From Deltaproteobacteria bacterium (GTDB lineage Bacteria; Desulfobacterota; Binatia; UBA9968): 47,522 nucleotides of DNA. Within the stretch, counting starts at the first letter, position 1. Each line of letters begins with the position of its first letter. A program made the translations under genes and the position numbers. Positions 1-47,522 of the stretch are shown here, in pieces. The stretch spans positions 1 through 47,522 of the forward strand of contig SHYW01000030.1 in assembly GCA_009692615.1 (NCBI GenBank). The letters run 5' to 3'. Below the pieces are notes generated by a model, which saw nothing but the letters and a program-made list of their open reading frames with translations, was not told the origin of the DNA and did no database searches.

Positions 1-85
1 CGGCCTCAACCACGGTGATCTCGCTGCGATATACTCGTTGAATTACGTCTAGTCGTTTCTCGTCTTTCATTGTCAGGGTTGTCAT
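1..85 (-). CDS. IS transposase, N-terminal 28 residues only (partial)
   Basis: The partial frame begins at an ATG (83-85) preceded by a GGAAGG ribosome-binding site and runs out of the window. The visible residues begin MTTLTMKDEKRL and continue into a short helix. This resembles the N-terminus of transposases that start with a helix-turn-helix (the ISNCY-like group, from memory). An alternative start is the second Met, five codons in. It is identical to the partial frame at 47440-47522. The catalytic domain is not in the window, so activity cannot be judged. Confidence 0.6.
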   Translation of the reverse strand, partial: MTTLTMKDEKRLDVIQRVYRSEITVVEA

Positions 86-146
86 CCTTCCACCCTGACA
101 TAATTACGTTGCCGTTAACCCCTGACATAATCACTTTGCTACAACA
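1..146 (-). mobile_element. 5' end of an insertion sequence, left copy
   Basis: Bases 1-146 are the reverse complement of the right end of the window (47379-47522) with no mismatch over the 144 bp shared. Identity stops sharply at 146, which sets one terminus, reading inward as TGTTGTAGCAAAG. The outer end of the element lies beyond the window. The terminal part carries two near-identical 13-bp motifs (ATTATGTCAGGGG-like) about 30 bp apart, a likely transposase-binding arrangement. The short coding start resembles ISNCY-type transposases, but too little is visible to assign a family. Confidence 0.85.
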
Positions 147-154
147 GAGCTGCC

Positions 155-242
155 TCCTCTCCCTTGACGGGAGAGGATTGAGGTGAGGGTGCTCAATGGA
201 TTGTACCCCTCACTCTAACTCTCTCCCGCAAGGGGCGAGAGG
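155..242. repeat. Palindromic intergenic repeat (CTCTCCC/GGGAGAG type)
   Basis: Two inverted units lie back to back: CCTCTCCCTTGACGGGAGAG followed by TGAGGTGAGGG, then CCCCTCACTCTAACTCTCTC and its partner. Related units occur at 1379-1422 and 19393-19508. It fills the gap between the left IS end and the first gene. The right part (GCGAGAGG) could also serve as ribosome-binding region for the gene at 251. Confidence 0.7.
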
Positions 243-250
243 ATCGAACT

Positions 251-1372
251 ATGAAGATCATCGTTGGAATATTTTTAATTGTCTTCGCTAGTGTCGTCTC
301 TGACGTCCAGGCCGCGCAGTCTGATGTCACCGGAGCCAATTGGCAGTCCGAGTGGGAGCGCACGGTCAAAGCGGCGGAGCAGGAGGGGGAAATTGCCTAT
401 TACACACTCGGCGATTTCAATTTTCTCGGCGAGTTCGAGAAGAAATTTTCCCGCATCAAAGTCAAAGTCGTGCAGGGCAAGGGCAATGAATTGCTCGCGC
501 GCATCATGGCTGAGCGGCGCGGCGGCCGATTTCTCGCGGATGTGGCGCGCATCGGCAACACTTCCCCTTATGCGCTTTACCTAGCTAAAGCATTGCAGCC
601 GATCGCGCCGGCGTTCATTCTTCCGGAAGTCAAAGACGAGTCGAAGTGGTGGTCGGGCAAGCATCAGTACATCGACAGCGAGGGTAAGTATATTTTCGTG
701 CCGGTGGGCAGCGTGTCGGTCAACATGGTGGCCTACAACAGCGAGCTGGTAGCGCCGGCGGAACTGCACTCGTTCTGGGATCTGTTGCACGAGAAGTGGC
801 GCGCCAAGATCGTCGTCATCGATCCACGCGCCACCGGCTATGGCCGCAGCGGCGCCCGCGCCGCCTATTTTCATCCCCAACTCGGCGGCGAATTTTTACG
901 CCGCTTGTTTACCGAACAGGTCGTGATGGTGTCGCGCGATTATCGGCAGGCGATCGATTGGCTGGCGCAAAAACGATTCGCGATCATGTTGTTCGGTAAC
1001 GGCGACGATGTTTTGCAGGCCAGAGCGCAGGGCTTACCGGTAAACGTCGTCGACACCGGGGTTTGGAAAGAAGGCGGCATGTTGGAGCCGGGAGCCTTTA
1101 CTGTCGCCTGGGCGGATAGATCGCCGCATCCAAATGCTTCCAAGGTGTTTATCAATTGGCTACTGTCGCGCGAAGGGCAGTTGGCGGTGCAGCGCGACGG
1201 CGGTGTCAACGATTCGCTTCGCCTCGATATTTCCAAGAGCGAAGTGCGCCCGATGGCGCGGCGCAAGGATGGCGCGAAGTATATGGTCACTTGGAAAGAA
1301 GAGTGGATCGACGCCGAGCCGATGCAAAAAGTTGTCAATCAGGCGTTGGCCAAGAGCGGTAGGAAGCCGTGA
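251..1372 (+). CDS. Extracellular solute-binding protein, Fe3+/family 1 type
   Basis: This 373-residue protein has a clear Sec signal peptide (residues 1-22: K near the start, hydrophobic stretch, cleavage at VQA-A). The mature part follows the pattern of family 1 or iron-type periplasmic binding proteins: an EGEIAYYTL beta strand near residue 46, MAERRGG near residue 87, and a C-terminal FINWLLSREGQ helix near residue 300. This family binds ferric iron, polyamines or small anions for ABC import. No permease or ATPase follows; the next gene is a Rieske oxygenase 90 bp downstream on the same strand. The ligand cannot be read from sequence. The ATG at 251 is chosen because it directly precedes the signal peptide. 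Confidence 0.85.
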   Translation: MKIIVGIFLIVFASVVSDVQAAQSDVTGANWQSEWERTVKAAEQEGEIAYYTLGDFNFLGEFEKKFSRIKVKVVQGKGNELLARIMAERRGGRFLADVARIGNTSPYALYLAKALQPIAPAFILPEVKDESKWWSGKHQYIDSEGKYIFVPVGSVSVNMVAYNSELVAPAELHSFWDLLHEKWRAKIVVIDPRATGYGRSGARAAYFHPQLGGEFLRRLFTEQVVMVSRDYRQAIDWLAQKRFAIMLFGNGDDVLQARAQGLPVNVVDTGVWKEGGMLEPGAFTVAWADRSPHPNASKVFINWLLSREGQLAVQRDGGVNDSLRLDISKSEVRPMARRKDGAKYMVTWKEEWIDAEPMQKVVNQALAKSGRKP

Positions 1373-1378
1373 GTGAAT

Positions 1379-1422
1379 TTACCCTCGCCCATTCCGATGG
1401 GAGAGGGGAGGGTGAGGGCGCG
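1379..1422. repeat. Palindromic intergenic repeat (CTCTCCC/GGGAGAG type, degenerate)
   Basis: ACCCTCGCCCATTCC followed by GATGGGAGAGGGGAGGGTGA has the arms of the repeat seen at 155-242. It fills most of the 90-bp gap between the binding-protein gene and the Rieske gene, which may weaken the case for one transcript. Confidence 0.6.
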
Positions 1423-1462
1423 GACGTGGTGGCGAGGGGATAATTTGAGATAGGAGAAGTTT

Positions 1463-2680
1463 ATGATCAGCCGAGAAGACAACGAACGACTGACGCAGAT
1501 CAAAGCCGGCACGCCGGTGGGCGACTTGCTGCGGCGTTATTGGTATCCGATCGCGGCGGTGTCGGAGTTGGCGCGCCATCCGACTAAGTTCGTGAAAATT
1601 CTCGGAGAAGAGTTGGTGTTATTCAAAGACGCCAATGGCAAGCTCGGTTTGATCGATGCTTACTGCGCCCATCGCCGGGCCAATCTGGTTTACGGCATGG
1701 TGGAGCAAGATGGTTTGCGCTGTCCGTATCATGGTTGGATGTTCAACCGCGCCGGCCAGTGCGTCGAGCAGCCCTTCGAAGAGACGCTCAACAAATGCTT
1801 CAAAGAAAAAATTAAACTGACCAGCTATGTCGCCGAGGAACTTGGCGGCTTGATCTTCGCTTATCTCGGGCCGCAGCCGGCGCCGCTGGTGCCGCATTGG
1901 GATTTACTAGTCGACGATCAATACTGGCGCGAGATCGGTTACACCATGACCGCCTGCAACTGGATGCAGACCGTGGAAAATATCTTGGACCCGGTGCATG
2001 TCGAGTGGCTGCATGGGGTGTTTCGCAACTACGCGGCGGAGCGCACCGGTAATCCGGAATTACTCCGTCGGCGCGTGCGCCATCAGCGGATCGGCTTCGA
2101 TCTCGCCGAGTACGGCATCATCAAGCGGCGTATCTTGGAAGGCGAGACCGAAGAGTCCGACGACTGGAAATTCGGCCACTGGCTGGTTTTCCCGACGACG
2201 CAAAAGGGACCGGACATGCTGCGCTTCCGCGTGCCGGTGGACGAGACGCACACGGCGCAGTGGTATTATTCGGCGCATCCCTTCGGAGAAGGCGAGCGGC
2301 AAAGCGATGAACAGATGCCGCTCTATCATATGCCGTCGCCGCAGTTGGACCAGCATGGCCAGCCGCAGTTTCAATATTTAAACAACGACGTCGATCCGCA
2401 GGACAACGCGATTTTTATTTCCCAGGGTCCGGTTTACGATCGTACTAAAGAGCGGCTCGGCGAATCCGATCGCGGCGTCGTGCTCTATCGCCATCTGCTC
2501 GACAATCAGATCAAGCTGATTCAAGCCGGCAAGGATCCGCTCAACATTTTTCGCGATCCGGCGAAAAACATCCGCATCGATCTCACCACCGAAAGCCGAG
2601 AAAATTTTCTCACCGGCCGGGCGGGGATGATACAGGGAATGCGGCGGCGCTACGCGCAGCGCTTCAAGCCGTTGGCTTAG
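1463..2680 (+). CDS. Rieske non-heme iron oxygenase, alpha subunit (1)
   Basis: This 405-residue aromatic ring-hydroxylating oxygenase alpha subunit has a Rieske [2Fe-2S] site at C68-x-H70 and C87-x2-H90 (CPYHGW). The mononuclear iron site lies in the NW..VEN..DPVHVEWLH segment near residues 165-184, where D and two His are the expected ligands. The arrangement resembles phthalate 4,5-dioxygenase, vanillate or phenoxybenzoate oxygenases, which have no beta subunit. A reductase is required but none is nearby. The start is the ATG after GGAGAAG. The substrate is unknown; an aromatic acid is a fair guess from the neighbourhood. Confidence 0.9.
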   Translation: MISREDNERLTQIKAGTPVGDLLRRYWYPIAAVSELARHPTKFVKILGEELVLFKDANGKLGLIDAYCAHRRANLVYGMVEQDGLRCPYHGWMFNRAGQCVEQPFEETLNKCFKEKIKLTSYVAEELGGLIFAYLGPQPAPLVPHWDLLVDDQYWREIGYTMTACNWMQTVENILDPVHVEWLHGVFRNYAAERTGNPELLRRRVRHQRIGFDLAEYGIIKRRILEGETEESDDWKFGHWLVFPTTQKGPDMLRFRVPVDETHTAQWYYSAHPFGEGERQSDEQMPLYHMPSPQLDQHGQPQFQYLNNDVDPQDNAIFISQGPVYDRTKERLGESDRGVVLYRHLLDNQIKLIQAGKDPLNIFRDPAKNIRIDLTTESRENFLTGRAGMIQGMRRRYAQRFKPLA

Positions 2681-2755
2681 AAGCGCCTAGCGGCGCTGTT
2701 CAAAACGATCAAGCCATTCAACAAGTTCAAAACGTTCGAAACCGCGTTTCGGGTG

Positions 2756-4033
2756 TCATTTTTCCGGGCCTGCTTTGTATCTCTCATCATCCCAACGAAA
2801 TTTTGGGATGGCGGGAATTTTCCAGGCGATTAAAATCGTCACCGCGGTGACCAGTAACCCGCCGAAAACCGTGGTTTCGCGCACGCCGATGAGGGGGATC
2901 AGCAAACCGGACTCCACTTGGCCGAGGGGATGGAGGCCGCGATTGCTCAATTGAAAAACGCCCATCACCCGGCCGCGAAATTTGTCCGGCGTGATTAGCT
3001 GCATGATCGTGCCGCGCGCCGCGCCCCAGACGGTGTCGGTCATGCCGATGAAGGTCATGAGCAATAATGCGATGGCGAAAGTCGGCGCCAGGCCGAGCAG
3101 TGCGAATGCAGCGCCGTAAAGAATCGCCGTGACGATCAAAATTTTTCCCTGATAGGGGCGTTGGCCGACGGCGAGATAAATACTCGAACCGATGACGGCG
3201 CCGAGGCCGCGCGCCGATTGTAACAATCCGAAGCCATGGGCGCCGACGCGCAGCACGTCGCTGGCCATCACGGTCAGCATGGTGTGGTCCAAACCGAAGA
3301 CCGAACCGATCGCTTCCATGACGGTGAGGCCGAGAATCACTGGCCTAGCCACGATATATTTGAATCCTTCCTGAGTTTCCGACATAAAGTGGCGCGGGCG
3401 ATTTTCTTCTGCTTTCGCTTTTACGCGCAGTAGCAACAGCGTGACGACGACGACAAGAAAGCTCGCGGCGTTGGCGTAAAAGGCGCCGGCAGTGCCCATC
3501 AAACTAATCGCGACGCCGCCGAGGGACGGACCGATAAGCGCCGAGCCTTTCCACAGCAATGAGTTGAGCGCGACGGCATTGGGCAGCGCCGCGCGCGGTA
3601 CTAGCGCGGGAAACATCGCCTGGCGCGCCGGGCCGTCGAAGGCGCCCACCGCGGCGCTCAAAAACGTGAACGTGTAGATGTGCCAAGGTTGGATTTGGCC
3701 GAAGTGGTCTAAGATGCCCACCGAGAGCGACAGCGATCCTAAAGCAACTTGCGTCCACAAGAGCATCCAACGCCGGTCGTAGCGATCGGCGAAGGTACCG
3801 CTGATGACGCCGAGACTGAGCGCCGGAATCGCGCGAAAGATGCCGTTCAAGCCGAGCAGCACCGCCGAACCTGTGAGTTGATAAAGCAGCCAACTGGTGG
3901 CGGTCATCTGCATCCAGGTGCCGATGTTGGAAATTAATTGACCCGACCAGAACAGGCGGAAGTCGCGATAGCCGAGAGCGGCGAGGCGGCCGATGGGTTG
4001 AGAGTTAGTTTCAGTGGAGTCGTCGACGGTCAT
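2756..4033 (-). CDS. MFS transporter, EntS/MFS_3-like exporter
   Basis: This 425-residue major facilitator protein has about 12 hydrophobic segments. The N-terminus (FRLFWSGQLISNIGTWMQ, near residues 26-44) is typical of the enterobactin-exporter-like MFS_3 group. The motif A loop reads GTFADRYDRRWML, with the D-R-x-x-R-R core intact. It is last in a minus-strand run with the LigB-type dioxygenase, the BNR protein and the 2-hydroxyacid dehydrogenase homologue; a 139-bp gap with a dispersed repeat separates it from the dioxygenase. Export of a metabolite or toxic aromatic is plausible; the substrate cannot be deduced. Confidence 0.88.
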   Translation of the reverse strand: MTVDDSTETNSQPIGRLAALGYRDFRLFWSGQLISNIGTWMQMTATSWLLYQLTGSAVLLGLNGIFRAIPALSLGVISGTFADRYDRRWMLLWTQVALGSLSLSVGILDHFGQIQPWHIYTFTFLSAAVGAFDGPARQAMFPALVPRAALPNAVALNSLLWKGSALIGPSLGGVAISLMGTAGAFYANAASFLVVVVTLLLLRVKAKAEENRPRHFMSETQEGFKYIVARPVILGLTVMEAIGSVFGLDHTMLTVMASDVLRVGAHGFGLLQSARGLGAVIGSSIYLAVGQRPYQGKILIVTAILYGAAFALLGLAPTFAIALLLMTFIGMTDTVWGAARGTIMQLITPDKFRGRVMGVFQLSNRGLHPLGQVESGLLIPLIGVRETTVFGGLLVTAVTILIAWKIPAIPKFRWDDERYKAGPEK

Positions 4034-4076
4034 TCCAGAATTCTCAGTGAGCGTCTCGCGACAAGCAAATATCGAG

Positions 4077-4137
4077 GTGTCATCCCGAACGAAGGTGAGG
4101 GATCTGAGATTTCTCGCTGCGCTCGAAATGATAGGCG
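4077..4137. repeat. Dispersed repeat (TCATCCCGAACGAAGGTGAG type)
   Basis: This segment in the gap between the dioxygenase and MFS genes carries TCATCCCGAACGAAGGTGAG, then GGATCTGAGATTTCTCGCTG and CGCTCGAAATGATAGG. I recognise it as an intergenic repeat found in many environmental genomes. Only one copy is seen in this window, so the call rests on recognition rather than on comparison here. Confidence 0.45.
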
Positions 4138-4172
4138 GGAGGTGTGGTCCACCGACAAGAGGCGACGATGGT

Positions 4173-5075
4173 TCAGTTCAAATCCCAGTACGCAAAGCCC
4201 ATGGCGCAGCCGACGCCGGTTTTGGTGCGGTAAAGTGGCGAATATTCGATGACGCTGCCGGGTTTATTGGCCGCGCCGGCGATGACGATCCAGTTTAAAA
4301 TTTCCGAAGTACCTTCGCAAAAAATCGTCGATGGCATGGCGGCCATGTAATTCGTGTCGTTGGACTTCAACGCTTTGAGAAAGCCGGCGTCGAGGGCTTC
4401 GTCGATTTTGGTGTGGCTGAGGCCGCCGGATGCGGCGATGACGACGCGCTCGTTGCTCGGGTATTCGCGAATCAAAGCCGCGAGAGTTTGGCCGAACTGC
4501 ACGCAGCGCTTGGCCGATGGCGCCGGCGGATAATAGGTGTTGACCATCACCGGAATCACTCGGCAATTATTTTCCGGCACGAGAAACTTGAGCACCCGGG
4601 CGAAGGCGTGGCCGAGGCCGCCGTCGTAGCGGGTTTTCTTCGAGTAACTTGGATCGAAGCCATGATCCATTAATCCATGGATCATGGCTTCGGCCATCTT
4701 GGCGTCGATGTTGTACCTGGTGCGGTTTTCCGACTTGGCTTGATTCAAGTAGCGCAAGCTCAGACTCGCTTCGGCGTCGGCGCCCATGAAAATCGTGAAC
4801 GGTGGCATGTTGTCATCGACGAGATTCTCATGCTGGTCGTCGCCGACGACGATCACGACATCGGGTTTGAGCGCGGCGACTTTTTGCCGCAGCTGCTCAA
4901 TCGCGCTCATGCAACCGTTCCACTTGGTCCACTTGACGTCGTCGGTTTCTTTTTCCAATTCCGGTTTGTCCGGCAGACTCTCGCCCTTGCGAGTATTCAA
5001 AAGGTGCCAATGACTCGGATCGAGCATCAATTGTGGGGCGTGGGACATGGCCACGCAACCGACTAGGTTTGCCAT
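4173..5075 (-). CDS. LigB-type (class III) extradiol ring-cleavage dioxygenase
   Basis: This 300-residue protein is related to the catalytic subunit of protocatechuate 4,5-dioxygenase. Expected iron ligands are present: H12 (MSHAPQ), H82 (GDDQHENL) and a Glu in EGTSEILNW (E258 most likely). The usual catalytic His is in ASGGLSH (H221). The start is the ATG at 5073-5075 (MANLVG). A longer upstream reading is possible but would translate a dispersed repeat and is unlikely. No separate LigA-type alpha subunit is adjacent. Related family members cleave catechols or gallate-like acids or have lost ring cleavage, so the substrate is open. It follows the BNR-protein gene by 104 bp on the same strand. 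Confidence 0.85.
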   Translation of the reverse strand: MANLVGCVAMSHAPQLMLDPSHWHLLNTRKGESLPDKPELEKETDDVKWTKWNGCMSAIEQLRQKVAALKPDVVIVVGDDQHENLVDDNMPPFTIFMGADAEASLSLRYLNQAKSENRTRYNIDAKMAEAMIHGLMDHGFDPSYSKKTRYDGGLGHAFARVLKFLVPENNCRVIPVMVNTYYPPAPSAKRCVQFGQTLAALIREYPSNERVVIAASGGLSHTKIDEALDAGFLKALKSNDTNYMAAMPSTIFCEGTSEILNWIVIAGAANKPGSVIEYSPLYRTKTGVGCAMGFAYWDLN

Positions 5076-5091
5076 AAAGAAAATTCCAAAT

Positions 5092-5168
5092 TGGGTTGGA
5101 GTACTGGAGTGATGGAGTGTTGGGTTCAGATCCGGAACCCCATTACTCCAGTACTCCATCACTCCAAT
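5092..5168. repeat. Palindromic repeat (GGAGTACTGGAGTGATGGAG type)
   Basis: GGAGTACTGGAGTGATGGAG and its inverted partner CTCCAGTACTCCATCACTCC flank a short centre. The hairpin occupies almost the whole gap between the BNR gene and the dioxygenase gene. It could act as an attenuator or mRNA stabiliser, but this is not shown. Confidence 0.75.
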
Positions 5169-5179
5169 CTTCTTCCTGC

Positions 5180-6223
5180 TTACGCGTGCGCCGCTTTCAT
5201 GTCGGAAAGTTCCGGCACCGACAAATTCAACTTGAACCAGCTCGCGCCGCTGTCGTCGCTGCCGAACAGGTCGCCGTTGCGCTGGGCGGCGTACATGTTG
5301 TTGGCGTTCGCCGGATCGAAGGCGAAGCTTTCGACGAAGCTGCTGGTGGCTTGAGACACCGCGCCATCGAGTTTCTGCCAGCTCTTGCCGGCATCGCTGG
5401 ACTTGATCAAGAACGCTTCAGCGCCGCTCTGGCGCTTGCGCCATTGTCCGGGTTGGCCGTTGGCCACAGCCGAGTAGAGCACGTTGGCTTGCTTGGGATG
5501 CACCGTCAGCGGCACCGAATACTCTTCTTTGAACTCCATCGCCATCGGTGCCCAGTTCTTGCCGCCGTCGTTGCTTGAATAAAGCGCCCGGCCCGGTGCT
5601 TTGCCGGTGCGCGCGTCATGGCCGCCGGTGGCGATGAAAATTTTGTTGCTGTCTTCGGGATGGAGCACGATGGTGTGAACGTCGCAGTCGAGATTTTTAT
5701 TTAACAGCTCCCAGCTCTTGCCGCCGTCGGTGGTCTTGAGCATGTAGCCGACTTGCAAGGCGATGTACATGATCTGGGAATTATTCGGATCGATGGTGAT
5801 GTCGCGCACATGCGGCTCGACGGCAGCGACAGGATAGGTCACCGTCGAGACCCAAGGAATATCCCACACGGTTTCGAGCCGCTCCCAGCTCTTGGCTTCG
5901 TCGTGAGTGACGAACACGTCAATCGGTTCGGTGCCGGCATAGAGAGTCTTGCTGTCATGGGGATCGAAGGTCAGACAGCGCACTTTGCCGGGGCCGCGTT
6001 TGCCGTAGCAGGGCTTTTTCCAGGTCGCGCCGAAATCTTCGCTCAGCCAAACGCCGTCGCCGCGAGTGCCGGCGAAAACTTTATTGGGCGCGCTGGGCGA
6101 CACCGCTACTTCGGGAATCTGCCAGTCTTTGAGCCCGTGATGTTCTTGCTTCCATTTGCGACCATCTTCGCTCTTGAGCGTGACCACACCTTCATCAGTT
6201 GCGACATAAAGGATCGATGCCAT
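5180..6223 (-). CDS. BNR/Asp-box repeat beta-propeller protein
   Basis: This 347-residue protein has seven Asp-box-like motifs (S/T-x-D-x-G-x-x-W) at about residues 18, 61, 106, 164, 217, 275 and 322, for example SEDFGATW, TTDGGKSW and SNDGGKNW. That spacing fits a six- or seven-bladed propeller of the sialidase/VPS10 fold. There is no signal peptide, and no sialidase catalytic Arg triad was recognised, so glycosidase activity is not claimed. The start ATG is preceded by GGAGGAAAATCCC. It lies between a dehydrogenase homologue and an extradiol dioxygenase on the same strand, which suggests a cytoplasmic binding or scaffold role. Confidence 0.85.
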   Translation of the reverse strand: MASILYVATDEGVVTLKSEDGRKWKQEHHGLKDWQIPEVAVSPSAPNKVFAGTRGDGVWLSEDFGATWKKPCYGKRGPGKVRCLTFDPHDSKTLYAGTEPIDVFVTHDEAKSWERLETVWDIPWVSTVTYPVAAVEPHVRDITIDPNNSQIMYIALQVGYMLKTTDGGKSWELLNKNLDCDVHTIVLHPEDSNKIFIATGGHDARTGKAPGRALYSSNDGGKNWAPMAMEFKEEYSVPLTVHPKQANVLYSAVANGQPGQWRKRQSGAEAFLIKSSDAGKSWQKLDGAVSQATSSFVESFAFDPANANNMYAAQRNGDLFGSDDSGASWFKLNLSVPELSDMKAAHA

Positions 6224-6342
6224 GGGATTTTCCTCCGGGGTTTGATGGATTAATATCTACTACACTGCGGTTTGGTCGACAAGGTGACGCAGGTTAATTG
6301 GCAGTGGTTCTTTATCAAGCCGTTCGGAATCGGCGCCTGAGA

Positions 6343-7293
6343 CTAATAGCCCAACTCTTTATCGACCAAGTTGTTGAGCGGCTCGCCGGCGAGAAAACGG
6401 TGCAGATTTTCTTTGAACACTGGCAACAGCGCGGGCCATTTTTGGCTGGTAATGCCGGCGATGCGCGGCGTGACGATGACGTTGGGCAAGTTCCACAGCT
6501 CGGAATCTTCCGGCAGCGGTTGTTTGGCGAAGGCGTCGAGCACGGCGCCGGCGAACCATTTCTCTTTGAGCGCGCGCACCAGCAACGTCTCTTCCACAGC
6601 GCGGCCGCCGGTGAGGTTGATGAAGTAGGCGCTTGGCTTCATCAAGCGCAACTCTTTCTCGCCGATGACGTTGAAGGTCGACGGCACGGAGGCGAGCAGC
6701 AGGACGACGAAATCGGCTTGCGCTAATAATTGCGGCAGAAATTCCGGCCCGCCCAACTCGTCGACAAAGTCCGGCTTAACGCCGGCGTTTCTTTTGATCG
6801 CCAGCACGTGCATGCCGAGGGCTTTGGCTTTGCGCGCCAATTCCATTCCCACCGTACCGAGGCCGACGATGCCGACGGTTTGGCCTTCAACTTCCACCGG
6901 CTGGAGTTTCTGCCATTTTTTCTGCCGCTGTGCGTCGATGCACTCGGGCAACTTTTTCGCGAGCGCGAAGATCCAAGCGAGGGCGAATTCCGAGAACACC
7001 GTGCCGTGGATGCCTTTGGATCCGGTGACTTGAATTGGCCGCGCCTTCACCGTTGGCGTCAGGTAAGCGTTGACGCCGCCGCGGGTGACGTGGAGCCATT
7101 TTAAATTAGTCATGCGCTGGACGACTTCGTCGAGGACAGCTTCTTCGGTGAAGACGCCGTCGACTTGGCTAAGCCACTGCGAATCGATGCTCGCATCGTC
7201 GCCTTGACGCAGGTCGCAGCCGGGAAATTCTTGTTTGAGCGCGGCGATTTCTTCGTCGGGGAGTTTTACCCGCAGCCAGATTTTTTTCGACAT
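6343..7293 (-). CDS. D-2-hydroxyacid dehydrogenase homologue, catalytic residues missing
   Basis: This 316-residue protein has the two-domain D-2-hydroxyacid dehydrogenase fold and an intact NAD-binding motif GLGTVG (144-149) followed by a normal Rossmann strand. All three residues of the family's catalytic set are replaced. The Arg of the N-x-x-R-G motif is G229 (INLTGG), the Glu of LDVFE is A256 (LDAFAKQP), and the His of TPHIAG is R277 (TPRIAG). The start is MSKKIW at 7291-7293; the frame stays open upstream but there encodes repeat-like sequence and overlaps the divergent aldolase gene. It is first of a minus-strand run with the BNR protein and the extradiol dioxygenase. It may bind dinucleotide and ligand without normal chemistry. 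Confidence 0.85.
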   Translation of the reverse strand: MSKKIWLRVKLPDEEIAALKQEFPGCDLRQGDDASIDSQWLSQVDGVFTEEAVLDEVVQRMTNLKWLHVTRGGVNAYLTPTVKARPIQVTGSKGIHGTVFSEFALAWIFALAKKLPECIDAQRQKKWQKLQPVEVEGQTVGIVGLGTVGMELARKAKALGMHVLAIKRNAGVKPDFVDELGGPEFLPQLLAQADFVVLLLASVPSTFNVIGEKELRLMKPSAYFINLTGGRAVEETLLVRALKEKWFAGAVLDAFAKQPLPEDSELWNLPNVIVTPRIAGITSQKWPALLPVFKENLHRFLAGEPLNNLVDKELGY

Positions 7294-7393
7294 GGCGAAT
7301 TTCGTATAGCAAGCACACGTGGCTGTCAATTGCGCGGTTCGTTGATTGTGATTTGCCCGCGTGTTACTTAGCCGAATAGTTCGGGCGAGGAGA

Positions 7394-8149
7394 ATGGCGA
7401 TTCCAAATTCTAAATCACAGATTCCAAATCGGCAGAGCGATGCGGCGTTGGCGAAGAATGTCGCGCTGTCGTGCCGCATTCTCGCTAAGCTCGGGCAGTT
7501 CAAAGAGACCACCGGGCATGTTAGCGCGCGCAGCGAAGACGGCTTGAACATGCTGATCCGCGGCCGCGGCAAGGAAGAGTCGGGGTTGCTGTTCACCAAG
7601 CCGGGCGACGTTGTCGCGGCGGATTTCGATGGCCGCATGCTGCGCGATAAAGCCGGACTCAAGACGCCCAACGAGTCGTGCATTCATGGTGAGCTGTACC
7701 GGGCGCGGCCCGAGGTCGGCGGGATTGTTCACGCCCATCCGCCGTCATTGGTTCTGACCAGCATGGCCGGCATCGAACTCAAGCCGGTGTTCGGCGGCTA
7801 CGATCCGCGCGCCATGCGTTTGGCGCTGCGGCCGATCCCAGTTTTTGAAAGCAGCCTGACGCTCCATAGCAAAGATCAGGTTCACGCGATGATGGATGTC
7901 ATGGGCGATCGCGATATCTGCATCATGCGCGGCCACGGCGTGGTGGTGTGCGGCAAGAGCGTCGAGGACGCAACCATCAAAGCGATCAAGCTCGATGCGT
8001 TGGCGCAGATGAATTTAGAATTCGCTCGGCTGGGCAAGAGTCCGACGATTTCCGAAGCCGACCTTGCGGCGTTTCAAAATCGCACTGGCAAAGGCGACGG
8101 CTCGGTGCAGCCGGTGTGGCGTTATTACGTCGAGTGGCTCAAGCATTGA
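7394..8149 (+). CDS. Class II aldolase/adducin family protein (1)
   Basis: This 251-residue protein is related to L-fuculose-phosphate aldolase and other zinc-dependent sugar-phosphate aldolases or epimerases. It shows the catalytic Glu in NESCIHGELYRARPE (about residues 95-109), a metal pair HAHP, and the third metal His in the MRGHGVVVCG segment. The ATG at 7394 follows GGGCGAGGAGA. The first dozen residues (AIPNSKSQIPN) look like translated dispersed repeat and lack family counterparts, so the folded domain starts near residue 15. A paralogue follows 38 bp downstream. The substrate is unknown; solo members often act as decarboxylases or aldolases on hydroxy acids. Confidence 0.85.
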   Translation: MAIPNSKSQIPNRQSDAALAKNVALSCRILAKLGQFKETTGHVSARSEDGLNMLIRGRGKEESGLLFTKPGDVVAADFDGRMLRDKAGLKTPNESCIHGELYRARPEVGGIVHAHPPSLVLTSMAGIELKPVFGGYDPRAMRLALRPIPVFESSLTLHSKDQVHAMMDVMGDRDICIMRGHGVVVCGKSVEDATIKAIKLDALAQMNLEFARLGKSPTISEADLAAFQNRTGKGDGSVQPVWRYYVEWLKH

Positions 8150-8187
8150 GATCGCAGTCGATAGAAGTGTCGAGGATTGAAAAATCT

Positions 8188-8940
8188 ATGGGGCCGAAAA
8201 TCCAAAATTCCAAATCCCCAATCGAAAATCTTAAGCGCCGCCTGGTCGAGGGCATTCAAGTGATCACTGGCGAAGGCGTGCTCAGCGGCTCGGGCCATTT
8301 GAGCGCGCGGATTCCCGGGACGGAAACGTTTTTGATCAATCCGCGCTTCGCCGGCGTGCTCGCCGATCCGAAGGATATTTGTACGGTGACCTTCGACGGC
8401 AAGCGCATCGCCGGCAAGGGACCGATTCCATCCGAGTCGCCGATTCATGCGGCGGTTTATCGGGCGCGGCCCGACGTCGGCAGCGTGATTCATTGTCACG
8501 CGCGCTATTCGATTCTCGTCGGCCTGTTGGACAAAGGGCTGATACCTTTCAACCGTGAGGCGCGGATCTTTTCCGATGGCGTGCCGGTGTTTCAAGACAG
8601 CCATGGCATCAACGATTTCACTTTGGCCGAGCGCATGGTGAAAAACCTCGGACCGCACTGGGCGACTTTCCTTCGCGGTCATGGCATCGTCGTCGCCGGG
8701 CCGGGTATCGAGGGCGCGTGCGTTTCCGCCATTCAACTGGAGCGCGCCTGCCAGGATCAGTTGTTGATGATGAGTGTGACAGAACTCAAGCCCATGACCG
8801 ATGCCGGCCGCGGCCGCAATCAAGCGCGCTTGGAAAATCCCTATCGCGCTTGGCCGTTTCTTCTATGGAAGCATAAAGTAAAATCCAAAGCGCAGATTCG
8901 CGCCGGGATTCGCACCTTGAAGGAAGGCGAGCATTATTAA
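8188..8940 (+). CDS. Class II aldolase/adducin family protein (2)
   Basis: This 250-residue paralogue of the preceding gene keeps the acid-base Glu segment SESPIHAAVYRARPDV, the metal pair as HCH (VIHCHARYS), and the third His in LRGHGIVVAGPG. The start is placed at ATG 8188 because the frame upstream lies inside the previous gene. Its N-terminus (MGPKIQNSKSPIENLK) again looks like translated repeat. The two aldolases may form hetero-oligomers or act on related substrates. The solute-binding gene 36 bp downstream could supply the substrate. Confidence 0.85.
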   Translation: MGPKIQNSKSPIENLKRRLVEGIQVITGEGVLSGSGHLSARIPGTETFLINPRFAGVLADPKDICTVTFDGKRIAGKGPIPSESPIHAAVYRARPDVGSVIHCHARYSILVGLLDKGLIPFNREARIFSDGVPVFQDSHGINDFTLAERMVKNLGPHWATFLRGHGIVVAGPGIEGACVSAIQLERACQDQLLMMSVTELKPMTDAGRGRNQARLENPYRAWPFLLWKHKVKSKAQIRAGIRTLKEGEHY

Positions 8941-8976
8941 GAATTAGTAGTCAGTGGTCAGAATGAAGAAAGACGG

Positions 8977-9990
8977 ATGATGTATCGATGCAATATTTCA
9001 CTGCTGCTTGTCGTTGCAGCGTTGTTAATGCCGGGATTGCTGGCGGCGCAAGACAAGAAGCTCGACTCGTTTACCATCTCTTACGCCTCGGTTTCCGGCA
9101 CTCGCGCGCCGTTGTGGATCGCTCGCGAGCTGGGGTTGTTTGAGAAGTATGGACTCGACGGCAATCTGATTTACATCGCCTCGGGCGTTACTTCGGTGAA
9201 CGCGTTGCTCGGCGGCAGCGTCGACATCATCGCGGCATCTGGCTCCTCGGCGACGGGGGCGGCGGCGCGCGGCGCGCCGATCGTGGTCATCGCCAGTCTC
9301 GGTCACATCGCTTACAAACTGATCGCCATGCCGTCGATTAAAACCATTCAGGATCTCAAAGGCAAAATCATCGGCTCGAGCCGCATCGGCGCCGGCTCCG
9401 ACTTCGCCTTGCAGCGTTTGCTGCCCAAGCTCGGGCTGATTCCCGGCAAGGACGTGCAGCTGATTCCCACCGGCGTGAGCGAATCGGATCGGCGCTTGTT
9501 GATGATGATGCAGGGTAAGATCGATGCGACTTTGGGCACGGAAGATAATATTTTGCAGTTGGGCAATCGCGGCATGAAGTTTTCTATTCTCGCCGACCTT
9601 TACGATTCCGGGGTTTTCACAACTGGCAGCGATATCGTCACCAGCCGCCAGCTGCTCAAGCAAAAACCGCGGCAGTTGAAAGCTTTTCTCATGGCGCTCA
9701 CCGAAGGCATCTGGATCGGCCGCAACAACAAAGAGCTGACCACGCGTATCTATCGCAAGAACATGAAAATCGAAGATACTAAACTGCTCGAGTCCATGCA
9801 CAAGAATTATTTACTCGGTTCGATCCCCGTACGCCCTTTTCCAAACGAAGAGGCGATTCAAAACGACATCGAAGATTTGAGCCATACGCTGGCGCATCTC
9901 AAGGGCAAGAAGGCGAGCGAGTTCATCGATATCTCGTTGCTCAAGAGCATGGATGAAGAAGGCTTTTTCAAACGGCTGCACGGCAAATAG
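8977..9990 (+). CDS. ABC-type solute-binding protein, SsuA/THI5/NMT1-like
   Basis: This 337-residue protein has a Sec signal peptide (about residues 1-25, ending LLAAQD). The mature start is typical of the nitrate/sulfonate/taurine and thiamine-precursor group: a beta strand (FTISYASVSGTRAPLWIA) followed by ELGLFEKYGLD. The family delivers small organic anions, sulfonates or pyrimidines to ABC importers. No permease or ATPase is adjacent. The start is one of two adjacent ATG codons (8977 or 8980). It stands 36 bp after the aldolase pair and probably shares their transcript. Confidence 0.87.
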   Translation: MMYRCNISLLLVVAALLMPGLLAAQDKKLDSFTISYASVSGTRAPLWIARELGLFEKYGLDGNLIYIASGVTSVNALLGGSVDIIAASGSSATGAAARGAPIVVIASLGHIAYKLIAMPSIKTIQDLKGKIIGSSRIGAGSDFALQRLLPKLGLIPGKDVQLIPTGVSESDRRLLMMMQGKIDATLGTEDNILQLGNRGMKFSILADLYDSGVFTTGSDIVTSRQLLKQKPRQLKAFLMALTEGIWIGRNNKELTTRIYRKNMKIEDTKLLESMHKNYLLGSIPVRPFPNEEAIQNDIEDLSHTLAHLKGKKASEFIDISLLKSMDEEGFFKRLHGK

Positions 9991-10015
9991 CTGACACGCC
10001 CCAAACAGGCCGATC

Positions 10016-10429
10016 TTGAGCACAGCGAAACCGCGCATCATCACGTACGAACTCCCCGGCGGCTGGACTGTGCTTGCCGGCGCCACCGACGCCGATAACG
10101 ATTATCTGAGCACCGAATTGGCGAATCCCGATGACTGGTGGTTTCACGCCGACAGCGTGCCGGGCAGTCATGTCATTTTACGAGCGAAAGCAGATGAAGA
10201 GCCGAGCCGCGAAACTTTGCGCCAAGCGGCGGCGGTGGCGCTGTACCATAGCAAGGCGCGCAACGCGGGGCTGGCGCCGGTGCATTGCACCCAAGCGCGC
10301 AACGTCAAGAAACCGCGCGGCGTCAAAACCGGCACGGTTCAAGTGGCCAAAGGCACGGTGCTCAAAGTGCGGCCCGATATCAGTTTCGCCGTGCGCGTGA
10401 GCGGCGCGGCCAAGCCGGCGGCGAATTAA
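10016..10429 (+). CDS. Stand-alone NFACT-R (DUF814) RNA-binding domain protein
   Basis: This 137-residue protein is made of only the NFACT-R domain, normally the C-terminal part of RqcH/Tae2/NEMF ribosome quality-control factors. Signature segments are DDWWFHADSVPGSHV (about 41-55) and the later NVKKPRGVKTGTV. The NFACT-N, HhH and coiled-coil regions are absent and no frame upstream encodes them. The start appears to be TTG at 10016, with no convincing Shine-Dalgarno sequence. It sits between two solute-binding-type genes, 25 bp after one and 14 bp before the other, so co-transcription is likely although a functional link is not obvious. Confidence 0.8.
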   Translation: MSTAKPRIITYELPGGWTVLAGATDADNDYLSTELANPDDWWFHADSVPGSHVILRAKADEEPSRETLRQAAAVALYHSKARNAGLAPVHCTQARNVKKPRGVKTGTVQVAKGTVLKVRPDISFAVRVSGAAKPAAN

Positions 10430-10443
10430 AACTGCGAGCTTTG

Positions 10444-11370
10444 ATGCTGCAAGTAACTCTGGCCTATCGTGACGACGACCGCACGCCTGTGATCTTCGCC
10501 ATTCGAGAAATGGCCAAGCGCCATTACGATCTCGACGTGCGTATCGTCCGCATCAGAGACGGCGACGAATATGAAGCCGCGCTATTCAACGGCGGCGCCG
10601 ACACCATCATCGAGCATCTCGAATATCTTTACGACGAAGCCGTAAAAGGCAAAAAAATTAGTTTCTTCTGCGCGCCGAGCAAGGGCGGCGGGCTCGATCT
10701 GGTCGTGCCGCAGCGAATTCACGGCGTCGAAGAATTGCGCGGCAAAAAAATCGCCGTTCGTTCCCACGGCCAGCCCCACGCGGTGACGCTCTGGCTGCGC
10801 ATGCTCGGATTCGAAAACGATGTGACGACTGTAATCGTCCACGACAAGGATGTCGGCCGCTGGGGACAGTGGAAGAAAGTCGTCAGCGGCGAGTGCGCCG
10901 CCACGTTCATGTCGCCGTTGTATTTGCCCGAGGCGCTGAATGCCGGATTGAAAATTCTTTCGGTTCCCGACATTCCCATCGTCGGTCATTTTGCTCAAGC
11001 CTGCTTGGCGGAATACGCCCGGGAAAATTCTGCCGTGATGCTGTCGTATGTTCAGTCGGTTCTACACGCGCTGGTCTGGCTTACTCATCGTCCAAACGAC
11101 GCGCTCGCAGCACTTGCGCCTGATTTGAAAACCGCGATGGCCGTCGACGACGCCGGCGAACTCAAGCGCCGTTTCGATGCCGTGGTCGGCGGCTTGCAGA
11201 TCCGTCCTTATCCGACAGCGCAAGCGATCGCCAACACCTACGAGATCGCGGTCATTGAATTTCCCGACGCAAAGGGGCTGAATCCGCTGTCACTGTGGGA
11301 TTTACACTGGGTGAAAGAGCTTGACGATGGCGGGTTTATCGATGGGCTGGTGAAGCAGCTGTCGGCCTAG
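10444..11370 (+). CDS. Cytoplasmic periplasmic-binding-protein-fold protein (NMT1/decarboxylase-like)
   Basis: This 308-residue protein has a type 2 periplasmic-binding fold: a ligand-loop segment ADTIIEHLEYLYDEA, a hinge-region RIHGVEELRGKKIAVRSHG, and a C-terminal LHWVKELDDGGFIDGLVKQL typical of NMT1-like proteins. It lacks any signal peptide or lipobox: the protein starts MLQVTLAYRDDDR with the first beta strand. Cytoplasmic members of this fold include 4,5-dihydroxyphthalate decarboxylase-like proteins, so an enzyme or intracellular binding role is possible. The ATG at 10444 is chosen because the frame upstream lies within the NFACT-R gene. It is the last gene before a repeat module. Confidence 0.72.
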   Translation: MLQVTLAYRDDDRTPVIFAIREMAKRHYDLDVRIVRIRDGDEYEAALFNGGADTIIEHLEYLYDEAVKGKKISFFCAPSKGGGLDLVVPQRIHGVEELRGKKIAVRSHGQPHAVTLWLRMLGFENDVTTVIVHDKDVGRWGQWKKVVSGECAATFMSPLYLPEALNAGLKILSVPDIPIVGHFAQACLAEYARENSAVMLSYVQSVLHALVWLTHRPNDALAALAPDLKTAMAVDDAGELKRRFDAVVGGLQIRPYPTAQAIANTYEIAVIEFPDAKGLNPLSLWDLHWVKELDDGGFIDGLVKQLSA

Positions 11371-11387
11371 TCCCATTTTCCGTGATC

Positions 11388-11484
11388 GTCATACCGACGA
11401 ACGCCGGTATCCAGGGATGGTGGGGGAGGTCTCTATCGAGTCACAAACCTAAGAATGGACACCGGCCTGCGCCGGTGTGACGGG
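11388..11484. repeat. Bipartite palindromic repeat module, left of GIY-YIG gene
   Basis: The module has two hairpin-forming ends: GTCATACCGACGAACGCCGG followed by TATCCAGG, and TGGACACCGGCCTGCGCCGG followed by TGTGACG. About 45 bp of spacer lies between them. The same arrangement recurs at 11909-12006 on the other side of the GIY-YIG gene. It is of the widespread REP-like class often translated as VIPAKAGIQ in false frames. Confidence 0.8.
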
Positions 11485-11569
11485 ATGTGGGAGGCTGATG
11501 TATTCCGCGTGGAGTCTTGCCCTGTACGGTTTTGACGTGACGCGTTACGGCTTGTACGCTGCCGATTCC

Positions 11570-11857
11570 ATGAAGCAGCCCTGTGTGTACATCCTTGCCA
11601 GCAAGCGAAATGGTACGCTATATATTGGCTTGACATCGGATCTCGTCCAAAGGGTTTGGCAGCATAAAAACGATCTCGTTGACGGATTCACAAAACGTTA
11701 CGGCGTGCATATGTTAGTCTGGTACGAAGTCTGCGGTACGATGGAGGTTGCGATCACTCGAGAAAAGGCGATTAAGGAATGGCAACGGGCTTGGAAAATT
11801 AGCCTAATTCAAGAGGTGAATCCGGAATGGAAAGACTTGTACGATGGGTTGCTTTAG
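11570..11857 (+). CDS. Small GIY-YIG nuclease-domain protein
   Basis: This 95-residue protein is a single GIY-YIG domain: VYILAS at residues 5-10 and LYIGLTSDLVQRVWQHK for the YIG strand and the Arg-bearing helix, followed by a catalytic-type Glu (TREKAIKEWQRAWK). The end NPEWKDLYDGLL is typical of the UPF0213/YhbQ-like small family. The ATG at 11570 is chosen because the domain starts there; in-frame ATG 11498 is possible but adds residues without family likeness. No good Shine-Dalgarno precedes it. Matching palindromic modules flank it on both sides, suggesting a repeat-associated gene rather than part of the catabolic operon. Confidence 0.85.
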   Translation: MKQPCVYILASKRNGTLYIGLTSDLVQRVWQHKNDLVDGFTKRYGVHMLVWYEVCGTMEVAITREKAIKEWQRAWKISLIQEVNPEWKDLYDGLL

Positions 11858-11908
11858 CTGGATATTGAGTTCCGTCGTTTTTCTATTGCGCTGCACGCGA
11901 CTCCGGTC

Positions 11909-12006
11909 CGTCATTCCGGCGCAGGCCGGAATCCAGGCGGGGAAGGGCGGAGCTTTGCGTGTCGATAGGAGTCGGTCATGGACACCGGCCTTCGCCGGTG
12001 TGACGG
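11909..12006. repeat. Bipartite palindromic repeat module, right of GIY-YIG gene
   Basis: CGTCATTCCGGCGCAGGCCG followed by GAATCCAGG forms one end and GGACACCGGCCTTCGCCGGT followed by GTGACGG the other. The module has the same bipartite plan and nearly the same length as 11388-11484. It ends about 35 bp before the next Rieske gene. Confidence 0.8.
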
Positions 12007-12041
12007 CAGGGATATCGGTTAGTTTCCAGAGGTAAATAATC

Positions 12042-13307
12042 ATGATTAGCTCTGAAGAAAACCAACTGTTGACACAAAGCGGCCCGAACACGCCCTGCGG
12101 CGAGATGATGCGCCGTTACTGGCAGCCGGTGGCTTTGGCTGAAGAGTTGCCGCTCGGTGGCGCGCCGGTCAAAGTGAAAATTCTCGGCGAAGAGTTGGTC
12201 TTGTTTCGCGACGATCAGGGACGGCCGGGATTGATTGGGTTGCACTGCGCCCATCGCGGCACGGATTTGAGTTACGGCCGCGTCGAAGATGGCGGTTTGC
12301 GCTGTCTTTATCACGGCTGGCTTTACGATATTTGCGGCCGGGTACTCGATCAGCCGGGCGAGCCGGGCGGCGGCGCCAACAAAGCGGCGATTCGTCATCG
12401 CGCCCATCCCTGCCAAGAATCGGGCGGGGTGATCTTCACCTACATGGGGCCGGGCGAGCCGCCGCTGCTGCCCAATTATGAATTTCTCACCGCGCCGCCC
12501 GAGCGACGCACGGTGGTGAAGGCTTTTTACGAATGCAATTACTTGCAGGGCAACGAAGGCAACATCGATCCGGTGCATCTGTCGTTCTTGCACCAATATC
12601 TGAGTGAAGCGCAAGTGGCGCGCTTGCGCGTCGTGCAATCGGTCAACGCCACCGACAACACGCTGCTCGGTAAAGATGTCGCGCCCAATATCGAAGTCGA
12701 AGTGACCGACTACGGTTTGCGCATCTACACGCTGCGCGCCGCCAGCGCGGACAAGCGCTATCTGCGCGTGACCAATTTTGTCATGCCTAATCTCGCCGCC
12801 TTCGGCGGTTCCACCGTCGGCGACGGCTACGCCGTGCACTGGCATGTGCCCGTCAATGATCACAGTCATTGGAAATATATTTTCGCCTTCAGCCGCGACA
12901 AAGAACTCGACGAGTTCCTGCGCACGCGCAGCCGCTTGGATCTGGGCGCCGATTATCGTTTGACGCGCAACGGCGCCAATCGCTACGAGCAGGACCGCGC
13001 CTCGATGAAGACGCACACCTTCACTGGCATGGGCATTAACTTTCAGGTGCACGATGCTTTTGCCACCGAAAGTCAGGGCCAGGTGCAAAATCGCACGGCA
13101 GAAAATCCGGTCTTGTCAGACAAGGCGATCATTGGCGCGCGCAAGTTGATTCTCAATGCCATCAAGGACGTGCAGCAGGGACGCGACCCGCAGCATGTGG
13201 TTCGCGACGCGCAGGCGAATCGCTTCGGTCATTTGGTCGTGCTCTCCGATGTCATTCCCAACCAGGACGATTGGAAAGAGTACACGCGGAGCCGGCAACG
13301 CAAATAA
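12042..13307 (+). CDS. Rieske non-heme iron oxygenase, alpha subunit (2)
   Basis: This 421-residue protein has a Rieske cluster site at C69-x-H71 and C88-x2-H91 (CLYHGW). The mononuclear iron site is in the NYLQGNEGNIDPVHLSFLH segment near residues 166-184. The N-terminus (MISSEENQLLTQ) and the Rieske domain are clearly related to oxygenase 1 at 1463, yet the catalytic halves differ, so they are divergent paralogues. No reductase, ferredoxin or beta subunit is adjacent. It begins at ATG 12042 after AGAGGTAAATAATC and is followed 77 bp later by a solute-binding gene. Confidence 0.9.
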   Translation: MISSEENQLLTQSGPNTPCGEMMRRYWQPVALAEELPLGGAPVKVKILGEELVLFRDDQGRPGLIGLHCAHRGTDLSYGRVEDGGLRCLYHGWLYDICGRVLDQPGEPGGGANKAAIRHRAHPCQESGGVIFTYMGPGEPPLLPNYEFLTAPPERRTVVKAFYECNYLQGNEGNIDPVHLSFLHQYLSEAQVARLRVVQSVNATDNTLLGKDVAPNIEVEVTDYGLRIYTLRAASADKRYLRVTNFVMPNLAAFGGSTVGDGYAVHWHVPVNDHSHWKYIFAFSRDKELDEFLRTRSRLDLGADYRLTRNGANRYEQDRASMKTHTFTGMGINFQVHDAFATESQGQVQNRTAENPVLSDKAIIGARKLILNAIKDVQQGRDPQHVVRDAQANRFGHLVVLSDVIPNQDDWKEYTRSRQRK

Positions 13308-13309
13308 AT

Positions 13310-13382
13310 TTCGGAAAATATTTCCCGCAAAGCACGTCCTGAGCGACGTCGAAGGGGCGCAAAGACGCCAAGGTTTCGGAGA
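13310..13382. repeat. Dispersed palindromic repeat (GCAAAG...GGCGCAAAGACGCCAA type)
   Basis: TTTCGGAAAATATTTCCCGC is followed by AAAGCACGTCCTGAGCGACG, then GGGGCGCAAAGACGCCAAGG and TTTCGGAG. The same family is seen at 17977-18071, 27422-27520, 32994-33064 and 37651-37790. It occupies nearly the whole gap upstream of the solute-binding gene at 13385. Confidence 0.65.
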
Positions 13383-13384
13383 TA

Positions 13385-14359
13385 ATGAGAAAGCTAATTT
13401 CCTTTTTCTTTTTCCTGCTGACGGTTGCATCGGCCGCCCACGCGCAGGAGCGCTATTTGATCGCCTACGCCGGCTTCGCTGGTTTTCAATCGCCGCTGTG
13501 GGCGACCAAAGAGCTTGGCCTGCTTAACAAATATGGCATCAGCGCCGATTTAGTTCTGACTCCCGGCTCGACGCGGCAGATTCAAGCGCTGGTGGGCAAC
13601 AGCGTGCACTTCGCCCAAGTGGATGCGGTGACGACCATCAATGCCATCGCTCAGGGCGCCGATCTGGTGATGATCTCCGGTTCTCTCAATACGTTTCCAT
13701 TTAGTTTTGTGGCGCAGAAGGAGATTCGCAAGCCGGAAGATCTCACCGGCAAGAAAGTCGGCATCGTCGGTTTCGGCGGCGCCAACGAACTCGCCGTGCT
13801 GCTCGCACTCAAGGAATGGAACCTGCCGCGCAACGCAGTGACGATCTTGCAAGCCGGCGGCGCGCCGCAGCGCTATCTCGGCCTTATCACTAAAGTGCTC
13901 GATGCTACCGTGCTAGCGCAACCGGAAATCGGCGAGGCTCAGCGTCAGGGCATGAACGTGTTGGTGCATATGCGCGACATGAAGACCGCGGCGTTTCCGA
14001 TGAACGTCATGGTGGTGCGCCGGTCGTTTCTGCAACAAAACCGCGAGCTGGTGAAACGCTATCAGCAGGCTTACGCCGAGGCGACCTATCAGTTGATCAA
14101 CAGCAAGGACAAAGCCACCGCGGTGCTGACCAAATGGTTGCAGCAGAAAAATCCCAGGGCGATTGATGAGACCTATCAATACGTCGCCAGCAGTTTCGCC
14201 TTTCCGACGCGCGTTTCGCCGCAAGGGATTCGCAATACATTGGAAATGGTCGCCGAGCGCACTCCCAAGATCGATCGCAACGTCGCCAAGTATGTCGACG
14301 AGTCGATCCTCGACGAATTGGAAAAAGAGGGGTTCTTCAAACGCATTACCGGGAAGTGA
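13385..14359 (+). CDS. ABC-type solute-binding protein, SsuA/THI5/NMT1-like
   Basis: This 324-residue protein has a strong Sec signal peptide (residues 1-21, MRKLISFFFFLLTVASAAHA). The mature protein opens RYLIAYAGFAGFQSPLWATKELGLLNKYG, with the family's first strand and helix, and ends in the usual VDESILDELEKEGFFKRI helix. It follows Rieske oxygenase 2 on the same strand, with a repeat in between. No permease or ATPase is nearby. An aromatic carboxylate or sulfonate substrate is a guess from context only. The start ATG is close behind GGAGATA. Confidence 0.87.
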   Translation: MRKLISFFFFLLTVASAAHAQERYLIAYAGFAGFQSPLWATKELGLLNKYGISADLVLTPGSTRQIQALVGNSVHFAQVDAVTTINAIAQGADLVMISGSLNTFPFSFVAQKEIRKPEDLTGKKVGIVGFGGANELAVLLALKEWNLPRNAVTILQAGGAPQRYLGLITKVLDATVLAQPEIGEAQRQGMNVLVHMRDMKTAAFPMNVMVVRRSFLQQNRELVKRYQQAYAEATYQLINSKDKATAVLTKWLQQKNPRAIDETYQYVASSFAFPTRVSPQGIRNTLEMVAERTPKIDRNVAKYVDESILDELEKEGFFKRITGK

Positions 14360-14376
14360 TGCGCGAGCCCTTTTCC

Positions 14377-14396
14377 TCCCCCGTGATGCGGGGGTT
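14377..14396 (+). terminator. Short GC-rich hairpin, possible weak terminator
   Basis: TCCCCCGTGATGCGGGGGTT can form a six-base-pair stem (CCCCCG with CGGGGG) over a five-base loop. It sits 18 bp past the stop of the solute-binding gene. No clear U-run follows, so it could equally be a read-through attenuator before the VOC gene. Confidence 0.3.
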
Positions 14397-14427
14397 GCAC
14401 TAAACGCAGCGACCGTAGGGAGGTCTG

Positions 14428-15258
14428 ATGCTAGCCAAAATTCAACACGCCGCCATCGTCAGTGAAAATTTCGTGCGCGAAGCGAAGTTTTTCGAAGCCG
14501 CATTCGGCATGAAGCGCTCGAAGCCCGGCTCCGAGGAAGAGCAGAAGGCGATTCGCACCAACTACGCGGTCAGCGTCAGCGACGGTAACGTCGGTGTGAC
14601 GATCATCGGCCGCAAACCCGGCTACGTGCCGGGGCTGCACCATTTCGGCGTCGATGTCGACGACGTCGGCGAAGCGATGGCGCGGATCAAGAAAAAATAT
14701 CCCGAAGTCGCCGTGCTCAAGCGGCCGTCCAATCGTCCCTTCGCGACCTACGGGGCGCACGATCCCGAGGGAAATTATTTCGACTTGACTCAAGAGGGAA
14801 TGCCGAACCGGCGGGATGTTTATACGGAACAGCAACACGAGCAGCCGCGGCGGATTCATCACATCAAGTTGCGCGTGATGAACGCGCCGCGCATCGCCGA
14901 GTTCTATCGCGACCTGTTCGACATGCGTGAAGAAGACAAGGCACTCGAAGACCCAAACTTTTATCTCACCGACGGCCAGGTGCGCTTGATCGTCGCGCCC
15001 TGGAAGATGAGCGACTTCGAAGGCGCCGGCATCGACCGGCCCGGCATCGAACATATCGGCTTCAAAGTCGAAAGCATCGAAGCGGTCAAGAAAGAGTTGG
15101 CCGCGCTGCGCGCAGCCGATCCAGAAATGCGCGAGCGCATCATCGCCGAGCCGAGCGAAGCCGAACGGCGCGTGGCTTTAATTGCGTCGTGCCGCCACGG
15201 GCAGTTTCAGTGTTCGAGTCCCGATGGGTTGTTTGTCGATGTTTTGGAGCAGCACTAA
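14428..15258 (+). CDS. VOC superfamily protein with two domains, extradiol-dioxygenase-like (1)
   Basis: This 276-residue protein has two vicinal-oxygen-chelate modules. The first spans about residues 1-125 (MLAKIQHAAIVSENF, LHHFGVDVDD, AHDPEGNYFDLTQE) and the second about 140-275 (RRIHHIKLRVMNAPRIAEFYRDLF, GIEHIGFKVES). Metal-ligand candidates are the His at the starts of the betaalphabeta units and Glu or Asp near EGNYFDL. The family includes type I extradiol dioxygenases, glyoxalases and epimerases. A related gene of similar length lies at 33482-34294. The ATG at 14428 follows GGGAGGTCTG. It is the last plus-strand gene before a repeat-rich gap. Confidence 0.85.
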   Translation: MLAKIQHAAIVSENFVREAKFFEAAFGMKRSKPGSEEEQKAIRTNYAVSVSDGNVGVTIIGRKPGYVPGLHHFGVDVDDVGEAMARIKKKYPEVAVLKRPSNRPFATYGAHDPEGNYFDLTQEGMPNRRDVYTEQQHEQPRRIHHIKLRVMNAPRIAEFYRDLFDMREEDKALEDPNFYLTDGQVRLIVAPWKMSDFEGAGIDRPGIEHIGFKVESIEAVKKELAALRAADPEMRERIIAEPSEAERRVALIASCRHGQFQCSSPDGLFVDVLEQH

Positions 15259-15269
15259 CGAACGGTTGA

Positions 15270-15400
15270 GTAGTGGTTCAGTTTCGCCGGAATCTGTAGG
15301 GGCGGACCTATGTGTCCGCCCGTTCGGAGGGCCGACACGCAGGTCGGCCCCTACAGTGAGATGCGATGTTAAAAACAAACTGAACCACAACCGACGGTTG
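15270..15400. repeat. Nested palindromic element (GTAGGGGCGG hairpin inside GTGGTTCAGTTT arms)
   Basis: An inner palindrome at 15297-15356 (GTAGGGGCGGACC ... GGTCGGCCCCTAC) is enclosed by a second inverted pair: GTGGTTCAGTTT near 15275 and AAACTGAACCAC near 15380. Related GTAGGGGCGACC cores occur at 19441-19472 and 37957-37981. The nesting suggests insertion of one repeat into another, or a small miniature element. Confidence 0.65.
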
Positions 15401-15467
15401 GCTCAATTGTCATTGCTGTGGGTAATTGTGCTGTTCTACATAAGGTGAATTCACGGGGAACTCGACC

Positions 15468-16049
15468 GTGCCAAAACTAGAAAGGCCGCATTTTACAGCC
15501 GCCGAATATTTGTCTATGGAGCGTGCTTCGAGCGAGAAGCATGAGTATGCTTTCGGCGAGATCTTCGCGATGACCGGCGCGTCGCTGCGGCACGTCGCCA
15601 TTGTCGGTAACATTGCCAGTGAATTGCGCAATCAACTGCGGCAACGCCCCTGCCAAGTTTACTCGATGCACCTACGGGTTTGCGTCGACCGGAACCATCG
15701 CTACACCTATCCGGATGTCGTGGTGTGTTGCGCTCCGGCGCAGCTTTTGGATGAGACGCTGGACACTTTGCTCAACCCCGAACTGATCGTCGAAGTTCTT
15801 TCTGAATCGACCCGTAACTACGACCGCGGCGACAAGTTTCAGCAGTACCGTGGCATTCCTTCTTTCCGCGAGTATCTGCTCGTCGATCAAGCAAAGGTTC
15901 ATGTCGAGCGCTATTCAAAGCAAAGCGATGGCACCTGGTCGCTGTGAGAAACCGACCTGATCGATGACGTGGTGCGGCTGGAATCGGTCGGCGTCGCGCT
16001 GGCAGTCTCGGAAATTTATTTCAAGATCGATTTCGAACGGCCGCTGTAA
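15468..16049 (+). pseudogene. Uma2 family (DUF820) endonuclease-like protein, in-frame TGA near the C-terminus
   Basis: From GTG 15468 (after ACGGGGAACTC) the frame encodes 159 residues of a Uma2/DUF820 protein: MERASSEKHEYAFGEIFAMTG, then TYPDVVVCC and LIVEVLSESTRNYDRGDKFQQYRGIPS with the PD-(D/E)xK-type core, and YLLVDQAKVHVERY. A TGA stop at 15945-15947 interrupts it. The same frame continues with ETDLIDDVVRLESVGVAL and AVSEIYFKIDF to a TAA at 16047-16049, matching the C-terminal strand and helix of the family and restoring the usual length (193 residues). A single-base change such as CGA to TGA would explain this. The shorter protein keeps the putative catalytic core and may still fold. 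Confidence 0.8.
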
Positions 16050-16052
16050 GAG

Positions 16053-16670
16053 TTAGTCCCCCTCAGTTTTCATCTCCGGCTCCTTCAACACATGCTCCAC
16101 CAGCCGCGACAACTCTTCGTAGGGCTGCGCGCCGACCATCAGATATTTTCCTGCTAAAAACGTTGGCACGCCGTTGATGCCGAAAGACGCGCAGCGTTTC
16201 CAATCTTCATCCACGGCGTCTTTGTATTTGCGGCTGAGGAGCACGTCGGTGGCTTCGTCTTTGGGCAGGTCGTTGCGTTCGGCGACTTCCGCCAGCACTT
16301 CGATTTTGCCGATGTTTTTCACGTCGACAAAATAGGCGCGGAACAGTGCGTTGGCGACTTCTTCGGCTTTGCCTTTGGTTTCCGCCCATGCTGTCAATTC
16401 CTGCGCCAGCCGGCTGTTGAAGGACATGTTGCGTTCGGCGTTGAACGGCAAACCTTCGCGCTCCATGTTCACTTTCATCTTGCCGTTGCGCGCGATGATT
16501 TCCGGGCCGCGCACGCTGCCTTCTTCCGGCGTTTCCGGATGGAGCGGGAAGTTGGTGAATTTGATTCCTAGACCGTATTCGTTTTTGAGTTTCTCGACAC
16601 GCCCGGTGACGAGGTAGCACCAGGGTCAAACGAAGTCGGAAAAGATTTCTAATACTAAGGGTTCGGACAT
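16053..16670 (-). CDS. DsbA/FrnE-family oxidoreductase with in-frame TGA at the first active-site Cys (candidate selenoprotein)
   Basis: From ATG 16668-16670, preceded by a perfect GGAGG at 16676-16680, the frame reads MSEPLVLEIFSDFV, then TGA, then PWCYLVTGRVEKL. The family motif at this point is DFVCPWCY, so TGA (16626-16628) replaces exactly the first Cys of the C-P-W-C redox centre. The frame continues without further stops to TAA at 16053, giving 205 residues. Later family features are present, including the helical insertion and the cis-Pro loop GINGVPTFLAGKYLMVGA. A SECIS-like hairpin lies at 16593-16613. I infer a selenocysteine-containing thiol oxidoreductase (U15-P-W-C18). There is no signal peptide, so it is cytoplasmic like FrnE. 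The alternative is a nonsense mutation. It is tail-to-tail with the Uma2 gene and divergent from pcaD. Confidence 0.8.
16593..16613 (-). promoter_or_regulatory. SECIS-like hairpin downstream of in-frame TGA
   Basis: On the minus strand, CUCG and CAC pair with GUG and CGAG across a single U-U mismatch, closing a five-base loop CGGGC. The stem begins 12 nt after the TGA, and the loop lies 20 nt after it with G in its second position. This fits the general form of bacterial SECIS elements as I know them: a hairpin just 3' of UGA, a small apical loop, and an early G. A competing hairpin nearer the TGA (CCC-U-GGUG with CACC-GGG) is also possible. Only folding and comparative analysis could decide between them. 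Confidence 0.55.
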
Positions 16671-16804
16671 ACAGACCTCCAGTTCAAAACGTTCCAGCCG
16701 TGCAATCTGTTAAAACGGATTCTACGGTCGATGCTCGGTGGAAGTCAAAGGCTTTTTCGCCGGCTAATTTGACTTTCACCGATGCGCTCGGATAGTTTCA
16801 CACC

Positions 16805-17599
16805 ATGCCATTTTTGCAAATAGACGGTTACGTTCATCACTACGAGATTGACGGTGGCAAGGACAAGCCGGCGCTGCTATTCGCCAATTCCCTCGGCGGC
16901 GATCTGCGCATTTGGGACGGCGTTGCTTCACGTTTGTTACCGCACTTTCGCATCGTGCGTTACGATCTGCGCGGCCATGGGCTGACCGAAGCGCCGCCGC
17001 CGCCGTATTCGGCTGACGACCTGGCGCGGGATGTGGGCGGCTTGCTCGACGCGTTGGAAATCAACGACGCAATAATTTGCGGCGTATCGGTCGGCGGCAT
17101 GATCGCCCAGGCGTTCGCGGTGAATTATCCCGCGCGCGCGCGCGCGCTGGTGCTCTGCGATACCGGCGCGAAAATCGCGACGGCCGAAGCCTGGCAGCAG
17201 CGCATCGACAAGGTGCGCGCCGACGGGGTGGCTTCGCTCGTGCAAATGACCATGGAGCGTTGGTTTTGCGCCGGCTTTCGCGAGCGCTGCGCGCTCGACG
17301 TGCGCGGTTATTCGCTCATGCTGCGGCAGACTTCGCCGGACGGTTATGTCGGAACTTGCGCGGCGCTGCGCGATACCGATCTGCGCCAGGCTGTGACGCA
17401 AATCAAAAAGCCGACACTGGTGCTGTGCGGCGCGGAAGATATCGGCACGCCGCCGGAGTTGGGCCGCGAGTTGGCCGGTTCGATTCCCGGCGCGCAGTTT
17501 TGCTTGATCGACAAGGCGGCGCATCTGCCTTGCATCGAGCAACCGGCGGCGGTGGCCGAGCGCATGATGGAGTTTTTTCGGGAGGTAAAAATTGTCTGA
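16805..17599 (+). CDS. pcaD: 3-oxoadipate enol-lactonase (alpha/beta hydrolase)
   Basis: This 264-residue alpha/beta hydrolase would convert 3-oxoadipate enol-lactone to 3-oxoadipate, the last step in this window's beta-ketoadipate set. The oxyanion region (LFANSLGGDLRIWDG) is followed by the nucleophile elbow GVSVGG (Ser near residue 98), the acid in LCGAEDIGTP, and the catalytic His in DKAAHLPCIEQP. Length and motifs match PcaD. It overlaps pcaC by 8 bp, indicating translational coupling, and starts the plus-strand pca cluster. The ATG at 16805 begins the first beta strand. Confidence 0.9.
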   Translation: MPFLQIDGYVHHYEIDGGKDKPALLFANSLGGDLRIWDGVASRLLPHFRIVRYDLRGHGLTEAPPPPYSADDLARDVGGLLDALEINDAIICGVSVGGMIAQAFAVNYPARARALVLCDTGAKIATAEAWQQRIDKVRADGVASLVQMTMERWFCAGFRERCALDVRGYSLMLRQTSPDGYVGTCAALRDTDLRQAVTQIKKPTLVLCGAEDIGTPPELGRELAGSIPGAQFCLIDKAAHLPCIEQPAAVAERMMEFFREVKIV

Positions 17600-17975
17600 C
17601 GAACTTTTCGACAAAGGCATGGTGGTGCGCAAAGCGGTGCTCGGCGAAGAATACGTCGCGCGCGCCGAAGCGAACAAGACCGAGTTCGACCTTGACTGGC
17701 AGAATTACGTGACCGAGCACGCCTGGGGCGCGGTGTGGACGCGGCCGGGATTGGAACAACGCACGCGCAGCATGTTGACCATCGCGATGTTGGCATCGCT
17801 TGGCAGATTGGACGAACTCGGCGCGCATATCCGCGCCACGCGCAACACCGGTGTGACGAAAGAGGAAGTGAAAGAAGTGCTGCTCCAAGTCGCCGTCTAC
17901 GCCGGCGCGCCGGCGGCGAACTCGGCATTCGCCATCGCCAAGCGGGTTTATAAGGAGATGGAAGGAAAGACGTAA
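17592..17975 (+). CDS. pcaC: 4-carboxymuconolactone decarboxylase
   Basis: This 127-residue AhpD-like protein decarboxylates 4-carboxymuconolactone to 3-oxoadipate enol-lactone. Family features are the KGMVVRKAVLGEEYVARA N-terminus, WTRPGLEQRTRSMLTIAML in the middle, and HIRATRNTGVTKEEVKEVL, with the His in the ELGAHIRA helix. The start is TTG at 17592 with a strong GGAGGT seven bases upstream. It overlaps the end of pcaD by 8 bp. It is separate from PcaD, unlike the PcaL fusion found in some organisms. Confidence 0.92.
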   Translation: MSDELFDKGMVVRKAVLGEEYVARAEANKTEFDLDWQNYVTEHAWGAVWTRPGLEQRTRSMLTIAMLASLGRLDELGAHIRATRNTGVTKEEVKEVLLQVAVYAGAPAANSAFAIAKRVYKEMEGKT

Positions 17976-17976
17976 T

Positions 17977-18071
17977 TCACTACTCACCACGAAGACGCGA
18001 AGGACACGAAGTTCGGAGAATAATTTATCCAAAACCTTCGTGTCCTTCGTGCCTTCGTGGTGAAAAAATCA
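17977..18071. repeat. Long palindromic repeat (CACCACGAAG...CTTCGTGGTG)
   Basis: ACTCACCACGAAGACGCGAA then GGACACGAAG forms one arm and CTTCGTGTCCTTCGTG then CCTTCGTGGTG the other. Between them lies a centre TTCGGAGAATAATTTATCC that resembles the core of the repeats at 27453-27478 and 37705-37730. It occupies the gap between pcaC and pcaH. Confidence 0.75.
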
Positions 18072-18085
18072 GAGGAATAATTACG

Positions 18086-18799
18086 ATGCAAATAAAACCG
18101 TACAACCCGCGCGACTGGCGCTCCCATCCGCCTTACAGTTTCAAAGCCTACGGCTCGTCGGTCAAACGCGGGCCGCTCAAGAAATTAATTCCGCTTACGC
18201 AAACTCTGTCCGAGATCACCGGGCCGTTGTTCAGCGATATCAAACTGGAGCCGGGCGAGGACGATCTGACGCGCAATGCCGACACCGGCAAAGAGGCGAT
18301 GGGTGAGCGCATCATCGTGGTCGGCCGGGTGTTGGATGAAGACGACAAGCCGGTGCCCAATACTTTGATCGAAATTTGGCAGGCCAACGCCGCCGGGCGC
18401 TACGATCATCCGGTGGATCAACATAACGCGCCGCTCGATCCGAACTTCACTGGCACGGGGCGCTGCGTGACCAATGACAAGGGCGAGTATCGTTACTTGA
18501 CGATCAAGCCCGGCGCTTATCCTTGGTTGAATCACCCCAACGCGTGGCGGCCGGCGCATATTCATCTGTCGTTGTTCGGGCCGAGCTTCGTGACGCGGCT
18601 GGTGACGCAATTCTTCTTTCCCGGCGATCCCTTGATTCCGCTCGATCCGATTTTCAATTCGGTGCCGACCAAAAGCGGCCGCGAGCGGCTGATGTCGAGC
18701 TATGCGCACGACGTGAGCGAGCCCGAGTTCGCCTTGGGCTATCGCTTCGATATCGTTTTGCGCGGCCGGAAAGCAACGCCATTCGAGGGACCGCAATGA
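18086..18799 (+). CDS. pcaH: Protocatechuate 3,4-dioxygenase, beta subunit
   Basis: This 237-residue intradiol dioxygenase subunit carries the ferric site. The Tyr ligand is in NAAGRYDHPVDQ, the second Tyr in IKPGAYPWLNHP, and the two His in WRPAHIHLSLFG (HxH), which also holds the usual active-site Arg. With PcaG it cleaves protocatechuate to 3-carboxy-cis,cis-muconate. The upstream gap holds a palindromic repeat; AGAGGAATAATTACG supplies the ribosome-binding site. Its stop overlaps the pcaG start as ATGA. Confidence 0.94.
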   Translation: MQIKPYNPRDWRSHPPYSFKAYGSSVKRGPLKKLIPLTQTLSEITGPLFSDIKLEPGEDDLTRNADTGKEAMGERIIVVGRVLDEDDKPVPNTLIEIWQANAAGRYDHPVDQHNAPLDPNFTGTGRCVTNDKGEYRYLTIKPGAYPWLNHPNAWRPAHIHLSLFGPSFVTRLVTQFFFPGDPLIPLDPIFNSVPTKSGRERLMSSYAHDVSEPEFALGYRFDIVLRGRKATPFEGPQ

Positions 18800-19368
18800 G
18801 CAAGCAAACACCTTCGCAAACCGTCGGCCCGTTCTACGCCATCGGCCTGACGCGCCAGCCGATGAACGTCATGACGGCCGATTCGACCCCAGGCGAGCGC
18901 ATTCGTATCGAAGGACAAGTCTTTGACGGCGACGGCGTGGTGATCCCCGATGTCATGGTGGAGATCTGGCAGGCCAACACCTACGGCCGCTACAATCATC
19001 CCGATGACAAGCAGGAGAAACCGCTCGATCCGACGTTTACGGGTTGGGGCCGTTCGGGCACCGATGAAAAATGTTTCTACAGTTTTGAAACCATCAAGCC
19101 GGGCTCGGTGCCGGGGAATGACGAGAGCGTGCAAGCGCCGCACGTGAATGTCGTCGTATTTGCCCGCGGCATGTTGGTGCACGCGTACACACGCGTGTAT
19201 TTTGCCGACGAGCCGGCGAATGATAGTGATGCAGTTCTGAATTCGATTAAGAACAAACAGCGGCGCCAGACTTTGATTGCCGTGCCCGGAATGGAGAACG
19301 GCAAAACAGTTTATCGATTCGACATTCGGCTGCAGGGCGATGGCGAGACGGTTTTTTTCGATATGTGA
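18796..19368 (+). CDS. pcaG: Protocatechuate 3,4-dioxygenase, alpha subunit
   Basis: This 190-residue alpha subunit starts SKQTPSQTVGPFYAIGLT, the hallmark N-terminus. The intradiol fold is visible from VEIWQANTYGRYNHP to APHVNVVVFARGMLVHAYTR. The second iron His of the HIH motif is lacking, as expected for the non-catalytic alpha chain. The ATG at 18796 overlaps the pcaH stop by four bases (ATGA), so the subunits are translationally coupled. An open frame runs upstream within pcaH but is only a shadow. Confidence 0.93.
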   Translation: MSKQTPSQTVGPFYAIGLTRQPMNVMTADSTPGERIRIEGQVFDGDGVVIPDVMVEIWQANTYGRYNHPDDKQEKPLDPTFTGWGRSGTDEKCFYSFETIKPGSVPGNDESVQAPHVNVVVFARGMLVHAYTRVYFADEPANDSDAVLNSIKNKQRRQTLIAVPGMENGKTVYRFDIRLQGDGETVFFDM

Positions 19369-19392
19369 ATTGGTTTTATCTCGGTGCGTTTC

Positions 19393-19508
19393 GGCCTCTC
19401 CCGCTGGGAGAGGATTGAGGTGAGGGCAAAGCGGCATGCGCGCAAGGGCGACCGCCGGTCGCCCCTACAAGAGCCCTCAACCTAGCCCTCTCCCAGCGGG
19501 AGAGGGAA
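19393..19508. repeat. Compound palindromic repeat between pcaG and pcaB
   Basis: A CCTCTCCCGCTGGGAGAGG unit with TGAGGTGAGGG and its inverted partner (CCCTCTCCCAGCGGGAGAGG) flank a GTAGGGGCGACC-type palindrome, read here as GGGCGACCGCCGGTCGCCCC at 19446-19465. This looks like one repeat family inserted between the two halves of another. It could form a long hairpin in the pca mRNA. Confidence 0.75.
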
Positions 19509-19564
19509 CCGGTGGATGGGTTTTCGGAAGAGATTCGGATTGTGAGGAATTGTCGCTTCTGCCA

Positions 19565-20905
19565 ATGAGTTTACTCGATTCAACTATTTTCGCGCCGCTG
19601 TTTGGCGATGATGAGATCAATCGGCTCTTCAGCGACCCTGCGTATGTTCGCGCGCTCGTCGAAGTCGAAATCGCGCTCGCGCGCGCTGAAGCTCATGTCG
19701 GTGTGATTCCCGCCAGTGCCGCCGAGCAGATTGATAAAGTTGCCGCGGATAAAATTGATCTCGCGGCTTTGGCGGCGGGGACTGTGCGTTCCGGCTTTCC
19801 GATCATCGCGTTGGTGCAGGAGTTGCGCAAGCAAGTTTCCGCCGATGCCGCGCCTTATGTTCACTGGGGCGCGACGACGCAGGACATTGTGGATACGGCT
19901 TGCGTGTTGCAGCTGCGTGCCGTCATTGAGTTGATCGGCAAGCGGATTAGCGAAATTGTTCGCAACTTGAGCGTGCTGGCGGAGCGGCATCGTTCGACGG
20001 TGCTCGCCGGACGGACCCATAGCCAGCAAGCGTTGCCGATTACCTTCGGCTTGAAAGTGGCCGGTTGGCTGGCGCCGCTGCTGCGCCACGTTGTGCGATT
20101 GCAGGAAATGCGACCGCGCTTGCTGGTCGTCCAGTTCGGCGGTGCGGCTGGAACGTTGGCGGCGCTGGGCGACAAAGGTTTGGCGGTGACGCAAGCATTG
20201 GCGAGCGAATTGAAATTGGCCACGCCGCTGACGCCATGGCACACCCAGCGCGATTGTTTCGTTGAATTCGCCGGCTGGTTGAGTTTGCTCACCGGCTCGC
20301 TCGGCAAGATGGCCCAGGACATTATTCTTCTGGCGCAGACGGAAGTGGGCGAAGTCGGCGAGTCGGGCGAAGCGGGCCGCGGCGGCAGCAGCACCATGCC
20401 GCAGAAGTCCAATCCGATAACCAGCGAGTTGATCGTCGCCGCGGCGCGCATGAATGCGTCGTTGCTGTCGGCGCTGCACAACGCGCAGATTCAGGAACAG
20501 GAGCGCGGCACCCATGGCTGGCAAGTGGAATGGCTGACGTTGCCACAGATGATTCAGCTGACCAGCGGCGCTTTGAAGCACGCGGATTATCTGGCAAAGA
20601 ATTTACAGGTTGATGCACAAGCGATGCGGGCGAACATTTCACGCGCTAACGATGTTGTCCTCGGCGAAGCGGCGGTGTTCGCTTTGGCTATAACGATGCC
20701 GCGCGCACAGGCAGAGGAATTAGTAAAAAAAGCCTGCGCCATCGCCGTGTCGGAGAACAAATCGCTCATCGATGTGGTCAAGAATCTCGCCGGAGATTCG
20801 GTTACATCGATCGACTGGCAGGCATTGGCAAGACCGGAAAATTATCTCGGCGAGAGTGAGAAGTTGATCGACAGAGTTTTGGCATTCAGCAAGAAAATCG
20901 GATGA
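19565..20905 (+). CDS. pcaB: 3-carboxy-cis,cis-muconate cycloisomerase
   Basis: This 446-residue member of the fumarase/aspartase superfamily has its signature loop GGSSTMPQKSNP near residue 275, with the preceding GEAG. Other conserved regions are AGRTHSQQALPITFGLK (near 143) and the HWGATTQDIVDT active-site segment (near 100). It converts 3-carboxymuconate to 4-carboxymuconolactone, between PcaGH and PcaC. The start MSLLDSTIFAPLF at ATG 19565 is chosen because the open frame further upstream translates a repeat. There is a 196-bp gap from pcaG. Confidence 0.93.
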   Translation: MSLLDSTIFAPLFGDDEINRLFSDPAYVRALVEVEIALARAEAHVGVIPASAAEQIDKVAADKIDLAALAAGTVRSGFPIIALVQELRKQVSADAAPYVHWGATTQDIVDTACVLQLRAVIELIGKRISEIVRNLSVLAERHRSTVLAGRTHSQQALPITFGLKVAGWLAPLLRHVVRLQEMRPRLLVVQFGGAAGTLAALGDKGLAVTQALASELKLATPLTPWHTQRDCFVEFAGWLSLLTGSLGKMAQDIILLAQTEVGEVGESGEAGRGGSSTMPQKSNPITSELIVAAARMNASLLSALHNAQIQEQERGTHGWQVEWLTLPQMIQLTSGALKHADYLAKNLQVDAQAMRANISRANDVVLGEAAVFALAITMPRAQAEELVKKACAIAVSENKSLIDVVKNLAGDSVTSIDWQALARPENYLGESEKLIDRVLAFSKKIG

Positions 20906-20974
20906 CGAATTAAAATTGTCGACAGGTGTTCCGAATTTTGAATAGGAGGCAGAGAGGGGTTTCTAGGCGCCGTG

Positions 20975-21012
20975 AAAAATCCCCCTCGATCCCCCTTTGA
21001 AAAAGGGGGAAG
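20975..21012. repeat. Palindromic repeat (AATCCCCCTCGATCCCCC type)
   Basis: AAAAATCCCCCTCGATCCCC then CTTTGAAAAAGGGGGA folds into a hairpin (TCCCCCTTT with AAAGGGGGA). It sits between pcaB and the acyl-CoA ligase. The stem could end transcription weakly, but no U-run follows. Confidence 0.7.
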
Positions 21013-21054
21013 TCGGATCAAGAAAATATAAGAGTGTGACTTAGACTATTTCCT

Positions 21055-22635
21055 ATGAACTACGAATCCCCTGCAACGTTGACGGAATTAATAGCTGGGC
21101 GCGCCAAGCGCCATCCGGACAAGCTTGCGCTGATTTTCAAAGACCGTCGTTGGAGCTATGGCGAGTTGCAACGGGAAGTGGACCGCGTGGCCAATGGCTT
21201 GCTGCGCGTGGGAGTGAAGAAAGGCGACCGCATCGCGTTTTTTCTGCCCAATTGCGGCGAGTTTCTGTTCTCGGTGTTCGCTGTCACCAAGATCAGCGCG
21301 GTGTTCGTGCCGCTCAATCCGCAGTACATCGCCGAAGAAGCTGAATATGTGTTGCAACACTCCGAGGCGTCCATCGTGCTCACTTCGCCCGAGCTGTTGC
21401 CGTTGATCGAATCGGTGCGCGGTAAACTCGCCAAACTCAAGCAGGTGATCGTCACCGGCGCGGGGGAATTTGCCGGCGCGCTTTCCTGGGACAAGTTTTT
21501 ATCCGGCGTGGCGGACGCGGCGCCGAGCATTCCTCTCGATCCGGAAGAGTTGGCATCGATCACCTACACTTCCGGCACCACCGACCGGCCCAAGGGCGTC
21601 ATGCTGTCGCAGTACGCTTATGCCTTCGCGCCGCGCATGCGCGCGCTGGGTTTGGGCTGGAACGAGAACGATCGCGTGCTCTGCGTGCTGCCGCTGTTTC
21701 ACGTCAACGCGCTGTGCCACACCTGCATCGCCATGCTGTCGGTGGGCGGCAGCATCGTGCTGACGGAAAAATTCAGCGCGTCGCGTTTCTGGGACGAGGT
21801 GCGCGAGCATGGCGTGACGACATCGAGTTTGATGCGGACGATCCCGCAGATTCTGCTCGCCCTGCCGGAGAAAGCCGACGACGGCGACAATCCGCTGCGG
21901 CTGATCGTTACACTCTTGTCGCTCGAAATGCATCTACGTTTCGAAGAGCGCTTTAAGCTTACAGGCGTGCCTTCCTACAGTCTCACCGAAGATATTCTCA
22001 GCGTCATCGGCCCGCAGAATATGCCGAAGGAAAAACTCGGTAGCTGCGGCGTGGTGCTGGCGCCGGAGGTGCATCGTGTGGCGATTCACGACGAGGAGGG
22101 CCAGGCGCTGCCGACGGGCAAGGCCGGTGAGATCGTCAAGCAGAGCCCGACGGTGATGCAGGGTTATTATAAAAATCCCGAAGCGACGGCGAAGGCTTTG
22201 AAGAATGGCTGGCTCTACACCGGCGATCTCGGTTATCTCGACGCCGACGGTTATCTCTACTTCGTCGATCGCGTGAAAGACATGGTGCGGCGCGGCGATG
22301 AGAATATTTCTTCGGAGGAAGTGGAGCGAGTTTTGAATTCGCACCCTGATGTCGCCGAGTCGGCAGTGATCGCGGTTCCTGATTTGATTCGCGGCGAGGA
22401 AGTGAAGGCCTACATCGTCCTCAAGTCGGGCGCTGCGCCGAGCAGCGTGCCCGCTGAAAATATCTGGAACTTTTGCAAGCCGCACTTGGCCGCCTACAAA
22501 GTGCCGCGTTATGTCGAATACCGCGACGAGCTGCCGAAAACGCCGAGCTCGAAGGTGCAGAAAAATATTTTGCGCGATGAGAGCAAGCAGGGCGGCGGGC
22601 AAGTCTTCGACCGGCTTGCCAGTCAGTCAAAATAA
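21055..22635 (+). CDS. AMP-dependent acyl/aryl-CoA ligase (ANL superfamily)
   Basis: This 526-residue adenylate-forming ligase resembles 4-coumarate or crotonobetaine-CoA ligases. The P-loop A3 motif reads YTSGTTDRPKGV (about residues 177-188), with Asp where Gly is normal. The A7 motif YTGDLGYLDADGYLYFVDRVKDM is regular, A8 is RRGDENISSEEVE with another Gly-to-Asp change, and A10 holds the lysine in PKTPSSKVQKNIL. The changes may alter, not necessarily abolish, activity. It follows pcaB by 149 bp and may activate an aromatic or fatty acid. Its final codons overlap the convergent DUF488 gene by 9 bp. Confidence 0.85.
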   Translation: MNYESPATLTELIAGRAKRHPDKLALIFKDRRWSYGELQREVDRVANGLLRVGVKKGDRIAFFLPNCGEFLFSVFAVTKISAVFVPLNPQYIAEEAEYVLQHSEASIVLTSPELLPLIESVRGKLAKLKQVIVTGAGEFAGALSWDKFLSGVADAAPSIPLDPEELASITYTSGTTDRPKGVMLSQYAYAFAPRMRALGLGWNENDRVLCVLPLFHVNALCHTCIAMLSVGGSIVLTEKFSASRFWDEVREHGVTTSSLMRTIPQILLALPEKADDGDNPLRLIVTLLSLEMHLRFEERFKLTGVPSYSLTEDILSVIGPQNMPKEKLGSCGVVLAPEVHRVAIHDEEGQALPTGKAGEIVKQSPTVMQGYYKNPEATAKALKNGWLYTGDLGYLDADGYLYFVDRVKDMVRRGDENISSEEVERVLNSHPDVAESAVIAVPDLIRGEEVKAYIVLKSGAAPSSVPAENIWNFCKPHLAAYKVPRYVEYRDELPKTPSSKVQKNILRDESKQGGGQVFDRLASQSK

Positions 22636-23208
22636 TTTGCCGTTGGGATCTTCTGCGGTTTCTCCTGAATAGACGATTCTGGTTGCGTCGACCTGCGCGA
22701 AGTTTGGCAGTTGATGTTCGTGGCAGCTGTCGTCGCGGATATGCTGGACGTTCCAGCCGCGTACGAGAAAGGCGTCGGCGAGCAATTGTCGGTGGCAGCG
22801 CCAGTGCACGGCTTCGGCGCACATGATTGCGATGCGCCGTTGGTTCGCGAGCGGTTCAAGCTCCCGCATGATCCGTGCGAACTTTTCCGTCAGCATAAAA
22901 TCGGCGTAGGCACGAAAGGTGGTCACTCGCCAAGTGCTATTCAACGAGTTTGGGTCGGCTTTGCGAAAGCCGCCCAAGTCTTGGCGCCAGTTATAAACAA
23001 TGCCGTTCGCTTCGAGTGAGACGGCGAGCGTTTCGCGGTTGAAGTGGGGATGGCGACGCGACATCGGCCAGCGGCGCACGTCGACCAGCAATTCAATTCG
23101 ATGCGCGTTCAGCAGTTCGATGAAATCTTGGATTGTCCGCGTCGAGTGGCCGATGGTGTGAATCGCATGCGCCTCGCCGCAAAATTTATTCTGCACTACT
23201 TCGCTCAT
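22627..23208 (-). CDS. DUF488 family protein
   Basis: This 193-residue protein has the family N-terminus IHTIGHSTRTIQDFIELL and LLVDVRRWPMSRRHPHFN, followed by the conserved cysteine-histidine segment CAEAVHWRCHRQLLAD (near residue 130). The family has no settled function. It is convergent with the CoA ligase and overlaps its last 9 bp. The start codon at 23208 lies 38 bp from the divergent MFS gene, so the two may share a short promoter region. Confidence 0.88.
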   Translation of the reverse strand: MSEVVQNKFCGEAHAIHTIGHSTRTIQDFIELLNAHRIELLVDVRRWPMSRRHPHFNRETLAVSLEANGIVYNWRQDLGGFRKADPNSLNSTWRVTTFRAYADFMLTEKFARIMRELEPLANQRRIAIMCAEAVHWRCHRQLLADAFLVRGWNVQHIRDDSCHEHQLPNFAQVDATRIVYSGETAEDPNGKLF

Positions 23209-23246
23209 CGGCTGTTACCCATGCACAGGGATGCTATCATCGCGCC

Positions 23247-24485
23247 ATGTGGCATTCGATCCCGCTGACGTTTTTTTGGTTTACCTATTTCGGCTCTCTC
23301 GGAATATTTTTTCCATATTTCAGTCTCTATCTGCGCGAGAATGCCGGCTTGTCGGGAAGTGAGACGGGAATGATTCTGGCGATCTCACCGCTCGTCGGTA
23401 TGATCGCCCAGCCGTTTTGGGGACATATGGCGGACCGCACCGGCGCGCGCACGCGCACGTTGGCGTTTCTCACCTTGGGCACGGCGCTCGGCTATCTCGG
23501 ACTCGGCTATGCGCAGGGTTTTGCGGCCGTCGTGCTCGCGACCGCGGCCCTCGCTGTCGTCGGCACGGCGGTCTTTCCGCTGATGACTTCGGTGAGCTTA
23601 GCGATTCTGCGCGACGCGGGACGCCACGCCTTCGGCCGCGTGCGCGCTTGGGGCACCATCGGCTATTTCATTCTCATCCTGGTTTTTCCCGTAGCGCTGG
23701 CGAGTTATCAACCGGCGCTTCAAGTGGGCGCGAGCCTCAAGCCAGCTTCACAGCCGGGACTCGGCCTGATGTTTCCTTTGACCGCGGCGCTGGTTTTGAT
23801 TGCCGCATGCGTCGCCTTTCTCTTGCCGCAAAAAGGCGTCGTCGCTTTGCGCGCGGCGCGCGGCGATTGGCGCGAGCTATTGGGCAATAGGCCGTTCCTG
23901 CGCTTTCTGATTTTTTCCTTGCTGGCGAATATTCTCATGCAGGGGCCGATGTGGTTGTTTCCGATCTTCGTGCGCTCGCGCGGCGGCGATCTGACGACGA
24001 TTCGCAATATCTGGATTCTCATGCTGATCGTCGAAATTCCTCTGGTGCTGTCGACTGGCAGCGGCCTCAAGCGCTTGGGCGCGCGCGGCATGTTGACGGT
24101 CGGCGTGACGGTGGGTGGTTTGCGCTGGCTGCTCTCGGCTGTGATCAGCGATCCAGATTGGTTTTTCTTTGTCCAAGCGCTGCACGGCATTACCGTGGTC
24201 GGATTGAACTTAGGCAGCCCGCTGTATTTGGATGTGGTCGCGCCGGAGAAGTTGCGCTCGACGGCCCAAGGCATGCTCTCGATGGTCGGCGGCGGTTTGG
24301 CGGGAATACTCTCGAATTTGACCGCCGGCTGGCTGGTCGAGCACAAGGGCGCGGATCGGCTCTATCTGATCTGCGGCATCGGCTCCTTGCTGTTGGGACT
24401 GGCGGCGACTTGGATTCTGCCATCGGTAAAACGGCCGACCGATGGGTTGCCGGCGGAAGTCGCGGTGAGCGATACATTCGCTTGA
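23247..24485 (+). CDS. MFS transporter, phenylpropionate permease (HcaT/PPP)-like
   Basis: This 412-residue protein has 12 probable membrane segments. It opens MWHSIPLTFFWFTYFGSLGIFFPYFSLYLRENA as two pieces typical of the MFS_1-like or HcaT group, with loop motif GHMADRTGARTRTL after helix 2 and a central loop around KGVVALRAARGDWRELLG. Relatives import 3-phenylpropionate or nucleosides. The ATG at 23247 is chosen because the frame upstream overlaps the opposite-strand DUF488 gene. Its place after the pca cluster and ligase suits uptake of an aromatic acid, but that is inference. Confidence 0.87.
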   Translation: MWHSIPLTFFWFTYFGSLGIFFPYFSLYLRENAGLSGSETGMILAISPLVGMIAQPFWGHMADRTGARTRTLAFLTLGTALGYLGLGYAQGFAAVVLATAALAVVGTAVFPLMTSVSLAILRDAGRHAFGRVRAWGTIGYFILILVFPVALASYQPALQVGASLKPASQPGLGLMFPLTAALVLIAACVAFLLPQKGVVALRAARGDWRELLGNRPFLRFLIFSLLANILMQGPMWLFPIFVRSRGGDLTTIRNIWILMLIVEIPLVLSTGSGLKRLGARGMLTVGVTVGGLRWLLSAVISDPDWFFFVQALHGITVVGLNLGSPLYLDVVAPEKLRSTAQGMLSMVGGGLAGILSNLTAGWLVEHKGADRLYLICGIGSLLLGLAATWILPSVKRPTDGLPAEVAVSDTFA

Positions 24486-24550
24486 TATCGCGCATGCACC
24501 TGGAATATACGGTAGCCAGGTTCGCACTGCTGTAATTCCACGGAGGTCGT

Positions 24551-25630
24551 ATGACGCATTGGCTTCGGGTGTTGTTCTTACCGTTGGCGTTTTGCTGGCT
24601 TGACTCGCATCTTGCATGGTAGGCGGCGGCGCCCGCTTCGACCGATCAACTTTACGCGACGCTGGCCAAGTTGCCGGCGGAGCAGCGCGCCAAACAGTTG
24701 GAAGAAGGCGCGCGCAAAGAGGGCGCGCTCAACTTCGTCCACACCTGGCGCGGCAAGAACGCGCGCGATCACGTCAAGCTATTCGAGAAGCGCTACGCGT
24801 TCCTCAAAGTCGAGATGGGCGATCTCGGTTCGCAAGACGCCGCGGAGCGTTTCATCGCTGAGGAAACCGCCGGGCGCCATCTCACCGACATTCTCACTTT
24901 GGGCGTGCCCGACTTGGCGATCATCCTCAAACAAAATCTGCTGGCAAAATATATCACGCCGGCGACGAAAAAGATTTTAAAACCCTATCAAGGCTTTCTC
25001 GACCCGGACAATCATTGGATCCCGTGGTACTGGGCTGAGCATGGGATTTCCTACAACACCAATCTGGTCAAACCGGACAAGGCGCCCAAGGCGTGGTTCG
25101 ATCTCTGTAAGCCTGAGTTCAAAGGCCAGGTTTCTTTCGATCCGTCGGAGACGCGTTTCTTGGCCGGTATGTACGTCATGTTGGGTGAAGCGAAGGCCAA
25201 AGAGTGGCTCAAGTGCATGGGACAGAATCAGCCGATTGTGCAAACTGGCCACACCCAGCGTATGGAGCTGATGCTCACCGGCGATCACGCGGTGCAAGGG
25301 GATAATTATTTTTACACCGGCGTGGAGCAAAAGCAGAAAGATCCTAAGGCGCCCTTCGCGATGGTTTACAGCGCGCCGGTGCTGGCCTTCGCCGGCGCCA
25401 TGGTGATCAACAAAAATACTCAGCATCCCTATGCCTCGGCGTTGTTCGTCGACTGGACCCTCGGCGAAGACAGCCAGGGTATGATCAACAGCATCCTGCG
25501 CGGCCCGTTGACGACCAAGCATCCCTATCTGCCGGACAACATCAAGCTGGTGACGTACAACGTCGTCAGCGAGGATGTCACGAAGCGCTTGCATGAAGCT
25601 TGGGGTCAATACATCGGCCGGGCGAAGTAA
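24551..25630 (+). pseudogene. Iron/family 1-type solute-binding protein, amber codon in the signal peptide region
   Basis: A strong GGAGGT and ATG 24551 begin a signal peptide (MTHWLRVLFLPLAFCW). Codon 24 is TAG (24620-24622), followed in the same frame by AAAPASTDQLYATLAKLPAE and a full binding protein: EGARKEGALNFVHTWRGK, ERFIAEETAGRHLTDILTLG, GQVSFDPSETRF, ending in HEAWGQYIGRAK. A TGG or CAG to TAG change would explain it. The only alternatives are internal starts such as TTG 24671, which would give a protein without export signal. The fused permease follows 16 bp downstream, so the pair forms one transporter operon. Sequencing error is possible; true loss would leave the permease without its binding partner. 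Confidence 0.8.
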
Positions 25631-25646
25631 GAGCGGCGTTGCGCCG

Positions 25647-27392
25647 ATGTTTAATAGCTCGCGTTCTAGCGGCGCCGCCAACCGTTCGCCGGTTTCCAGC
25701 GGTGGCCGGTTGGTGTTGGTCGGGCTGATCGCGATTCTTCTTTATCAAGTTCTGCTGCCTTTGGTCCTGATCGTTTGGACCAGTTTTAAGACCTTACGTC
25801 CCGGCGAGGCGGGCTTTTTGGATTTCAGCTTCACCTTGGCGAATTATTCTCGCGCCTACGGTGTCAGCGAGTTCTGGCAGGCGAGCGTCAATACGATTTA
25901 TTTCGCATTGGTGTCCACCGGTGCATCGTTCGCACTCGGAATCTTTCTCGCCTGGGCGGTGGAGCGCACTAACACGCCGCTCGGGCGCGTGATCGGCATC
26001 ATCACGCTCAGCCGCATCATCATTCCCGGCGTGATCATTACGATCTCGTGGATTCTGCTCGCCGCGCCCAACATCGGCGTGGTCAATTATTTGATCGAGC
26101 AAGTCACCGGCGTCAGCCGCGTGCTCAATATTTATTCTTTCTGGGGCATGGTGTGGGTACAAAGTTTAGAGATGACGCCGCTGGCCTATTTGCTCATGTC
26201 CGCGGCATTGCAGTCCATCGATCCGCGCCTGGAAGAAGCCTCGGCCATCGCCGGCGCGGGCACGTGGCCGACGCTGCGGCGGATCTCGTTGCCGCTGGTG
26301 TTGCCGGCCGGTGCGGCGGCGGCGTTGCTGCTGTTCATTCAAACCGTCGAGAGCTTCGAAGTGCCGCTTCTGCTCGGCGGCCGCGCGCGCTTCGCGGTTT
26401 ATACGACGGAAGTTTATTTCAATACTTCGCGCATGCCGACGGACTGGGGTTTGGCGAGCACTTACTCGATGGTGCTATTGGTGTTGTCGATGGCGCTGCT
26501 GTTTGTTTACTTTCGTTTGGTCCGCCACGGCGAGCGCTATCAGACCATCACCGGCAAAGATTTTCGGCCCCGCCGCATCGATCTCGGCGGCTGGAAATAT
26601 CTTAGCTGCGCGGTGAGCTTGCTGTTGGTCTTTCTCATCACCGGCCTGCCTTTTCTCGTCATGCTCTACGCGTCGTTCTTGCCGCGCTTCCAAGTGCCCA
26701 CTCAAGAAACGCTGCAAGCGCTGACGACGGTCAACTACAAAAGTCTGTTCGACGACGGCGGCTACGCGATCACGCCGATCGTCAATAGTACGCTGCTCGG
26801 CATCGGCACGGCTTCGGTGGTGTTGCTGTTGGTCTCCGCCATCAGTTACTTCGTGCACAAGACGCGAGTGCGCGGGCGCAAGCTCCTCGACTTTCTCGGC
26901 TTCGCGCCGATCGCGTTGCCGAGCGTGGTGCTCGGCTCGGCGTTTCTCTGGCTTTATTTGATCGTGCCGCTGCCGGTGATCGGCTCGCTGACCGTCATCG
27001 GCCTGGCTTACTTGACGCGATACTTGCCCTACGCTTTGCGTTTCGTGTCGAGCGCCATCGTGCAAATCCACACCGAGCTCGAAGAAGCCGCAGCGGTGGC
27101 CGGCGGCACTTGGTGGAGCAATCTCTATCGCATTTATCTGCCGCTGCTTCGTCCCGGACTGATGGCGGGCTGGTTTTGGGTGATGGTGCACGCCTATCGC
27201 GAGCTGACGATCTCGCTGATGCTGGCTCGGGCGAGAAATCGCACGGCGTCGGTGATCATCTTCTATCTGTGGACCAGCGGCTCATTCCCGCAGCTGAGCG
27301 CCTTCGGCGTGCTGATTTTTCTCATGCTGATCGTGTTGGTGACGATCTCGCAATCGCTCAGCAAACGTTTCGGCGTGCGCGAGCAGTGGTGA
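25647..27392 (+). CDS. ABC transporter permease, fused two-domain FbpB-like
   Basis: This 581-residue protein has two permease halves, each with about six membrane segments. Each has a conserved EAA loop that contacts the ATPase: LEEASAIAGAGTWPTLRRIS (about residues 195-214) and LEEAAAVAGGTWWSNLYRIY (about 477-496). This is the iron(III)/thiamine-type fused layout. It follows the binding protein by 16 bp. No ATP-binding gene follows, and the next 340 bp are repeats, so an ATPase must be supplied from elsewhere. The ATG at 25647 is chosen because the frame upstream overlaps the previous gene. Confidence 0.88.
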   Translation: MFNSSRSSGAANRSPVSSGGRLVLVGLIAILLYQVLLPLVLIVWTSFKTLRPGEAGFLDFSFTLANYSRAYGVSEFWQASVNTIYFALVSTGASFALGIFLAWAVERTNTPLGRVIGIITLSRIIIPGVIITISWILLAAPNIGVVNYLIEQVTGVSRVLNIYSFWGMVWVQSLEMTPLAYLLMSAALQSIDPRLEEASAIAGAGTWPTLRRISLPLVLPAGAAAALLLFIQTVESFEVPLLLGGRARFAVYTTEVYFNTSRMPTDWGLASTYSMVLLVLSMALLFVYFRLVRHGERYQTITGKDFRPRRIDLGGWKYLSCAVSLLLVFLITGLPFLVMLYASFLPRFQVPTQETLQALTTVNYKSLFDDGGYAITPIVNSTLLGIGTASVVLLLVSAISYFVHKTRVRGRKLLDFLGFAPIALPSVVLGSAFLWLYLIVPLPVIGSLTVIGLAYLTRYLPYALRFVSSAIVQIHTELEEAAAVAGGTWWSNLYRIYLPLLRPGLMAGWFWVMVHAYRELTISLMLARARNRTASVIIFYLWTSGSFPQLSAFGVLIFLMLIVLVTISQSLSKRFGVREQW

Positions 27393-27421
27393 AGGCGCTG
27401 CCAGAAGAAAAAGAGATCGGA

Positions 27422-27520
27422 ATATTTCTCGCAAAGGTGCAAAGACGCCAAGTTCGGAAAAGAATTTATTTCTTAAAAACTTTGCGCCTTTGCGGGAGGA
27501 ATATCCGAATCCGAAAGTCT
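27422..27520. repeat. Palindromic repeat with invertible core (copy A)
   Basis: Arms GCAAAGGTGCAAAGACGCC and TTTGCGCCTTTGCGGGAGG enclose a 26-bp core at 27453-27478. The exact reverse complement of the core occurs at 37705-37730 between similar arms. The downstream part (GGAATATCCGAATCCGAAAG) also matches the flank of that copy, in the same orientation. Confidence 0.8.
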
Positions 27521-27529
27521 TCGACTTCT

Positions 27530-27722
27530 GCAAAATTTGCGCGAGGCGCGCAAGCCCTTATTGATGGCAGTGCAAAGAACGCAAAGTAGGGGGCGGTCGC
27601 GACCGTCCCTTCCGACGATCCGCTGCAAACCATCCGATTCCCCGAGTAGCCATGTTTCATGGCGTATCGAGGGGGGAGAATCCCTCGCTACGCGCTGCGC
27701 GCTACTCGGGAAATCGGATACT
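27530..27722. repeat. Further repeats filling the gap between permease and argC
   Basis: No gene is recognisable in this part of the 340-bp gap. It contains a small palindrome (GGGCGGTCGCGACCGTCCC, near 27592) and a longer imperfect inverted pair, CCGATTCCCCGAGTAGCC near 27640 and GCGCGCTACTCGGGAAATCG near 27700, which surrounds AGAATCCCTCGCTACGCG. Confidence 0.6.
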
Positions 27723-27732
27723 GCATAAAAAT

Positions 27733-28689
27733 CTAGGCGGGCAGACCGGTGCCTTCGGCGACGCCGAGCATGAGATTTAAATTCTGTATCGCCACACCGG
27801 CGGCGCCTTTGCCGAGATTGTCCAAGCGCGCCATCAGGATCACGTGGCCAGATTGATGCGGCAGGACGCGCAGGGAAATTCGATTGGTGTCGTTGAACTC
27901 TTGGGGATCGAAGCTTAATTCATCGGACTCGCTGGCTTCGGTAAGCGGTTCGACTGCAACGAAAACTTCTTTATCGTAGCGTGCGGCCAACACTTCCCAC
28001 ATCGCTTTACTCGATCCAGATTTTGGCAACGACTTGGCCGGCAGCATGATCTCGACGCGCATGCCGCAGCGAAACGGGCCGACGTTGGGAAGAAATTGCG
28101 GCTCGGTGGTCAACGCGCCGTGGCGCATGATTTCCGGAATATGCTTGTGCAGCTTGCCGATGCTGTACGGCGCCTCGTGCGGCAGATGGATTAGCTTCTT
28201 CTTCGGATCTTCCCAGCGTTCGATCATCGCGCGTCCGCCGCCGGAGTAACCAGACAGCGCGTGAATCGCCAGCGCCGTGTCGGGCGCGATCAATCCGGCA
28301 TCGACGAGCGGGCGCGTGAGCAATATGGCTGCGGAAGCATAGCAACCGGGATTCGCAACTCGCTTAGCTTTCGCGATCTGTTCTCGCTGGCCAGCGATCA
28401 ATTCCGGTAAACCGTAAACCCAACCGGCATTGACGCGGTGCGCCGTGCTGGCATCAAGAATCCGCACCGGCGAATCGGCAAGCCAAGCCGCGGCTTCCTT
28501 CGCTGCGTCGTCAGGAAGGCAGAGCAGCACGATGCTCGCGTCTTGCAGCGCCTTCTTCCGCGCCGCCGGGTCTTTGCGCAGCTTCTCCGGAAGCGTGACA
28601 ACTTCAAGATCGTTGCGTCCGGCGAGCCAGTCGCGGATGCGTAGCGCGGTGGTTCCTGCTTGGCCGTCGATGTAGATTTTAGGTGGCAT
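27733..28689 (-). CDS. argC: N-acetyl-gamma-glutamyl-phosphate reductase
   Basis: This 318-residue protein is the shorter ArgC type (ArgC2-like). The N-terminus PKIYIDGQAGTTALRIRDWL is characteristic, and the catalytic Cys lies in VANPGCYASAAILLTRPL. A later His in HEAPYSIGKLHKHIPE is the expected partner, and the C-terminus has the VILMARLDNLGKGAAGVAIQNLNLMLG stretch seen in two adjoining pieces. It makes N-acetylglutamate semialdehyde in arginine synthesis. No other arg gene is nearby, so it stands alone among catabolic genes. The Shine-Dalgarno is weak. Confidence 0.92.
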   Translation of the reverse strand: MPPKIYIDGQAGTTALRIRDWLAGRNDLEVVTLPEKLRKDPAARKKALQDASIVLLCLPDDAAKEAAAWLADSPVRILDASTAHRVNAGWVYGLPELIAGQREQIAKAKRVANPGCYASAAILLTRPLVDAGLIAPDTALAIHALSGYSGGGRAMIERWEDPKKKLIHLPHEAPYSIGKLHKHIPEIMRHGALTTEPQFLPNVGPFRCGMRVEIMLPAKSLPKSGSSKAMWEVLAARYDKEVFVAVEPLTEASESDELSFDPQEFNDTNRISLRVLPHQSGHVILMARLDNLGKGAAGVAIQNLNLMLGVAEGTGLPA

Positions 28690-28784
28690 AAATTCTTCGC
28701 TGGAACTATTCGGAGTGAATATTACGACGATTCGTTGAGCTTAGCAAAACTCGTCACCGGCGCCTGCGCCGCGCGGGTCGGCAC

Positions 28785-29897
28785 TCATGTCACAACTGCA
28801 CTCAAGTTGGCATAGAGGAGTTTGTGAAACAGATGCTCGCCAGCTTCGCGCCGAACCGAGAGGCGACCCGTATTGTACACGCGAGAATTCAAACCACGTT
28901 GGACCGATTCGCAGATCGCAACGTCCTCCGACTGAATCTGTTCGCTGACGGCGATGCTGGCGAGATTCTTTTCTCGTGCCGATTGCGAAACGTCGGCGAA
29001 GTAGTAGTCGAAGATGACTTCGGTCTTGTCGACGCCGTGTGGGATGACGAGATTGGTGTCCATCACTTCGTCGTAAACATTGATCATGAAGTTCGGATAT
29101 AGCCAGAAATAGTTGGCGCGCTCGCCTTGACGCACGGCGGCGTTTGGCGATTTAGTTTTCCCGCTCGCAATCGGGCTCGATTGCAGACAGAAATGTTCAC
29201 CGGTTTCGATCGTGTATTGGCTGTAGTCGAGCACGCTGGCGAGGCCGCCGTGAATATGCGGCACATGGTAACCGCCGTCGAGGTAGTTGTCGACGAAAAC
29301 TTTCCAGTTGCAATTCAAAGAATAACTCCGTCGCTCGAACCACTTCAGTCGTTCAAGGTGCAAAGGTTCAATACGTTCAATCAAGTCGGCGGAGAGAAAT
29401 TCTTCTAGGGTTGGGCCGCCACCGTCAAGTTTCACGAACACCCAACCATGCCATTCCGCGGTTTGAACCGGAACGAGGCCGTTGGCGCTACGATCGAAGT
29501 TGGCAACTCCGGCAAACTCCGGCGTGAGAATTAGTTTGCCTTCGAGGTCGTAAGTCCAGCCGTGATACGGGCAACGTAGATTTTCGGCTTTGCCTTCGCA
29601 CTTTGTCGCAACAGCCGCGGCGTGATGGCGACAGACGTTGAAGAAGCCGCGCAGGACGTTGTCGTTGCCGCGGATGACCAAGATCGGCTCACCGGCAACC
29701 TCGTGCGTGATGTATTGCCCTGCTTCACGAACTTGATCAGCGCGGCCTGCGAATTGCCAAGCGCGCGAGAAGACCGTCAGCCGTTCTAGTTCGAGGATGC
29801 CTGGGTCGGTGTACCAAGACGAACGCGGTGTTGAAGCCGTGGAGAGTTGGCGTTTTGGCTCGTAGCTTTCAATTATTTTTTTAACGTTTGTTCCCAT
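28785..29897 (-). CDS. Rieske non-heme iron oxygenase, alpha subunit (3), choline/betaine monooxygenase-like
   Basis: This 370-residue protein has a Rieske site at C89-x-H91 and C109-x2-H112 (CPYHGWTYD). The mononuclear iron site is in KVFVDNYLDGGYHVPHIHGG near residues 199-218 with D and two His as ligands. The order and length resemble choline monooxygenase, GbcA and carnitine oxygenase more than classical dioxygenases. It is distinct from the other two Rieske genes. No reductase is adjacent. It lies 66 bp downstream of the adenylyl cyclase gene on the same strand; whether they share a transcript is not clear. Confidence 0.9.
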   Translation of the reverse strand: MGTNVKKIIESYEPKRQLSTASTPRSSWYTDPGILELERLTVFSRAWQFAGRADQVREAGQYITHEVAGEPILVIRGNDNVLRGFFNVCRHHAAAVATKCEGKAENLRCPYHGWTYDLEGKLILTPEFAGVANFDRSANGLVPVQTAEWHGWVFVKLDGGGPTLEEFLSADLIERIEPLHLERLKWFERRSYSLNCNWKVFVDNYLDGGYHVPHIHGGLASVLDYSQYTIETGEHFCLQSSPIASGKTKSPNAAVRQGERANYFWLYPNFMINVYDEVMDTNLVIPHGVDKTEVIFDYYFADVSQSAREKNLASIAVSEQIQSEDVAICESVQRGLNSRVYNTGRLSVRREAGEHLFHKLLYANLSAVVT

Positions 29898-29963
29898 ACT
29901 TAACGCGCTCGTCGCGAACCAAGTCGGTTACCGCTCCGAACATCCCCGCTCAGGTTGCCAAGC

Positions 29964-31904
29964 TTACTCCGGCAGACCCGCTTTGGTGGCCGCCGGCATG
30001 TAGACCTCGCGCCACAGTTTTTTGTAGGCCTCGGGCGACGATGGGAATGGGTAAGTGCCGCCATTCGAAAGCTTGAAGTTTGGCGCGATGCGAAACAGTT
30101 CCGCCGCAGTCGCTTTTGCTTTCACCAGGTCGCCTTTCTTGGCGTAGGCGGCTGCAAGATTGTAAAGCGGGTTGGGGTTCTTCGGAGCTTCCGCGCGCGC
30201 CTTTTCGATCCACTCGATCGCCAGGTCGTCGTGGCCCAGAAAAAAGTGCCCCACGCCAAGGAAATTCATCGAAGAAAAATTCTGTGGCCCGCGCGGATCG
30301 AGGGACAAAGCTTGCTCCGCATACCCGATCGTTTTCTTCGGCTCCCCACTGATCAGACTCGCGAAGGCCAGGCCATTGTAGAAAGGTGAATAGTTGCGGT
30401 TGAGTGCAATGCCGTTCTGGAACGCGGATATCGCCTGCGACAGGTCCCTTCGGAATATGAAGTAATTGCCCAGCCCCTCATAGGTGAAGGCGTTGGCCGG
30501 GTCGAGTTCTTTGGCTTTGAGGGCAATTTTGTAACCCTCTTTGAGTTTTTCCTCAGCGACTTGCGGACCCAGCACATTGATGAATAAACGTCTTTGATAC
30601 ATGAGGCAGACTGCCAGGTGTGCCATTGCGTCGACGCTATTGGGATCCAGCAGCAAAAGCTCGCGAAAGAGCTTTTCCTGTTGTTGCAGGTTTTCCAAAG
30701 TCGGGGACTTGGTAGTCAGGGCCACAGCGCGCAGCAGCAGGTCGCCCGACTGCGGGTCGATTTTGCGCGCCTCACTCTCGCGGGCAGCCGCCACTACTAT
30801 CTCCCGCCCGATGGAGTTGGCAATGCGCGAGGTGATCCGGTCTTGCAGGGCAAACAGGTCGGAGCGGTCGCCATCGAAGGTCTCGGCCCAGAGCTGCCCG
30901 CCGGAGGAGGTGTCGGCCAGTTGGGCGTTGATGCGGATTTTTTCACCGCTGCGCTGAACGTTGCCCTGCAAGGCATAGCGCACGCCCAGATCCTTGCCTA
31001 CTTGCTGCACATTGATCTGCTTGTCTTTAAAAGTGTTCGCAGTCGTCGCGGCGATTACAAAGAGCCCCGCCGCGCGTGACAGGTCAGTGGTAATCTTGGT
31101 GGTCAGGCCGTCGGCCAGGTAAGCCTGCTCCGAGTCGCCGCTCAAATTGGCGAACGGCAGCACGACGATCGAACGGCGCTCGGTGGAGGCGACATTTCCG
31201 CCGAGCGTCCATCCATGTTGGCGCACAAACCAAGCGCCGCCGGCGACAATGAGAATCACAATAGCGGCGGCGGCGAACAATATCCCCCGGCGGCGCGGAG
31301 TTGGCGCGATCTCGACCGCCGGCTTGGCGATCTCCGGCGCCTGTGGCAGCTCTTCCTCGGCCAGCGCTGCGATGTCTTTCGCCGCTAGCCCAAACACGCC
31401 GACCGCGCGGGCGATGTTCTTCACCGTCTGCTCGCCGAGATCGGCGAAGGATAACGAGAGCTTGTCGCGAATTTGGTCGTTCGCCATGCGGGAGATGCAC
31501 AGCCCGCCCGGCTCGCACAAGGTCTCAAGCCGCGCCGCGATGTTGACGCCGTCGCCGAAGATGTCGTCCCCGTCGATGATGATGTCGCCGACATTGATGC
31601 CGATGCGAAAGATGACGCGCTTGTCCTCGGCCTCCTCGGCATTGCGGCTCAACATGCCGCGCTGCACGGCGACGGCGCAGGCCACCGCGTCGACCACGCT
31701 AGCGAATTCGACGAGCAGGCCGTCGCCGGTGGTCTTGACGATGCGGCCATGATGGCCGGCGATGGCCGGATCGACCAGCTCGCGACGATGGGCTTTGAGT
31801 TTATTCAACGTGCCGACTTCGTCTGTGCCCATGAGACGGCTATAGCTGACGACATCAGCCGCCATGATCGCTGCGAGCCGGCGCTCGACGGTTCTGTTTG
31901 CCAC
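29964..31904 (-). CDS. Class III adenylate/guanylate cyclase with TolB-like domain and TPR repeats
   Basis: This 646-residue protein combines a cytoplasmic class III cyclase domain (residues 1-185), one membrane segment (GILFAAAAIVILIVAGGAWF, near 210), a periplasmic TolB/FlgO-like domain (SIVVLPFANLSGD onward, near 250-390) and C-terminal TPR repeats. Cyclase residues look intact: metal Asp in AADVVSYSRL, substrate Lys and second Asp in RIVKTTGDGLLVEF, and the D-x-x-x-x-G-x-x-V-N-x-A-x-R segment IFGDGVNIAARLE. The start is GTG 31904, placed by AGAGGA and the family N-terminus VANRTVERRLAAIMAAD; an ATG at 32069 would overlap the next gene. Such proteins make cAMP in response to an unknown signal. 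Confidence 0.87.
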   Translation of the reverse strand: MANRTVERRLAAIMAADVVSYSRLMGTDEVGTLNKLKAHRRELVDPAIAGHHGRIVKTTGDGLLVEFASVVDAVACAVAVQRGMLSRNAEEAEDKRVIFRIGINVGDIIIDGDDIFGDGVNIAARLETLCEPGGLCISRMANDQIRDKLSLSFADLGEQTVKNIARAVGVFGLAAKDIAALAEEELPQAPEIAKPAVEIAPTPRRRGILFAAAAIVILIVAGGAWFVRQHGWTLGGNVASTERRSIVVLPFANLSGDSEQAYLADGLTTKITTDLSRAAGLFVIAATTANTFKDKQINVQQVGKDLGVRYALQGNVQRSGEKIRINAQLADTSSGGQLWAETFDGDRSDLFALQDRITSRIANSIGREIVVAAARESEARKIDPQSGDLLLRAVALTTKSPTLENLQQQEKLFRELLLLDPNSVDAMAHLAVCLMYQRRLFINVLGPQVAEEKLKEGYKIALKAKELDPANAFTYEGLGNYFIFRRDLSQAISAFQNGIALNRNYSPFYNGLAFASLISGEPKKTIGYAEQALSLDPRGPQNFSSMNFLGVGHFFLGHDDLAIEWIEKARAEAPKNPNPLYNLAAAYAKKGDLVKAKATAAELFRIAPNFKLSNGGTYPFPSSPEAYKKLWREVYMPAATKAGLPE

Positions 31905-32019
31905 AAATAATCCTCTGATTCGGGCGATGGTGTCAGGGTTAACAGTTAATAAAGAAGAAGAAAATAATTGATAAAAATATCGGCGGCGGAGTATTTCTTT
32001 GAGTAAACCGTCAATGAGT

Positions 32020-32991
32020 CTATTTCGCTCCCGCTGAGTTTCCCATATCACGCCTGGCTTGTTCCGCAAAAGCCCAGTTGCGGACTTTGTCGAGCGGGAC
32101 GGGGTCTTTGCTTTTCAGTTCCAGCATCGACTGATCCACTAGGGATTGCACCGCGGCGTCAGACACAACTCCGCCGTCGGACCAACTGCGCTTGCCGAGA
32201 TCGTAGCTTCGCGCGGCGACTTCGCGGTCGAGCTTTAGCCAGTGCATTAGTATCTGCGTGGTCTCCTCGCGGTTGGCGCCGGCGAAGGCCATGGCGCGGA
32301 AGACGGCTCTGATTACGCCATGGACTTGTTTGGGATTTTTCTGAATCGTCTCGTCGCGGACGGCGAGACCGGCGAGCGGTAGCTCTAAGCGTTCGCCGAA
32401 CCAAAGCAAGTCTTTGTAGCCGACTTTTTCCGCTTGCAGGTTGTAAGGCAGAGTTAAAATCGTCGCGTCGACGCTGCCGGAAAGCAATGAAGCGTAGCGC
32501 GCTGCGGCGCCGCCCATTTGCAATCGAATAATATCCCGATCGGGGTCCAAGCCATCTTGTTTGGCGACCGTGCGCAGCGCGAGATCGGCGGCGGCGCCGT
32601 AGCTGCCGATGGCGATGCGTTTGCCTTTGAGATCTCTGATCGAGTTTACTTCTCGTTTGACGGTGAGAAAATAATCGGGGCGGCCCAACAACACCGCGAT
32701 CGTTTTGACCGGCAAGCCGGCGGTGGCGGCCTTGATCGCCGAAGTGCTCGGTGTCGCGTAGTCAACGTTGCGAGTGAGCAGCGCGTTGACCGCGATGTTA
32801 GTGCGCATCGTAATCGTCAATACGTCAAAGCCTTCGTCGCGGAAAAATCCTTTGCGCGCGGCGATCTCGATGGGCAGGGTACTAAGGCCGGCACCGGTGG
32901 AGGCGATCTTAATTTCTTCGGCGGCGAGGAAATGGGGCGTCGAGACAAAAAGAAAACACAGTAGCACGCAGACACGCGATGACAGCCGCAT
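32020..32991 (-). CDS. ABC-type solute-binding protein, SsuA/THI5/NMT1-like
   Basis: This 323-residue protein has a Sec signal peptide (residues 1-24, MRLSSRVCVLLCFLFVSTPH then FLAAEE). The mature protein starts EIKIASTGAGLSTLPIEIAARKGFFRDEGFD and has INSIRDLKGKRIAIGSYGAA-like hinge sequence, as in sulfonate and pyrimidine binding proteins. It is flanked downstream by the cyclase gene and upstream by a repeat. No permease or ATPase is nearby. Confidence 0.87.
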   Translation of the reverse strand: MRLSSRVCVLLCFLFVSTPHFLAAEEIKIASTGAGLSTLPIEIAARKGFFRDEGFDVLTITMRTNIAVNALLTRNVDYATPSTSAIKAATAGLPVKTIAVLLGRPDYFLTVKREVNSIRDLKGKRIAIGSYGAAADLALRTVAKQDGLDPDRDIIRLQMGGAAARYASLLSGSVDATILTLPYNLQAEKVGYKDLLWFGERLELPLAGLAVRDETIQKNPKQVHGVIRAVFRAMAFAGANREETTQILMHWLKLDREVAARSYDLGKRSWSDGGVVSDAAVQSLVDQSMLELKSKDPVPLDKVRNWAFAEQARRDMGNSAGAK

Positions 32992-32993
32992 TT

Positions 32994-33064
32994 TATTCCG
33001 TCACCTTTGCGCCTTGGCGCTCCTTCGACGTTGCTCAGGACATGCTTTGCGGGAGATATTCCGA
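32994..33064. repeat. Dispersed repeat (TTTGCGCCTTGGCGCTCC type)
   Basis: ATTCCGTCACCTTTGCGCCT, TGGCGCTCCTTCGACGTTGC, TCAGGACATGCTTTGCGGGA and GATATTCCGAA follow in order. This is the inverse of the copy at 13310-13382 (CGTCCTGAGCGACGTCGAAG there), so the two lie in opposite orientation. It fills the gap between the cupin and solute-binding genes. Confidence 0.7.
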
Positions 33065-33066
33065 AC

Positions 33067-33414
33067 TTATTCTTTCGCGGTCACGTGAGCGCCGCCGAAC
33101 GCCTCGGAGCGGTTGCCGACGAGCACCAGCGGTTCGGTGCCGACGTTGGTGATCTGGTAGTAATCCTTGGCGCCGAAAAAAACGATCTCGTTTTTCTCAA
33201 TCACGCGCTCTTCACCTTTGATCCCTTTAACGGATGCTTTGCCTTGGAGCACGAGAAAAGTTTCCGGCGACATATGAAAATGCATGTCGGTGTGGTCGCC
33301 GGGGCGGAAATAAAGCATCCACGAACGAAATGTTTCTGAACCGAAGAGTGGCACGAAGCGCTTATCTTCGTCTTTCGCCATTCGCATGGTGTCGTTGATA
33401 TTCGCGAATTCCAT
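33067..33414 (-). CDS. Small cupin-domain protein
   Basis: This 115-residue protein is a single cupin barrel. Motif 1 is PGDHTDMHFHMSPETFLVLQG, split as PGDHTDMHFH and SPETFLVLQG, with two His and a Glu as metal-ligand candidates. Motif 2 is weaker (NEIVFFGAKDYYQITNVG) and lacks the usual His. It may bind metal or a small ligand, or stabilise another enzyme. The start ATG follows GGAGGT by three bases. It lies between a VOC gene and a solute-binding gene on the same strand. Confidence 0.8.
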   Translation of the reverse strand: MEFANINDTMRMAKDEDKRFVPLFGSETFRSWMLYFRPGDHTDMHFHMSPETFLVLQGKASVKGIKGEERVIEKNEIVFFGAKDYYQITNVGTEPLVLVGNRSEAFGGAHVTAKE

Positions 33415-33481
33415 ACAACCTCCGATACGTGCCGCTCTTGAAACGCCGGTGTCCTGTGACTTTGGCGCGCGCTTCGGTCGC

Positions 33482-34294
33482 TTAATCCGTCAGATCCAGC
33501 AGCACGCCGTCGGGATCGGCCAGGCTTTGCTTGCAGAGCTTGCAGCCTTCGAGATTTTTCTGGCGCGTTTCGCCTTCGCGGCCGATGGCGATTTTTCTCG
33601 GCGCGGAAGCGGGCGCGGAGGCGGCGAGGGCGTCGAGGTCTTTTTTAGTTTGCGCCAGATCGTCGACCTTGAAACCGAAGTGATCCAGGCCCGCCATGTG
33701 ACCGCGGTATTTGATCATGTCCCAGGGACGGATCGCCAGGTTTACTTTTCCGTCGCTAAGATAGTAGCTGTCGTCGCCGGACATTCCCTCGACGGGTTGG
33801 AGATCGAAAACTTTCTGGTAGAACTCGGCGATATACGCCGGGCGGCCGCTACGGATGCAGACGTGATTGATCCAGCGCGGTTGTTCCCAGCCGAATTCGA
33901 CGTAGCCTTCGCGCACGTTGGCCATGCCTTTTTGCGAAAGATCGTATTGGTTGCCGTCCGGGTCATGGGCGCGCAAGCCGGCAAACGGCACATGACTTGG
34001 GCTCTCGGCAATGTAGACATCGGGGTAGGACGCTTTGAGGCGATCGCGAACCAGCTGGACATTTTCGACGGCAAAGCCGAAATGATCCAGGCCCGATCGC
34101 GAACCGGGTTGGCGCTGCAAGAGCGCGAGGCCGATGACACCGTCGCTCAAATGGCCGCGATCCTTGTTGTAGTCGCCTTTCTCGTCGGTCATGCCGTTGG
34201 TGATTTTCTTCATGCCGAAAATCGTTTGATAGAACTTCGCTTCACGATCCCAATTTTCGGTCAACACGGCGATATGTCGAATGCTGGTAAACAT
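33482..34294 (-). CDS. VOC superfamily protein with two domains, extradiol-dioxygenase-like (2)
   Basis: This 270-residue protein has two VOC modules: about residues 1-130 (FTSIRHIAVLTENWDREAKF, GLDHFGFAVENV, AHDPDGNQYDLSQK) and about 140-270 (WINHVCIRSGRPAYIAEFYQ, GLDHFGFKVDD, DPDGVLLDL). It is related to the protein at 14428-15258, with the same architecture and length, but has clearly diverged. The ATG at 34294 follows AGGAGGGC; a longer frame upstream has no support. It leads a minus-strand group with the cupin and the solute-binding gene. Ring cleavage is possible but not proven by motif. Confidence 0.86.
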   Translation of the reverse strand: MFTSIRHIAVLTENWDREAKFYQTIFGMKKITNGMTDEKGDYNKDRGHLSDGVIGLALLQRQPGSRSGLDHFGFAVENVQLVRDRLKASYPDVYIAESPSHVPFAGLRAHDPDGNQYDLSQKGMANVREGYVEFGWEQPRWINHVCIRSGRPAYIAEFYQKVFDLQPVEGMSGDDSYYLSDGKVNLAIRPWDMIKYRGHMAGLDHFGFKVDDLAQTKKDLDALAASAPASAPRKIAIGREGETRQKNLEGCKLCKQSLADPDGVLLDLTD

Positions 34295-34422
34295 GGTCGT
34301 TGCCCTCCTATTGAACTGATTCATCTCAAAGTTGGATCGTGCTGTCAAATGCGTTTAGATGGTCTGCGACCTTGATTCTGAAATAGCGGAAGGATAGAAA
34401 CGAAACGATCTTAGGAACACCG

Positions 34423-35277
34423 ATGACGATTCGCTCTTTCGAATTGCTCCAACCCCACTCGCTAGCAGAAGCCGTCGAGCTTCTGCAAAAGCATGGCGAC
34501 GACGCGCGCGCCATCGGCGGCGGCACGACGCTGGTGATTTTGATGAAGCAGCGCGCGCTCTACTATCCTTATTTGGTCGATTTGCAATCGGTGCCCGGTC
34601 TGAACGAAATCAAAATCGCGAGCGACGGCGTGCGCATCGGCGCTTTGACGACGCATCGAATGATCGAGCTGTCGCCGCTGATACGCCAATCGTTCCCGGC
34701 GGTGGCCGAAGCTTTCAGCCACATCGGCAATGTTCGAGTTCGCCAGACAGCGTCCATCGGAGGTAATCTCGCGCACGCCGATTACCGGCTCGATCCGCCG
34801 CCGCCGCTGCTTGCGCTCGGCGCCGAGATTACTGCTGTCGGTCCCAGCGGCGCGCGCATGATCCCACTGAAAAACTTTTTTCGCGGCCTGTACGAAACCG
34901 TTCTCGATCCGGGAGAGATTCTTACCGAAGTGAAAATTCCTGCTATGCCGGCCAACAGTAAAGCGGTTTATCTGCGCTACAGCACGCTGTCGGCCAACGA
35001 CTGGCCTTGCGTGAATGTCGCGGCGTTTTTGCGCAAAGCAAATGGCCGCTGCCAAGAACTGCGCGTCGCGCTGGGCGGCGTGGCGGCGACGCCGTTGCTA
35101 ATTTCAGGTTTGGAATTTGCCTACGACCAAAAACTCGATGACGCGGTGATCGAAAAAATTCTCGCCGCGGTCGACGAGCAAATTGCGCCGTCGTCCGACT
35201 TGCGCGGCTCCGAATGGTATAAGCGCAAGATGGCGCGGCTGTTTACCAAGAAAGCAATTGCGCAGTTGAACGGATAA
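34423..35277 (+). CDS. Molybdenum hydroxylase FAD-binding subunit (CoxM-like)
   Basis: This 284-residue protein belongs to the medium subunit of the xanthine oxidase/CO dehydrogenase family. The FAD-binding segment is AIGGGTTLVILMKQRALYYP near residue 27, and the second is SIGGNLAHADYRLDPPPPLL near residue 110. It passes electrons from the iron-sulfur subunit to the acceptor. The ATG at 34423 has AGGA upstream. The large-subunit gene starts four bases after its stop, so translation is coupled. Confidence 0.9.
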   Translation: MTIRSFELLQPHSLAEAVELLQKHGDDARAIGGGTTLVILMKQRALYYPYLVDLQSVPGLNEIKIASDGVRIGALTTHRMIELSPLIRQSFPAVAEAFSHIGNVRVRQTASIGGNLAHADYRLDPPPPLLALGAEITAVGPSGARMIPLKNFFRGLYETVLDPGEILTEVKIPAMPANSKAVYLRYSTLSANDWPCVNVAAFLRKANGRCQELRVALGGVAATPLLISGLEFAYDQKLDDAVIEKILAAVDEQIAPSSDLRGSEWYKRKMARLFTKKAIAQLNG

Positions 35278-35281
35278 ACCC

Positions 35282-37600
35282 ATGGCCAACTTTTCAGTTG
35301 TCGGACAATCGGTGTTTCGCAAAGACGCGCACCAGAAGGTGACCGGGCAAGTGTTGCACGTCGGTAATATCGAGATGCCCGGCATGCTCCACGTCGCCGT
35401 GTTGCGCAGTCCTTACGCTCACGCGCGGATCACGCGCATTGAAAAATCCCGCGCTGAAAAAGTTCCCGGCGTCGCCGTGGTTCTCACCGGCGCTGAAGTG
35501 GCGAAGATGCCGGGCGTCGATCCGCATTTCGGTCCGGCGTTTCGCGATCAACCGATTCTTTGCGTCGAAAAAGTTTGTTACATCGGCGATCCCGTGGTCG
35601 CGGTGGCGGCCGTCGATCGGCGCACGGCGGAAGATGCGCTGCAACTGGTCGAAGTCGACTATGAGCCGCTGCCGACGGTGCTCGATGTGCTCGACGCGGC
35701 GAAACCCGATTCGCCGTTAGTTCATGAAACTCATCGCCCGGCCAAGGCGTTCGCAGATCTCGCGCATGTGAAGGCTGGGCAGAAGTCGAATATTTGTTAC
35801 CAGTTCAAACTACGCTCGGGTGATGTCGACAAGGCCTTTGCCGAAGCGGACCGCGTTTTCGAAGATACTTTCAGCTCGCCGCCGGCGCAGCATATGCCGA
35901 TGGAACCGCATGTGACGCTGGTTTATTTAGACGAGGGGCAGCGCATCAACATTTGGACCGCGAGTCAGACGCCGTCATACGTGCGCACGGAAATTTCCAA
36001 CACCTTCGGTATTCCGATGAATCGGATTCGCGTGCGTATTCCTTACTTGGGCGGCGGTTACGGCGCCAAGCTTTACGCCAAGCTGGAACCGCTGGTGACT
36101 GCCTTGGCACTGATTACCAGAAAGCCGGTGCAGTACGCGCTCACGCGCGAAGAAGAATTTCTCACCATCACCAAACATAAGGTCATCGCCAAGATCAAAA
36201 CTTCGATTAAGAACGGCGAGATCACCGGGCGCAAGTGCGAGGTCTATTGGGACACGGGCGCCTACGCCGAGATCGGCCCTCGCATCGTGCACAAGTCCGG
36301 CTACACCTCCGCTGGGCCTTATCGTATTCCCAACGTCTGGATCGATTCCTACTGCATTTACACCAATCGCGTTCCTGCCGGCGCGTTCCGTGGTTTCGGC
36401 GTACCGCAGGTGATCTGGGCCTACGATTCGCAAACCGATATGATCGCCCGCGCCCTCGGCGCCGATCCGCTCGAGTTTCGCATGCGCTACGCGCTTAACG
36501 AAGGCGAAGCGTTCGCCACCGGTACGCCGGTGAAATCCTTCGGCGTCAAGCAAGCGCTGCAAGAAGCGGCCGACGCGGTCGGAATTTCCCAACCGAGCGT
36601 CAGTCCATCCAAGACCAAGCTGCGCGGCAAGGGCATCGCCTGCGGCGTCAAAGCGGTGCTGACGCCGTCGATCTCCGGCGCCATCGTCATGATGAACGCC
36701 GACGGCAGCGTCAACGTGCTCAGCAGTACCGTCGAGATGGGGCAGGGTTCGGAGACGATGATGGGGCAGATCGTCGCCGAAGAGCTGGGCGTGTCCTTCG
36801 ACCAAGTTCACATCGTCCAACCCGACACCGACATCACGCCCTACGACACCATCACCGCCGGCAGTCGGTCGACCTATCACATGGGCAACGCCGTGCGTAT
36901 GGCCGCCGGTAAAGTGAAAGCGGTGCTCTGCGAAGCGGTGGGCAAGAAGTTGGAAGTCGATCCGGAAGATCTAGTCATGCAAAACAATCGCGTTCACGTG
37001 CTTGGCAACGAAGAGCGCGGCATGTCGATCGGCGATGCGTTTTTAGTGAAATTCGGCAGCGCCGGCACGACGATCACCGGCGAAGCGATTTGCCAACCGG
37101 AAGCGGCGCCGATGGACCCGGAGACCGGACAGTCGGAAAAATGCACCGAGTTCTGGTTTCCGTCGGCGACTTCCGTCGAAGTCGAAGTTGACACTGAGAC
37201 CGGAAAAATTCGCCTGTTGCAGTTCTACAGTGTCGGCGACACCGGCACGGCGATCAATCCGCGCCACTGCGAGCAGCAACTGCTCGGCTCGGCGATTACC
37301 CATTTAGGTTTGACGCTGTTCGAAGAGATGATTTTCGACGAAGGCCAGCTGGTGAATGGCTCGCTGCTCGACTACCAGATTGCGTCCTTTAAAGATTTAC
37401 CTGACTCGTTCCGTCCGATCATCGTGCAGGTGCCGCATGAGACCGGACCCTTCGGCGCCAAAGGCGTCGGTGAGACCGGCACGCTGACGGTTTCGGCGGC
37501 CATCGCCAACGCGATCGACGACGCCACCGGCGTGCGCATTCGCGACTTGCCTATCACGCCGGAGCGGGTGCTAAGAGCGTTGGCGGAAAAGTTTCAGTGA
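35282..37600 (+). CDS. Molybdenum hydroxylase large subunit, molybdopterin-binding (xanthine dehydrogenase family)
   Basis: This 772-residue protein has the aldehyde oxidase/xanthine dehydrogenase a/b hammerhead domain (about residues 15-125) and the molybdopterin domain after it. Active-site segments are PYLGGGYGAKLYAK (about 251), PAGAFRGFGVPQV (about 367) and the catalytic Glu in GAKGVGETGTL (about 725). The AYRCSFR loop that marks form I CO dehydrogenase is not present; the RGFGVPQ loop suits hydroxylation of aromatic or heterocyclic rings, or hydroxybenzoyl-CoA reductase-like enzymes. The small subunit is 403 bp downstream past a repeat region. Confidence 0.92.
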   Translation: MANFSVVGQSVFRKDAHQKVTGQVLHVGNIEMPGMLHVAVLRSPYAHARITRIEKSRAEKVPGVAVVLTGAEVAKMPGVDPHFGPAFRDQPILCVEKVCYIGDPVVAVAAVDRRTAEDALQLVEVDYEPLPTVLDVLDAAKPDSPLVHETHRPAKAFADLAHVKAGQKSNICYQFKLRSGDVDKAFAEADRVFEDTFSSPPAQHMPMEPHVTLVYLDEGQRINIWTASQTPSYVRTEISNTFGIPMNRIRVRIPYLGGGYGAKLYAKLEPLVTALALITRKPVQYALTREEEFLTITKHKVIAKIKTSIKNGEITGRKCEVYWDTGAYAEIGPRIVHKSGYTSAGPYRIPNVWIDSYCIYTNRVPAGAFRGFGVPQVIWAYDSQTDMIARALGADPLEFRMRYALNEGEAFATGTPVKSFGVKQALQEAADAVGISQPSVSPSKTKLRGKGIACGVKAVLTPSISGAIVMMNADGSVNVLSSTVEMGQGSETMMGQIVAEELGVSFDQVHIVQPDTDITPYDTITAGSRSTYHMGNAVRMAAGKVKAVLCEAVGKKLEVDPEDLVMQNNRVHVLGNEERGMSIGDAFLVKFGSAGTTITGEAICQPEAAPMDPETGQSEKCTEFWFPSATSVEVEVDTETGKIRLLQFYSVGDTGTAINPRHCEQQLLGSAITHLGLTLFEEMIFDEGQLVNGSLLDYQIASFKDLPDSFRPIIVQVPHETGPFGAKGVGETGTLTVSAAIANAIDDATGVRIRDLPITPERVLRALAEKFQ

Positions 37601-37650
37601 GCCGCCGCCAACACGGAGAAGAAATTTCACCACAGAGAACCTAGCGCGGC

Positions 37651-37790
37651 GAAGCCGCAACCGAATTTCGGAACAACTCTCGCAAAGGCGCTAAGGCGCA
37701 AAGGTTTTAAGAAATAAATTCTTTTCCGAACTTGGCGCCTTGGCGCCTTGGCGAGAGGAATGTCCGAGTCCGAAATGTTTTGTCTGTCGG
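37651..37790. repeat. Palindromic repeat with invertible core (copy B)
   Basis: Arms CTCGCAAAGGCGCTAAGGCG and CTTGGCGCCTTGGCGAGAGG enclose the core 37705-37730, the exact reverse complement of the 26-bp core at 27453-27478. The sequence after the arms (GGAATGTCCGAGTCCGAAAT, AAAATTTGCGCG) matches the same flank of copy A in the same orientation. It lies in the 403-bp gap between the hydroxylase large and small subunit genes, where no gene is visible. Confidence 0.8.
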
Positions 37791-37956
37791 AAAATTTGCG
37801 CGTGACAAGCAAATTTTGAGATATAGTAGTACAGAGTAGAAGATTCGGAGTCGGAGGATTGGCTGCAAAGAACGCAAAGTTCACAAAGCAGGGATTCGGA
37901 TATCTAACCGCAAAAGGCGCAGAAAGCGCAAAATACGATTCCGAGAACGTCCCGAT

Positions 37957-37981
37957 GTAGGGGCGACCGGCGGTCGCCCTT
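37957..37981. repeat. GTAGGGGCGACC palindrome
   Basis: GTAGGGGCGACCGGCGGTCG then CCCTT forms a hairpin (GGGCGACC with GGTCGCCC). It is related to the cores at 15297-15356 and 19441-19472. The rest of the gap up to 38003 shows only short GCAAAG-type words and no gene. Confidence 0.7.
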
Positions 37982-38003
37982 TTCGGTTGCGCGATAATAA
38001 TTT

Positions 38004-38474
38004 ATGAAGCGTGAAATCACACTGACGATCAACCGGCGAGTTGAGAGTTTCACCATTGACGACGCCGACACTTTGTTGGACCTGTTGCGCGAGCGCTTTA
38101 AGTTGTGGAGCGTGCGCGAAGGCTGCGGGGTCGGCGCCTGCGGCACCTGCACCGTATTGCTCGACGGCAAGCCGGTGAGTTCGTGTTTTTTACTCGCGGC
38201 ACGGGCTGCCGGACATGAGATCCTCACTCTCGAAGGCTTGAGCGACGGCGAAACGCTCCATCCGATTCAGCAAGCCTGGGTCGAAGAGCGCGCCCTGCAA
38301 TGCGCCTATTGTACGCCGGGCTTCGTGCTCTCGGTCAAAGCGCTGCTTGAAGAGAACGCCGATCCCACCGACGATGAGATTCGCGAGTATCTCGCCGGCA
38401 ATCTTTGCCGCTGTGCCGGCTACGCCGATATTCTGCGCGCGGTGCGCTCGGCGCAAAAAAAACTGCGCGCGTAA
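38004..38474 (+). CDS. Molybdenum hydroxylase iron-sulfur subunit (CoxS-like)
   Basis: This 156-residue protein has two [2Fe-2S] sites. The plant-type ferredoxin site is REGCGVGACGTCTVLLDGKP with a fourth Cys in VSSCFLL, and the second is LQCAYCTPGFVLS with LCRCAGYADI. All eight cysteines are present. It belongs with the FAD and molybdopterin subunits 403 bp upstream on the same strand; the gap is unusual for this normally compact operon. No Shine-Dalgarno is evident. Confidence 0.93.
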   Translation: MKREITLTINRRVESFTIDDADTLLDLLRERFKLWSVREGCGVGACGTCTVLLDGKPVSSCFLLAARAAGHEILTLEGLSDGETLHPIQQAWVEERALQCAYCTPGFVLSVKALLEENADPTDDEIREYLAGNLCRCAGYADILRAVRSAQKKLRA

Positions 38475-38706
38475 TTACGCCCGCGGCGAATCATATTTCC
38501 TAACTTTTCCATTTCCGTGCCGCATTCTTCCTTCTCGTTCCATACTCCTTGGTTAGCCCGCGGATGACAAATGTGTTTCGCGTCGGCGTAAATTGGCCGG
38601 CAGCGCAGACGCAACTGCCAAAACTCACATCCCATGGGTGGTCAAGTCGTGCAAGGTTGTGCGCAATTCCAATTGACGGCAGCGCTGCCGCGCGCCACTG
38701 CGCTCG

Positions 38707-38722
38707 TGGCATATTAAATGCA
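38707..38722 (+). promoter_or_regulatory. Possible sigma-54 (-24/-12) promoter
   Basis: TGGCATATTAAATGCA has GG and GC at the -24/-12 spacing used by sigma-54, 47 bp before the sensor gene. Only part of the consensus (TGGCAC-N5-TTGCA) is matched. The rest of the 295-bp gap 38475-38769 shows no gene or repeat that I recognise. Confidence 0.25.
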
Positions 38723-38769
38723 CATCAATACTTTTAGAAATCTCGAACCAGTCACCCTGAGAGTTGCCT

Positions 38770-40686
38770 ATGAATGCTACACAAGAATTGACACTTTCCT
38801 CTGCCGGTTGGAGCGGCTGGAGTTTGGATCGGCTCTTCGACACCGCCGGCAAGAATATGGTGATCCGGCTGCGTTGGCCGTTGGTGATTCTCTCTTCTTA
38901 TTTGCTCTATTACGCTGAGAGTCCGTGGCTGTCGGCGCTGCAGTTGCAAGCGCTATTGAGTCTCTATTTGCTCAGCCACGCGGCGCTTTATTTTGTCCCC
39001 GACGGACGCTTCGCTTCGCCATTTTTTTGCGCACCGTTGTTGCTCTTCGATACGCTCGTCTTGCTGGTAGTGCTCGAAATCGGCGGCGCCGCGGCGCCGG
39101 ATTTTGTCGCCACTTGTTTGTTGACGCTGGTGCTGAGTTGCATTTGCCAAGATACGCGCGGCTTACTACTGGTCACCTTCACGGCACCGTTGGTCTATGC
39201 TTTTATCGCTTTCAATACCACGGCGCATTTCGATTCGACGATTTACTTGCGTTTGCCTTTTCCCTTTGCCATCGCGCTTTTTTACGGTTACTTCGGCCAA
39301 GTCGAGCGGCTCCGCAGCCACGCCTTGACCGAGCAAATACTGGCCCAACGCCAAGAGCGTGCTAATGCCGAGATCGGCCAGCAGCGCCAACGGCTGGAGC
39401 TACTCCATGAGGTCAATCAAACGCTCAGTTCGGCCCTTAACGTCGGCGCGATTGTCGAGCTATTTCTCGAACGCGCGTTGGCGCATCTGCCTTACACGGC
39501 GGCGCTGATCCGGCTCAAGAATGGCGAATCCGGCGAACTGGAAACGGTGGCGGCGGCCGGCGAGCGTAGCGAACGGCTGCGTCAGTCGAAGGAAACACTC
39601 AAATACGTCGACCGCGTCGCCGCCGAAAAACGGCCGTTGATTCCTGGCAACGTTGGAAATGTCAGAGATGTTATCGACGGCGAGGTTGGTAAATTGTCGC
39701 GCGCCGGCCAGCTCGAACTTTTCAAAGCGCAGGGGCTGAAAAATATTCTCGCACTGCCGCTCATGGCGAGCGATGAAGCGCTCGGAGTTTTAGTTCTGGT
39801 GACGGGCGACGAACATGTCTGGAACGCGATTGAAATAGAGTTTCTCCAGACCCTGGCCGGCCACACGGCCATGGCGCTGGATCGCGCGCAGCTCTATAGC
39901 CAACGCCGTCGGCTCGCCGCGCAGTTGCGCGCGGCGCAGCGGGTGAATGACGAATTTCTAAAATCCTGTTCGACCAATCTCAAGACGCCGCTCAACGTGG
40001 TGACCGGTTACACCGATATGTTTCGCGACGGCCTGCTCGGCACCATGACGCCGATCCAAGAGCAGGCGATTGAAGCGATGGAAAGGCAGGCGAAACTCCT
40101 GCAAGGATCGATTGACGCGCTGCTGTCGGTGTCGCACTTTGCCGCGGAAGCGGTTTATGTCGAAGCCCATGACCTGAGCCTTTGGGAGCTTTTTTCCGAA
40201 CTGCGCTCGGCGTACGACGGTCGGCCAGTGAAAGAGGTTAAACTGCTATGGGATTATTCCATCGATCTGCCGGCAGTGCGTTCCTACCGTGGCAAACTCA
40301 AGCAGGTGCTGACGAGCTTGCTCGACAACGCCATCGAGTTTACCGATCACGGCGCCATCTCGATCATGGTGCGTTATTTACCGGCGCAACAATGCCTTCA
40401 GGTGCGGGTCGCTGAAAACAATGCGGGAAAAGTTCAAGTGCAAGGCGAAACCGGTTTTGAGCGCTTGTGGCATGCGTCGAATGATGCCGTTGCCGATCGC
40501 GGCGGTGTCACCCTCGGTCTCTATGTGGTGAGGAAATTCACCGAGCTTCTCGGCGGTTCGATTGACGTGGATAGCATGCCGGGAGTGGGCGCGATGTTTA
40601 CGCTGCGGATTCCCGCGCCGATGGCGCAATCCTCGGCGGTGCCCGAGCAGCTCGGACTCGCCGCTGAAAATAATTTTAACGCTTGA
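38770..40686 (+). CDS. Membrane sensor protein with GAF and degenerate histidine kinase domains
   Basis: This 638-residue protein has about six membrane helices (residues 40-180), a coiled coil (RQERANAEIGQQRQRLELLH), a GAF domain (about 215-375) and a kinase core. The H-box normally reads SHELRTPL; here it is STNLKTPL, so the phospho-acceptor His is Thr402. The N-box LLDNAIEFT is kept. The G1 box D-x-G-x-G is altered to E-N-N-A-G, while the later GLYVVRKFTELLGGSIDV segment is regular. It may bind nucleotide poorly and cannot autophosphorylate on His in the usual way. The start is ATG 38770 (a TTG two codons earlier is possible). No response regulator is near. Confidence 0.82.
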   Translation: MNATQELTLSSAGWSGWSLDRLFDTAGKNMVIRLRWPLVILSSYLLYYAESPWLSALQLQALLSLYLLSHAALYFVPDGRFASPFFCAPLLLFDTLVLLVVLEIGGAAAPDFVATCLLTLVLSCICQDTRGLLLVTFTAPLVYAFIAFNTTAHFDSTIYLRLPFPFAIALFYGYFGQVERLRSHALTEQILAQRQERANAEIGQQRQRLELLHEVNQTLSSALNVGAIVELFLERALAHLPYTAALIRLKNGESGELETVAAAGERSERLRQSKETLKYVDRVAAEKRPLIPGNVGNVRDVIDGEVGKLSRAGQLELFKAQGLKNILALPLMASDEALGVLVLVTGDEHVWNAIEIEFLQTLAGHTAMALDRAQLYSQRRRLAAQLRAAQRVNDEFLKSCSTNLKTPLNVVTGYTDMFRDGLLGTMTPIQEQAIEAMERQAKLLQGSIDALLSVSHFAAEAVYVEAHDLSLWELFSELRSAYDGRPVKEVKLLWDYSIDLPAVRSYRGKLKQVLTSLLDNAIEFTDHGAISIMVRYLPAQQCLQVRVAENNAGKVQVQGETGFERLWHASNDAVADRGGVTLGLYVVRKFTELLGGSIDVDSMPGVGAMFTLRIPAPMAQSSAVPEQLGLAAENNFNA

Positions 40687-40721
40687 GTGGGTGTCGCTGA
40701 CAATCGTCGTATTGCAGTTAG

Positions 40722-41549
40722 CTAACGCGGCACAGCCGAAAAGGCGCGGTTGTCGCGCCGCAAAAACATGCCGACCCAAAGATCGTAGAGATTATCCGGC
40801 CGATAGACATCGATCTCCTTACGCCCCTCGGCGGTTTCCACGACAGTGCTGACCGATAGATCCTGCCAGGAGATACCCAGCAACCGTTCGCCCCGTTGAC
40901 CGATCATGTCGCCCACGGTGCGCATCAATTGCGGCAGCGAGTGGCCGTCGGCGGTGCCGCTTTGATAACGGCGATGGGCGCGCTGCTCGCGTTCGATGCG
41001 ATCCAATTCCTGAACCGAATAGCGGAGTCGGTGTCCGGTTTGCGCCGTCGGCAGTGTGTAGGATTCTTCTTGGCCGAGCACTATCGGTTGGGATTTATTA
41101 CGCCACAGTTTTTGTAAACGGCTCCGGCTAATGCGAAACAACGGGTTGGTGTTGTCCGCTTGATTTTCGTTCCGAACCCAGACCAGGTACGCGGTGCCAG
41201 TGCATTCTAAGTTGAACGAGGCGAGATGGAGATTCTCTAAATCTTGGCCGATGGCGCGCAAATGGCAGGCGTAATCCGATGGGTTGATGCGAATTTCAGT
41301 CGGAGCCGTTACCAACTCTGGTTCTTGCAGCGCTTGCCCCGTGCGATGAACCAGACGCAAGGAAGCGCGCCGCGCTAACCGATTGGGTCGCCCAGGGCCG
41401 CGAAGAACGGTGTGCATGGGCAGTTTGTAGTTGCAATTGAGACAGAAGTTGGTGACCGAAACCGTGCCTTTCGTCGCCTCCGGTGTGGGGGTAGCGAAGC
41501 CGACGTAGTAATCACATTTAGGACAAAGCCGGGCGCGATATTTGAGCAT
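40722..41549 (-). CDS. Hypothetical protein with N-terminal zinc ribbon
   Basis: I do not recognise this 275-residue protein. It begins MLKYRARLCPKCDYYVGF and has two CxxC pairs (C9-C12 and C36-C39) spaced as in a zinc ribbon, with a basic linker after them (GRPNRLARRASLRLVHRTG). The rest is soluble, with no signal peptide or membrane segment. It contains LECTGTAYLVWVRNENQAD and a C-terminal VYRPDNLYDLWVGMFLRRD. The start has GAGGC upstream. It is convergent with the degenerate kinase gene 35 bp away. Zinc and nucleic-acid binding is a guess. Confidence 0.7.
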   Translation of the reverse strand: MLKYRARLCPKCDYYVGFATPTPEATKGTVSVTNFCLNCNYKLPMHTVLRGPGRPNRLARRASLRLVHRTGQALQEPELVTAPTEIRINPSDYACHLRAIGQDLENLHLASFNLECTGTAYLVWVRNENQADNTNPLFRISRSRLQKLWRNKSQPIVLGQEESYTLPTAQTGHRLRYSVQELDRIEREQRAHRRYQSGTADGHSLPQLMRTVGDMIGQRGERLLGISWQDLSVSTVVETAEGRKEIDVYRPDNLYDLWVGMFLRRDNRAFSAVPR

Positions 41550-41770
41550 TGTGTTGCCTCAGATGATGGCGTTTCAATATTCGTATTCGTCGAGGATGTC
41601 AAGGGAAACGCCCCGGCATAGCCGAAGTTTCTTGCGGATAATCAGCGAGTTAACTTGATCGATTCGTTAGAAGGGCGTTATGTCCCAAGATTTCCGACTC
41701 TGGTCAATCTTGGCAGTGGCCGAACGCCACGCAAAATTGCCGCGACGCTGGTCAATTGCGTCTTCGTCTA

Positions 41771-43249
41771 CTACGGCGAGGCTGGGAAGATCAGCGACTT
41801 GATGACCACCGGCACGGCGCCGGAGGAGGGAATCAGCGCGCCGACGTCGATGAAGTCGAAATCGCTGAGGGCGATGCCGTCGATGGAGATGATCGCGCTG
41901 TCCAACTTCAATTCTTCTTGGCAGTGCAGGCCGATGATGCCGCCGATGTCGCCGTCGTTGACCAATACTAGTGCGTGGCCTTTGGCTAAAATATCTTTGA
42001 GTCCTTCGGCGACGCCGCTGCAGAACGCTTGCAAGCGCGCGAAGGTCGCTGAGCCGTCCCAGTGAAATGCTACCGCGACCGGTTGGCGGCCGTGCAATAG
42101 ATCCAAGCGGCGCAGTGCCGCGAGCAGCGCGTCGCGCACGGCGTCCTTGGTGAATTCGTCTTTGTCGAGGGGAAATTCGGGCGCCACCACGGCGATGTTG
42201 CGTACCGGCACGGCGTCTTCGGGCATGATGAAGATGGTGTTGCCGCTCACTTGCACGGTGTACTGCGACGCGCCGATGACGGTGGCGCGGATGCGCGCGT
42301 TGGGTTCCATCACGAAGAGGCCCAAGCTGGCGACGCGTTTTTGCACTTCATCGGCGATCAGCGGTCCCAAGTCGCCGAAGCTGGTCTTGGCGCGATTGTA
42401 AATAAACTCCGACACGCCGCCGGAAAACATCACGCAATCGATCTCGCCGGTGTAGCTGAGCGGCGGCAGGCGCAGCAAGCTTTTGATGTCGTCATTCACC
42501 GATTCAGGTTTCAACAGCGCGAACAGCTTGTCCATCATGCCGGAAACCATCTTGCGCAGATTTTCTTCGGGGATTTTTTCGCCCATGGTCACTGAGAAGC
42601 CGGCCCAGCCGGCGTGTTTGCGCGCGGCTTCTTCGATGCGCACCACCGCGCCGTCTTTGTCGAAGGCGAGCAGACGCGCGCCGATATCGATGGCGGAGAC
42701 TTCCTGGACTTTGCCGTTGCTGCAAATGGCGAACTTGCTGGTGCCGCCGCCGATGTCGATGTTCAACACCACGCCGCCCATTTTCGCCGAGTGCGCCACG
42801 GCGCCGGAACCATGGGCCGCCATGGTCGCTTCCATGCCGTCGCCGGCGCTGACCGCGACGAACTTGCCGGCTTCTTCGGCGAACAGTTCGGCGATGGCGC
42901 GGGCGTTGCGCCGGCGCACGGCGACGCCGGTCAAGATCAACGCGCCGGTGTCGACTTGTTCGCGGCTAATTTTGGCGATCGCGTATTGGTCGTTGATGAA
43001 CTTGCCCAGGGCGTCGACATCGATTCGCGTGTCGTCTACGTAGGCGGTTAAAAGGATTTGCGATTCGTTGATTACTTCGCGCTTGGTGACGCGGTAGCGC
43101 GATCCTTCGAGGGTCAATTCGAGGCGAGAAAAAACCAAATGCGATGTCGACGAGCCAATGTCGACGCCGACGCTGGTGAGCTTGAGATTTTCCTCATCTT
43201 GCATGTGGCGGTTGGCATTGGAAAACGAACCTCTAGGTGCGGTGGCCAT
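41771..43249 (-). CDS. eutA: EutA-like ethanolamine ammonia-lyase reactivating factor
   Basis: This 492-residue protein has the EutA fold of the actin-like ATPase superfamily. Phosphate-1 loop VGVDIGSSTSHLVFSR lies near residue 27, then LILTGVAVRRRNARAIAELFAEEAG in two pieces, and phosphate-2 loop VLNIDIGGGTSKFAICSNG near 165. EutA exchanges damaged cobalamin on ethanolamine ammonia-lyase (EutBC). No eutB, eutC or microcompartment gene is in the window, so it may serve a distant enzyme or have another role. The start ATG follows AAAGGAT. A dispersed repeat separates it from the upstream bicupin gene. Confidence 0.85.
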   Translation of the reverse strand: MATAPRGSFSNANRHMQDEENLKLTSVGVDIGSSTSHLVFSRLELTLEGSRYRVTKREVINESQILLTAYVDDTRIDVDALGKFINDQYAIAKISREQVDTGALILTGVAVRRRNARAIAELFAEEAGKFVAVSAGDGMEATMAAHGSGAVAHSAKMGGVVLNIDIGGGTSKFAICSNGKVQEVSAIDIGARLLAFDKDGAVVRIEEAARKHAGWAGFSVTMGEKIPEENLRKMVSGMMDKLFALLKPESVNDDIKSLLRLPPLSYTGEIDCVMFSGGVSEFIYNRAKTSFGDLGPLIADEVQKRVASLGLFVMEPNARIRATVIGASQYTVQVSGNTIFIMPEDAVPVRNIAVVAPEFPLDKDEFTKDAVRDALLAALRRLDLLHGRQPVAVAFHWDGSATFARLQAFCSGVAEGLKDILAKGHALVLVNDGDIGGIIGLHCQEELKLDSAIISIDGIALSDFDFIDVGALIPSSGAVPVVIKSLIFPASP

Positions 43250-43280
43250 TAGAAATCCTTTGGGGGTGTGGGCTGAAAAC

Positions 43281-43349
43281 GTTTGGCGTCTGGAGTTCGG
43301 CGCTTAAGAACGCTAGACCCCAGACGCCAGACCCTGGACGCTGAACGGT
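43281..43349. repeat. Palindromic repeat (GTCTGGAG...AGACCC...GACGC type)
   Basis: TTTGGCGTCTGGAGTTCGGC, GCTTAAGAACGCTAGACCCC, AGACGCCAGACCCTGGACGC and TGAACG lie in order. The first and last parts (GGCGTCTGG, CCAGACGCC) are complementary and can pair. It fills the gap between eutA and the bicupin gene. Confidence 0.6.
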
Positions 43350-43352
43350 TTC

Positions 43353-44549
43353 TTAGTAGGAGTTTTTGTACAGATCGGCTTCCATGCGCGACTTGGTGCC
43401 GACCTTTTCGAGGGTTTCTTCGAACTCTTTACGCAGGTACGGATCTTCTTCGTTGTACGGGATCGCCGTGCCGCCGTCTTTCATGTCGATGGCGCCGTAA
43501 TCGATCGCTTTCTCACCGGGACGGCCGCGTTCGCGGCCCGGCGCGTTGGGGCCGAACCAGGCGGTTAATCTCAGCGGCTCTTTGCTCGCGCCAAAGTGCG
43601 CATGGAACCAGTTGCCGCTCATCGGCGCGGCGCTGACCATGCCAACTGGTTCGTAATCCTGCCGTCTGATTTCTTCCGTCGTGCCGTTTTCCCAGGGGTG
43701 CATTCCCAATTTTGCTGGCCAGGTGTAAGTGTAGCCTTTGCCGCTCAAGCAAATCAGAACCGCGGCCGAGCCGTGCGCGTGAGCTTTCGAATAGCGGCCG
43801 GTTTCATGCTGGCCGATCCACATGTAGAAATGCTGCCCCGCCATATGCGGTTCGATGCGTCGATAACCCGGCGAGCGGCGGTTATCCATCGGCAACTCGC
43901 AGCCCATCACGTCGGGAATAATATTGGTCTTGCGCATGGCGAGACCGCGCACTGGATCAGGGGTTACTTCCTCTTTGTATTTAAAATAGTCGTCGGTGGG
44001 ATCGAAACGGTCCTTGAACTGATAGGGGCAGTTGAAGATGAAATCTTCGTTGCCGAAGTTGTTCATGATGTTCGGCGCCGTGGTGCCGGCGAGCAATAGC
44101 GCCGGGCTCGAAGTCGCGTTGACGATGCGATGGGTGGCGTTCATCGGGATCGCGAAGATCGAACCTTTTTGCCATTCGAACGTCAGCTTCTTAGGATTAC
44201 CATCGACCCAGACTTCCGTGGTGCCGCGGCCGTCGACGACGAGATACTGTTCCTCGTAGAGATGCTTCTCGGGATTCAACGCGCCGGCGCCGGGAACTTC
44301 GACGACATAGCAACCCCAGAGGCCTTCGGTGCCGAGCAGCTGAATGAAGGTGCCGTTGCCGCCCATTTTTTTCCACGGCTTGCGCGGCAGATCCTGCACC
44401 CGGCGCACGCCGATGTCGCGGAAGATCGGGATGCCCTGAGATTCCATGTAATTGTCGTAGGGTGTGTTGGGCCGGAGAAATTTACCCAGTCCAGCCCTGG
44501 TCTTATTGTCCGTCGGTTCCTTAAACGTTGATTCTGCGGGATGATCCAT
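43353..44549 (-). CDS. Bicupin protein, gentisate-dioxygenase-like
   Basis: This 398-residue protein has two cupin barrels. The first is around residues 95-155 (EEQYLVVDGRGTTEVWVDG, PMNATHRIVN), the second around 255-330 (KAHAHGSAAVLICLSGKGYT, NWFHAHFGAS). The HxH motif in KAHAHG and the later FHAHFG give good metal ligands in the C-terminal barrel; the first barrel has fewer. Gentisate and 1-hydroxy-2-naphthoate dioxygenases share this layout, but many relatives have no known reaction. The ATG at 44549 follows GAGGAGGC. It lies upstream of eutA on the same strand and divergent from a solute-binding gene. Confidence 0.83.
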   Translation of the reverse strand: MDHPAESTFKEPTDNKTRAGLGKFLRPNTPYDNYMESQGIPIFRDIGVRRVQDLPRKPWKKMGGNGTFIQLLGTEGLWGCYVVEVPGAGALNPEKHLYEEQYLVVDGRGTTEVWVDGNPKKLTFEWQKGSIFAIPMNATHRIVNATSSPALLLAGTTAPNIMNNFGNEDFIFNCPYQFKDRFDPTDDYFKYKEEVTPDPVRGLAMRKTNIIPDVMGCELPMDNRRSPGYRRIEPHMAGQHFYMWIGQHETGRYSKAHAHGSAAVLICLSGKGYTYTWPAKLGMHPWENGTTEEIRRQDYEPVGMVSAAPMSGNWFHAHFGASKEPLRLTAWFGPNAPGRERGRPGEKAIDYGAIDMKDGGTAIPYNEEDPYLRKEFEETLEKVGTKSRMEADLYKNSY

Positions 44550-44782
44550 AAAGCCTCCTCAAGAAAATAGTTTCGATTAGAATCTCAGACCTGGCGAGGG
44601 CATTGCGCGCTCAAACAAGCCCAGTGAAATGATAGGGGCAATTTATCGTCTGGCGAATTGGGAGTCAAACGAAGCTGGCAACGGCATTTCATCGATAGAG
44701 CGTGAATGACAGCGCCTGCGAGTTTTGCTAGTAGTATGGACGTGGTTGTCGAGGGTCTAAGGAACGGATTCATGGAGGATCG

Positions 44783-45763
44783 ATGATTTCATTCGCGATT
44801 GTTCTACTCAGCGTGTTTCTCACTGGTGCTTGGGCCGCGGCGCAAACGCCGGTGCGCGTCATGTCGGGTTACAGCGCCACTTCCGGTCCCCACGCGGTGT
44901 TGTGGATCGCGCGGGATGCTGGGCTGTTCGAGAAAAACGGTTTGCGCACCGATGTCGCCTATATCCGCAGCGGTTCGACTATGGCGCAAACTTTAGTATC
45001 GGGAGAAATCCAGCTGTCGCAGATGGGCGGACCCGCGATGTTAGCCGCCGGTGTCGCCGGCATGGACGTGACGTTTGTCGCTGTGGCGCTCAATACCACG
45101 CCAATCGTGATCATGGGCAGTGTTTCGAAGATGGAAGAGCTGAAAGGCAAGACCATCGGCGTGACGCGCTACGGTTCCAACACCGACACCTCGGCGCGCT
45201 ACGCGATTCGCAAGGCCGGGTTGCAGCCGGAAAAAGATGTCGGGCTGATTCAACTAGAAGACTACGGCAATATTCTCGGCGGCATGCAGTCCGGGCGGGT
45301 GACCGCCGGCGCGCTCGCCGATCCGTTTACCTTTGCGGCCAAGAAATTGGGCTTTAAAGAACTCGCCGATCTGGCGACCCTGGGTTTGGAATTTCCCTTC
45401 GTCGGCTTGGTCGCGAAAAAGTCTTACATCAAGGACAACCTGGACACCGTGCAGCGCTTTGTCCGTGCTTATACCGAGGCCATCGCGATCTACAAAAATA
45501 ACCGCGAGTTGGCGATGAAGATCACCGGCAAATATACCGGCATCAAAGATGCCACGGTGCTCGCCGCGACGGTGGATTTTTACACGGCGAAACTCCTACG
45601 CGTTCCCTATCCGACCGTTGGCGGTCTCAAGTTTGTTTTGGACGAAGTCGCGCTGCGCGATCCGCGGGCGAAAAATTTTACCCCGGAGTCATTCATGGAC
45701 ACCCGCTTCGTCAAGCAGCTTGAGGATAGCGGGTTTATAAAATCGCTGTATCCGAAAGGGTGA
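44783..45763 (+). CDS. ABC-type solute-binding protein, SsuA/THI5/NMT1-like
   Basis: This 326-residue protein has a Sec signal peptide (residues 1-19, MISFAIVLLSVFLTGAWAA). The mature start TPVRVMSGYSATSGPHAVLW then RDAGLFEKNGLR is typical of the group. Hinge sequence KMEELKGKTIGVTRYGSNTD and the C-terminal FMDTRFVKQLEDSGFIKSLY are also regular. It follows a 233-bp gap without recognised elements, with GGAGGATCG just before the ATG. No ABC permease or ATPase is near. It is divergent from the bicupin gene, which may handle the same compound. Confidence 0.87.
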   Translation: MISFAIVLLSVFLTGAWAAAQTPVRVMSGYSATSGPHAVLWIARDAGLFEKNGLRTDVAYIRSGSTMAQTLVSGEIQLSQMGGPAMLAAGVAGMDVTFVAVALNTTPIVIMGSVSKMEELKGKTIGVTRYGSNTDTSARYAIRKAGLQPEKDVGLIQLEDYGNILGGMQSGRVTAGALADPFTFAAKKLGFKELADLATLGLEFPFVGLVAKKSYIKDNLDTVQRFVRAYTEAIAIYKNNRELAMKITGKYTGIKDATVLAATVDFYTAKLLRVPYPTVGGLKFVLDEVALRDPRAKNFTPESFMDTRFVKQLEDSGFIKSLYPKG

Positions 45764-45778
45764 GGCTCGACCCTTGGT

Positions 45779-45815
45779 CATTCCAAATTCCAAATTCCAG
45801 ATTTCAGATTGCGAA
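45779..45815. repeat. ATTCCAAATTCCAAATTCCA-type repeat
   Basis: CATTCCAAATTCCAAATTCC then AGATTTCAGATTGCG is a short direct-repeat tract. Similar tracts lie at 7400-7431 (TTCCAAATTCTAAATC) and 8200-8225 (TCCAAAATTCCAAATCCCCA), both inside the start regions of the aldolase genes. Confidence 0.65.
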
Positions 45816-45825
45816 AACCGCGGCG

Positions 45826-46704
45826 TCAGTTACTTCGAATTAGCTGGCTTTCGGATAGGCGCACGCTGAGGATGAACAAGATCGCGAGTGTCGATGCCAT
45901 GATCGTCGGCAGTAGGTAGTTCACCGCGGGTAGGAGCGCGATCACTATTAAGCTCATTCCGAGACCAACGGGCACTTGGGGTTTGCCGATACTCAAAAAG
46001 AGCGCGCAGGGAATGATCAGTATACTCAGATCGTGAGAAAAAAGATGCGGCGACACGACCAGTAGGGCGAGTATGTTGACGATCCAGCAAGCCGCGAAAT
46101 TTTTCGGTTGTCGTTGGGCACGCCAGTTCGCCCAAGCTACCAAGCCCAGAGTGATCGCCACACCCGCCCACCAAGTGTAAAGATGCCAGTTGGGTGCCAG
46201 CCAATAGGTGGTTAGGGCGCGCAGGTTGTGCATGTCGCGCCACTCGCTCCACCATTCGGCGTCGTGGGTTACCATGTATTGCGCGAGCCGAATGTAGTCT
46301 CCAGTCACGTCTTTGCCGAGGCAAAGAAAAAAACCGATGGTCAAGGCGAAGGTCACGGTGAGGCCGGCCGCCAGTCCACGCCATTTTTTCTGCACGAGCA
46401 GCGCGAAATGCGGAATCGCCAAATACTGCGGCTTGATGCTGAGCAGCGCGGCCCAAAAACCGGCGTGACTGAATTGATCTCGCTTTTGTGCGACCACGTG
46501 ACGGGTTAAGAAGTAGACGACTAAGGCCGAAGTGTGCGCGTTGAATACCGCCGCTTGGGTGGCGAAATTGCAGAACGTAAACAACAACAGCCAATCTCTT
46601 TGATCCGCCGATAGCGCTAAGTTTTTTAGCAGTAAACGTATACTGCCGGCGAATAGCAAAACGTTGATCAGACTGTTGAGCAAAAATGCCGCCGGGAAAG
46701 GCAT
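45826..46704 (-). CDS. GT87/DUF2029-type membrane glycosyltransferase, N-terminally truncated
   Basis: This 292-residue integral membrane protein matches the C-terminal two-thirds of the DUF2029/GT87 mannosyltransferase family. It has many hydrophobic helices, YLAIPHFALLVQKKWRGL after the conserved KPQ (LSIKPQYL), and SPHLFSHDLSILIIP. The family normally begins with a further 100 or so residues, including a periplasmic loop with DxxxxY and a YPP segment; these are not found upstream in any frame. The ATG at 46704 may therefore mark a deletion product and not a true start. It lies 96 bp downstream of the CopD-like gene on the same strand. Confidence 0.65.
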   Translation of the reverse strand: MPFPAAFLLNSLINVLLFAGSIRLLLKNLALSADQRDWLLLFTFCNFATQAAVFNAHTSALVVYFLTRHVVAQKRDQFSHAGFWAALLSIKPQYLAIPHFALLVQKKWRGLAAGLTVTFALTIGFFLCLGKDVTGDYIRLAQYMVTHDAEWWSEWRDMHNLRALTTYWLAPNWHLYTWWAGVAITLGLVAWANWRAQRQPKNFAACWIVNILALLVVSPHLFSHDLSILIIPCALFLSIGKPQVPVGLGMSLIVIALLPAVNYLLPTIMASTLAILFILSVRLSESQLIRSN

Positions 46705-46800
46705 GTTTGATCCGTCGCGCCGCGGCGGTGCTCTGCGCCATGGTACTACTCGGTGGGAGAATGTGTCGGGGACGATGAGACGTTATGCAAACGCAGCGGC

Positions 46801-47301
46801 CTAACCTTTCAGCAACACCATGCCGAGTAGGACCGCTACGGGGCCGAGGCCGGCGTTGATCTTGAGCAGCAAAAACCAGCGGCGCCAGTGCGATAACAAG
46901 GGCTCGGGCCAATCGATCACGTTGGCGGGCACCTCGGCGGTGAGCGCGGCGATGTGCGGGCCGTATTTGAAGACTTGCAGTCCATGGTGCATGACCATGG
47001 CGCCGAAGAGAAATAATTTGACGCCGAGTAGGATCGGAAACGAATCGTTGGGCGCACTGTTTGGATTGCGCAAAATCAAATTGATCGCTCCGCTGAGCAG
47101 CAACAGCGCGATGGCGGTCCAGGAAAGTAGTTCCAGCCCGATGCGGCTTTGATTCATCGTCTTGATGGCGATTTTCACGCTGATGACTTCTTCGTCATGC
47201 ACTGACGGGCCGGCGACGACGAGAAAATAAACGATGCCGCCGAGCCAAAGGGCGTTGGCGATCAGGTGCAGCAGTAGACTGAGAGGCTGCCACATACTCA
47301 T
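46801..47301 (-). CDS. CopD-like four-helix membrane protein
   Basis: This 166-residue protein has four membrane segments (about residues 5-32, 53-77, 90-112 and 140-162). The first contains HLIANALWLGGIVYF, with the histidine and W-x-G-G pattern seen in CopD/DUF4149-type proteins; another His pair is in MVMHHGLQVFKYG. Such proteins are linked with copper or haem handling, though function is uncertain. The start is placed at ATG 47301 (MSMWQP); an upstream TTG at 47361 would add 20 polar residues close to the IS end. No Shine-Dalgarno is clear. The IS insertion at 47379 may have cut away its promoter. Confidence 0.65.
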   Translation of the reverse strand: MSMWQPLSLLLHLIANALWLGGIVYFLVVAGPSVHDEEVISVKIAIKTMNQSRIGLELLSWTAIALLLLSGAINLILRNPNSAPNDSFPILLGVKLFLFGAMVMHHGLQVFKYGPHIAALTAEVPANVIDWPEPLLSHWRRWFLLLKINAGLGPVAVLLGMVLLKG

Positions 47302-47378
47302 GAACAAATATTTATCGCGCTGACGACCATGCTTTTCGATCTTCGCACAATTCTTCGCCAATTCAACGCGATTTTCAA

Positions 47379-47522
47379 TGTTGTAGCAAAGTGATTATGT
47401 CAGGGGTTAACGGCAACGTAATTATGTCAGGGTGGAAGGATGACAACCCTGACAATGAAAGACGAGAAACGACTAGACGTAATTCAACGAGTATATCGCA
47501 GCGAGATCACCGTGGTTGAGGC
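47379..47522 (+). mobile_element. 5' end of an insertion sequence, right copy
   Basis: These 144 bp equal the reverse complement of bases 3-146. The terminus TGTTGTAGCAAAGTG is followed by two ATTATGTCAGGG motifs about 30 bp apart and then the transposase start. The other end of the element lies outside the window, so no target duplication can be checked. Confidence 0.85.
47440..47522 (+). CDS. IS transposase, N-terminal 27 residues only (partial)
   Basis: This frame is identical to the partial frame at 1-85 but reads out of the right end. The ATG follows GGTGGAAGG directly. Visible residues are MTTLTMKDEKRLDVIQ and a further short helix; everything after that is missing. The protein family is tentatively ISNCY-like. 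Confidence 0.6.
   Translation, partial: MTTLTMKDEKRLDVIQRVYRSEITVVE

Follow-up and report, generated by a model that had tools for sequence, protein, structure and literature searches.

A FrnE-like DsbA-family protein from a Binatia-type bacterium with an active-site UGA codon very probably read as selenocysteine

The window analysed here, that is, the whole stretch of 47,522 nucleotides of contig SHYW01000030.1, contains on its minus strand a gene whose codon 15 is TGA, at the first position of a thioredoxin-fold redox motif. The features of this locus are as follows.

16053..16670, minus strand: putative selenoprotein gene for a FrnE/DsbA-like thiol(selenol)-disulfide oxidoreductase, 205 aa, UPWC motif
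16676..16680, minus strand: Shine-Dalgarno-like GGAGG, 5 nt upstream of the ATG at 16670
16626..16628, minus strand: TGA, codon 15, probable Sec at the first position of U-P-W-C (sequence and homologue codons)
16617..16619, minus strand: TGC, Cys18, probable resolving partner of Sec15 (sequence and alignment)
16593..16613, minus strand: candidate bacterial SECIS hairpin, 8-bp stem, loop CGGGC at 16601-16605, the loop starting 20 nt past the UGA

An initial annotation had described a GGAGG and an ATG opening a frame with TGA as its fifteenth codon, and these elements are present on the minus strand at 16680-16676, 16670 and 16628-16626, respectively. The TGA is followed by PWCY and by 190 sense codons up to a TAA. 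The DsbA/FrnE features noted past the TGA are borne out by the Pfam DSBA domain (PF01323), which matches residues 7-189 of the read-through protein with E 3.3e-35 and 122 bits (cut-off 25.6 bits). Besides position 15, the only cysteines of the protein are Cys18 and Cys160. With ordinary start codons the ORF opens at GTG 16514, where a gene finder had been expected to begin; it encodes 153 aa and the active site is lost. A profile search of NCBIfam gave no model above its cut-off for the window protein, so annotation pipelines would be expected to start the gene at 16514 and to miss the active site. The UPWC protein thereby exposes a gap in annotation.

The gene adjoins an alpha/beta-hydrolase gene. 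A protocatechuate (beta-ketoadipate) cluster lies at 16805-20905 on the plus strand and consists of alpha/beta hydrolase, CMD, protocatechuate 3,4-dioxygenase beta, a second dioxygenase subunit and Lyase_1. By labels of our own, the neighboring alpha/beta-hydrolase is called pcaD-like and Lyase_1 pcaB-like. At homologous loci, the alpha/beta-hydrolase family directly adjoins the gene in L134 and stands one ORF away in L136, L135 has the CMD gene next to it, and two other neighbor families turn up in 7 and 6 of 21 sources, though not at a fixed position. Because the Sec gene went unrecognised in 9 of 20 loci, this neighborhood result is weak. Elsewhere in the window, Aldolase_II (PF00596) has two plus-strand matches in different frames (7460-8017 and 8284-8763), 2-Hacid_dh_C matches 6457-6978 on the minus strand and NFACT-R_1 matches 10061-10345 on the plus strand. 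The longest ORFs look odd around these matches.

Codon 15 was compared in 110 homologous loci, 30 of which came from a genome search and the others from named contigs, where the best 80 of 144 were taken. It is TGA in 37 loci, TGC in 56 and TGT in 17, giving 73 with Cys. Among the 37 TGA loci are the copy in the window itself and five contigs found in both collections; counted by distinct DNA around codon 15, the set comes to 32 TGA and 73 Cys rows. The codons separate by identity, all 37 loci at 47% or above having TGA and all those below having Cys. DFVCPWCY was one of the six patterns of the named-contig search, from which most Cys loci came, and the pattern partly predetermines Cys at codon 15 for these loci, while the TGA loci of that search are expected through the other patterns only. 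The genome search is free of this pattern bias. Among its 117 genomes it found 28 close copies at E <1e-55, the window's included, and all of them have TGA (L022-L049). As to the scattered stops named in the initial annotation, in these copies the sole stop within the match besides the TGA was one TAG, in L032.

The next 20 remote matches of the genome search that reach the site have TGC (9), TGT (6) or TCT for Ser (4), and one is unaligned there. The Ser forms (L179, L180, L181 and L183; 23-29% identity, SSLSY/SSLCY motif) are DsbA-fold homologues of another subfamily with a different type of active site, and given these forms the statement that codon 15 is either TGA or Cys is valid just for the 110 loci. 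Five remote TGA homologues taken on purpose (L152-L156, 28-33% identity), from genomes of the same class, all have TGA at the same position, within UPYC, UPFC or UPWC motifs, and NCBIfam has no family above cut-off for four such remote homologues. The alignment that the initial annotation had called for thus gave TGA in the close homologues and Cys in the remoter ones of FrnE type.

The homologue of a Candidatus Binatia (L055) is 75% identical to the window protein, and other near relatives are labelled Deltaproteobacteria or otherwise. The Sec form was also seen in metagenome-assembled genomes labelled Planctomycetia (L057), Alphaproteobacteria (L058), Acidobacteria (L059) and Granulosicoccaceae (L060). 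L057 matches the window protein over 125 residues with 93% identity, and its contig looks misplaced or mislabelled; the Sec forms in the L058-L060 bins may reflect transfer or mislabelling. A plasmid search returned remote homologues only, all below 60% identity.

Other parts of the gene are conserved together with the TGA. Codon 18 encodes Cys in each of the 110 loci; in an alignment of 50 chosen rows Cys18 and P169 are invariant and V168, which forms the VP loop with P169, is nearly so. The start region, the TGA and then PWCY are common to 37 of the 110 loci, 32 of them distinct, and for this reason the read-through frame is not a chance event. In all 13 comparisons with chosen relatives, the nonsynonymous rate is lower than the synonymous rate both in codons 1-14 and after the TGA; there are about 9 synonymous sites before the TGA, so that we take the selection result as supporting evidence only.

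A standard gene caller would yield the 153-aa ORF, and one might therefore suppose that the internal GTG 16514 is the true start of a short but working protein and that the part upstream is unused. Such a protein would lack the active site and the first strand of the fold. Its start would leave unaccounted for the GGAGG ahead of ATG 16670, the start Met and codons 1-14 that align across the 37 TGA loci, and the low nonsynonymous rate in those codons, few as their sites are. We regard this explanation as very improbable.

The genome of the window (5.05 Mb, 186 contigs, 98.7% complete) was searched, as the initial annotation had proposed, for selA, selB, selD and the selC tRNA. All four are present and score over their cut-offs.

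C70:4831-6162, minus strand: selA, 616.7 bits (cut-off 267.9)
C70:2873-4756, minus strand: selB, 410.3 bits (cut-off 242.25)
C70:1609-2535, minus strand: selD, 372 bits (cut-off 125), with one in-frame TGA
C142:8045-8135: tRNA-Sec, 74.9 bits (gathering score 47), called tRNA-SeC with anticodon tca by ARAGORN

The in-frame TGA of selD reads KAAGUAAKLG, where the U is at what we take to be the catalytic Cys/Sec position of SelD. With SelD also containing UGA, there are at least two candidate selenoprotein genes in this genome. A search of the genome for a Sec formate dehydrogenase gave 10 Fdh-alpha matches, none over the cut-off and none with an internal stop. In the window and the selA locus, no Rfam family reached its gathering score and ARAGORN found no tRNA.

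With the same cut-offs, 14 control genomes had selA in 1, selB in 2, selD in 2 and tRNA-Sec in 5. The genomes compared are mostly draft assemblies, and selA was over the cut-off in 31 of the 34 further genomes that share the window's genus, family or order (the three without it being G002, G009 and G014). A close copy of the gene that reaches the site was found in 27 of the 34, and selA was over the cut-off in 25 of these 27. As for the remaining genomes of the order, G010, G016 and G017 have no match, G002, G022 and G023 have remote matches only, and G034 has only a fragment of the gene that ends short of the codon-15 site. For nine chosen genomes behind named loci, selA was present in all four with the Sec form (L057-L060) versus one of five with the Cys form.

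A few genomes depart from this pattern. G009 has the TGA gene, and none of selA, selB and tRNA-Sec is over the cut-off in its bin, which is stated to be 100% complete; our guess is that the bin has a gap or that a contig was misplaced. In G014, selA and selB are not over the cut-off and tRNA-Sec is present with 74.2 bits. In G010 there is a piece of selA, selB is not over the cut-off and the DsbA match is absent. G112 carries tRNA-Sec along with a remote homologue that has TGA; selB is not over the cut-off there.

The presence of the Sec machinery bears on a reading of the UGA by something other than selenocysteine, either a general reassignment to Trp or Cys or an unspecific readthrough. The frame stays open past the UGA, which is compatible with any inserted residue. 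But TGA ends 16 of 40 greedily chosen window ORFs of at least 110 aa (not all necessarily genes), and UGA thus looks like an ordinary stop in the window; the nearest homologues without TGA have Cys at the position, and the Sec machinery of the genome is complete. We consider a non-Sec reading highly unlikely.

Immediately behind the UGA, at 16613-16593, the RNA can form a hairpin with a stem of 8 positions, of which 7 are standard pairs and one is a U-U mismatch. Covariation was assessed in 30 distinct 48-mers (the 32 minus two duplicates), in which the stem occupies columns 16-23/29-36. Of the 240 cells of the stem, 94.6% are paired, as compared to 21-46% for slid stems, and 4 of its 8 pairs are changed on both sides. 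None of 500 shuffles matched the hairpin in paired percentage, in doubly changed pairs or in covariation score; the count of further pair types was not above the shuffles (4 vs. 6.0). The pair of columns 20-32 is U-U in 10 rows, the window among these. The clearest double changes, at columns 19-33 and 21-31, occur in 10 rows each and split the rows into two related groups, and they should accordingly be counted as few events rather than ten.

In the 32 TGA rows the 5-nt loop reads CGGGC 30 times and CGUGC twice. A G within the first two loop positions is found in all 32 TGA rows and also in 52 of 73 Cys rows, so the early G alone says little. Its combination with at least 7 of 8 pairs is found in 31 of 32 TGA rows versus 3 of 73 Cys rows. 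A 2026 review gives limits for bacterial SECIS elements of a 3-9 nt loop, a G in the first two positions, a distance of 16-37 nt from the UGA and a stem of 4-16 bp (PMC13188914). The window hairpin, with a 5-nt loop, G second, 20 nt and an 8-position stem, lies within all of these. The energy limit given in the same review is -7.5 kcal/mol (PMC13188914), and here the window hairpin is borderline. The minimum free energies of the 21-mer alone are -7.2 kcal/mol for the window, -7.5 for the commonest relative and -5.5 for L060, and a value of -9.6 is reached only if the U-U pair is forced. When the longer window RNA is folded, the structure of lowest energy is a different stem, unremarkable against shuffles (z -1.1); it was dropped as a SECIS candidate since covariation is absent and only about 8 nt separate the UGA from the start of its loop.

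The main alternative raised in the initial annotation was a nonsense mutation from TGC or TGT to TGA. We took it together with a sequencing error as one rival, in which a FrnE gene of the usual Cys type has become a young pseudogene. A single base separates TGA from the Cys codons and Cys is found in 73 of the 110 loci, but the recurrence of this TGA in 32 distinct loci with identities as low as 47%, the coding-type substitution on both sides of it and the covarying hairpin behind it leave this alternative next to no probability and effectively exclude it.

The sel genes, the tRNA-Sec, the homologue codons and the covarying SECIS-like hairpin all back the proposal that the TGA stands for Sec. 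We infer that this organism very probably reads UGA codon 15 as selenocysteine in a FrnE-like active site. SelB with Sec-tRNA-Sec would decode the UGA under the direction of the hairpin, and the product would be a DsbA-family protein of FrnE type, with Sec15 making the nucleophilic attack and Cys18 resolving the intermediate. As a whole, this explanation appears to us highly probable.

The structure of the protein was predicted from the alignment of 50 chosen rows, with Cys in place of Sec. The model has a mean pLDDT of 93.3 and places the U15-PW-C18 motif at the start of helix 16-32. The best PDB matches are Deinococcus radiodurans FrnE, with TM 0.85-0.88 and first by E-value, and SCO1869, with TM 0.90; lower matches are a putative disulfide isomerase of Nitrosomonas, YjbH, HCCA isomerase and kappa GST. 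FrnE is also first by sequence (E 7.5e-16). Sequence and model together point to the FrnE type of the DsbA family.

According to PMC8945050, FrnE proteins are predicted cytoplasmic thiol oxidoreductases, and a D. radiodurans mutant has raised sensitivity to cadmium and diamide. The window protein is probably cytoplasmic as well. It may reduce or isomerise cytoplasmic disulfides, with thiol redox or oxidative-stress defence as its most likely role.

The history of the two forms was examined in a tree for which the Sec/Cys column was masked; it holds 109 rows, 36 of them Sec, and L156 is left out. The tree needs 6 Sec/Cys changes, at least 5 of which are forced by well-supported branches; its bootstrap has yet to settle completely, and a number of long branches come together. 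One all-Sec clade of 29 rows (support 98/93) contains the window's order together with L057, labelled Planctomycetia. The four of L152-L156 that are in the tree lie away from the main Sec clade and are therefore likely to be independent or old Sec forms. We think it somewhat more likely than not that the Sec FrnE is the standing, ancestral form in the Binatia order and is selected there and that elsewhere, the remote UxxC forms included, Sec and Cys have been exchanged repeatedly. If this is true, these proteins are a natural series in which to test what selenium gains a cytoplasmic disulfide enzyme.

The Binatia lineage is known mainly from metagenome-assembled genomes, and with this protein it gains a strongly supported selenoprotein. 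Our literature search, which covered subscription papers in part, found no paper joining selenocysteine or selenoprotein with Binatia or Binatota. For selenoprotein, FrnE and DsbA together, the literature searched contained only work on animal genes.

Among known proteins, D. radiodurans FrnE (DR_0659; 5co3, 5cnw, 5cp1, 5xwh) has CP(W/F)C where the window protein has UPWC, and thus Cys rather than Sec. It also has a C-terminal CXXXXC, for which PMC8945050 proposes a role in regeneration, whereas CXXXXC is absent from the 205-aa window protein. The same paper describes this motif as present in many FrnE proteins and absent from some (PMC8945050), so it does not define the family. The putative DsbA oxidoreductase SCO1869 of Streptomyces coelicolor (3gl5) resembles the window protein with TM 0.90, E 1.4e-11 and 24% identity, and the title of its entry does not mention selenium. 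The Rcas_1661 family thioredoxin-like (seleno)lipoprotein model, NF041057, matches residues 104-193 weakly; at 31.1 bits, far below its 190-bit cut-off, membership of the window protein in this family was rejected.

DsbA-like proteins with selenocysteine have been described before. One such group belongs to COG2761, which we take to be FrnE. Nine DsbA-like UxxC selenoprotein sequences of COG2761 came from the Sargasso Sea (PMC1088965), others were reported in the cultured bacteria Anaeromyxobacter, Desulfovibrio desulfuricans and Desulfotomaculum (PMC1794560), and the 2026 review tabulates DsbA-like form 1 (PF01323), also in Asgard archaea (PMC13188914). The published proteins and the window protein share the Pfam domain, the UxxC motif and Sec at the position of the first Cys, an agreement at the level of domain and motif. 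Since DsbA-like UxxC selenoproteins have been known since 2005, the window protein adds an example and not a new kind. The published members come from other sources, while the window's Sec form occurs in most of the genomes sampled from a single Binatia-type order, and this strongly supported occurrence of a Sec FrnE is what is added here.
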